Part shown: positions 1 to 30,533 of the stretch, piece after piece
How the letters are laid out: each line of letters starts with the position of its first letter
Numbering within the stretch: the first letter of the stretch is position 1
IMG/VR virus record: IMGVR_UViG_3300028735_000129
Span: 1 to 30,533 of that record
Reading direction: 5' to 3' (one strand)
Length of the DNA: 30,533 bases
DNA from: a virus
Translations under genes and position numbers: made by a program
Notes under the pieces: model-generated
What the model was told of the DNA's origin: nothing
The model's database searches: none
The model's input: the letters and a program-made list of their open reading frames with translations, nothing else

Positions 1-129
1 CTTTGATTTTCTTGACTGATCTTAGACTCCCGTCTTCGCTGAAGGCTAACCATGGATCCACGCCACCGTACTGACTTAAGATCGCGTCGTACCGTTGGGC
101 GCCGATCATTCGGCGGCGTGTCCGTACAT
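1..129. repeat. Left copy of 129-bp terminal overlap (circular map join)
   Basis: Bases 1-129 match 30405-30533 at 126 of 129 positions. The differences are at 26 (a/g), 37 (c/t) and 39 (c/t). The repeat lies inside one open reading frame that is continuous across the join. The simplest reading is therefore an assembly overlap of a circular or circularly permuted genome of about 30,404 bp, and not a functional terminal repeat. The three differences give Ser to Asn, Glu to Lys and one silent change in the MuF protein, which suggests two co-existing strains. Confidence 0.9.
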
Positions 130-1168
130 CGGCCTTGTCCCACACCTCCTGGTAAGTTGGCAGGTCGGGGACAAGCTTGCCCGTGGCTGTTTCGTAAGCA
201 CTCCGCGCGGCATCCGACGTGAGCTCCGGCTCGGTCAGTACGGGCACATAGCTACAGCGGCAGTGGGGCGCGTCCGGCAACTCGGGAGCAGGCCGGCCCG
301 CTTTGTCCCGGTACCGGCCGTTCGGCTGGCGGTAGTAGATTGTGCCATTGCGCGCCGCGTGTTCCGGTCGTGTGCGATCATCCATCACCGCCTGAATCAT
401 GATACCCTGTACCATATCTCCGAGCGCGTCTGTAGTGCGATCGAGATGATCACGCTCCAAGGCACGTCGCCCCTCGGTGCGAGCGATCCGACGGGCTTGC
501 CAGGCGAGCGCCGAGGTCGTCGGGCGGATGCGCTTAGTCAGCTGCTCGACGTTCTCGCCGGCCATCAAGCCGGCCGTCAATTGTGACTGGATCTGTAGCT
601 TGGCTACTGGTGCCCAAAGCCGCGATGACAGGCGGCCGAACAGTGGCACGGCGTGGGTCTGACGGGGCAGATCTATCCAAGTTTGCGTCAGTGTCCGTTC
701 GTCAAGCGGCGGGAACACCATCTGGGCGATTCGCTGCCGGGCCTGTTCCGGGGTCAGTGGGGCCGCATCCCAAGCTGGTGTGCCCGGTGTGGCCGCCTCG
801 AGATCGTTCGAGAGGGCGACCTCTTCAGTGACGGGTCGTGGCGGAGCGAGCCGGCCGAGCAGATCAGGCACGAGCGCAGCAGGTATGGAGTCGGCTAAGG
901 CTTTGCGGTTCAGGTCACGGCCAGCTGACATCGCTACGGCTAGTGCTCGTAGGATCCGTTCGATCCGACGGCGCATCAAGGTATCGATGCGTGCGGCTCG
1001 TTCGGCCGGTGGTGACGCGCGCCAGGCCCGGACTAGTCCCGAGGCGAGCGTATCGAGTTCGGCGCGGATACTCGCATCGAGGCGGTCGAGCGTGTCATCG
1101 AGCGCGACTTGGCGGCGGTGATTAGCGGCCAGCCATCGGCGGGTCCAGGCCGAGTAGGCGTCGGGCAT
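1..1168 (-). CDS. MuF/SPP1 gp7-like minor head protein, N-terminal part (runs off left end)
   Basis: This frame is open from an ATG at 1168 to base 1 and continues at 30404 across the circular join, giving a 686-residue protein with the part at 29512-30533. The start has a clear ribosome site, GAGGAG, seven bases upstream. The first 300 or so residues are arginine- and alanine-rich and helical, and end with RTRPEHAARNG (about residues 270-280) followed by PHCRCSYVP. Such an R-P-E-H...CxC ending is characteristic of the MuF family, which binds the portal inside the head and takes part in DNA packaging or ejection. It lies directly after portal and csrA, overlapping csrA by 47 bases. The family call is firm; the fusion partner is described with the right-end part. 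Confidence 0.87.
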   Translation of the reverse strand, partial: MPDAYSAWTRRWLAANHRRQVALDDTLDRLDASIRAELDTLASGLVRAWRASPPAERAARIDTLMRRRIERILRALAVAMSAGRDLNRKALADSIPAALVPDLLGRLAPPRPVTEEVALSNDLEAATPGTPAWDAAPLTPEQARQRIAQMVFPPLDERTLTQTWIDLPRQTHAVPLFGRLSSRLWAPVAKLQIQSQLTAGLMAGENVEQLTKRIRPTTSALAWQARRIARTEGRRALERDHLDRTTDALGDMVQGIMIQAVMDDRTRPEHAARNGTIYYRQPNGRYRDKAGRPAPELPDAPHCRCSYVPVLTEPELTSDAARSAYETATGKLVPDLPTYQEVWDKADVRTRRRMIGAQRYDAILSQYGGVDPWLAFSEDGSLRSVKKIK

Positions 1169-1340
1169 CGGGCAGCTCCTCTCGCAGGATCCTCACCGAG
1201 TGCGGCGCATCGAGCCCGAGCGTCACCTCAGTCTGGCCGCGACGCCCCAGGCCTATTCGCAGGACGCGGACGCGGACGAGTGTTCCGTCGGGGAGCGCGA
1301 GCACCAGGCCTGTTTCAGCGGTTCGGGTGAGTATGAGCAT
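1122..1340 (-). CDS. csrA: CsrA/RsmA-type RNA-binding regulator
   Basis: The 72-residue product begins MLILTR and ends its core with VTLGLDAPHSVRILREEL, which matches the CsrA fold from end to end. The two arginines known to contact RNA in CsrA (Arg6 and the Arg of the REE motif, here Arg53) are both present. It is slightly longer than bacterial CsrA (about 60 residues), with a GLGRRGQ insertion in the middle and a short C-terminal extension. CsrA dimers bind GGA motifs in mRNA leaders and block or promote translation. The start overlaps the portal stop as TAATG, so it should be translationally coupled to portal. A CsrA gene inside a head-gene operon is unusual; it could retune host mRNAs or time structural-gene translation. 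Confidence 0.85.
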   Translation of the reverse strand: MLILTRTAETGLVLALPDGTLVRVRVLRIGLGRRGQTEVTLGLDAPHSVRILREELPDARRLLGLDPPMAGR

Positions 1341-2725
1341 TACGACCCCACTGGTGGTATCATTCCGGATGGTGTATCGGTTGGGACAGGACCGCCTTCG
1401 GCCTCGATGCGATCACGTTCGATGGACCAATCGTAACCGTGGCGGGCTGCGATTGTCTCGCGACTGACTACACCCATCGAGAGTAGCAGCTGGTCAGCTT
1501 GCGCCTCCATCAGGCGGTTGCGGCTCTGGACGATGGGCGCTTCGGCCTCGACGCGAATAGCATCGGTGAGCCCGCGTGGTAGTCGGCCTGTTCGTTCGGC
1601 GATCTGCAGCACTCGACGGAGAATCTCCACGTCGTACCAGATCATCTCCGACTGGAGCCGTTCGAACATCTTCACGGCCGGCCCTTCAGCCACAAGCGTA
1701 CTGCTGTAGTTTGCGTTGCTGGCATCTCCCGAAAGCATGTACTCGGGCAAGCATAGTCGAGCGGCGACTGCTCGTAGCTCGGCCTGGACCGCGGCGACAT
1801 AGTTAGCTACGTCGATGCGATTTGCCGGGGCGTCCCATTCTTCGCCGGGGGCCAGGTGCATGATGGCGCCGGGCGGGAGATGCTGGTATGTCCGACCCTC
1901 GTCGTCCTTACCGGTGCCGGGGTCACCAGGTTGCGCCCACGGTGTGATCGTACCGCCGATCTGACGGCGGATGATTGCCGCTACGCTGGCTTGGATGCTA
2001 GCCACTGTGGACATGGCGCGTAGGATCTGCCAGGAGCGTCGTAGTGACTCACGACAGGGCCAGAGCACCGGTAGGCCACGGGGGGCGAGTCGGTCTACAT
2101 TGGCCTTGCGGTGCTGTATTTCGTCCGCGGGCGTAAGTGTCGATGCACCGGGACTGACAAAGCCGAAACCACTATCGGTAGGGCGCGTGACCCAATACCC
2201 GGTGATTGTCTCGGCGTCGTGTGGGTCTACCTGCACGCCGTAGGCATCATGCGCCGATGCCCCCAGCGGCCCGATGACATGCTCCGGATCGACAAACCGC
2301 ACAGCTAGACGATCGCCGAGGTCGAAGACCCGCAGGAATACTTCGCCGTCACGATCGAGGCGGTATTGGATTTCGCGTTGCCGGATCATCCAGCGGTCAG
2401 CATCCATCCAGCGGTGTAGCTCATCGAGGGCACGAGTCAAATCGGCCTGGTCGATGCTCAGATCGGCACGTGGTACGACCCGATAGGTATGACCAGTGCC
2501 GACGATGTAGGATGTGCGGACTTCGAGCGCGGCGGCGGCGAAGGGGTGATGCAGTGAATACCACCGCATCATATCGCGAATCTGTCGGTGCTGTTCCGGG
2601 TTGTGGTATGGGTAGCCGTCGATTCGGGACGGCGGCTGCGCAAACGTAAACCAGGGCGGGTCGCCGTCAACGGCGAGCATGCGGTTGAGCGACTCGATCA
2701 GCTGGGTGGTGAGTGCGTCGGCCAC
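1340..2725 (-). CDS. Portal protein
   Basis: This 461-residue protein sits between the large terminase and the MuF protein, the usual portal position. The N-terminal third carries LEVRTSYIVGTG followed by VVP, and the middle has CLPEYMLSGDASNANYSS and then helices, which fit a dodecameric portal with clip, stem and wing regions. It would form the ring at the capsid vertex through which terminase pumps DNA. The start is GTG at 2725; a TGA lies two codons upstream in frame, so no earlier start is possible. No good ribosome site lies next to it: the nearest purine-rich site (GGGAGG, 2748-2753) is over 20 bases away, so this start is less certain. The stop overlaps the csrA start. Confidence 0.82.
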   Translation of the reverse strand: MADALTTQLIESLNRMLAVDGDPPWFTFAQPPSRIDGYPYHNPEQHRQIRDMMRWYSLHHPFAAAALEVRTSYIVGTGHTYRVVPRADLSIDQADLTRALDELHRWMDADRWMIRQREIQYRLDRDGEVFLRVFDLGDRLAVRFVDPEHVIGPLGASAHDAYGVQVDPHDAETITGYWVTRPTDSGFGFVSPGASTLTPADEIQHRKANVDRLAPRGLPVLWPCRESLRRSWQILRAMSTVASIQASVAAIIRRQIGGTITPWAQPGDPGTGKDDEGRTYQHLPPGAIMHLAPGEEWDAPANRIDVANYVAAVQAELRAVAARLCLPEYMLSGDASNANYSSTLVAEGPAVKMFERLQSEMIWYDVEILRRVLQIAERTGRLPRGLTDAIRVEAEAPIVQSRNRLMEAQADQLLLSMGVVSRETIAARHGYDWSIERDRIEAEGGPVPTDTPSGMIPPVGS

Positions 2726-2764
2726 TGGTCATGACCCATGCGTCATGCCTCCCGCTGTTGTGAT

Positions 2765-2792
2765 GCTACGCCCCGTCCCGATCGGGCGTAGC
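2765..2792. other. 9-bp hairpin between terminase and portal genes
   Basis: GCTACGCCC (2765-2773) is perfectly complementary to GGGCGTAGC (2784-2792) across a 10-base loop that itself contains part of the palindrome CCCGATCGGG (2777-2786). It occupies the 79-base gap between terL and portal. No T-run follows on the minus strand, so it is more likely an mRNA processing or stability element than an intrinsic terminator. Confidence 0.5.
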
Positions 2793-2804
2793 TCATAGTA
2801 TTCG

Positions 2805-4007
2805 TCAGCCCGTCATCAGCCGTAGCGCCATCTCGAGGGCATCGGGCCCGTCGTCGTGGTCACTCATCGGCCAGTCGCGCAGTTGTCTGTATAGTAGCCG
2901 ACCGCCCGGTGTATCCGCAATGCGCAGCTCACGTCGCACGATTGACGGGCCGAGCCGACGGATGCGTAGCTCCTTCGCGCCGTCCGCCTTGACGCCGTAG
3001 ATCGGCCACGGCACGCGGCGATTTCGCGTCAGCTCGCCGATCAGCACCTGCTGGAAGGCGACCGCCTCGATGCCGATCGCGTGCGGTTTCCAGCGGTCGG
3101 CCATGACCAGCGTATCGGCGATGATCGCATGCGGCGGGCGGCGTGCGAGGTCGGCCTCAGCCCAGAGTAGACCATCGCACCAGCCCAGCGCGACGATCGC
3201 CGAGTAGTCGCCACTGTCAGGCTTCGCCCCGAGCGACGGATCGACCGCGATGACACGGCGGGTCATGCGCTCGAGCGGTAGCGATGATGCTGGTACCAGT
3301 ATCCAGTCGCCCCATAGATCCGCTGGCCATTCGACGCCTTCGGGATCGCACCATTCGGCCTCAAGTTCCTGCCGTGCCCAGACACCGACCAAATCCGCGT
3401 AGAGTTGCCCCCGCACCGTAGCCGACAACAGCGGATTATCGCTTGTGGCGGCGCGAATGACTTGGGCGCCCGTCGCCTGTGGCCCGAACATCCGGTAGGT
3501 CCAGTGGCCTGTACCTTTGGGCGTGGTGGTCACGGCTAGCCAGGGTGATGCGCCTAGTCGCAGTGTCGGGAGTAGCACTTGCAGCGCGTCCTCGTCGATC
3601 TGGGCGGCCTCGTCGAGCCAGACGCCGTGCAGGTTGAGACCGCGCAATCGGTCGGGTCGGTCAGCGGAGCGGAAGCGGATTTCGGATCGACCGGGAATCG
3701 TCATGAGCATTTTGCCGGGTGACTCGACGACATCCAGCCGCATGAGTTGCGCTACAGATCGGACGGCTGGCCAGTCGATATCCTCGAGCATGGTATAGGT
3801 TGGGGCGACGACAGCGTACTGGCCCGGATCGCGGGCGGCGCAGAGCAGCAATCGATACGCGCCCGCCCAAGTCTTGCCCGCGCCACGGCCGGCGATCAGT
3901 GCGACGCGTCGCGCGTCACTCAGTGCGTACATCTGCTGATGCGCCAGGAGCGGGATTTCGATCCGGTGTGTCTGTTGTTGCCGTCGTGGTAATGACACGG
4001 TGGACAT
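2805..4007 (-). CDS. terL: Terminase large subunit
   Basis: The 400-residue protein has the two-domain layout of phage packaging motors. The ATPase domain has Walker A GRGAGKT (residues 40-46) and Walker B LHGVWLDEAAQ (126-136), followed by the coupling motif TTTPKG (160-165). The RNase H-like nuclease domain has AVDPSLGAKPDSGDYSAIV (254-272, Asp255), the IGIEAVAFQQ strand (311-320, Glu314) and the C-terminal DHDDGPDALEMAL (383-395). All the acidic residues needed for metal binding appear present. It overlaps the small terminase gene by 92 bases. It would cut concatemeric DNA and pump it into the prohead. It is a little shorter than many large terminases but seems complete. Confidence 0.94.
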   Translation of the reverse strand: MSTVSLPRRQQQTHRIEIPLLAHQQMYALSDARRVALIAGRGAGKTWAGAYRLLLCAARDPGQYAVVAPTYTMLEDIDWPAVRSVAQLMRLDVVESPGKMLMTIPGRSEIRFRSADRPDRLRGLNLHGVWLDEAAQIDEDALQVLLPTLRLGASPWLAVTTTPKGTGHWTYRMFGPQATGAQVIRAATSDNPLLSATVRGQLYADLVGVWARQELEAEWCDPEGVEWPADLWGDWILVPASSLPLERMTRRVIAVDPSLGAKPDSGDYSAIVALGWCDGLLWAEADLARRPPHAIIADTLVMADRWKPHAIGIEAVAFQQVLIGELTRNRRVPWPIYGVKADGAKELRIRRLGPSIVRRELRIADTPGGRLLYRQLRDWPMSDHDDGPDALEMALRLMTG

Positions 4008-4302
4008 ACTCGATTACGGCTCCACTCTGGCCAGTGGGCAGCGGTACGTCGCGCTGACCGAGGTACTGCTTACCCAAAAAGATCGCCATAGTGGGGGACT
4101 TTTCGGCCAAGGTCCATTGGATTTTATGCAGCCGGCCTCGCATTTGAGCGCGGCCTGCCTCCAGATCGTCTGCACACCGTCGCTCCAGTGTGCGACGACT
4201 AATCCGCACAGTGATCGCGATATCCTCATGCGACAAGCCAAGGCTGGCGAGATGTCGCACAATCCGGCGAGTCTCATCAGTGATCGATGCGCGCGGTCGC
4301 AT
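3916..4302 (-). CDS. Terminase small subunit (probable)
   Basis: This 128-residue protein precedes terL and overlaps it. Residues 8-47 form a helix-turn-helix-like segment (RRIVRHLASLGLSHEDIAIT then RISRRTLERR), and SPTMAIFLGKQYLGQRD (69-85) is a signature I associate with small terminases of this type. It would recognise the packaging site and recruit the large subunit. The gene follows an 80-base gap (4303-4382) after the ABC/GNAT gene. That gap holds a TTGGCCAA palindrome (within 4340-4350) and AT-rich stretches but no confident host promoter. It is a reasonable place for a late promoter read by the phage sigma factor. The start has no obvious Shine-Dalgarno site. Confidence 0.8.
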   Translation of the reverse strand: MRPRASITDETRRIVRHLASLGLSHEDIAITVRISRRTLERRCADDLEAGRAQMRGRLHKIQWTLAEKSPTMAIFLGKQYLGQRDVPLPTGQSGAVIEYVHRVITTTATTDTPDRNPAPGASADVRTE

Positions 4303-4382
4303 GTCATTATCTTAGCGTGGGTCGGCATCTAATAGTCGATTGGCCAACGATTGTTCTTTTTGCACACTTCGGGGGCAAATCC

Positions 4383-5483
4383 TCAAGCGCAGTACTCATA
4401 TGTTGCGACAGCTCGACCGATAGAAGAGGAGCTGTTTAAACTCTTAATACTGTGCGGTTTCCCCGTTTTGCTAACACTCACCAGTCGCCATGAGGATGAC
4501 TTCTGGCAATGATTTAATATAGACGGGTGGCTTGCCGTAATATGCATAACGCTATTAGATCTTTTGTGATACATCTCCGCGATACAATCCATGACTCTTG
4601 AGCCGATACCGATGCCTTGATAATCCGGCAGCGTCACAATTCGACTGATCCGGTAGATTCTGCGATTTTCTGTTTGAAGCGAGCGTTTCTTAGAGCCGTA
4701 GCAATAGAGCACTGCTACAAAGCATACTGGCTGTTCACCCCAGAGGGCAACATAACATGATGCCCCCGACGATAACTTGTTGGTCAAATAATGATGCGAG
4801 CTAAACATTCTCCAGAGATGTTGTTTTGCACGGTGGATTTCCAATGTGATTGAGGGTCGCTGAAGACACCCTCGGGTGAATTCACGCGTTGCCATGTCCA
4901 GCACCCAATCTGGTTCCAACCATTCGAGGATGTCGTAGTGGCAAGTGACGGCTACAAATTTTCGCTGAATGCGCCCACTTCGAATTGATTTAGCGACCGC
5001 AGCCGACCCGATTTTGGCGACTGTGCGGTCAACAACGCTCGTAAACTCGTCAAACACAACAACGGGTTTAGTTGTGTCGGCGAGGGCATAGGCGAGGTCG
5101 CAGCGGAACTGTTCACCATTGCTCAGAACGGAATAAGGCTTCACCCAACTTGGTGGGGAGCTGAGCCCAACCGCCGTTAATATGCTTGTGATGTCTTTGA
5201 TGGATAGATCGCTTGGGAAATGATCAATGAGAGCACGATCGGTTGGCCAGGGCGGGTTGTGGGTGTATTCGTCTGGCCACAAATGGCGGGCCACTGTTGT
5301 TTTCCCGCTGCCGGATGGCCCGACAATCACACCAATCTTCCAGTCAAAACTGGTGAGGTCGGGGATCTTCAACTCCCAGTTTTGTGTGAGGCGTTGGGCG
5401 AGAGGAACGTCAAACATCCCCGCGATCTGGGCAACGCGAAAGGAATCGTATAGTGGGCAACTCTTGGTGATCTTAACTTGCAT
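4383..5483 (-). CDS. Soluble ABC-type ATPase fused to a GNAT acetyltransferase domain
   Basis: The first 210 residues of this 366-residue protein are an ABC ATPase: Walker A GPSGSGKT (55-62), ABC signature VLSNGEQFRCDLAYAL (119-134), Walker B VVVFDEF (141-147) with the catalytic Glu, and a switch His (182) in VTCHYD. There are no membrane segments, so it is not a transporter by itself. The C-terminal part is a GNAT acyltransferase: RISRIVTLPDYQGIGIGSRV (278-297) holds the Q-G-x-G-x-G acyl-CoA loop, and the domain ends in ATYEYC. Base composition is unlike the neighbours: 4501-4560 counts 38% GC, while 3601-3660 in terL counts 72%, which suggests recent acquisition. It follows a ParB-like gene by 7 bases. 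A GNAT fold is also used by the Mu DNA-modifying protein Mom, so DNA-base modification is one possibility; another is protein acetylation. Confidence 0.8.
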   Translation of the reverse strand: MQVKITKSCPLYDSFRVAQIAGMFDVPLAQRLTQNWELKIPDLTSFDWKIGVIVGPSGSGKTTVARHLWPDEYTHNPPWPTDRALIDHFPSDLSIKDITSILTAVGLSSPPSWVKPYSVLSNGEQFRCDLAYALADTTKPVVVFDEFTSVVDRTVAKIGSAAVAKSIRSGRIQRKFVAVTCHYDILEWLEPDWVLDMATREFTRGCLQRPSITLEIHRAKQHLWRMFSSHHYLTNKLSSGASCYVALWGEQPVCFVAVLYCYGSKKRSLQTENRRIYRISRIVTLPDYQGIGIGSRVMDCIAEMYHKRSNSVMHITASHPSILNHCQKSSSWRLVSVSKTGKPHSIKSLNSSSSIGRAVATYEYCA

Positions 5484-5490
5484 GCGAATC

Positions 5491-6033
5491 TCACAAAATT
5501 AAGGTACGACAACGATATCCTTCGGCGGTTAGTCTCTCGTATAGTTTTCGCTGGTCACTTTCGTCGGCACACTCGATAATGACTTGCCAGAGGGATTGAA
5601 GCCCGCGGTTCGTTTGTTCGGCGGCAGTCTCTTCTTTATCTTTCTCGAGCAACAATTCCAACATGTCGCTATTGAAACCAAGCAACTGAAGGTCAAAGTC
5701 TTCCTCTTTGAGCGTTGCAAGTTCGACCGATAACAGATCGTAGTCCCAGGTCGCCAGCGACGCAGTTTGGTTGTCGGCGATTCGATACGCCTTGATCTGC
5801 TCCGGTGTCAGATCTTTGACGACATGGACCGGCACTTTCTCCAGACCGAGTTTCAGCGCGGCCTTGTAGCGTGTGTGCCCGACGATGATAACACCATCAC
5901 CATCGACGACGATCGGCTGGCGGAACCCGAACTCGCGGATCGAGGCTGCCACCGCGTCTACGGTGCTATCGTTCTGGCGCGGGTTATTGGGGTAGGGCTT
6001 GATTTCGGACAGTTTGCGCAGCTCGATCTTCAC
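5491..6033 (-). CDS. ParB/Srx-like domain protein
   Basis: The product has IELRKLSEIKPYPNNPRQND, then SIREFGFRQPIVV, the hallmark GHTRYKAALKLG and ADNQTASLATWD, which together define the ParB-type N-terminal domain (about 110 residues). No ParA lies nearby, so plasmid-style partition is unlikely. In phages such domains often sit beside DNA-modifying or packaging genes. I choose the GTG at 6033: it has AGGAG eight bases upstream and a GTGA overlap with the zinc-finger stop. The frame extends to a GTG at 6081 but that start lacks a site. The product is 180 residues with an unassigned C-terminal tail. It is followed by the ABC/GNAT gene, so the two are probably co-translated and may act together. 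Confidence 0.82.
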   Translation of the reverse strand: MKIELRKLSEIKPYPNNPRQNDSTVDAVAASIREFGFRQPIVVDGDGVIIVGHTRYKAALKLGLEKVPVHVVKDLTPEQIKAYRIADNQTASLATWDYDLLSVELATLKEEDFDLQLLGFNSDMLELLLEKDKEETAAEQTNRGLQSLWQVIIECADESDQRKLYERLTAEGYRCRTLIL

Positions 6034-6254
6034 GCTTGGTTCTCCTGGTCCTCCATGTGGCGTATTGCGTTTTCCTGCCACGGGTTCGGGTCGCTGTAAC
6101 CGACTGGCCGGTGTCGCTCACGGCGACAACTTTCGCCGAGTAACATCCGTCGCTTGCGGTCGCAGCCGGGGCAGAGTTGCCCCTGGCTAAAACAACGACA
6201 ATTACACCATGGGCATGGTAGCGGTGCTGTATCAGTGCGTTTTTTTTTTCTCAT
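6030..6254 (-). CDS. Small zinc-finger protein
   Basis: This 74-residue basic protein has a compact cysteine cluster, CPWCNCRCFSQGQLCPGC (residues 14-31), with two CxxC pairs suited to binding zinc, then a run of basic residues. It is the first gene after the extended -10 promoter at 6277-6285 and overlaps the ParB-like gene by four bases. Ten consecutive A residues (complement of 6240-6249) encode Lys3-Lys5 right after the start. The nearest relative in concept is Mu Com, a small zinc-finger protein that activates translation of the DNA-modification gene mom; this is an analogy from arrangement, not sequence identity. It may equally be a simple DNA- or RNA-binding protein. Confidence 0.7.
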   Translation of the reverse strand: MRKKKRTDTAPLPCPWCNCRCFSQGQLCPGCDRKRRMLLGESCRRERHRPVGYSDPNPWQENAIRHMEDQENQA

Positions 6255-6276
6255 ACATGCGTCGCACCTTGCTGTA

Positions 6277-6285
6277 ATTATATCA
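6277..6285 (-). promoter_or_regulatory. Extended -10 promoter for the zinc-finger/ParB/ABC-GNAT cassette
   Basis: The minus strand reads TGATATAAT, a perfect TATAAT -10 (6277-6282) with the TGn extension. The hexamer 17 bases upstream (TGAGCA) is a poor -35, which extended -10 promoters tolerate. The predicted start of transcription, near 6270, leaves a leader of about 15 bases before the ATG at 6254. A 13-bp perfect hairpin (6297-6326) abuts it upstream. Confidence 0.65.
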
Positions 6286-6296
6286 CGCGGCGGCGC

Positions 6297-6326
6297 GGGT
6301 GCTCATGCTACAAAGCATGAGCACCC
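6297..6326. other. 13-bp perfect hairpin after the sigma factor gene
   Basis: GGGTGCTCATGCT (6297-6309) and AGCATGAGCACCC (6314-6326) pair perfectly across the loop ACAA. It begins 9 bases after the sigma-factor stop codon and ends just before the promoter at 6277. As RNA it could stop or protect the upstream transcript, though it lacks a T-run on either strand. As DNA it could be an operator touching the -35 position of that promoter. Confidence 0.6.
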
Positions 6327-6334
6327 ATAAAAGC

Positions 6335-6901
6335 CTAGTCCAGATACTGGGCCAGGCTGGGGGCGAACCGCCTGACGCGAGCAATGGCAGTGGTCAGTAC
6401 GCAGTGGACGTTAGCCCGGCTGCAGCCACGCCGGGCAGCGATATCGGGCAAAGTCATCCCGTTCAGGTATCGCATGCGGAGCACCTCGAGTTGCTTGGTG
6501 GTCAGTATGCGGGCGAGAATGCCCCAGATATCTGCTGCATCATTGCTAGTCAGTTGCTCTACACGAGAGTGGCATTCATCAGATCCAGCATCCAGATCGA
6601 CGACGCTTGGCCCACCGCGACCGTACAGGTTCGGTGGCACATGCACGCCGCGTCTTCGTTGGTAGTGCTTCCAGCGGCGTGCGTAGTGATGGGCCAGACG
6701 GTAGGCATATGTACCGAACTGGACGCCACGGGTGGGATCATACCGCCGGGCGGCCCGCACGAACTGCAGACGCACCTCCGCGGCACAATCTTCGAGATCA
6801 TCGGGGCTAGCATCGGCCCCCATCACCCGCCTGGCAATCCACCAGGTCATCGGCTCGTATTGGGTGAGCAACTCGTTCACCTGTTGGCTGGTGAGGGTCA
6901 T
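6335..6901 (-). CDS. Sigma-70 family RNA polymerase sigma factor
   Basis: The 188-residue protein has the two domains of a short sigma factor. Residues 13-85 form region 2, with LEDCAAEVRLQFVRAARRYD followed by GVQFGTYAYRLAHHYARR, the core-binding and -10 melting helices. Residues 133-177 form region 4, with TTKQLEVLRMRYLNGMTLPD then IAARRGCSRANVHCVLTTAI, the HTH that reads the -35 element. There is no region 1 or 3, as in ECF-like factors. It overlaps the upstream regulator gene by four bases (ATGA), so the two are translated together. It most likely redirects host RNA polymerase to late promoters; the target sequence is unknown. Confidence 0.87.
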   Translation of the reverse strand: MTLTSQQVNELLTQYEPMTWWIARRVMGADASPDDLEDCAAEVRLQFVRAARRYDPTRGVQFGTYAYRLAHHYARRWKHYQRRRGVHVPPNLYGRGGPSVVDLDAGSDECHSRVEQLTSNDAADIWGILARILTTKQLEVLRMRYLNGMTLPDIAARRGCSRANVHCVLTTAIARVRRFAPSLAQYLD

Positions 6902-7452
6902 TTCGGCTCCTCCGTCATGCCGCCTAAACGGACGACCCGGGTCAGCGCGTCAGAAGCCACTGGGTACTGCATACGGATGAGGGTAGGATCGTCTGCCCAG
7001 TTCGATCCGTCGTCGTCTTCGGTGCAGAGGATGACTCGTAGTCGGACCTGCCCCGCCAAGGCCCGGGCGATGGCCCTCGCCTCGAACCGGCCCATCTGAT
7101 CGCTCACGACAGCCCCACGGAGCCGCCCGCTCGCCTTGGTCGCGATCGTTGCGGCTGCCCAGACAGTCTCGGCCGTCTCAATCTCCCAGCCAGGGAGTCG
7201 CGATCGGAGTTGCTCGGCCATAGCAGAGTCACCAGCCACCAGGAGCAGCGGCAGCCCTAACTCCTGTGGTATTGGGATGTTGTGCCGCCGCAGGAATTCC
7301 AGCAACGCTTCCCGAGTCACGCGACGATCTGTCGAATGTGGCAGCCGATAGCCGGGCAGGTAGCCCGAGTCAACCCACTTGGAGACTGTGCGTGGGCAAC
7401 TGTTCAGTAGTTTGGCGATTTGCCCGGTTGACAGTACGTTCCAGCTTTTCAT
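6898..7452 (-). CDS. HTH DNA-binding protein with receiver-like C-terminal domain
   Basis: I place the start at 7452 because GGAGG lies six bases upstream; the frame extends to 7515 but only through the GT/AC repeat. Of 184 residues, 5-60 form an excisionase/MerR-type winged HTH (VLSTGQIAKLLNSCPRTVSK, then WVDSGYLPGYRLPHSTDRR). Residues 67-175 resemble a CheY-type receiver: LLLVAGDS (acidic Asp75), GAVVSDQM (candidate phosphoacceptor Asp118), ILCT (Thr144). The conserved Lys is replaced (MQYPV, 161-165), so it may be a pseudo-receiver. The gene follows a 339-bp palindromic non-coding region, its likely binding target, and overlaps the sigma gene, which suggests a regulator that gates sigma expression. 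Confidence 0.75.
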   Translation of the reverse strand: MKSWNVLSTGQIAKLLNSCPRTVSKWVDSGYLPGYRLPHSTDRRVTREALLEFLRRHNIPIPQELGLPLLLVAGDSAMAEQLRSRLPGWEIETAETVWAAATIATKASGRLRGAVVSDQMGRFEARAIARALAGQVRLRVILCTEDDDGSNWADDPTLIRMQYPVASDALTRVVRLGGMTEEPK

Positions 7453-7466
7453 GATCCCTCCAGAAC

Positions 7467-7519
7467 TCTGTGTGTGGTGTAGTGTATGTGTGTATACACA
7501 CACCACACACAACACAACC
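7467..7519. repeat. GT/AC inverted repeat 1 centred on GTATAC
   Basis: The core TGTGTGTATACACACA (7487-7502) is a perfect 16-base palindrome. Beyond it the GT-rich left arm and AC-rich right arm continue with mismatches. It shares its left boundary sequence TCTGTGTGTGGTGT with repeat 2 at 7724-7737, so the two are also imperfect direct repeats. It lies just upstream of the ribosome site of the HTH/receiver gene and would be in its mRNA leader. Confidence 0.75.
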
Positions 7520-7724
7520 AGTCACCCGATGGGTGACCCAACCTACCACACCAGGCACCGCGCCAAGGTGGTATATGGCCTCCATTTTGCATTAATTGCG
7601 TTATAGGGCACTTTCTCAGGCTAACCTGAGTCATAACACGTTTTGGGAAAGATCGGCCCGTATACGCGATTTAATGCAAAATCGGGTATACTCTAATATT
7701 CTTACTATCATTTCTCTCTCATTT

Positions 7725-7787
7725 CTGTGTGTGGTGTGTGGTGTGTGTGTGTGTATACACACACACCACACACCACACACCACACAG
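7725..7787. repeat. GT/AC inverted repeat 2 centred on GTATAC
   Basis: The centre lies between 7755 and 7756. The inner arms pair from 7745 to 7766. Allowing a four-base bulge on the left, a further 15 bp pair perfectly (7727-7741 with 7666+100, that is 7766-7780). The arms are nearly pure GT and AC, so the element could extrude a cruciform, form a long RNA hairpin or adopt Z-DNA. It follows the primase-helicase stop codon (7792) almost at once. Confidence 0.75.
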
Positions 7788-7791
7788 AGAA

Positions 7792-9666
7792 TCATTCGTC
7801 GTTATCATCTACTTTTGATTGTTTGAAGTTCGCATAGGTGGACGGGCGGTTGCGCCCACTTGTCCAGCGATGGATCAGGCCCAGGCCTTCCGCCCGGCGC
7901 AGTAGTTGTCCGGCTTTCCAGTCGGAGAGCCCGGCCGTGTTCGCCTCAGCCAGGATCGCGTCACGTGTCTTGGGCGTGTCCGACACGAACGCCGCCGCGA
8001 ACTGCTCCGCGTCCCAAGTCGGTTCACTTGCTTTGGTTTCGTCCGTTTCCGGCTTCGGTTTGCGCCTTGACCGTTCGAGTCGCAGATCGGCCGGGTCAAT
8101 GTCGTCAGCCGGCGACCACACCGGGAAGGACCAGCGCAGGCACCTTGGCAACACCGGCGGCCAGGAGCGCACGGCCGCCTCCAACACCGCCACGCCATCT
8201 TCTTTGTGTGGGCGAAGAATCAGGTGCGTGTCGGTCGCTCGGCTTTGACTGCCGGCGCCTGCCCCTACGTCGGTGACCGACTTGCCAGCCTGACTCCCTT
8301 TCGTGGTGTGGTGGATCAACACGAAGCAGCAGCCCAAGAGGTCGGCGTAGCGGTCGATGGCGTTGTAAACGTTCGCCATCGTGCCGTTGTCGTTCTCGTC
8401 CATCTCCTTGGGCATGAAACGATACATGGCATCGAGGATGATCACCCGGAATCGCCCCGGCTCCAGTGAGCGAAAATATGCCCCCAGCGAGAAGATGTCC
8501 TGCCAGTGCCCGCGCAGGTTCTGCACGAAGACGCGCTGGCCAACCTCGTCGAGCCCGATCTGCCGCGCCGCCGCGACCTTGGGAATGCGGTTCGCCGAAG
8601 TCTCACCATGCAACTCGTTGTCGATGATGAGCACATTCCCCGGATCGGTCTCGAAGGTGTCAAGCCAGGGGCGACCGGTAGCAATGGATAGCGCTAAGTC
8701 GATGACCAGCCAGGACTTACCGATCTTGGGGGCAGATATGACGTTCATCGTCTCGCCTTGGCGCAGCAAGCCGTGGATCACCGGCCGGCGCAGGTCAGGA
8801 TAGCGCGCCACCAGGTCGGCTAAACTGACCGGGGCCAACTGCTGCGGCGCCTGCCCCCGCATCAATTGGTCCCAGTGCCCCTCGACAAGGGCCACCGACA
8901 CTTCGTCCGGTGCGTACCTAGCAACGCTTGTGGCAACCCCTTCAACTTCTCGCTCGTCGAGCGGTGGTCGGCACCGGTCCTTGTTAACCTGATGCAGGGC
9001 GGCCGCAATCTCTCTCTGTGTCATCCCGCGGCGGCGCATAGCTCCCGCCAGTCGGGTCAGGGTTTTATTTCGTCGGCCTTGCGGGATTATGTTTGGTTCG
9101 TCGGGAGCGGTGGCGGGACACGTCGGGGCCGGCGTACTAGTCAAGGCATCGAGTTCCTGAACCAACCAGGATGGCGGCTCGGGCAATCGTTCCAGCGGAT
9201 CGTCGAGTCCCAGTTCCGGCGCCCAGCGATACGAACCGTCTTCGGTCACCGACGGTGCGACTACGAAGTAGCCACCATCAGCGCGAATATCAACCTTCGG
9301 GGCAAGCTGACTCTCGGAGCAACGCCAGTTCTTGCCCGTCGGTTGTCGGAACAGGTAGTGCCGGCCGCCGCGCGGCGTCATGGCAACAGCACCGGCCCCG
9401 GCCAGGTCGGCGGCTCGCTCGGGGTCACCCGGCCAGGGGTTGTTCGCGCCGTCAATGTCAACGACTAGCAAGCCCTCGGTTGGGATGCCGATATTTGCTC
9501 GCGGATGCTGCGCCCACCAGCGCTCGATCTGCTCCTGATCCGTGGTCGCGTCCTTGAAGCCGTGATCGGTCAGCGGTGCTTTGCCGCCGGGCACGCACGG
9601 GAAGACGCGGTAGCCAAGCTCGGCGTAGTGAAGCGCGGCGGACAGCAGATCGTTTGATGTCACCAT
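7792..9666 (-). CDS. Prim-Pol domain / RepA-like helicase (primase-helicase)
   Basis: This 624-residue protein joins two replication activities. Residues 5-170 form a bifunctional primase-polymerase domain: catalytic DIDG (70-73), RGGRHYLF (99-106) and VDIRADGGYFVVAP (125-138). Residues 198-252 resemble a primase C-terminal helical module. Residues 296-520 form a RecA-fold ATPase of the RepA/AAA_25 type: Walker A SAPKIGKS (311-318), Walker B RVIILDAM (407-414) and sensor IHHTTKG (451-457). The C-terminus (from about 560) looks like a winged helix. It would prime and unwind DNA at the origin, with the host polymerase completing synthesis. It overlaps the SF2 helicase gene by 7 bases and is followed by the palindromic region. 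Confidence 0.9.
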   Translation of the reverse strand: MVTSNDLLSAALHYAELGYRVFPCVPGGKAPLTDHGFKDATTDQEQIERWWAQHPRANIGIPTEGLLVVDIDGANNPWPGDPERAADLAGAGAVAMTPRGGRHYLFRQPTGKNWRCSESQLAPKVDIRADGGYFVVAPSVTEDGSYRWAPELGLDDPLERLPEPPSWLVQELDALTSTPAPTCPATAPDEPNIIPQGRRNKTLTRLAGAMRRRGMTQREIAAALHQVNKDRCRPPLDEREVEGVATSVARYAPDEVSVALVEGHWDQLMRGQAPQQLAPVSLADLVARYPDLRRPVIHGLLRQGETMNVISAPKIGKSWLVIDLALSIATGRPWLDTFETDPGNVLIIDNELHGETSANRIPKVAAARQIGLDEVGQRVFVQNLRGHWQDIFSLGAYFRSLEPGRFRVIILDAMYRFMPKEMDENDNGTMANVYNAIDRYADLLGCCFVLIHHTTKGSQAGKSVTDVGAGAGSQSRATDTHLILRPHKEDGVAVLEAAVRSWPPVLPRCLRWSFPVWSPADDIDPADLRLERSRRKPKPETDETKASEPTWDAEQFAAAFVSDTPKTRDAILAEANTAGLSDWKAGQLLRRAEGLGLIHRWTSGRNRPSTYANFKQSKVDDNDE

Positions 9667-11372
9667 GGGATCTGGTCCTCCGTGTTCGTCTGACTTGCCA
9701 CGTTGTAGCCGAACGGGAAGTCGAGCGCGTCCGCCGGCAGGCCCTGGCTACCCAGTTCCAGCGGCGGGATGTCGCCCAGATCGTAACCGATGATACGGTC
9801 ATACTTTTCGCCGCTCACCGACCGCACCGTGATCGACTTGGTGGCCGCCAACCCGCCAGCGTTAGCGATCGTGACCGCCTCGGCCGCCGTCTTCGGCACT
9901 GGATGGTGCGACCGCTGCTTCCACCACGCCACAGCCTTTTGCCGTGCGTAACCGCTATGCTCGAAACAGATCCACTCCGACTTCCAGGTGTGCCAGCCGA
10001 TCTTGTAATCGACTCGTAGTGACTTCGGCGCGTCGGGCGGTGCCCCCTGCTTGGTATGAACGCCATAGTACACGTCCAGCACAGCGTACTGTGTGATCGT
10101 GGCCTCGCTCGATAGGATACTCGCGTCGCTCGCGTTCGCGTCGTGCTTGCTCCGCTCCGATGGCGGGAACTCGTACCCGCAACTCGGGCACCTGGCATAC
10201 CCAGCCGCGATCAGACACAGACACTCGGGGCACTCCTTGGCCGGTGCTACCCCATCGCTACCGTTGGTGCGCCCCTTGACCCGAATCTGATCGACCGGGC
10301 CGTGGCGCAATACGTTGCCGCCGAAGTCGAGCACGAGGCAGTTCACCTTCGACGGGTGCAGGCGAAAGCCGCGGCCGACCATCTGGTAGTACAGCCCCGC
10401 CGAGAGCGTCGGGCGAAGCAGCACTACGCAGTCGATGTTCGGCGCGTCGAAGCCGGTTGTCAGGACGTTGACGTTGGCTAGGTACTTCACCCCCCCGGTC
10501 TTGAACCGGGCCAGCGTTGCGTCCCGCTCGGCGGTCGGCGTCTCGCCGCTGACGAAGCCGCAGTCGATGTCGTGCTTCGCCTTCAGCACCGACACGATGT
10601 GTTCACCGTGCTTCACTCCGCTGGCAAAGATCAGCACAGCGTGGCGGTCGCGTGTCTGCTCGACGATTTCAGCACAGGCGGCCCGAACGAGGCCGTCCTG
10701 ATCCATCAGAGCCTCGACTTCATCGGCGATGAATTCACCGCCTCTGACGTGTAACTCGCTGGTATCAGTCTTCGTGCGACCGGCCTTGGTGATGAGCGGG
10801 CACAGGTAGCCGCCGACGATCAGCTCGCGCACGCCAACTTCGTAGCAGATATGGTTGAGGACCCCGTCCGGCGTGCAGATCGAGCCGGTCTTCAGCCGGA
10901 ACGGCGTGGCCGTGAAGCCGATGACCCGCAGGTTCGGGTTCACCGTCTTGGCATCGGCCAGGAATTGCCGGTACATGCCGTCACCTTCGGGCGGGATGAG
11001 GTGCGCCTCGTCTACGATCACCAGGTCGAACGCACCCAGCTCGCCGGCTCGCTGATATACCGACTGGATGCCAGCCACGATCACAGGATTGGTGGTGTCG
11101 CGGCGCCCCAGCCCCGCCGAGTAGACACCGAACGGCACTTCCGGGCAGACCGCCCGCAGCTTGTCGGCCGCCTGCTCGAGCAGCTCCTTGACATGGGCCA
11201 GGATGATCACGCGGCCCTGCCACAGCCCGACCGCGTCCCGGCAGATCGTAGCAATCACTGGCGTCTTGCCGCCGGCGGTCGGGATCACCACGCACGGGTT
11301 GTCGTCCCGCGTGCGTAGGTGGTCGTACACCGCCTCGACAGCTGCTTGCTGATAGTCTCGTAGGATCATCAT
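9660..11372 (-). CDS. DEAD/DEAH-box (SF2) helicase
   Basis: The 570-residue protein has an intact set of SF2 motifs: Q-like RDYQQ near the N-terminus, Walker A PTAGGKT (31-37), DEAH (121-124), TATP (154-157), the second RecA domain with TTGFDAPNID (305-314) and the arginine-finger motif QMVGRGFR (330-337). After the core there is a zinc ribbon (CPEC at 381-384, CPSC at 395-398) and a C-terminal domain of about 150 residues I cannot name. It resembles phage and plasmid helicases of the type I restriction/UvsW-like group. It may branch-migrate recombination intermediates with the RusA-like resolvase, whose gene it overlaps (ATGATG at 11369-11372). Confidence 0.9.
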   Translation of the reverse strand: MMILRDYQQAAVEAVYDHLRTRDDNPCVVIPTAGGKTPVIATICRDAVGLWQGRVIILAHVKELLEQAADKLRAVCPEVPFGVYSAGLGRRDTTNPVIVAGIQSVYQRAGELGAFDLVIVDEAHLIPPEGDGMYRQFLADAKTVNPNLRVIGFTATPFRLKTGSICTPDGVLNHICYEVGVRELIVGGYLCPLITKAGRTKTDTSELHVRGGEFIADEVEALMDQDGLVRAACAEIVEQTRDRHAVLIFASGVKHGEHIVSVLKAKHDIDCGFVSGETPTAERDATLARFKTGGVKYLANVNVLTTGFDAPNIDCVVLLRPTLSAGLYYQMVGRGFRLHPSKVNCLVLDFGGNVLRHGPVDQIRVKGRTNGSDGVAPAKECPECLCLIAAGYARCPSCGYEFPPSERSKHDANASDASILSSEATITQYAVLDVYYGVHTKQGAPPDAPKSLRVDYKIGWHTWKSEWICFEHSGYARQKAVAWWKQRSHHPVPKTAAEAVTIANAGGLAATKSITVRSVSGEKYDRIIGYDLGDIPPLELGSQGLPADALDFPFGYNVASQTNTEDQIPW

Positions 11373-11968
11373 GCCAGGATGCCCTCGTCTACCCCCGGTG
11401 ATAACAGCTCCCCATTGTAGTGCGCGGCACCACGCTGCCGCTGCACCTCTGACTCACTCAGCCGCAGCTGGACATTGCTACGGCTGCATCGCCCACAGAT
11501 ACGATTACCCGGGCCGTCCGAATGGAAGATCTTGTTGCATTTGAGGCATTTTCGCGGGCCCGCCCCCCCGGGCACGTCTATAAGCTTTTTCGGCTCTTCC
11601 TTCGGCCGCTCCAAATCAGGATGCGGCACGAGCGGCGCGATGCGTACCCTCACCTGGCCACCAGCGACGCGATACCCCCGACGGATGTGTAGATCGTCAA
11701 TCTGGCTATCGTCCGCATAAGCCCCGCCGTGCTGCAGCGCATCAAGCAAGGCCTTGAGCATGTTGTCGAGGTCACGCCGTCGCTTGTCCGGCGGATGTAT
11801 ATCGATGATGATCGCCAGTCGGCCTGCCATCGGCCGCACGCCACAGGCGGCTAGGGCCGATTGAACGGCCCGGCGAAATGCACGGCCGCCGCGACTCAGG
11901 ACAGTACGATTGCCGACCCGCCGCCAGATATGATTGACCGACGGCGGAAATGGTAGTTCGAGTATCAT
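11369..11968 (-). CDS. rusA: RusA-like Holliday junction resolvase with zinc ribbon
   Basis: The start at 11968 has AGGGA nine bases upstream and gives MILELPFPPSVNHIWRR, the typical RusA N-terminus. The catalytic acidic cluster is present: KRRRDLDNMLKALLDAL (62-78; Asp66, Asp68) and YADDSQIDDL (84-93; Asp86/87). These residues bind Mg2+ and cut four-way junctions, helping to resolve concatemers before packaging. Unlike E. coli RusA (120 residues) this one has a C-terminal extension of about 70 residues with a zinc ribbon (CLKC at 141-144, CGRC at 158-161). The frame is open to 12118, but that 50-residue extension looks like a vestige (see findings). It overlaps the helicase gene. Confidence 0.85.
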   Translation of the reverse strand: MILELPFPPSVNHIWRRVGNRTVLSRGGRAFRRAVQSALAACGVRPMAGRLAIIIDIHPPDKRRRDLDNMLKALLDALQHGGAYADDSQIDDLHIRRGYRVAGGQVRVRIAPLVPHPDLERPKEEPKKLIDVPGGAGPRKCLKCNKIFHSDGPGNRICGRCSRSNVQLRLSESEVQRQRGAAHYNGELLSPGVDEGILA

Positions 11969-12124
11969 GTGATGATTCCCTGTAGAGGTAGATTGTGCCC
12001 GGCTTGTTGTGAGCCGGGCACATGAAAAACGCCAAGCCGTGCCAGGCCACGCCCAACCCCGCCGGCCTGGCCCGGCTGAGCCGCTTGACGGCGGATAGGG
12101 GAGTATGACTTCGAGCATAGAGTC
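11969..12124 (-). pseudogene. Possible vestigial rusA 5' end upstream of rusA
   Basis: The ATG at 12118 begins MLEVILPYPPS, which resembles the true RusA start MILELPFPPS 150 bases downstream. The reading then turns into low-complexity sequence without RusA features. At DNA level both starts share CTCGAA and CCGCCGTC. The rest holds a strong hairpin (11995-12021). It could be a leftover from gene replacement, or a leader that happens to stay in frame with rusA, giving an N-terminally extended protein of 249 residues. Confidence 0.35.
11995..12021. other. 10-bp perfect hairpin in rusA leader
   Basis: GTGCCCGGCT (11995-12004) pairs perfectly with AGCCGGGCAC (12012-12021) across a 7-base loop. 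It lies 26 bases upstream of the rusA start. There is no T-run downstream on the minus strand, so it is not a standard terminator. It may slow polymerase, stabilise the processed mRNA or limit translation from the upstream ATG at 12118. Confidence 0.55.
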
Positions 12125-13108
12125 TCAACCCTGAGGGAATGACGGGAACGACTCAGGGTGTTCGCCGCCCGATCGCCAGACCAGAGTACCCGGGACTCGC
12201 AGCCCCAGATAGCTGCCGTTGAAGGCCTTGATGATCAACGCAAGCATGTCCCTCTGCGCAACCGATGTTCGGTTGCCGTGAAAATCATCGAGTCGCTTAC
12301 GGAGACGCGCTTCCCAGGACTCCCGGGGAACGTCGATACCGGCACAGACCCGGCTTAGAAACTGCTGACCAGCCTCGGGGTTAATCTCGGTCAGGACATA
12401 GTCCAAAAACGCGACCATGCCCGGCGGAATCAACCGCGTACGGAATTCCGTCTGGGCACGTCTGACCGAGTCGATCAGACCCGGATACCGACGCACCCGC
12501 TCCAGGATCTCCTCGTTGGGGACAGGGGAGGGGCGGGACGTCAGGTGTAGCTGCCTATGCTCCTTGCGGGCGAGCCAGGTCAGTGCTGCGGCGATGGTGT
12601 GGGCATGATCGCGATAGTCCTCAGCCGTCGACAGTACATCCGCACCGGATCGCTTTTTCCCTTGATCCATCGTCACAAATGCTTCCGGGTCCACGCCGTA
12701 GATGACCAGGACCGGGACGGCCCGCCCAGACTGCGCGATCGCGGTCAAGCGGTGCTGGCCGTCGACTAGTACACCATTGCGGTCGAAGACGATGCATTCG
12801 CCGTTGAGGCGCCAGGCCCCGCGAACAATGGCCGCCCGCAATCGAGCCCAGGTACTCGTCAGCTTGCGATTGCGGGTGTTGCAAAGGCCGAGCACCTCGG
12901 CCGCCCAACCCGGGGTGGCAATCAGTAGCGCTATCCGGATATGCTCCAGATTACGACGCAGGTGGTCCTCGTAGACCGGATCGAGCGCGGCGAGATCGCC
13001 GACGAGTGGCACCGGCATAGCGTTTACAGGCGGTGCCGCCGGCGGAGTCTTTGAGCCTGCCGCAACAGCGCCGCCGCTGTCATTTCCAGGGAAGAAATCA
13101 GTTCCCAT
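12125..13108 (-). CDS. ParB-like domain protein, second of two
   Basis: The middle of this 327-residue protein reads ECIVFDRNGVLVDGQHRLTA, followed by PVLVIYGVDPEAFVTMDQGK, a pattern of ParB/Srx-type proteins common in actinophages and other phages. The C-terminal half is helical and unassigned. It is different in sequence from the ParB-like gene at 5491-6033, which has GHTRYKAA in place of DGQHRLTA. The start at 13108 overlaps the upstream HTH gene by 85 bases and has GAGG ten bases upstream. Its position among recombination genes suggests a DNA-binding or DNA-cleaving accessory; no biochemical role can be read from the sequence. Confidence 0.75.
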   Translation of the reverse strand: MGTDFFPGNDSGGAVAAGSKTPPAAPPVNAMPVPLVGDLAALDPVYEDHLRRNLEHIRIALLIATPGWAAEVLGLCNTRNRKLTSTWARLRAAIVRGAWRLNGECIVFDRNGVLVDGQHRLTAIAQSGRAVPVLVIYGVDPEAFVTMDQGKKRSGADVLSTAEDYRDHAHTIAAALTWLARKEHRQLHLTSRPSPVPNEEILERVRRYPGLIDSVRRAQTEFRTRLIPPGMVAFLDYVLTEINPEAGQQFLSRVCAGIDVPRESWEARLRKRLDDFHGNRTSVAQRDMLALIIKAFNGSYLGLRVPGTLVWRSGGEHPESFPSFPQG

Positions 13109-13395
13109 GGTCGTTCATCCTCTTCAGGGGTGGGGGTAAGTTTTTCGACTTTCTCGGTCAGTTCGTCGAGGGCCGCGGCGAGTTCTGCCCATCGAGCTTT
13201 TTTCCTTGGTTCTGCCGCGGACAAGATCCGTTGGACGAGACCATAGGAGCAACCCACAGCCTCCGCGATGGCCCTCAGACTCAGACCACGAGCGCGGAGC
13301 TCGTGGATTTTTCGATCTCGTTCTTCTCGATTTCGATTCGGACGCGCGGTACTCTTGGAATCCGCGCCGCTCAAGGGATGCATGTCAGACTCCAT
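13024..13395 (-). CDS. HTH protein with C-terminal helical tail
   Basis: I choose the ATG at 13395, with GGAAG eight bases upstream; a GTG at 13410 in the same frame is an alternative. Of about 123 residues, 25-55 hold a resolvase/Hin-type helix-turn-helix: RARGLSLRAIAEAVGCSYGL then VQRIL. The rest is charged and probably coiled (AALDELTEKVEKL). It lies between the DUF669-type gene and the ParB-like gene, overlapping the latter. A DNA-binding role is likely; what it regulates, or whether it acts in recombination, is unknown. Confidence 0.65.
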   Translation of the reverse strand: MESDMHPLSGADSKSTARPNRNREERDRKIHELRARGLSLRAIAEAVGCSYGLVQRILSAAEPRKKARWAELAAALDELTEKVEKLTPTPEEDERPWELISSLEMTAAALLRQAQRLRRRHRL

Positions 13396-13397
13396 AA

Positions 13398-13865
13398 TCA
13401 CCGCTTCCACGGCGGTGTAGTCGGCTTACCAGTCGTCGGGGCGGCCGGCTTGGCGGACTCGGTCAGGGTAGCCCTGGCCGAATACCCCTTGACCTCGTTG
13501 GTAATCTCGCCGGTATCTTCTCGCTTCCTGCACTTGACCGTAATGACCAGCGGAATGTCGTGCAGCTCAATCGAGTCATTCGGCGCAAATACGCCGACCG
13601 CACGGCATATCGCCGACAACTCGGCCTTGGCGATGGCGACCGCCGTGGGGTTCGGGTTGTCGAGGTTGAGCCGCGCCCACAGGCGTCGGCCTTTGTGCGG
13701 CCCGTCGATGATATCGAAGGTGAGTTGCAAGTAGCTGCCGGAGCCGGACTTCGTGGGCTTCATCTCGCTCTCGGTGATGACGGCGAGGTATTTCCCGGCC
13801 GGGATCGGGTCGTAGTCGCCGGTCGGTTCCACGGTGTTGGCGTCGAAACCACGTAGATCAGCCAT
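13398..13865 (-). CDS. DUF669-like protein (ssDNA-metabolism associated)
   Basis: The start at 13865 has GAGGAG upstream and overlaps the ATPase stop by 8 bases; the frame runs to 13910 without a site. The product (155 residues) contains IPAGKYLAVITESEMKPTKS then GSYLQLTFDIIDGPHKGRRL and WARLNLDNPN, a recognisable DUF669 pattern. Genes of this family normally sit next to a RecA-like ATPase, as here, and are thought to bind single-stranded DNA or act like an SSB. The C-terminal tail is Pro/Thr/Lys-rich and flexible. Role inferred from context only. Confidence 0.78.
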   Translation of the reverse strand: MADLRGFDANTVEPTGDYDPIPAGKYLAVITESEMKPTKSGSGSYLQLTFDIIDGPHKGRRLWARLNLDNPNPTAVAIAKAELSAICRAVGVFAPNDSIELHDIPLVITVKCRKREDTGEITNEVKGYSARATLTESAKPAAPTTGKPTTPPWKR

Positions 13866-14640
13866 TGGAAGGCTCCTCAGGTTTGGAGTGATGAGACAGG
13901 GCGGCCACAAATGCCGCCCAAGACAGTGGCAGTTCTTCGGTCAATCCGTACCGGTTCTTGGCGACGCACGACGGCCCGCCGACTGTGCGCAGGATACGAT
14001 CGCCACCGCCCTTGCCGATCGCGTGGGCGATGGTGCGCTTGCGATTGAAGCCGGCGTCCTCGGTCTGCGTGCGAATCTTCCGCGTGGCGAACAGCACGGC
14101 GTCGCACCATTCGCTGACGAGCGCGGCGGCGTGCTTGTGCAGGCGCGGCGAGTAGCGATCATAGGCGGGAGATTCGGGATCTTCGAATCGCTCAACTTTC
14201 GCGTGGGCGATCAATATGATCGCCATACCGCGCTGGTCACGCAGCAGACTAAGCTGGTCGATGATCTCGCGCCAGTAGGTCAAGGCATGCGTGTAGCCTC
14301 GGGCGTAGCCGCCGTCGGCCTTCTCGATGTTCTTTACTCCGTATTCTTGACATACTTGGTCCCAGATTAGCCGCTCGAGCCAGTCGAGCGAATCCAGGAC
14401 GATCGTCTCGAAGTCGTGCGGCTCCGTCCGCAGTTCGGCGATCGCGTCGATTACGTCTTCGTATGATGTGGCCAGCGGAAACTTGGCGCAGTCGATCTCG
14501 TCCAGCCCGTCCTCGGTCGGGATGAACACCGGGTTCGGGGCTTGCGACCCGAACGTGCTCTTGCCGATGCCGGGAGTGCCGTAGACGAGCAGTCGAGGCG
14601 GTCGCACGACGCGACCGCGCTGAATCCTATCAAGTATCAT
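13858..14640 (-). CDS. RecA-fold ATPase (AAA_24/Sak4-like)
   Basis: The 260-residue protein has a P-loop YGTPGIGKST (20-29), Walker B TIVLDSLDW (79-87) and a third strand MAIILIAHAKVERF (139-152) typical of RecA-like sensor motifs. With the DUF669 gene immediately downstream it forms the common phage pair of Sak4/AAA_24-type ATPase and partner, which supports strand annealing or homologous recombination during replication. The start at 14640 has GAGGGGGCGG next to it and overlaps the upstream gene by four bases. Phage recombination mediator is my preferred reading; a general DNA-maintenance ATPase is the alternative. Confidence 0.82.
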   Translation of the reverse strand: MILDRIQRGRVVRPPRLLVYGTPGIGKSTFGSQAPNPVFIPTEDGLDEIDCAKFPLATSYEDVIDAIAELRTEPHDFETIVLDSLDWLERLIWDQVCQEYGVKNIEKADGGYARGYTHALTYWREIIDQLSLLRDQRGMAIILIAHAKVERFEDPESPAYDRYSPRLHKHAAALVSEWCDAVLFATRKIRTQTEDAGFNRKRTIAHAIGKGGGDRILRTVGGPSCVAKNRYGLTEELPLSWAAFVAALSHHSKPEEPSNG

Positions 14641-14915
14641 TCCGCCCCCTCAAATATGACATGCTTGATGATATACCGCTGTATCGGATGTCGCCCCCGA
14701 TACAACGCGCCGGCCGTTCCTTTTCTTTTTCCCCCGACGAGCCTGTACAGCTCGTCGAGCTTCTCCTCGGCCTCTTTCCAGAGGCCGAGTTGAGTCGCCA
14801 GAAGAGCGGCTTTGAATAACTTCCCCGCTGGCGTGCTGGCGTCATACGACAACACGCCACTATCTGTACACGTAATACTGGCAGCTTCGGCGATGCGTTT
14901 TTCTGGACTATCCAT
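14637..14915 (-). CDS. Unknown 92-residue protein
   Basis: I do not recognise this protein. The middle is helical (AGKLFKAALLATQLGLWKEA, then EEKLDELYRLVGGKRKG) and the ends are more polar. The start is well supported: GGGAG six bases upstream, overlapping the stop of the zinc-ribbon gene region. It overlaps the ATPase gene by four bases and so belongs to the same recombination operon, perhaps as a small accessory to the ATPase. Confidence 0.7.
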   Translation of the reverse strand: MDSPEKRIAEAASITCTDSGVLSYDASTPAGKLFKAALLATQLGLWKEAEEKLDELYRLVGGKRKGTAGALYRGRHPIQRYIIKHVIFEGAE

Positions 14916-14917
14916 TG

Positions 14918-15184
14918 TTAACTCCCAATATCAGGGTTGACTCGGTCACGCAGGCCGAGGACGCGCTTTAGCGCGCTTAGCCTGACCATTTGCCCGTACT
15001 CGTTACTGAGCCACGGGAAGTAGCGAGCCAAATCTTCCCGGCTCATATACGTCTTGTGCCGACCGCACACAGCGGCGCCGGCCGGCATCTCCTGGCCATC
15101 GACTACGAGCGCGACTCGTAGTCGCACCAAGCGCCCGGCCGTCTGACGCCGGCCGCAGAGTTTGCAGGTACCGCAGCTGGTCAT
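14918..15184 (-). CDS. Small protein with N-terminal cysteine cluster
   Basis: The ATG at 15184 overlaps the upstream stop as ATGA and is preferred over the frame's ATG at 15259. The product has 88 residues and begins MTSCGTCKLCGRRQ, with two CxxC spacings, and a further C-x-x-H (AAVCGRHKTY) about 35 residues later. That is a plausible zinc-binding set. The C-terminal half (REDLARYFPWLSNEYGQ) is helical. It is probably nucleic-acid binding, but no family is recognised. Confidence 0.68.
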   Translation of the reverse strand: MTSCGTCKLCGRRQTAGRLVRLRVALVVDGQEMPAGAAVCGRHKTYMSREDLARYFPWLSNEYGQMVRLSALKRVLGLRDRVNPDIGS

Positions 15185-15534
15185 TGCTGGGTTCCTCCCT
15201 GCCCTAGCCGCTCGAGTATCTCGGCACACTGCGACTCGGCCAATGGCCCGATCCGCCACTCGACAAGAATGCGCCCCCCAAGAGCGGCTATCTCTTCGGC
15301 TTCTTGGTGGGCTAGCCGATAGCTAGCCCGAATCGTCCCGCACTCCCCGGCCGCCGGTCGGTGGGCGGGCATGCCGTCACGCGATAGCTCGATCTGGTAT
15401 CGTTTTGGGGCCCAGTATGGATACTTTTTCGGGCCCTGGACCGAAGAAACCCTGACCGTCTTCACCGGGCCATGAGCCCGGATGTACTCGGCCAGCCGCT
15501 CTTTTGCCGTGGTAGTAGTCGTGGTCGTGTCCAT
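15181..15534 (-). CDS. Unknown 117-residue protein, first gene after promoter 15605-15633
   Basis: The N-terminus is MDTTTTTTTAKERLAEYIRA, then a beta-rich stretch (VKTVRVSSVQGPKKYPYWAP, KRYQIELSRDG). I do not recognise the family. AAGGGG lies six bases upstream of the ATG at 15534. It is the first gene of the transcript from the promoter at 15605-15633, after a leader with two hairpins, and overlaps the next gene by four bases. The seven-threonine run comes from ACG/ACT-type codons and may vary in length among relatives. Confidence 0.68.
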   Translation of the reverse strand: MDTTTTTTTAKERLAEYIRAHGPVKTVRVSSVQGPKKYPYWAPKRYQIELSRDGMPAHRPAAGECGTIRASYRLAHQEAEEIAALGGRILVEWRIGPLAESQCAEILERLGQGGTQQ

Positions 15535-15554
15535 GTGTTCCCCTTGCTAGTTAC

Positions 15555-15598
15555 GCCGCATCGGCTGCGGCTGCCGTCATCGACCACTCGCCGATGAC
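15555..15598 (-). promoter_or_regulatory. Leader with two hairpins between promoter and gene at 15534
   Basis: GTCATCG/CGATGAC (15576-15582 with 15592-15598) and GCCGCA/TGCGGC (15555-15560 with 15566-15571) are perfect inverted repeats. Transcription from the -10 at 15605-15610 should begin near 15598, so both hairpins would form at the very 5' end of the mRNA. On the plus strand the first hairpin is followed by seven T residues (15601-15607), so it could also terminate any plus-strand transcript. Confidence 0.5.
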
Positions 15599-15604
15599 AC
15601 TTTT

Positions 15605-15633
15605 TTTGTAGCGTTCCGGTTGACGGTCGTCAA
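15605..15633 (-). promoter_or_regulatory. Sigma-70 type promoter with operator-like dyad
   Basis: On the minus strand TTGACG (15628-15633) is 17 bases from TACAAA (15605-15610), a good match to host vegetative promoters. The -35 contains the stop codon of the HTH gene. A perfect dyad GTTGAC-ggtc-GTCAAC (15619-15634, plus strand) covers the -35. A/T tracts at 15641-15645 and 15648-15653 lie upstream, like an UP element. The arrangement suggests repression by a dimeric DNA-binding protein. Confidence 0.7.
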
Positions 15634-15830
15634 CGGGAAATTTTTGATTTTTTCCGCGCGGCCACGGCCACGCGGGGAATCATCCACCGGCCATGTACTA
15701 GCCGTGCCCCAGGGAGCTGCCCTCGCTGGCACAGCACTACCACCCGCTGGCGCGATATGCCGAGATAGGCGGCCGCGCCACGAACACTGACGTATGATTC
15801 GAGCAGATCAGCTAGGATGTTTTTTGGCAT
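15630..15830 (-). CDS. Excisionase-type HTH DNA-binding protein
   Basis: The ATG at 15830 follows GAGGAG by four bases; an ATG at 15842 lies within that site's own upstream stretch and is less likely. The 66-residue product reads ESYVSVRGAAAYLGISRQRV, VVLCQRGQLPGARLVHGRWM and IPRVAVAARKK, the HTH_17/MerR-like fold shared by excisionases and small regulators. Its stop codon lies within the -35 of the next promoter, where a perfect dyad occurs, so autoregulation or control of that promoter is an attractive idea. No integrase was found, so a true excisionase role is doubtful. Confidence 0.78.
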   Translation of the reverse strand: MPKNILADLLESYVSVRGAAAYLGISRQRVVVLCQRGQLPGARLVHGRWMIPRVAVAARKKSKISR

Positions 15831-15870
15831 AGTACTCCTCATTAGACCCGGCTGATGCCGGGGTCATAGC

Positions 15871-16407
15871 TCACTGAATCACACCGATCCGACGGGACCC
15901 AACGTAGTCACCAGCCCGATTGTACGACGTCAACACGACGACTGCGGGTTTGTTCTTAGAGAAATAGTCGTCCGCTCGGAACCGCCGGGCAAGTGTCAGC
16001 AGTTCCGCCACCAGCGCCTCGCCCTCCAATTGGGGAGGGCGACCTAGAGGCCGGCGGAACAGCAGGCCGGTACGGCCTAGGACATCGACACCCAGCCCCC
16101 CGCTGCAATGCGCGAATTCGATCACGAGCGGTTCGGCCTCCGTCGGCTCTACCGAGTCCCGACGGTTACCAATGATGGCGTCGATAAGGGCATGGTCAGA
16201 CTGAGGTGCTATCGCCCGGCGCAATCCTCGTGCGTCACCTTCGGCCGTCGGAAGGGTGAGATAGTGCCCATTGGACACGAAGACTGTCACCTCGTTGTCC
16301 GCTGCGGCCTCAAGCTCGGAGCGGAGTTGCCAGCAAGCCTCGCTGTGGGCCTTGAGGGCAGCGTCTTCCGCCTTCCGACGGGCAACCCAATACGACGTAT
16401 CGTTCAT
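15871..16407 (-). CDS. Unknown 178-residue protein
   Basis: The ATG at 16407 has a strong G-rich site (AGGGGGG) upstream and is preferred over the open frame up to 16470, which runs through the terminator-like hairpins. The N-terminal part is a charged helix (SYWVARRKAEDAALKAHSEA), followed by mixed beta strands (DNEVTVFVSNGHYLTLP). No family is recognised. It is in the first early operon between the acidic protein and the HTH gene. Confidence 0.68.
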   Translation of the reverse strand: MNDTSYWVARRKAEDAALKAHSEACWQLRSELEAAADNEVTVFVSNGHYLTLPTAEGDARGLRRAIAPQSDHALIDAIIGNRRDSVEPTEAEPLVIEFAHCSGGLGVDVLGRTGLLFRRPLGRPPQLEGEALVAELLTLARRFRADDYFSKNKPAVVVLTSYNRAGDYVGSRRIGVIQ

Positions 16408-16433
16408 GACAACCCCCCTGTAATAGTGTGTGT

Positions 16434-16450
16434 AAAAGCCCACCCGGGCT
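16434..16450 (-). terminator. Weak intrinsic terminator-like hairpin
   Basis: On the minus strand AGCCC-GGGT-GGGCT (16437-16450) folds to a 5-bp GC-rich stem and is followed by TTTT (16434-16437). It lies between the acidic-protein gene and the 178-residue gene. A near copy of the same sequence stands just upstream (within 16448-16463), and a 7-bp hairpin GGCAGGG-cata-CCCTGCC is at 16475-16492. The short T-run makes partial termination or processing more likely than a full stop. Confidence 0.45.
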
Positions 16451-16474
16451 ACCCACCCGGGCTGTAGCATTCCC

Positions 16475-16492
16475 GGCAGGGCATACCCTGCC
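16475..16492. other. 7-bp perfect hairpin after the acidic-protein gene
   Basis: GGCAGGG (16475-16481) pairs with CCCTGCC (16486-16492) over a 4-base loop. It begins about 20 bases after the stop of the acidic-protein gene (16512) and precedes the terminator-like element at 16434-16450. Confidence 0.45.
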
Positions 16493-16511
16493 GTGGGCCT
16501 AGCGTTAGGCT

Positions 16512-16937
16512 TTACTCTTCGTCGTCATCTTCGTCGTCGTCATCGTCAAGTAATTGATTGCGGAGGCTGTTTGCGGCGGGGCTGTCGCCATGCTGTACCT
16601 CGATTTCAGCGGCTCTGTCTAGAGCCTCGACCACACCGTCGAGGTCACCGCGCTGGTATGCCTCGACCGCTTCATCCAGCAGACTCTCTACTTCTTCTGC
16701 GGTGTCACGTACTTCCCGTGCTTTGGCGACGATGGCATCGGCCTCATCGTAAGTGAGTCTCTTATACTTTTTTCGTAGCTTGTCGATCACCTTGTCGTCG
16801 TCGTCGTCAAGCCAATCGTATTCAACCGCCCACATAGTCACATCCCCTTCCCTTTTGGTAGGGATGTGCCATCCGTAGCCATAATACCAATCCCTGGCGT
16901 CCTCGTGGTCCAAGTCAGCATTGTCGGTAAGCTTCAT
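16512..16937 (-). CDS. Acidic protein with poly-Asp/Glu tail
   Basis: The 141-residue protein is strongly acidic. Residues 1-30 are aromatic-rich (DARDWYYGYGWHIPTKREGD), a poly-Asp stretch follows (WLDDDDDK), and the middle is a long helical segment (DEADAIVAKAREVRDTAEEV, ESLLDEAVEAYQRGDLDGVV). The end is almost pure Asp/Glu (LLDDDDDEDDDEE). Phage proteins of this kind can mimic DNA and block DNA-binding enzymes, but acid tails are also common for solubility; sequence alone cannot decide. AGGGGG lies upstream of the ATG. Confidence 0.72.
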   Translation of the reverse strand: MKLTDNADLDHEDARDWYYGYGWHIPTKREGDVTMWAVEYDWLDDDDDKVIDKLRKKYKRLTYDEADAIVAKAREVRDTAEEVESLLDEAVEAYQRGDLDGVVEALDRAAEIEVQHGDSPAANSLRNQLLDDDDDEDDDEE

Positions 16938-16994
16938 GGTCTAACCCCCTTAAAAGTAAGTGTGAGTTTCGATAATCATTTTTGTCCTAGCCAC

Positions 16995-17156
16995 TCACCG
17001 CTCATCACTCGTCACCGTAGCCGCCGTGATGGCTCCGATCAGTGTGATCGGAGCAGCCAGCCACCAGGCCCCGATCGAGAGGGCCAGGCCGCCAGCCAGG
17101 ATGCTGCTCACCACCACCACCGCCACTCCCGCCTTGATCATTTGCTTGCTGCCCAT
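16995..17156 (-). CDS. Small two-helix membrane protein
   Basis: The ATG at 17156 has AAAGGAG seven bases upstream, an excellent site; a further ATG at 17186 in frame lacks one. The 53-residue product is mostly two hydrophobic segments (residues 8-24, AGVAVVVVSSILAGGLA, and 28-46, AWWLAAPITLIGAITAATV) with short polar ends. It is the first gene after the promoter at 17205-17233, so it is probably expressed immediately after infection. Possible roles include superinfection exclusion or host membrane alteration; nothing in the sequence proves one. Confidence 0.65.
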   Translation of the reverse strand: MGSKQMIKAGVAVVVVSSILAGGLALSIGAWWLAAPITLIGAITAATVTSDER

Positions 17157-17204
17157 CGGATTCTCCTTTCTTTTTCTGCCCGCCACCGCGGCAGGTATGT
17201 AATC

Positions 17205-17233
17205 AATGTAACCTCGGTATTGTCGGCTGTCAA
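17205..17233 (-). promoter_or_regulatory. Strong sigma-70 type promoter at the head of the early block
   Basis: On the minus strand TTGACA (17228-17233, perfect consensus) is 17 bases from TACATT (17205-17210, 4 of 6). Two seven-base T tracts on the plus strand (17245-17251 and 17256-17262), spaced by 11 bases, look like an UP element or bent DNA. The sequence over the -35 (17219-17234) matches the dyad at 15619-15634 in 12 of 16 positions. It separates the late gene ending at 17277 from the early operon. Confidence 0.78.
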
Positions 17234-17276
17234 CCCCTTGGGTGTTTTTTTCGGATTTTTTTCCAAATTTCGATCG

Positions 17277-18752
17277 CTAACCTAACCGCTTAACGCATAT
17301 AGATTTGTGGAGATAGGGTACCGTGGCCACCCACGGCCCAAACTCGCTGAGCGGCGACCTGGTCGGGTCGAGGGCGCGGTAGCCGCCGAGGTGCGTATCG
17401 TGGTCGCGTTGGTGCCGGTCCTGTGTGACGACCAGCCAGCGCCAGCGGCCGGCTCGGGTCACATCCTCGAGCCACCGCCGCACCAGGTCCGCCGGCCAGT
17501 GGTGCAGCACGTCCTTGAGCATGAGCACATCGCCGGCGGGTAGCTCGGCTACTCTGGTGATGTCACCAGTACGATACTCGACCCGATCCGTACTCGGCGG
17601 CAGGACGCGACCCACACAATCGATGCCGATGACATGCATCCCCGAAGCCTCGGCGATCGCTCGGGTCACGCGGCCATCACCGCATCCAGCATCGACTGCC
17701 GTCTGCCATCCGCCGACCGCCGCCATCGCCGCAACGATCCGAATATACTCGGTAGCCTCACTGCCCCCGTCACCCCACAGCCCGCAGCGGTAGATGTGGT
17801 CGAATACTCGCGCGGGGTCGTCGTCGCGCCGCAGTACGTCCGCTAGCTCGTCCCATACCTCGGCCTCTCGGGGCAGGTGGTAGGCGGGGCCACTGTAGCC
17901 CTTGCGCCTGTCTGGGATGTCCTCGATGCGCCAGAGCTTGCCTTGGCACCGATGCACGATCAGATCCTCGCCCGACTGCCGACAGATAAACGCCGGGTGT
18001 CGCCAGTCGGCGCGGCCGATCTCGTGATACGGCCAGCCGCCGGCTGCGAGCGCGATCCGCCACTGGTCCTGGTCGCCGAACCCGTGCCGAAAATAGTAAT
18101 CGCTATGCTGACACAGCCAGTCGGTCGCCATGATAAGCGGCCAAGCGCGTTCTCGGTCGATCCATAGTTGCCCGCCTTGGATCGGCGGCACGCCAGCATC
18201 ACCGCTTGGCCAGACCATCGGCCACTTGACATGGCTAGCTGTGTTCGGCAAATCGCGCCAAAACACGAACGGGGCACGTTCGAGGATCGCAGCATGCTGC
18301 GCCGGGTTCGCTACGCAATAGGCGTCGGCGTCCAAATAGAGCACGCGGCGCAGGTCGCAGTGACGGATGGCGTGCAGCTTGGCCTCCCAGCCTCGTAGGA
18401 TGCGAGGCTTGGTGCGCTCGGCCCAGTCGAGCGCCGAGACGATGGTCACGTCGAGGCCGCGCACGTCGGCCGGCTCGATCGGCTCCGGGTCAGCTCGATG
18501 GCCATGCCAGACCTGAATCGGTCCCTCGTAGCCGAGCCGCCGCAGCATGCGACACCCGACCGCGATACCCGGCCAGTAGCGGCCGCCGCCCACGTAGAGC
18601 ACGCCGAAGTCGTGGACGTGGCCAGCGTACTCCTCATCCTCAGCCAGGTCGATGACGCGCTCAAGCGCCTCACGATGCGCACGCACGACCAGCGGGCAAG
18701 TATGCCAGTTGGACGCTCGGGGCTGTTCGGGTTCAGGTAGCGGGTCGGTCAT
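17277..18752 (-). CDS. Glycosyltransferase-methyltransferase fusion
   Basis: I choose the ATG at 18752, which overlaps the upstream stop as ATGA (491 residues); the frame extends to 18776. The N-terminal 320 residues resemble a GT-A glycosyltransferase: LRGWEAKLHAIRHCDLRRVL leading to YLDADAY (DxD metal-binding, about residues 140-143), and QGGQLWIDRE further on. The C-terminal 150 residues are a class I SAM-dependent methyltransferase: AVDAGCGDGRVTRAIAEA (motif I), VIGIDCVG, YRTGDITR and MLKDVLHHWPADLV. It could add and cap a sugar on a virion protein, host surface or DNA; the acceptor is unknown. It is the last gene of the late block. Confidence 0.78.
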   Translation of the reverse strand: MTDPLPEPEQPRASNWHTCPLVVRAHREALERVIDLAEDEEYAGHVHDFGVLYVGGGRYWPGIAVGCRMLRRLGYEGPIQVWHGHRADPEPIEPADVRGLDVTIVSALDWAERTKPRILRGWEAKLHAIRHCDLRRVLYLDADAYCVANPAQHAAILERAPFVFWRDLPNTASHVKWPMVWPSGDAGVPPIQGGQLWIDRERAWPLIMATDWLCQHSDYYFRHGFGDQDQWRIALAAGGWPYHEIGRADWRHPAFICRQSGEDLIVHRCQGKLWRIEDIPDRRKGYSGPAYHLPREAEVWDELADVLRRDDDPARVFDHIYRCGLWGDGGSEATEYIRIVAAMAAVGGWQTAVDAGCGDGRVTRAIAEASGMHVIGIDCVGRVLPPSTDRVEYRTGDITRVAELPAGDVLMLKDVLHHWPADLVRRWLEDVTRAGRWRWLVVTQDRHQRDHDTHLGGYRALDPTRSPLSEFGPWVATVPYLHKSICVKRLG

Positions 18753-19234
18753 GGCAGATATACCGCAAGCCCCCATCGAGGGTACACTACGCCCCGACGA
18801 GTCGTATCGGACCAGTGCTCGACATACTGAACGGTGGCTACCGACTGCCTCCCGTTAATTGGGCAGTGATAGTGGACTCGGCCACGAACGACCCCGGCTA
18901 CTATGACCCAATGACCAGCAACGCAGCAGATGACGGGCCGGCTACGTCTAGTCTGATAGCGCAGGTCGTCGCAATCCATTACACCCGCGATGACATGGAG
19001 CCCGAGCGACCAAAGCGCGGCCTCGAGAGTATCTGGGCTGGTGCCGTCGATCGGCGTAGACTGACGGCCACGAGGACGGATGCCGTAATACTCACAGACC
19101 GCGCGAACCACAGCGTCCCCGCAGTCATGATCGTCCTTTTGCCGGATGTCGGGGATCGGAAGAATCATAGTGGGTTCCCCGCATTCCTCCGCCGAACACA
19201 TGCTCAGATACCGATTGTAGCGCCAGCAATTCAT
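18749..19234 (-). CDS. C39-like cysteine peptidase
   Basis: The core reads LPIPDIRQKDDHDCGDAVVR, AVCEYYGI, with the oxyanion Gln32 and catalytic Cys38 of the C39/papain-like fold; the catalytic His is His108 in CCVAGHWVIVAGVV. The third catalytic residue, normally an Asp in a D-P motif, is replaced by HCPINGR (124-129), so the triad may be completed otherwise or activity may be altered. The start is uncertain: ATG 19234 overlaps the upstream stop (ATGA), while ATG 19168 (MILPIPDI) has GGGGA seven bases upstream. It could cleave a host-wall peptide or a phage protein late in infection. Confidence 0.7.
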   Translation of the reverse strand: MNCWRYNRYLSMCSAEECGEPTMILPIPDIRQKDDHDCGDAVVRAVCEYYGIRPRGRQSTPIDGTSPDTLEAALWSLGLHVIAGVMDCDDLRYQTRRSRPVICCVAGHWVIVAGVVRGRVHYHCPINGRQSVATVQYVEHWSDTTRRGVVYPRWGLAVYLP

Positions 19235-20028
19235 ACGACTTTTTCATTTAGGATTCGCTTGTTTTCCACTTCAAACTGCCCGTCTTTCGTGAGGTGTACA
19301 AAAGCGAACCCCATATTCCAGTTGTTGAGCGGGCAATATCTCGGGGCCAACTGGCACAGACACCCGACACTCCAAGCGGCCTCCGATCGGCCGCGAATGT
19401 CTCGCTCGTGATGCTCACTGGTGCGGTGCCAGTGGCCGCAGAGCACGACCGAGCGGGCCTTGAGATACAGCCCCCGGGCTGGGTTGACGGGCGTGCTGAC
19501 CCCGCCGCGATACTCGTGCCCGTGGATCACGTTGAGCCGGCCAAGACGGATGACCCGCCGATCACCGACCCAATCGATACCGAGCTCTTCGCAGTGCAGC
19601 AGATCTGGCACCGATAGGCCTTCGAGCCCGAAGATCGCAGGGGCGTTTTTCATGACGTATCGCGTCAATCGCTCCTCATGATTCCCTTCCTTGTAGATGA
19701 TATGGGCCCGGGGGAATTGTCGCCGCAACCAGTGCAGGAATCGTTCGGCGATTCGCACTTCTTCAACATACCGAAGTGCCCGTGGATCTTTGTCGTGCTC
19801 GCTGATCTCGTGGCTATCGAGTATGTCGCCGTTGAGCAACACCCCGTCTACTCGACGACGTACAGCGGCTTCTACGGCAATCTCAATAGCTCGCCGGTCG
19901 TGATAGGGAATATGCAGGTCCGATAGGATCAGCCAGGTGCCGCGTGTATCAATGTCATAGGTCGTATATTCCGCGACCAGCGGATCGGGGCATGTGTCGC
20001 TAGTGACTCGCCTCTTTCGCCGTGGCAT
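19231..20028 (-). CDS. Calcineurin-like metallophosphoesterase
   Basis: All metal-ligand motifs are present: DLHIPYH (47-53 of the longer frame), GDILD (77-81), GNHE (125-128), HGHEYRGG (179-186) and GHWHR (208-212). The family hydrolyses phosphodiesters or phosphomonoesters in a two-metal site. The ATG at 20028 follows GGAG by about ten bases; an upstream ATG at 20058 overlaps the previous gene by 25 bases. The protein has no signal peptide, so it acts in the cytoplasm. Phage members are thought to degrade nucleotides or DNA ends; the substrate cannot be read here. Confidence 0.87.
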   Translation of the reverse strand: MPRRKRRVTSDTCPDPLVAEYTTYDIDTRGTWLILSDLHIPYHDRRAIEIAVEAAVRRRVDGVLLNGDILDSHEISEHDKDPRALRYVEEVRIAERFLHWLRRQFPRAHIIYKEGNHEERLTRYVMKNAPAIFGLEGLSVPDLLHCEELGIDWVGDRRVIRLGRLNVIHGHEYRGGVSTPVNPARGLYLKARSVVLCGHWHRTSEHHERDIRGRSEAAWSVGCLCQLAPRYCPLNNWNMGFAFVHLTKDGQFEVENKRILNEKVV

Positions 20029-20033
20029 GCCGA

Positions 20034-20912
20034 TTATTCTCCGCCCATCTGGATACACGCGGTCGTGATCTGCTGGCCAACGAATGTACCCGCTTGCAGG
20101 GGTGCACTACACACACACCCACCCGTGCAATTGTTCGCGATTTGCACCCAGCTAAATCCGGTCCACTGGTAGGTACAGGTACCGCACCCGCCGCCGCCGC
20201 TGGAACCACCACCCGAGCCACCACCACTACTACTGCTGCCACTACCGCCCGATCCACTGCTGCCACTACCGCCTGAGCCCGACCCGCTACCGCCCGAATC
20301 ACTGCCGCAGTCGGGTACTGCCACCAGGCCCGCATCGGTCTCGTAGTACAGGCCCGTGATTGCCCCCGTGTACGGGTCGCGGGTGAGACATAGCTTGGAG
20401 AGGCAATCAGAGCACGGTATCACCCCGCCGCCACTACCACTACCGCCTGAGCCGTCGCCGCTATTCCCCGACCCGCTACCACTACCGCTGCCGCTGCCAC
20501 TGCCACTACCGATATCGTCGGCGTCGGCCACCTTGACCGCAACCCACCACCCGCTAGTCGCGTCCCAGTACGCCAGTACGACAGCACCCGCATGGCCTAG
20601 ATCCTGCGGTGATAGCACGCGTATTTGCCGCGTCGGCTTGCGCGGGTATAGCTTGCGGTCACTATGCACGTACATCTCGTCAGCATCGGCATACCACCAC
20701 TCAGGTGATGCGACGCGAACCGCTGCTGTAGTCGTCTGTGCGACCACGAACGGCAACGGCGGTGTGGCGGTAATGCGTGTACCAGTGACTGACTGAGATA
20801 TCGTGGTGTGCGTGCCGTCACGAATGCGAGCAGCGAGTATCGCATCTGCTATGCGACCCATGCTTGCCGCTGTGATTGGATCGCCCCGCTTTGGCCGATC
20901 AGGATAGTGCAT
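20034..20912 (-). CDS. Gly-Ser-repeat, cysteine-rich virion-associated protein
   Basis: The N-terminus (HYPDRPKRGDPITAASMGRI, ADAILAA) fits a pattern I associate with phage structural proteins of Planctomycetota-type hosts. Two low-complexity linkers follow: (GS)n around residues 136-165 and a longer Gly/Ser run around 214-245. Between and after them are cysteine-rich modules (CSDCLSKLCLT, and CGTCTYQWTGFSWVQIANNC with TGGCVCSAP), probably disulphide-stabilised or metal-binding. It lies at the end of the tail block and could be a fibre or tip component with flexible linkers. The linker codons form an imperfect DNA repeat that may vary in copy number. Confidence 0.7.
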   Translation of the reverse strand: MHYPDRPKRGDPITAASMGRIADAILAARIRDGTHTTISQSVTGTRITATPPLPFVVAQTTTAAVRVASPEWWYADADEMYVHSDRKLYPRKPTRQIRVLSPQDLGHAGAVVLAYWDATSGWWVAVKVADADDIGSGSGSGSGSGSGSGNSGDGSGGSGSGGGVIPCSDCLSKLCLTRDPYTGAITGLYYETDAGLVAVPDCGSDSGGSGSGSGGSGSSGSGGSGSSSSGGGSGGGSSGGGGCGTCTYQWTGFSWVQIANNCTGGCVCSAPLQAGTFVGQQITTACIQMGGE

Positions 20913-20918
20913 ATGATG

Positions 20919-21716
20919 TCATGTAAACAGATCGCTGAAATTCGCCTTTTCGTATCGGTCTGTATTGTCTGCCAATTTAACTCGCACCCACCCGTCAGCG
21001 CCGCGGTACTCGTGATTCCAACCGTATGTATTGGCGCCGCGTTTGATGGCGCGAACCTTGAGGTGCCACGCTACGGACCAAGTCACCTTGGGCGAACCGC
21101 CATCGAGTGACCATTGCCAATCAACGTCGTAACTCTCGAACAACACAGTCTCGGCAGGATAGCCGATGAATGCGGCTTGGTTCACCTTGCCGAGCCGATC
21201 GGTGAGCTTTGGTAGGTTGATCGTGGCTAAATTGCTCAGCGTGATCACCCAGTCTTGCGACGGAATGACGATACGGCCGACACCGCTATCTTCTTGCGGG
21301 ATTGCCGCCGATGGAGAGGCCGAAACGTTATCCGCCCAGCGCAGATCGCGTGCCGGAAACAACATGAACTCGCCGCCGCCACGAACCTGCACCTGTACCT
21401 GTGCGCCGCCCGGGAATGTTGGCGCGTTCGCCGCATCCGACGGCCACTGGGGCGAGCTGCTATCGACTTCGGCGATATAGACCAGCGTGACACGGGCGTA
21501 GGTATACGTCGCCGTCGGCCCGGTGATCGGCCCGAGCGGCTCGACCTTAGCTTGGCGGCACCGACATAGCGGGATCATAGGGTCGAGCGTGCCGATCTGA
21601 GAGGCCACCCACGCGGGATGACCTGCCCACGGCACGACCACCTCACGCTCGACGGTGAGCCGCTGGCCCGCTTCAATCGACCACTGCCCACTACCGTGTA
21701 TTTCTTCAGCCATCAC
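20919..21716 (-). CDS. Tail-tip/distal tail-like protein (putative)
   Basis: This 265-residue protein follows the tape-measure gene, where siphophages usually encode the distal tail protein. It is predominantly beta, with VTLVYIAEVDSSSPQWPS, GGAQVQVQVRGGGEFMLFPA and a late QWSLDGGSPKVTWSVAWHLK strand set. I do not recognise a family motif, so the assignment rests on position and beta character. The start overlaps the tape-measure stop (ATGATG, 21713-21716). Confidence 0.6.
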   Translation of the reverse strand: MMAEEIHGSGQWSIEAGQRLTVEREVVVPWAGHPAWVASQIGTLDPMIPLCRCRQAKVEPLGPITGPTATYTYARVTLVYIAEVDSSSPQWPSDAANAPTFPGGAQVQVQVRGGGEFMLFPARDLRWADNVSASPSAAIPQEDSGVGRIVIPSQDWVITLSNLATINLPKLTDRLGKVNQAAFIGYPAETVLFESYDVDWQWSLDGGSPKVTWSVAWHLKVRAIKRGANTYGWNHEYRGADGWVRVKLADNTDRYEKANFSDLFT

Positions 21717-23005
21717 TCAAACCTCGAACCAGCGCCACCCTTGATTTTCAAACCGACATTGAGCGCAAGATTCACGAGCTGCCCAAGGTGTTCGGCGCTA
21801 TCTTCGGCTGCTTTGGTTTGCCGTTCGGTTAGCTTTTTGATCATGTCCTCTTGACTGCGACGTGCTAAATCCGCGAAGCCGACCATGCCGAATTGCTGGG
21901 TAGATTTCTGCTCTTTCGGTGGCTGCCCAAGCAGCTGCTGTTGGGCAATGCGCTGATCGCGCGCCGCAATGCGGAGTCTGAATGCTTCGCGTCGCTGCTC
22001 AAGCTCCGTGAGCAGCTGATCGAGGCGTTCCGTGCTTTCTTTGGTATTGGCCTCGACCCACTGCGGCATCTCCTTGATGGTGTTCTTGAAGCCTTCGGTG
22101 AGGGGGCGCAGGTTCGGTGCTTTCCAACCCTTGCCGCTGATCCAGTCGGTAACACTTGTCCAGATGCGGCGGATGTTCTCGCCGGCGTTGCGGAACACCG
22201 CAACGATAAAATTGCCGATCGTCTCAAAAATTTCACGCCAGTTGTCCCGAACCCATTCGATCACCACGACAATATTTTTCCCGAACGCTCGAGCGCGTTC
22301 GACGCTATTCCAGAAAAATAACTTGATCCGTTCCCAAAGAATTTGTAACCGGAGCCGGAATGTCTCGACAAAAAACTGGAACTCCTCGGCCCATCGCTTG
22401 ATGGTCTGGGCCCACGTTTCGTCACCACCTCGAAGCGAAACGCCGAAGAAACTCATCAAGCTATCGAATGCACCACGGATCATGGAGAATGCTGATTTGG
22501 CCGCGTCCCACATCGTATTAAAAAGTGTAACCGCGGTGTCGATCATCGCCGCTATCGTCGGCCGCCACTCGTCCCACAGCTCGCCGAGAGTTTGCGTCAC
22601 CGAGCCGAGCCCGTCGGCTATACCTGTCTGCGTGGCGATCAGCTCGCCAATCATCAGGATGATATCGCCGATCTTCGTCATCAGCCCGTCGAACGCGCTC
22701 GTGATCCGCTTAAGATTTTCGCCGGCCTTCTCGCTGCGGCCCAATGCCACGAGCGCATATACGCCGCCCGCGCCCATCGCGCTTAGAGCAGCAGTCGCCG
22801 CAGCGGCAGCGGTCGTGATCGTGCCAATAGCACTAGCTGCTACCCTCACCCCGGAGATGACCGTATCACCCAGTGCACCAAGCAGTCCACTGCGTGCCTG
22901 GTCACCTACACTACGTAGCCGCTCACCAAGGGCACGCAGCCCCGCCGTGGCTTGGCCTAGGCCACGCACCCCAACATCGACGTATAGTGCCCCGACCTGC
23001 GACAC
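21713..23005 (-). CDS. Tape measure protein (short)
   Basis: The 430-residue protein has the usual composition: an N-terminal GLGQATAGLRALGERLRSVG repeat-like helix, an Ala-rich hydrophobic segment (IGTITTAAAAATAALSAMGA), then aromatic helices (WEEFQFF-type, QILWERIKLFFWNS), and charged C-terminal helices. The start is GTG at 23005 with AGAGG eight bases upstream, adjacent to the frameshift ORF stop at 23007. Tape measures scale with tail length, so this short one predicts a tail well under 100 nm. It also becomes the channel for DNA entry. Confidence 0.85.
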   Translation of the reverse strand: MSQVGALYVDVGVRGLGQATAGLRALGERLRSVGDQARSGLLGALGDTVISGVRVAASAIGTITTAAAAATAALSAMGAGGVYALVALGRSEKAGENLKRITSAFDGLMTKIGDIILMIGELIATQTGIADGLGSVTQTLGELWDEWRPTIAAMIDTAVTLFNTMWDAAKSAFSMIRGAFDSLMSFFGVSLRGGDETWAQTIKRWAEEFQFFVETFRLRLQILWERIKLFFWNSVERARAFGKNIVVVIEWVRDNWREIFETIGNFIVAVFRNAGENIRRIWTSVTDWISGKGWKAPNLRPLTEGFKNTIKEMPQWVEANTKESTERLDQLLTELEQRREAFRLRIAARDQRIAQQQLLGQPPKEQKSTQQFGMVGFADLARRSQEDMIKKLTERQTKAAEDSAEHLGQLVNLALNVGLKIKGGAGSRFE

Positions 23006-23006
23006 G

Positions 23007-23149
23007 CTATAGCCTCTGGCGCATCAGTCGTCGTACCGGATCGATCCCAGATAGCACCATCACCTCTTGTACGGTCAGCCCGAGTATCTGTTCGGGCGTC
23101 CAGCCATAGCCTTCGGCAAGCCCCCGCACTAGCTCGGGCCAGTCGGGGG
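23007..23149 (-). CDS. Frameshift extension of the tail assembly chaperone
   Basis: After the C-run at 23145-23149 a frame shifted by -1 is open for 45 codons (DWPELVRGLAEGYGWTPEQI, then LGLTVQEVMVLSGIDPVR) and stops at 23007, two bases before the tape-measure start. It has no credible start of its own, except a late ATG. Reading the Pro codons CCC-CCG, then slipping back one base, gives a 194-residue fusion of the upstream protein with this extension. This is the conserved G/GT-type arrangement of siphophage tails. Expected frequency cannot be estimated from sequence. Confidence 0.72.
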
Positions 23150-23590
23150 CACGGGAGGGCGTGCTCCAGTCGCTCCGGGCGACGGTGGCATCAATGCGGT
23201 CATCACCGCCTGATAGCGGTCAAGGTCACAGCCCGCCACCCACTCGGCCGCTTGCTCCAGCGTGCTGATTTCTGCCCGATGATGTCGGTGTAGCATCATC
23301 AGGGCCGCCGCCGCAAGCTGCATCTCGATCGGTGACGTGGTCATCAGTGTCTGCAGGTCCGGGTGCCAGTCGCGCTCCAACTCGTAGGCGAGTCGCCAGT
23401 ATTCGCGGGCTTGTTCCGCTGGTACCATCGCCGCGCACTCGGCGGCCTGACGTAGTGGGTTTCGCGCGACGCGCCTAAGTTCGCGCTCCGCCGCGATCAT
23501 CGCACCCAGTGTTGGGGCCGTGAGCACGTATTCGCGACCACCTACGACCAGCCGCTCTTCATCTCGACCTAGTGTAGCAGTCAGGCTCAC
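23129..23590 (-). CDS. Tail assembly chaperone (G-type)
   Basis: The 153-residue product lies between the major tail protein and the tape measure, the standard chaperone position. It has a VGGREYVLTAPTLGAMIAAE N-terminus, then a helical body (LRRVARNPLRQAAECAAMVP; MQLAAAALMMLHRHHRAEIS). The start is GTG at 23590, overlapping the upstream stop as GTGA. Its last codons hold five C residues followed by the -1 frame extension. The chaperone would hold the tape-measure protein until the tail tube forms. Confidence 0.78.
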   Translation of the reverse strand: MSLTATLGRDEERLVVGGREYVLTAPTLGAMIAAERELRRVARNPLRQAAECAAMVPAEQAREYWRLAYELERDWHPDLQTLMTTSPIEMQLAAAALMMLHRHHRAEISTLEQAAEWVAGCDLDRYQAVMTALMPPSPGATGARPPVPPTGPS

Positions 23591-23967
23591 GAGCTGGCCT
23601 CCGTCACGGCGCCGACCGCCTCGAAGGTGACAGCAGCGCTCACGGCCTCGCCCGTGTCCACATTCACGGTCACCGTCACGTCCGTGATAATTGCCTGGAA
23701 TGTGTACGACCTGTCGCCGGTGCCGTCGAAGTCGCCGTGCTTGAGCACCATCGAGGCGATTACACCGCGTGGTGGCGGCGGTGCGTCAAGCTTGATGTTG
23801 CAGGTACCGCTGGCGTCCTTCGTTCCGGGCACGCCAGTCTTCCAACCGCCGCTGGCCGAGGTAGCGAACTTCGCCAACTCGACCTTCTGCGACAACGACC
23901 AGTCGGTGATCGGATAGGTCACCGAATTGTATGTCAGCGTACCGGTGTTCCCAGATACATAGGGCAT
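23587..23967 (-). CDS. Major tail protein
   Basis: The 126-residue protein (GNTGTLTYNSVTYPITDWSL, SQKVELAKFATSASGGWKTG) has the compact beta-sandwich pattern of tail tube proteins, with the central W-S-L-S and a loop LDAPPPPRGVI. It has no Ig-like extension, hence the short length. GAGG lies six to eight bases upstream of the ATG. Hexamers would stack to make the tail tube, with its length set by the tape measure. Confidence 0.8.
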   Translation of the reverse strand: MPYVSGNTGTLTYNSVTYPITDWSLSQKVELAKFATSASGGWKTGVPGTKDASGTCNIKLDAPPPPRGVIASMVLKHGDFDGTGDRSYTFQAIITDVTVTVNVDTGEAVSAAVTFEAVGAVTEASS

Positions 23968-23979
23968 GGGTGTACCTCA

Positions 23980-24360
23980 TCACCACAAGTGAAAGTCAAA
24001 CGTCGCGGTCCCGATGTAGTGTTCGCTGGTCGGGTCGCGGGACAGATCGAGTGAGTGAGCGGCCCAGGTCGCCAGCCGCCGGCTGCCCACCGCCACCGGG
24101 CAGAGATGGTCACGGATCGCGTTGGCGATGGCCTCTACATCGTCAGCTGTTGGGGCCTCGATCGTGGCTCGTAGCGTCACCGTGTCGATGGCGGGGCCAG
24201 TGGTGCGAGCTTGTTTGGTCCGCGTATACCCGGTCAACGCTATGGCGGGCACAGGCCAGCCGAGGATAGGCTCGCCGATGATCACCCGGGCCGCCGGCAC
24301 GAGCGCGGTCAGCTGCGGCACCGACCCCCAACGCGTCACGATGTCGGCGAGCAGACTCAT
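23980..24360 (-). CDS. Tail terminator/completion protein (DUF3168-like position)
   Basis: The ATG at 24360 overlaps the upstream stop (ATGA) with GAGGGTG upstream; the longer frame to 24411 lies inside the previous gene. The 126-residue product reads LLADIVTRWGSVPQLTALVP then GEPILGWPVPAIALTGYTRT, and ends with LATWAAHSLDLSRDPTSEHY. Length, fold type and place just before the major tail protein match a tail terminator or head-tail joining protein. It is assigned by context with moderate certainty. Confidence 0.68.
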   Translation of the reverse strand: MSLLADIVTRWGSVPQLTALVPAARVIIGEPILGWPVPAIALTGYTRTKQARTTGPAIDTVTLRATIEAPTADDVEAIANAIRDHLCPVAVGSRRLATWAAHSLDLSRDPTSEHYIGTATFDFHLW

Positions 24361-24797
24361 GGCGTCACCCTCGCCGCATCGGTTAGCAAGACAGTCACAG
24401 CGTCGCGGCACTCATCGAGCGCTCGCGATAGCCACGGCCGCTGGGCGATTCGCCGCGCGCCCGTCTCGAGGTACGCCATGTAGACGCCATTGGTGCGAAT
24501 GCCGATACGTGCGGCTAGCTCATCGATCTGCCACCAGGTGATCGACGACCGGCCGAAGCCGCTACGCAGCGCTGGTGGTTGGCCAGGTCGCGATGGCACA
24601 TAGCGTGTGTAGGTGCTACCACGCCGACCCGCCGAGGTATCACGAGTACGCCGACGGGTGAGCCGCTGGGCAGGTGTACTGCACAGCACCCGTGCCCGCG
24701 TGTGGATCAGCACAGCCGCCCGCAAGACTGCTGCGTGTACTCGCTGCCGCTGCTGCTGGGCGAGCTGATGGCCGCTCCACCGCACCGTGACGCTCAT
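24357..24797 (-). CDS. HK97 gp10-like neck/tail completion protein
   Basis: The C-terminal part carries NGVYMAYLETGARRIAQRPW followed by LSRALDE, which matches the Y-x-x-x-L-E-x-G-x-R-x-x-x-x-R-P-(F/W)-L pattern of the HK97-gp10 family. The N-terminal part is a basic helical segment. Such proteins join the neck to the tail. The start at 24797 overlaps the upstream stop (ATGA). Confidence 0.82.
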   Translation of the reverse strand: MSVTVRWSGHQLAQQQRQRVHAAVLRAAVLIHTRARVLCSTPAQRLTRRRTRDTSAGRRGSTYTRYVPSRPGQPPALRSGFGRSSITWWQIDELAARIGIRTNGVYMAYLETGARRIAQRPWLSRALDECRDAVTVLLTDAARVTP

Positions 24798-25003
24798 ACC
24801 ACGCCCCTCGTAATACGGCCTGCCGGTAGCACGTCGGCCAGGTCGTGTCCGTCGGTGCTAGCCAGGATGCGGTTGATTTGCTCGATACGATCGAGATAGT
24901 GCTGCTGACTTTGCGGCCAGTTCATGCCCGGGTAGATGGTCTGGTTGGCTAACGCTTGCGCGTAGTTAGTGCGCTCTTGGATCAGCTGTTCGCGCCAGGT
25001 CAT
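24794..25003 (-). CDS. Small unknown head-tail region protein
   Basis: The 69-residue protein (TWREQLIQERTNYAQALANQ, then a Trp/Pro centre and a helical QQHYLDRIEQINRILAS) is not recognised, but lies with neck genes and overlaps the next one by four bases. Its length and helical character could suit a head-tail joining or accessory role. GAGGG is upstream of the ATG. Confidence 0.65.
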   Translation of the reverse strand: MTWREQLIQERTNYAQALANQTIYPGMNWPQSQQHYLDRIEQINRILASTDGHDLADVLPAGRITRGVV

Positions 25004-25025
25004 CAGCAGACCCTCACAGTAGCCC

Positions 25026-25100
25026 CGCCCGGCCGGGCGTCGTTGAACCTCTCCGCTCCAAGGCGGACCGCCCGCCTTGCTAAAACGCCCGGCCGGGTTT
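25026..25100. other. Structured gap after the serine protease gene
   Basis: The 100-base gap (25004-25103) contains CGCCCGGCCGGGCG (25026-25039), a perfect 14-base palindrome; its near copy CGCCCGGCCGGG at 25086-25097; and between them an 8-bp hairpin CAAGGCGG/CCGCCTTG (25059-25066 with 25072-25079). On the minus strand the first palindrome met is followed by CGTTTT, a weak terminator signature. Partial termination or processing between the lysis-like and tail genes is plausible. Confidence 0.5.
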
Positions 25101-25103
25101 GGC

Positions 25104-25856
25104 TCATGGCGTCCAGCCCGGTTGACGCACCGGCATCTCGATTGGCTTCACGTCCAAGAAGTCCGTCGGCGCGGCCAGCATGCGGCGGATCACTGTTGGG
25201 GATGCGCCCCAGACGTCGCCGACGCCGCCGATGCGAGTCGTGCAGCACACCGGGGAAAGCAACCGGCCTTCGGCATCGGTGATGATCCCGCCGCCGCTGT
25301 CACCGTGCGATACGCTCAGGCGGTAGCGCAGCTGGCCGTTCGAGTCTTCGCCGGCCAGCAGTACGCCGGATTCCCGGTTGCCCGGCTTGTCAACCCCGTA
25401 CCCACCGTGCCAGACCTGCGTCTGGATCGGCGGCACGGCCTCGGCGATGAACGCGAAAGGCAGGTCGTCATAGTGCTCGGTGACCACGATCGCACAGTCA
25501 GCCTGGCGATCGATCGCGCTGACACTGCCCTGGAGCGATCGGCCGTCGCGGGTCAGGATCTGCACCGATTCGCCCACTCGCTTGAAGCAGTGGGAAGCGC
25601 TGACCAGGTGCCAGCGGCCGTCCGGCCGACGAGGCCCGACGATCGTCCCCGAGCAGTACCCATTCGTCATGATGACCTTTGCGATCGCGTTCCAGGGGTC
25701 GGGCTTGGGTTCGGGCTTCGGTTCGGGCTTCGGTTCGGGCAGGGGCAGCAGTGGGCCACGGCCGCAGCCGCCGACATACAGGGCCGTGCCGCCGCCCAGC
25801 AGGGTCAGTAGCGCAGTCAGTAGCGCAGTCAGAAATGATCGCCAAGGCTCACGCAC
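25104..25856 (-). CDS. Trypsin-like serine protease with signal/lipoprotein-like N-terminus
   Basis: The start is a GTG at 25856 with GGAGG seven bases upstream; the frame continues to 25991 but only through the upstream gene. In the 250-residue product, residues 8-29 are hydrophobic and end in YVGGC31, a lipobox-like site. A Pro-rich spacer with repeated EPKP units follows (41-54). The protease domain has His89 (LVSASHCF), Asp120 (RQADCAIVV) and Ser187 (SHGDSGGG), a complete chymotrypsin-fold triad. It would be anchored outside the cytoplasmic membrane. It follows two small genes in a lysis-like cassette and may degrade a proteinaceous wall, or be displayed to cleave host surface proteins. 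Confidence 0.86.
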   Translation of the reverse strand: MREPWRSFLTALLTALLTLLGGGTALYVGGCGRGPLLPLPEPKPEPKPEPKPDPWNAIAKVIMTNGYCSGTIVGPRRPDGRWHLVSASHCFKRVGESVQILTRDGRSLQGSVSAIDRQADCAIVVTEHYDDLPFAFIAEAVPPIQTQVWHGGYGVDKPGNRESGVLLAGEDSNGQLRYRLSVSHGDSGGGIITDAEGRLLSPVCCTTRIGGVGDVWGASPTVIRRMLAAPTDFLDVKPIEMPVRQPGWTP

Positions 25857-26100
25857 GGCACAACCTCCGGAAAATAAAAAGCAAGGCCAGAGCGAGTAGT
25901 AGCAAGACGGAGCTGGCCAAGGCCCCGTCCCGCAGACCGACCAGGTATGACGCACGCAAGGCAGACGATTGGGCCAGCGTGGCGGCCTCATCGACCGATT
26001 GCGCGGCCCGCTCGACCGCCTTGGCCGAGCGGTCGATGCTCACCATCGTCGCCCGGCCAGTGGTGATCAGGTCACGCAGCGATGCCTCTTCTGGCGTCAT
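25849..26100 (-). CDS. Single-TM holin-like or spanin-like protein
   Basis: The ATG at 26100 has GGCGGAG upstream. The 83-residue product has an amphipathic/helical stretch (SAKAVERAAQSVDEAATLAQ) and a C-terminal hydrophobic helix (about residues 58-76: GALASSVLLLLALALLFIF), then a basic end (RRLCRA). It overlaps the upstream and downstream genes by a few bases, inside a set including a secreted protease. The topology fits a holin or spanin subunit, but no family is recognised. Confidence 0.6.
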   Translation of the reverse strand: MTPEEASLRDLITTGRATMVSIDRSAKAVERAAQSVDEAATLAQSSALRASYLVGLRDGALASSVLLLLALALLFIFRRLCRA

Positions 26101-26104
26101 GGTG

Positions 26105-26281
26105 TCACTCCGCCGGGATGAGCGCTCGCAATACCCGCAGCACCAAGTCATCGGCCTTGTTGGGCGAGGCCTTCACGATCTCCTCGAGCGCGGGCGAATG
26201 AATGATCGCCCGCAGTACAGGCAGCAGCTCTTTCAAGTCACTTCGTGGCTGGCCGAAGAGTTGGAGCAACCAGGTCGTCAT
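26105..26281 (-). CDS. Small unknown protein (58 residues)
   Basis: This gene starts at ATG 26281 with GAGGG upstream and encodes MTTWLLQLFGQPRSDLKELL, then PVLRAIIHSPALEEIVKASP and a helical end. It is not recognised. It sits between the major capsid gene and the membrane/protease cassette, with its stop just before the next ribosome site. It is helical and amphipathic in part, so it might be a small membrane-active or regulatory protein. Confidence 0.65.
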   Translation of the reverse strand: MTTWLLQLFGQPRSDLKELLPVLRAIIHSPALEEIVKASPNKADDLVLRVLRALIPAE

Positions 26282-26293
26282 ATATCACCCTCA

Positions 26294-27499
26294 TTAGCTC
26301 GGTAGGTTACGACCCCAGACACGGGGTTGCACACAGACAGGCACGCCACATTCGGACACGCTATACCGTACCCAGATGTCGTGGGTGTACCGCTGGGATG
26401 GACTCTGCTCTTCATTGACCTCGATTGGCCACAGCTGGTAGTAGCGCCAAGCCTGCGTCAGGTCGCCGAAGTACCAGGTGCCGGTTGCGTTGGCCTGTGT
26501 CACGCCGGCCGCGATCTGCCGCGAGTAGAGGTGTGGGCTGACCAGTAGTGTGACGCCGGGTGTACCGCCTTGACCACTGTAGGGGTTGCCCGCGACCACC
26601 GTATTGCTGCCCGACCCGCTGCGAGTCTCGATCGCATTGAGGATGCGGTAGGCGAGCGACCGCCGCTGCTCAGGCACTAGCATATGCCGCTGTAGCAGTA
26701 CAGCTGGACCATTCGTACCGGGGATCGTGTTTGCAATCAGCAGATTGATCGCGTCATCCAGGTCGGTCCAGTCAGTCAGCGCGTTGGTGTGGCTGTTGAC
26801 CCAACGACCGCTTGTCAAGAACAAGTTGCTGGTTACGTCTCCGGTGTCGCCAACCCGCTGCTCGATGACGCAGTTAGGAATCAGCCCCGCCACCATGTCG
26901 CAGATCAGGTCTTCCTTCATCCGCGCGATCGCGGCCCCGGCGTCACGAGCCGCTTGGAGCAACGACCCCGTATCGTCCTCCAGGATCGCCTCACGCGTGA
27001 TCGGCAGCTGAAACCCTTTCTTGCGGGTGGGCAAGTTCTTGATCCGCTCGCCGTAGATACCGAGAATCGGATACTCTTGCGATTCCTGAATATCCCGAGC
27101 GTTCTTCCCTTGTTCCAACGGAATCGTCGGGCTGGGAAATTCCGAACGTCGCTTACGGCCCTCAACGACCGGCAGCACCTGAGACAGCACAGTATCTGGT
27201 AATCGTGCGCCTTCCATGACCGCAGCATCCACTATACGCTGCGAGACGAGGCGAAACGCACTAGTACTGATTGCTCCAGTCGCTTCAAGCAGTCGCATGG
27301 AATCGGAGCGGGCCTCAAGCGCTCGCAAGCCATCCCAGCCAATCGAACCACCGGCAGCCTCGATAAGATTGCAAGCTAAGTCGCGGAGGCTGAATTCGTG
27401 CGGGCGAATATGACCTGCACGAAGCCCCTCGGTGAGATCGGCAAGCGTGCGGTGAGAGTCTAGCCGCCAATCTCGCACTAGGCGTGATGCCTGAATCAT
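26294..27499 (-). CDS. Major capsid protein
   Basis: The 401-residue protein follows protease/scaffold and decoration-like genes and has a capsid-like C-terminus: VTLLVSPHLYSRQIAAGVTQ, ATGTWYFGDLTQAWRYYQLW and YTHDIWVRYSVSECGVPVCV. A middle region with ITREAILEDDTGSLLQAARD resembles the HK97-fold spine and P-domain. GAGAGG lies upstream of the ATG. It would be assembled around the scaffold and matured by the protease encoded at 27949-28869. Confidence 0.83.
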   Translation of the reverse strand: MIQASRLVRDWRLDSHRTLADLTEGLRAGHIRPHEFSLRDLACNLIEAAGGSIGWDGLRALEARSDSMRLLEATGAISTSAFRLVSQRIVDAAVMEGARLPDTVLSQVLPVVEGRKRRSEFPSPTIPLEQGKNARDIQESQEYPILGIYGERIKNLPTRKKGFQLPITREAILEDDTGSLLQAARDAGAAIARMKEDLICDMVAGLIPNCVIEQRVGDTGDVTSNLFLTSGRWVNSHTNALTDWTDLDDAINLLIANTIPGTNGPAVLLQRHMLVPEQRRSLAYRILNAIETRSGSGSNTVVAGNPYSGQGGTPGVTLLVSPHLYSRQIAAGVTQANATGTWYFGDLTQAWRYYQLWPIEVNEEQSPSQRYTHDIWVRYSVSECGVPVCVQPRVWGRNLPS

Positions 27500-27502
27500 G
27501 GG

Positions 27503-27946
27503 TTAAGTCCTCTCATGGAATCGAGTCAGAAGGCGGACACGCACTGTAGTTTCGTTCACGCGGATTGTACGGCCCACTGCGTGTGCAGCGGTCGTATTAG
27601 CTTCAAGAGTCTGATCGTAAGGGCTACCGCTGTTGTCGGCCACGCGGACCAAGCCGAGCGTCACTGGTGCAGTGCCTGTGAACGGAAACGCAAAGTCACC
27701 GCTGGTAGCGACCGGGACTAGGCCCGTGTCGCCATCGTCGCGGTCGGCCATTGCTACACCGACACAGTTTGTGCCAACGATGTTGGCGCGGGCGTTATGA
27801 TCAATACCAGTCGCTTTGCTGGCTGGCCGTACCGCCGAGTCACTGCTCGACCACCAGAGGATGTCACCTACCTTAATCACATCTGTGCTAACTTTGGGCA
27901 AGTCAACAATATTTGGATCGCCGCGTTCGAGTCGCAATGCGCTCAT
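27503..27946 (-). CDS. Head decoration/stabilising-like protein
   Basis: The 147-residue protein is beta-rich (VIKVGDILWWSSSDSAVRPA; TLGLVRVADNSGSPYDQTLE), with the structural-gene position directly after the protease/scaffold and before the major capsid. GGAGG is eight bases upstream. Proteins of this size there are usually trimeric decoration proteins; the family signature is not certain. Confidence 0.68.
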   Translation of the reverse strand: MSALRLERGDPNIVDLPKVSTDVIKVGDILWWSSSDSAVRPASKATGIDHNARANIVGTNCVGVAMADRDDGDTGLVPVATSGDFAFPFTGTAPVTLGLVRVADNSGSPYDQTLEANTTAAHAVGRTIRVNETTVRVRLLTRFHERT

Positions 27947-27948
27947 AA

Positions 27949-28869
27949 TTAAATCCTCCAGTTAGCCAGACGGTCTTTGATGTCGCCGTTCGTGGCGGGC
28001 CAGGTGCTTGTGCTCATCGGTTGAGCAATGAGGCGCTGCACGTCCTCGATTAGCGCAGCCCGGCGTTGTGGGCTGCGCTCACGACGGATCGCCTCGCGGA
28101 TTCGCGGCGGCACTCGCGCTGGGTCGAGCTTGGCCTCGGCCATCTGCTGGTCGGCCTGTTCAGCCGTCGTGTACTCATCGAGCTTGGCCTTGAGCGCTTC
28201 GAGTTGGGCCTTTAGGTCGCCCATCGGCGTAGCGATCTCCTGCTGAATCTGCTTGCGCAGCTCGTCCAGCAGATCAGGCCGTTTTGCCTGGAGATCCTCG
28301 AGCGTCAATGACTGGTACAGCGCTTCGAGTGGGTCGGTCGTTGAGGCGGCGGCGTCGGGGGCCGGCGCCGGATCTTGTTCGCGTAGCCTGGATGGCATAG
28401 ACATATCCTCGAAAAGGGAACGAGTCGTCGCCGGTTCGGCGACCAGGTCAACAGATCGCACAGACTCAATGGCTTCGACGATGGCTTGTCCATCGCGGGT
28501 CACGATGCGGCCTTCGGCGTCGTGCGACAGGCCGACGGCGGCGGGGTGATGCTCGGCGTCCCAGAGGAGCTGAGCGGCGGCGGGGTGTGCGGGGTTGATG
28601 TGCAGGTCGGCGCGCAGGCCGCCGTCGCGGTGTTGCACGCTGGTCAGCCGACCGATCTTGTCGCGATAGCTGCGTCGGCCTTCGGGCTGGTGGTCGATGT
28701 AGACGGGTACGCCCTCGTACAGCTTGGCCGCTGCACTCATGGCGTCGGTGGTGTACGTCCGGCCGTTCGCGGAGTGTGAGCCCAGGACGAGGACATCGCG
28801 AATGACGCCGGCCTCGCGATCAATTCGCGAGCGGGTAGTTAGGGCGGAAATGTACTCAACAAAACGCAT
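27949..28869 (-). CDS. Prohead protease fused to scaffolding region
   Basis: Residues 1-155 are the protease: VLVLGSHSANGRTYTTDAMS, VYIDHQ (His60), HPAAVGLSHDAEGRIV (Ser115) and SVDLVAEPATTRSLFE (Asp141), which fits the herpes/HK97-like prohead protease with the A-T-T-x-S-L-F ending. Residues 195-265 are coiled-coil (LLDELRKQIQQEIATPMGDL, KAQLEALKAKLDEYTTAEQA), the scaffold that shapes the prohead and is then removed. The start ATG sits at the edge of a perfect 11-bp hairpin, which may limit translation (see 28868-28906). Confidence 0.87.
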   Translation of the reverse strand: MRFVEYISALTTRSRIDREAGVIRDVLVLGSHSANGRTYTTDAMSAAAKLYEGVPVYIDHQPEGRRSYRDKIGRLTSVQHRDGGLRADLHINPAHPAAAQLLWDAEHHPAAVGLSHDAEGRIVTRDGQAIVEAIESVRSVDLVAEPATTRSLFEDMSMPSRLREQDPAPAPDAAASTTDPLEALYQSLTLEDLQAKRPDLLDELRKQIQQEIATPMGDLKAQLEALKAKLDEYTTAEQADQQMAEAKLDPARVPPRIREAIRRERSPQRRAALIEDVQRLIAQPMSTSTWPATNGDIKDRLANWRI

Positions 28870-28906
28870 AGCGGGATGCCCGCCGATGGCTAGTGCATCC
28901 CGCTAT
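28868..28906 (-). promoter_or_regulatory. 11-bp hairpin overlapping the protease/scaffold start codon
   Basis: ATAGCGGGATG (28868-28878) and CATCCCGCTAT (28896-28906) pair perfectly over a 17-base loop. On the mRNA the 3' arm includes the first two bases of the start codon at 28867-28869, and the loop holds a GGCGGG purine stretch. Such folding would hide the start until ribosomes or a protein open it. It follows the 193-residue gene and may also slow transcription, since TTTT comes soon after. Confidence 0.6.
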
Positions 28907-28960
28907 TCTCTTCCAACCGCTTGCTTCAATTCGGCCGCGGCACGGACGCCGTGGGAAACG

Positions 28961-29542
28961 TCATCTATCTAAATATATCGCCGTGGCTGGTTTTGGTTCA
29001 AGTGAACCACTAGGCAAAATATTTAGTGTCTCCGGGTCAACGACGACTATATGATCACGCCAGTCGCGGCGGTTAACGCGCTCAATAAAATGCGCTCGAT
29101 ACACCCAGTTCGGAGTGGTCGGGATTGGCGGCAAGTCGTCGTCGCTGAAGACAACGTCGCCGTCACCACGAATGTGCGGCGCTAAAGGGGCCAGGAAAGT
29201 TGTCATTTGCTGCACCTTGTCGGCCACGGCCAGAGCCGCAGCGTAGACGTAGGCGGCTGGTTCGTTGACCTCAGGGTAGCCGTCTAAAAGATGGGGCTGC
29301 TGTAGCCGCCAAACGATTGATACTTCCTCGGGGATTGTTCCCGCCAAAGGATATACCATGTCGATCACGCGCAACTGATGCGGATCGCCACCGGGCCAAA
29401 AACAAATGTAGACTAGGTCATTACTGTCTTCAATCCAGGCCCTGGGTCGCTTCCCCATCGGCGGCGGCACTTCTCGTGGTATTTCGATCGTCATCATCTG
29501 CTGGATAAGATCTACCGCAGTTCTCTCATACCTTTGATCCAT
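28961..29542 (-). CDS. Unknown head-region protein (193 residues)
   Basis: It reads RYERTAVDLIQQMMTIEIPR, DLVYICFWPGGDPHQLRVID, and ends with IVVVDPETLNILPSGSLEPK. I do not recognise it. It overlaps the MuF stop by 31 bases and precedes the prohead protease, so it is probably expressed with head genes. An alpha/beta fold is likely. The start lacks a good ribosome site, but the overlap with MuF offers coupling. Confidence 0.62.
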   Translation of the reverse strand: MDQRYERTAVDLIQQMMTIEIPREVPPPMGKRPRAWIEDSNDLVYICFWPGGDPHQLRVIDMVYPLAGTIPEEVSIVWRLQQPHLLDGYPEVNEPAAYVYAAALAVADKVQQMTTFLAPLAPHIRGDGDVVFSDDDLPPIPTTPNWVYRAHFIERVNRRDWRDHIVVVDPETLNILPSGSLEPKPATAIYLDR

Positions 29543-30533
29543 AGCTCAAGCCCTTTGGGGTCTCCGAATGCTGCTAATGCCGGGTTGGCGATTAGCTGCT
29601 CGCCCATGGTCGTTATGAATTCCACTCCCTCGTTGTCACCAAAGCCCTTCTGCTGATAATAGTATAGCCCGGGAGTGTCATCTTTCCGCAAGCGGAAAAC
29701 ATCGCCGTCTACTATCTTGATCCGCTGGCTAAGCATCGTCTTGGCATACGTTTCGCCAAAGCCAAAGCGCCCACCTGAGTATAGGTAGTCCACTCTATGC
29801 AGCAGCTCGTGCACGATACGATGTACCGGCATATTGGGCCGGATAAATATTTCATCGGTACGTGGCTGATAGTACCCTTGATTTTGGTTGATGTATACTC
29901 GTACAGGCTTCAATTCGCGGTCGGGCACCACCCAGCGGACCCACTCGATGGCCGCATCCAAGCGTTGCCGCAAATCGTCGGGTAACGTTTGGCGCGCTAC
30001 ATATGTCATCGGTCGTGCTGGTTCCGGTCGTCGGATTATCCGCCAGATTGCGTCGCGAAGCACGTCATGCGAGACCTGTGGCGAGTATGCGGCCGCCTGG
30101 GCCCAGGCTGCTACGGCTTGCTGGATGGCCTGTACAGTTTTTTGCGGCGACGGTTGGCCGCGGCCTTTCTGGGCAGCCGGCACACGGCGGGCGATATAAT
30201 CGCGGGCTTGCTCGGGCGTCAGATCCTTCGGCAGATCAGCACGCGCTAGCACGCGCTGGGCGATACCGGCACCCAGTGCCGATTGTGGCGATACGGGCGC
30301 TTGCACCGGCGAATCAATCGCAAACTGCTGGAAATAGCGTCCGGTCAGGACCGCCGCTCGATGGTCGTATGCAAATCTCATGGAGTCGCCATCGCTTTTC
30401 TCGCCTTTGATTTTCTTGACTGATCTTAGGCTCCCGTCTTTGTTGAAGGCTAACCATGGATCCACGCCACCGTACTGACTTAAGATCGCGTCGTACCGTT
30501 GGGCGCCGATCATTCGGCGGCGTGTCCGTACAT
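29512..30533 (-). CDS. MuF-type protein, C-terminal part with HExxH metallopeptidase-like domain
   Basis: This is the C-terminal half of the protein that begins at 1168; the frame is open to the right end and joins through the 129-bp overlap. After a linker and an Ala/Gln-rich region, the last 130 residues have an alpha/beta core with MPVHRIVHELLHRVDYLYSG, that is, HELLH (codons at 29797-29811), the HExxH zinc-binding motif. A later EGVEFITTMGEQLIANP may supply the third ligand. A peptidase domain fused to a MuF protein resembles the MuF-linked effector domains of phages, which may be injected with the DNA. Catalytic activity is inferred from the motif only. Confidence 0.83.
   Translation of the reverse strand, partial: VRTRRRMIGAQRYDAILSQYGGVDPWLAFNKDGSLRSVKKIKGEKSDGDSMRFAYDHRAAVLTGRYFQQFAIDSPVQAPVSPQSALGAGIAQRVLARADLPKDLTPEQARDYIARRVPAAQKGRGQPSPQKTVQAIQQAVAAWAQAAAYSPQVSHDVLRDAIWRIIRRPEPARPMTYVARQTLPDDLRQRLDAAIEWVRWVVPDRELKPVRVYINQNQGYYQPRTDEIFIRPNMPVHRIVHELLHRVDYLYSGGRFGFGETYAKTMLSQRIKIVDGDVFRLRKDDTPGLYYYQQKGFGDNEGVEFITTMGEQLIANPALAAFGDPKGLELWIKGMRELR
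30405..30533. repeat. Right copy of 129-bp terminal overlap
   Basis: This copy matches bases 1-129 apart from three transitions at 30430, 30441 and 30443. It shows that the two ends are one locus. The changes affect codons for residues near the MuF linker (Ser/Asn and Glu/Lys). Confidence 0.9.

Follow-up and report, generated by a model that had tools for sequence, protein, structure and literature searches.

The 30,533-base stretch analysed here (hereafter the window) is an IMG/VR virus contig of a tailed phage, and on its minus strand, at 6254–4383, lie the three overlapping or adjacent genes that a first-pass annotation had described as a cassette. A 74-residue, Cys-rich (zinc-finger-like) ORF (6030–6254, minus strand) comes first; it is followed by a ParB-type protein (5491–6033, minus strand), built from a ParB/Srx N-domain and a C-terminal tail of ~45 residues (WQVIIECADESDQRKLYERLTAEGYRCRTLIL; 5491–5616, minus strand), and, beginning 7 bases past the ParB gene, by an ABC ATPase (residues about 1–205) in one chain with a GNAT acyltransferase (about 206–366), referred to hereafter as ABC-GNAT (4383–5483, minus strand; PHROG 11143). 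Downstream of the cassette are a small HTH protein that precedes terL and is a probable terminase small subunit (3916–4302, minus strand; weak HTH_23 match), the terminase large subunit (2805–4007, minus strand; PF03237, 4.8e-14) and, further on, the portal.

The ParB start is most likely GTG 6033 and not 6081, a choice based on a GGAG-type ribosome site, on where homologues begin and on a GTGA in which the start overlaps the stop codon of the zinc-finger-like ORF, an overlap that couples the two genes translationally. A single promoter for all three genes is plausible; a −35/−10 scan of the cassette strand returned no sigma-70 site, and the extended −10-like motif ahead of the cassette (TGATATAAT, 6285–6277, minus strand) was noticed by eye only. 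A phage sigma factor (Sigma70 r2 and r4; 6335–6901, minus strand) lies directly upstream and may control the cassette. Elsewhere in the window, GT/AC-rich repeats (TATGTGTGTATACACACC-like; 7430–7570 and 7760–7810) surround the start of an HTH gene (6898–7515, minus strand) as possible operators, a 499-residue protein (17277–18776, minus strand) appears by eye to join a glycosyltransferase part to a methyltransferase-like part, and an Rfam search found no RNA family.

The Cys-rich ORF had been proposed as a counterpart of Com, the zinc-finger partner of Mu Mom. The ORF exists, but it is without a homologue (no Pfam, PHROG or NCBIfam match), unique to this contig and outside the conserved cassette; of 102 loci, only 4 have a Cys-rich ORF at the equivalent place, and the window is one of the four. 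We rejected the Com analogy on these grounds.

The unusually low GC content that had been pointed out is borne out by recounting: the ABC-GNAT gene stands at 50% (46% over the stretch that encodes GNAT, and down to 35% in its lowest 60-bp row), compared with 61% for the contig and 65% for terL. Among 160 relatives the difference between this gene and its flanks averages +0.006 and is nowhere as low as −0.12, so that the low GC is peculiar to this contig; it suggests that the phage acquired or replaced the gene recently, and it is uninformative about function. The nearest relatives of the cassette were found in Pirellulales and other planctomycete genomes, and the host is therefore probably a planctomycete.

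The ABC-GNAT protein and its family

Both halves of ABC-GNAT retain the motifs expected of them, as the first reading of the sequence had indicated: Walker A (GPSGSGKT, residues 55–62), signature (LSNGEQ, 120–125) and Walker B (VVVFDE, 141–146) in the ATPase, and an acyl-CoA loop (Q-G-I-G-I-G) in the GNAT part. The D-loop and the switch region (C181-H182-Y-D184) are likewise intact. Nearly all of these motifs fall at invariant or nearly invariant columns across 95–112 relatives, and the GNAT part adds a set of nearly invariant residues (W224, F227, H231, Y232, R281, P286, D287, Q289, G290, H319, P320, and W332). In Pfam one half is assigned to ABC and the other to GNAT, PHROG 11143 matches over the full length (E 3.6e-108), and an NCBIfam search gave nothing specific. 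AlphaFold2 returned a confident two-domain model of the full protein (mean pLDDT 93.4; 88.6 for the GNAT part alone). Annotation of such proteins as ABC transporters is rejected; there is no membrane domain, and transporter models match weakly, far below their cut-offs.

A Foldseek search of the GNAT part, a check proposed along with the original annotation, retrieved ordinary protein and small-molecule acetyltransferases, with RimI, Naa50/60 and similar protein acetyltransferases nearest and the tRNA cytidine acetyltransferase TmcA (2zpa) at rank 30. Relatives of this kind are what the original annotation had named as refuting its reading, but similarity of GNAT fold does not identify a substrate, and so the matches do not settle the question. 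The full chain matched general ABC ATPases of no informative subtype, with 2zpa again in the list.

The family has been recognized before. Iyer et al (2021; PMC7824862) report that they had recognized an ABC ATPase-coupled GNAT in 2013 (Iyer, Zhang, Burroughs, Aravind, NAR 41:7635), predicted to acylate a base in DNA in an uncharacterized way, and they name Tenacibaculum phage pT24 as a carrier. The pT24 protein is homologous to that of the window (35.5% identity, E 1e-45) and shares its predicted function, although the annotation of pT24 places ABC and GNAT in two ORFs and a search for the tail found none there. On the strength of the full-length PHROG match, the pT24 homology and the intact motifs, ABC-GNAT is a member of this predicted DNA-modification family and, since pT24 is the published example, our core reading is a rediscovery of the published prediction.

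The literature searched yielded neither a biochemical test nor any experimental follow-up of the family since 2013, nor a measurement of a modified base in any carrier phage, and the paper on the cultured carrier Leptospira phage LE4 holds no restriction or modification data. The family is nevertheless widespread: a tblastn search with ABC-GNAT matched 55 phage records, and relatives occur on viral and bacterial contigs that number in the hundreds. At least 292 unique loci were collected, and the cassette occurs in many unrelated phages.

ParB-type proteins and the C-terminal tail

The N-domain of the ParB-type protein is assigned with confidence (PF02195, 1.1e-9, 38.7 bits against a cut-off of 26.3; phrog_620, 4.8e-58), and no ParA turned up next to the cassette. 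The general company of this domain was surveyed in a control scan sampled without reference to ABC-GNAT, which gave 73 loci away from contig edges. In 40 of these the ParB N-domain is fused to a methyltransferase (called from ORF length and a DPPY-type motif), six ParBs sit beside Mom and six beside ABC-GNAT; Pfam and PHROG assignment of the next gene in the remaining loci added two methylases, four queuine-transglycosylases (DpdA-like) and two TET-associated glycosyltransferases. A DNA-modifying enzyme is thus fused or adjacent to the domain in at least 60 of 73 loci (54 of 67 excluding ABC-GNAT). The scan identifies this ParB family as a general neighbor of DNA-modifying enzymes, in keeping with the earlier proposal that ParB is the DNA-side partner. 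A 2025 study (PMC12783734) likewise reports that phage DNA-modifying enzymes have ParB domains in their vicinity or fused to them, and gives the function of these domains as unknown. In the DpdA-like cases (loci L384, L398, L413, and L369) ParB lies directly upstream, and some of these ParBs end in CPxCG.

In place of the canonical ParB dimer domain, the window's protein ends in the tail, whose consensus (..FQVxVECxxExxQxxLxERLxxEGxxCRxLxL) reads as strand–helix–strand by sequence pattern only. In Mu-like Porphyromonas and Pseudomonas phages, stand-alone ORFs of 42–49 residues upstream of ABC-GNAT correspond to this ParB C-terminus and match phrog_28816. One of them, XAW31881.1 of phage007a (L006:4876–5004), is carried in GenBank as an “acr candidate” (anti-CRISPR).

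The tail was found upstream of ABC-GNAT in 269 of the 283 collected loci with enough upstream sequence (none was detected in the other 14), in part without a ParB N-domain, a figure that is partly circular because sequences from among the first 160 loci served as seeds for the model of the tail. The ParB N-domain scan provides an independent control, in which all 6 ParBs beside ABC-GNAT carry the tail and none of the 67 others does (Fisher p 5.9e-9). Arthrobacter and Microbacterium ParBs paired with Mom bear a C-terminal CPxC motif in place of the tail. From this co-occurrence the tail would be an adaptor that docks ABC-GNAT. On this view the N-domain of ParB would supply the contact with DNA in common to many systems, and the C-terminus would be a plug that docks one particular enzyme. 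The survey suggests, more broadly, that one ParB-type scaffold may serve many phage DNA-modifying enzymes via exchangeable C-terminal ends.

Mom loci and downstream neighbors of ABC-GNAT

ABC-GNAT occupies the locus of Mom in two groups of phages, and a third case is weaker. In the Mu-like Porphyromonas phage015a the tail genes are followed by mom; at the same spot in phage007a, the tail genes are followed by the stand-alone adaptor tail, ABC-GNAT and a formyltransferase, the three nearest tail genes of the two phages being 98%, 94%, and 86% identical. Mu-like phages carry cargo of many kinds at their right ends, and this replacement could for that reason be coincidence. The Arthrobacter case, in which ParB is kept, is stronger: BarretLemon (hypothetical protein, ParB, hypothetical protein, Mom, DNA-binding-clamp in reverse orientation) and EastWest (hypothetical protein, ParB, ABC-GNAT, hypothetical protein, DNA-binding-clamp in reverse orientation) are syntenic around ParB, with flanks 46–78% identical. 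In Microbacterium Antuna, ParB overlaps Mom. The weaker case pairs Enterococcus Ef5.2, with Mom, and 9184, with ABC-GNAT, both next to a homologous DNA polymerase.

The ABC-GNAT pair of Enterococcus 9184 (L336:1869–5385) lies inside the DNA polymerase gene and cuts off its C-terminal 80 residues, which are joined to the end of GNAT; in the relative Ef5.2 an intact polymerase precedes Mom. Aeromonas phage AsFcp_1 (MN871440; 2074–2646 and 206457–207383) carries a Mom homologue and ABC-GNAT in one genome, a point against our reading.

Further evidence comes from genes downstream of ABC-GNAT in relatives. On at least seven distinct contigs, that of phage Jace included, an aspartate decarboxylase (PanD; PF02261, E 2e-33 in Jace) and a short CoA-transferase III (PF02515, E 2e-8) follow directly. 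The Gly-Ser at which PanD is processed is conserved, as is a GDT..GL motif of the CoA-transferase, and the simplest reading would be a route from aspartate through beta-alanine and beta-alanyl-CoA to GNAT. A contig with two tandem ABC-GNAT copies (IMGVR_UViG_3300002541_000124; L171:1472–4135) has PanD and CoA-transferase genes between them.

In one subclade, at least 56 loci have a Formyl_trans_N gene after ABC-GNAT. Its product keeps the His of the formyltransferase fold, but none of 60 copies has, two positions ahead of that His, the Asn that is catalytic in known members, which makes standard formyl transfer doubtful. Markers of Mu-likeness exceed their cut-offs in some records of this clade (PF02914 (MuA) in 3/25, PF09299 in 8/25), so that it is shown to be Mu-like only in part. 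Gene 3 of Gordonia AnClar (L005:2312–2962), annotated as a tRNA-methyltransferase, is in fact a formyltransferase-fold protein (PF00551).

Both kinds of neighbor suggest dedicated acyl donors, for example beta-alanyl-CoA, an argument that rests on relatives and not on this phage. The window's cassette has neither donor type (PanD/CoA-transferase or formyltransferase-fold), and acetyl-CoA or another host acyl-CoA is therefore its likely donor.

Proposed function and comparison with known systems

We consider it probable, with good though not complete confidence, that the cassette serves to modify the phage's DNA, by acylation of a nucleobase amine, and so fills the role of Mu Mom with components that are unrelated to it. 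DNA is the likely target of ABC-GNAT, a reading well supported by the replacement of Mom, the ParB neighbors, the linkage to the tail and the donor-type genes. In the mechanism we propose, the ParB N-domain and tail would bring ABC-GNAT to phage DNA, where ATP use by the ABC domain may open or move along the DNA, gate access or drive turnover; the GNAT domain would then move an acyl group from acyl-CoA to a nucleobase amine, both base and acyl group being putative, and the modified phage DNA would escape host restriction.

The best-placed alternative, which we nonetheless regard as unlikely, is that GNAT works as a protein acetyltransferase on a target of host or phage origin, for example RNA polymerase, a restriction enzyme or some other defense protein, in the service of host takeover or anti-defense, with ParB as a DNA tether. 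Protein acetyltransferases are indeed the nearest folds, and PMC7824862 describes acetylation of RNA polymerase by GNATs of phages; against this stand the overwhelming pairing of this ParB type with DNA-modifying enzymes, the exchange of places between ABC-GNAT and Mom, and the presence of PanD and CoA-transferase, which would be odd for plain protein acetylation.

Slightly less probable still is action on a free nucleotide (dNTP pool) or an already altered base, as opposed to a canonical base in polymeric DNA. The formyltransferase-fold gene of one subclade suggests a multi-step pathway, its universally missing Asn implying non-standard chemistry, but ParB and tail make sense for work on DNA, and most cassettes, that of the window included, are without a pre-modifying partner gene. 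A packaging or termination factor that marks or handles DNA for the neighboring terminase, as had first been suggested, is very improbable and was rejected as a general explanation, since the cassette is next to the terminase in this phage and in the majority of relatives from planctomycete phages, Streptococcus and Lactococcus but lies after tail genes in Mu-like phages, away from terminase in T4-like phages and by replication genes in others.

Returning to modification of phage DNA, a broader and distinctly more tentative version would have the ABC-GNATs transfer acyl or aminoacyl groups to DNA from donors that can be exchanged for one another, beta-alanyl-CoA from the phage's own PanD and compact CoA-transferase among them, with delivery to DNA by the ATP-driven ABC domain together with a ParB bearing an enzyme-specific plug. 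If this is true, the DNA of some phages contains beta-alanylated bases, which to our knowledge have not previously been described. The neighboring genes narrow the expectation of some acyl group on some base to a beta-alanyl group for Jace and an acetyl-type group for simple cassettes, and close relatives with either Mom or ABC-GNAT allow their DNA to be compared.

Among known systems, Mu Mom is like ABC-GNAT in belonging to the GNAT superfamily, in its genomic place in several phages and in its presumed acyl-type DNA modification; it is unlike it in having no ABC ATPase and no QxxGxG loop, and the window's cassette has no homologue of Com. An hhalign comparison with Mom as a single sequence gave a probability of 0.1% (E 0.57), and the Mom structure 8bv8, present in the PDB set, was not among the best 50 fold matches of the GNAT part. 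Of the Mom/Com-like route originally suggested, the Mom-like role is supported, with Mom replaced at the same locus, while the Com analogy falls and kinship with the Mom family is rejected on sequence. In the Dpd system, the chemistry is base exchange and not acylation, but a ParB-like ATPase, DpdB, helps to insert the modified base (PMC12839542); it gives a DNA-base-modifying enzyme a ParB-like partner, as is proposed for our cassette, and at four loci DpdA-like genes follow the same ParB type. TmcA/NAT10 differ in their helicase-type rather than ABC-type ATPase, in their RNA target and in having no close sequence relation to ABC-GNAT, yet they too combine an ATPase and a GNAT in one chain, and they act on a nucleobase amine.

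Follow-up and report, generated by a model that had tools for sequence, protein, structure and literature searches.

Tailed phages commonly organise their lysis functions in holin-endolysin cassettes, in which the gene of a small membrane protein lies beside that of an exported or exportable degrading enzyme and both are translated late. Among bacterial proteases, DegS, one of the periplasmic serine proteases of the HtrA (DegS/DegP) type, has an N-terminal membrane anchor and a catalytic domain located outside. A peptidase can also act as the wall-lysing enzyme of a virus, as described for the pseudomurein endoisopeptidases PeiR, PeiP and PeiW of methanogen viruses, whose hosts lack ordinary murein (PMC6189367; PMC4592898). 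Viruses must open whichever barrier really holds the cell, and for planctomycetes of the Gemmataceae type a debate going back to the 1980s concerns whether they depend on murein or on a sacculus of protein (PMC8567305, PMC4432640, PMC2754498). One account describes the peptidoglycan-synthesis genes of Gemmataceae as notably absent and cysteine-rich YTV proteins as present in wall preparations (PMC8567305), while Jeske et al. 2015 found that Gemmata obscuriglobus has peptidoglycan and is sensitive to lysozyme (PMC4432640). Phages of such hosts might therefore still be expected to have a murein hydrolase.

The locus considered here belongs to the virus record IMGVR_UViG_3300028735_000129, which was analysed over its whole length of 30,533 nucleotides (the window). 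Its two ends repeat each other (positions 1-129 versus 30405-30533, 126/129 identity, 3 mismatches), so that, despite the classification of the record as linear, the genome (about 30.4 kb) is essentially complete. The genes called in the window are carried by the minus strand, and the features relevant to this work are the following:

25104..25856, minus strand: predicted exported trypsin-fold serine protease, 250 aa (PF13365, GTG start, triad, fold model)
25849..26100, minus strand: 83-aa single-TM protein (hydropathy, homologue beside a papain-type cassette)
26105..26281, minus strand: 58-aa soluble protein (family of 40 members, alignment)
26294..27499, minus strand: major capsid protein, the upstream neighbour in the same operon (PF25209, E 1.4e-16)
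25003..25103, minus strand: strong GC-rich RNA hairpin in the gap that separates the protease gene from the structural gene after it (MFE, shuffles)
18749..19234, minus strand: Peptidase_C39-like protein (PF03412, 29 bits against a cut-off of 22)
16995..17156, minus strand: 53-aa protein with hydrophobic stretches, an alternative holin candidate (hydropathy 2.27)

The preliminary description of this DNA had proposed that the three genes at 25104-26281 are translated as one unit, and their layout agrees with it. After the major capsid gene come, all on the minus strand, the 58-aa gene, the 83-aa single-TM gene and the protease gene, separated by a 12-nt gap (capsid/58-aa), a 4-nt gap (58-aa/membrane) and an 8-nt overlap (membrane/protease), an arrangement that is translationally coupled. 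Only 12 nt separate the end of the capsid gene from the 58-aa gene, and the block is therefore an insert in the capsid operon. A separate protein of the window (27949-28869) gave weak head-protein matches in the family scan. The gap of about 100 nt located 3' of the protease gene contains a very stable hairpin (25003-25125; MFE -68.6 kcal/mol, z -3.71, with 1/200 shuffles equally good) formed by a long GC-rich outer stem that encloses a second stem, possibly an attenuator or a processing site. The block resembles a holin-endolysin cassette in having a small membrane gene beside the gene of a late, apparently exported enzyme, but it differs from one in that no peptidoglycan hydrolase is present, the enzyme carries its own export signal, the membrane gene is not adjacent in all relatives and the whole block lies within head-tail genes.

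Read mechanically, the protease ORF extends over 25104-25991 (295 aa). The better start is the GTG at 25856, which is preceded at 7 nt by a perfect GGAGG, was also chosen by the gene caller and gives the 250-aa product. Trypsin_2 (PF13365) is the sole Pfam domain above cut-off (42.3 bits against 27.6), and no murein-cleaving catalytic domain was found, so that, strictly speaking, the protein is no endolysin. The complete His-Asp-Ser triad noted earlier is confirmed by an alignment of 17 diverse relatives, in which His89, Asp120 and Ser187 are invariant, as are four cysteines (C68, C90, C204 and C205). The window protease begins with a hydrophobic anchor, after which come EPKP repeats; in most relatives an additional domain follows what looks like a classical signal peptide. 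A hydrophobic N-terminus of the export type is found in 73/78 called family members, and 73/78 contain both the HC and GDSG motifs, the five motif-deficient members being either cut by contig ends (L072, L073, L074) or called as short ORFs (L071, L086). In one of the latter (L071:10244-10654) the N-terminus is missing, which may reflect a frameshift or a start in another frame. The initial reading of a signal or lipobox-like N-terminus therefore stands for the anchor and the EPKP repeats but not for the lipobox, because the VGGC motif is shared by just the window, L002 and L011/L003 and is missing from L013 and the other aligned relatives; lipoprotein character was accordingly rejected as a family feature.

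Export signals were judged by a hydropathy test rather than by SignalP, and the test also flagged structural proteins. With this reservation, the protease was the only flagged non-structural protein in 9/22 records (G001, G002, G003, G014, G015, G016, G017, G019, G021); nothing was flagged in G023, where the protease ORF was called short, and further proteins were flagged in the other 12/22.

In the AlphaFold2 model of the protease (pLDDT 82), residues 52-234 match the protease domains of DegP/DegS/HtrA. The best PDB fold is 3otp_A (Z 19.6, 175 residues, rmsd 2.8), and the top DegP/DegS matches range over Z 19.6-19.4 and rmsd 2.8-2.9 for 173-175 residues. In common with these periplasmic enzymes, the window protease has the trypsin fold and the triad and, like DegS, an N-terminal anchor that would place the catalytic domain outside the membrane. 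It departs from them in the conserved extra cysteines, in its phage late-gene location, in the additional N-terminal domain of most of its relatives and in the PDZ domain, for which no match was found, the protein ending shortly after the trypsin domain. The NCBIfam HtrA equivalog likewise stayed far below its threshold (21 bits, cut-off 450). The likeness to HtrA is thus a statement about predicted fold, and by the PDZ criterion the protease is not an HtrA member. Compared with the pseudomurein endoisopeptidases, the window enzyme is a serine trypsin, and no wall-binding repeats were recognised in it. The PHROG family phrog_9683, annotated only as "protease", was matched by 10/17 family members (best E 1.1e-5), with the window protein reaching only E 0.0075. 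A role as a head maturation (prohead) protease was considered and rejected on the grounds of the fold and of the export-type N-terminus.

The family was represented by 9 viral loci in a first scan and by 67 viral and 12 genome loci in a profile scan. Eleven of these 12 genome loci bear titles of Planctomycetota lineages (Gemmata, Fimbriiglobus, Gemmataceae, Isosphaeraceae, Planctomycetia, Planctomycetota), and the twelfth, a MAG contig titled Fimbriimonadales (L081), shows the gene order of the planctomycete phages. Capsid genes of the window type are present in 3/12 genomes carrying the protease family. Among cultured phages and plasmids, tblastn with the protease gave no match, and the window capsid protein had none among cultured phages. 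A search of 392 Planctomycetota genomes returned 44 matches with E<=0.001, the only clear family member being that of Gemmata sp. IIL30 (E 5.9e-159); the other 43 (1.7e-8 or weaker) are read as other trypsins. The IIL30 genome (G039, the genome of L083) has three window-type capsid genes besides the protease element. In a Fimbriiglobus MAG (L084:6337-7350) the protease gene occupies a neighbourhood that is not phage-like and may be a remnant or a domesticated copy.

The protease occurs in unrelated phage backbones. It follows the capsid gene in the window, L013, L014 and L019, precedes a portal-like gene in L002 and L011, and in most loci lies between the tail tube and chaperone genes. In L017, L050, L075, L078 and L022/L083 it comes after tail- or fibre-type genes, mostly beside small membrane genes, and in L017 it is joined to a membrane segment. 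Neighbourhood counts exclude the shorter duplicates L001, L003-L006, L008 and L010, and the protease ORF of L048 was not called. Lineage-A gene names (tube, chaperone, TMP, HTA, cement) were read from sequence and order, only the window counterparts having been scanned against families. In L050, the gene of a matrixin-type metallopeptidase with FG-GAP repeats (8595-9494, PF00413) immediately precedes those of the membrane protein and the protease.

The membrane ORF (25849-26151) is better read from the ATG at 26100, which has GGAG upstream and lies 4 nt past the 58-aa stop. The resulting 83-aa protein has a single TM (hydropathy 2.63), an amphipathic N-terminal part and a basic C-terminal tail, and the family scans gave no match above cut-off. 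It is homologous to the membrane protein that precedes a papain-type protease cassette in L165, L173 and L175 (pairwise BLASTP, E 3e-5 to 4e-5), so that one membrane partner is common to two different proteases. It is a candidate holin- or spanin-like partner. The membrane gene is coupled to the enzyme gene in the window, L002, L003/L011, L013 and the papain-type cassettes. In lineage A no such gene is found next to the protease, and no other small membrane protein was found in most protease-bearing records of that lineage (G005, G011, G014, G015, G016, G019), which may be incomplete.

As to the 58-aa protein, its family has 40 members encoded mostly elsewhere in the head-tail block. In lineage A the gene lies between those of the head-tail adaptor and the tail terminator, away from the protease, for which reason a lysis function was rejected. 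Three of 11 family members weakly matched phrog_402, of unknown function (best E 0.0033). Given its usual position, the protein was not counted in the protease unit and is probably a small conserved protein of the head-tail region. The notion of a lysis cassette of three genes is consequently weakened, both by the 58-aa gene and by the siblings, most of which lack an adjacent membrane gene. The same three-gene order, which the preliminary description had proposed to look for in other phages of the host group, is in its strict form confined to the window, L002 and L003/L011, and a conserved cassette in that strict form was discarded.

A different kind of evidence came from sibling phages sampled independently of the protease, through the tail chaperone (80 loci kept of 122). 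A window-type protease was found in 41 of these loci and another exported protease in 15 (CysA in 5, CysB in 2, PA2 in 8), none being recognised in the remaining 24. For the 54 loci in which the block is fully covered the corresponding numbers were 33 window-type, 4 CysA, 2 CysB, 5 PA2 and 10 without a recognised protease, and two protease classes occurred together in 0/54. The chance of such zero overlap would be 3.7e-6 for independent loci, but the records share ancestry and the loci are not independent; collapsing at 90% chaperone identity leaves 17 block-covering clusters, one of which mixes the window-type protease, CysB and none. The 10/54 loci without a recognised protease were examined, and records G027, G028 and G029, gone through one gene at a time, yielded no candidate. 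The slot between tube and chaperone is occupied by CysA in 5/5 cases and by the window-type protease in 40/41, the remaining locus beginning inside the block, while CysB and PA2 occupy the cement-adaptor slot.

PA2 is a Trypsin_2 protein, a trypsin different from the window type. CysA and CysB have no Pfam match but have Cys-His-Asn positions in common, and the CysA model (pLDDT 73) resembles enzymes of the papain/C39 type. Its top folds are tied among PeiR, CtaG, phytochelatin synthase and C39 peptidases (Z 11.4-10.7), the match to PeiR, the archaeal-virus lysin, reaching Z 11.4 over 148 residues at 3.4 A; it is therefore the replacement enzyme that resembles PeiR in fold. A profile search of PDB sequences gave no match for the window protease or for the CysA/Cys-type protease. 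Both Cys types are accompanied by a second exported protein, of which the L144 representative approaches Thioredoxin_2 (26.0 against a cut-off of 27) and the L161 one gives only E 0.11; the TrxB set is without a Pfam match and is read as thioredoxin-like.

No muramidase, amidase or transglycosylase had been recognised in the window at the outset, and this holds for the searches made. Amidase_2, Phage_lysozyme, M23 and SLT (Pfam) were found in 0/27 records and CHAP, NLPC_P60, Amidase_3 and M15_4 in 0/39, with control genomes positive every time (1 to 10 of 14). Many records are fragments, so that absence in any single one is weak, but the window is complete and G001 seems close to it. The families searched thus revealed no endolysin elsewhere, with one candidate left, the C39-like protein at 18749-19234. 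This protein adjoins a metallophosphoesterase, and the aspartate that usually follows the histidine seems to be replaced. It could be, as could another unrecognised protein, the true endolysin, the protease only assisting, for instance by opening outer layers as spanins do. PF03412 scores above cut-off in it, and a C39-type domain is described as the virus lysin in PeiR (PMC6189367), yet this family was found in the window alone (1/27 records) and no obvious export signal was seen, so that the C39 protein cannot be a general solution; we regard this explanation as very unlikely.

With modest confidence, we favour instead the view that the protease is a late, exported wall protease that replaces a peptidoglycan endolysin and serves as the exit enzyme of the phage. 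Envelope opening at the end of infection is the simplest account because the protein is co-produced with the capsid, is often the sole flagged exported non-structural protein and is replaced by other exported proteases, and because the murein hydrolases searched for are absent. Further support comes from the hosts, that is, from the 11/12 genome loci of Planctomycetota together with the wall reports for Gemmataceae; from CysA, which shares the slot and the membrane-protein homologue, keeps Cys-His-Asn with CysB and has a PeiR-like fold; and from the other backbones, in which genes of tail or fibre type precede the protease, mostly with small membrane genes close by. It had been suggested beforehand that a protease could do the work of an endolysin if the host wall were of protein, and the host group, the missing lysins, the exclusive replacement and the shared membrane partner all lend weight to this idea. 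Counting against it are the biochemical signs of murein in Gemmata obscuriglobus (PMC4432640), the 10/54 loci without a recognised protease, the missing classical holin partner in most protease-bearing lineage-A records, the position within the head-tail block, a usual place of accessory "moron" genes, and the C39 protein, which could be the lysin of the window.

That position would also suit a quite different function. An anchored surface protease might clip the phage receptor or other surface proteins, resulting in superinfection exclusion or host conversion, and a single exported or anchored product encoded at a variable, moron-like site among structural genes would suit this role, as would the existence of temperate relatives, with L083 located in the genome of Gemmata sp. 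IIL30 and integrase-like ORFs, read by eye and not scanned, near the protease in L017 and L050. However, translational coupling to the capsid genes leaves the window protease no space for a promoter of its own, and it should therefore be off in a lysogen; moreover, unrelated proteases swap one for one, and exclusion would leave these genomes without any of the lysis enzymes searched for. We consider this function unlikely. Still less likely is wall remodelling for entry or for chronic release without bursting, despite the lack of a holin candidate in most lineage-A records and a report of a planctomycete phage leaving its host without lysis (PMC10945688), since that phage comes from a different planctomycete, and since a protein with an N-terminus of the export type would hardly be packaged into virions that are assembled in the cytoplasm.

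For the favoured role as exit enzyme, the evidence consists of the export-type N-terminus, the intact triad, the predicted fold, the late-operon position, the host group, the absence of the lysin families searched and the one-protease-per-phage exchange, all derived from sequence, and from these we infer the part in lysis, the substrate and the role of the membrane protein. In the proposed mechanism, the protease would be made late, together with the capsid proteins, and exported by its own N-terminal signal or anchor. Once outside the cytoplasmic membrane, it would digest protein that holds together the planctomycete (Gemmatales-type) envelope, with the small membrane protein as a possible partner in timing or membrane damage. 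In sibling phages the same role would fall to a different trypsin or to an exported papain-like protease with its thioredoxin-like protein, which might reduce wall disulphides or keep the cysteine protease active.

More tentatively, phages of Gemmatales-type planctomycetes may share an endolysin-free, proteolytic lysis in which each encodes one exported protease, of at least three kinds (HtrA-like trypsin, second trypsin, papain/C39-like with a thioredoxin-like partner), by which a protein wall linked by disulphides is cut and perhaps also reduced. Searches of the open-licence PMC literature brought up no planctomycete phage described as lysing its host by means of a protease. If true, a proteolytic mode would be added to phage lysis of bacteria, and phage gene content would provide independent evidence that a protein wall, and not murein, is the load-bearing barrier. 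Phages that lack the eight searched murein-hydrolase families (C39 apart) but carry interchangeable exported proteases make the wall question directly testable, and may yield lytic enzymes as well as genetic tools for this phylum, which has few.

Some other features of the window deserve mention. The Mu-F-like minor head gene spans the contig junction (2-1168 plus 29512-30513), with a HELLH motif in its distal part. Between the portal and minor head genes lies that of a small protein (1122-1340) which we take to resemble the regulator CsrA, and a relative of it is encoded before the prohead gene in L006/L019. Positions 4383-5483 encode one protein combining ABC-type ATPase and GNAT acetyltransferase domains, and 17277-18752 another in which glycosyltransferase-like and methyltransferase regions are found together.
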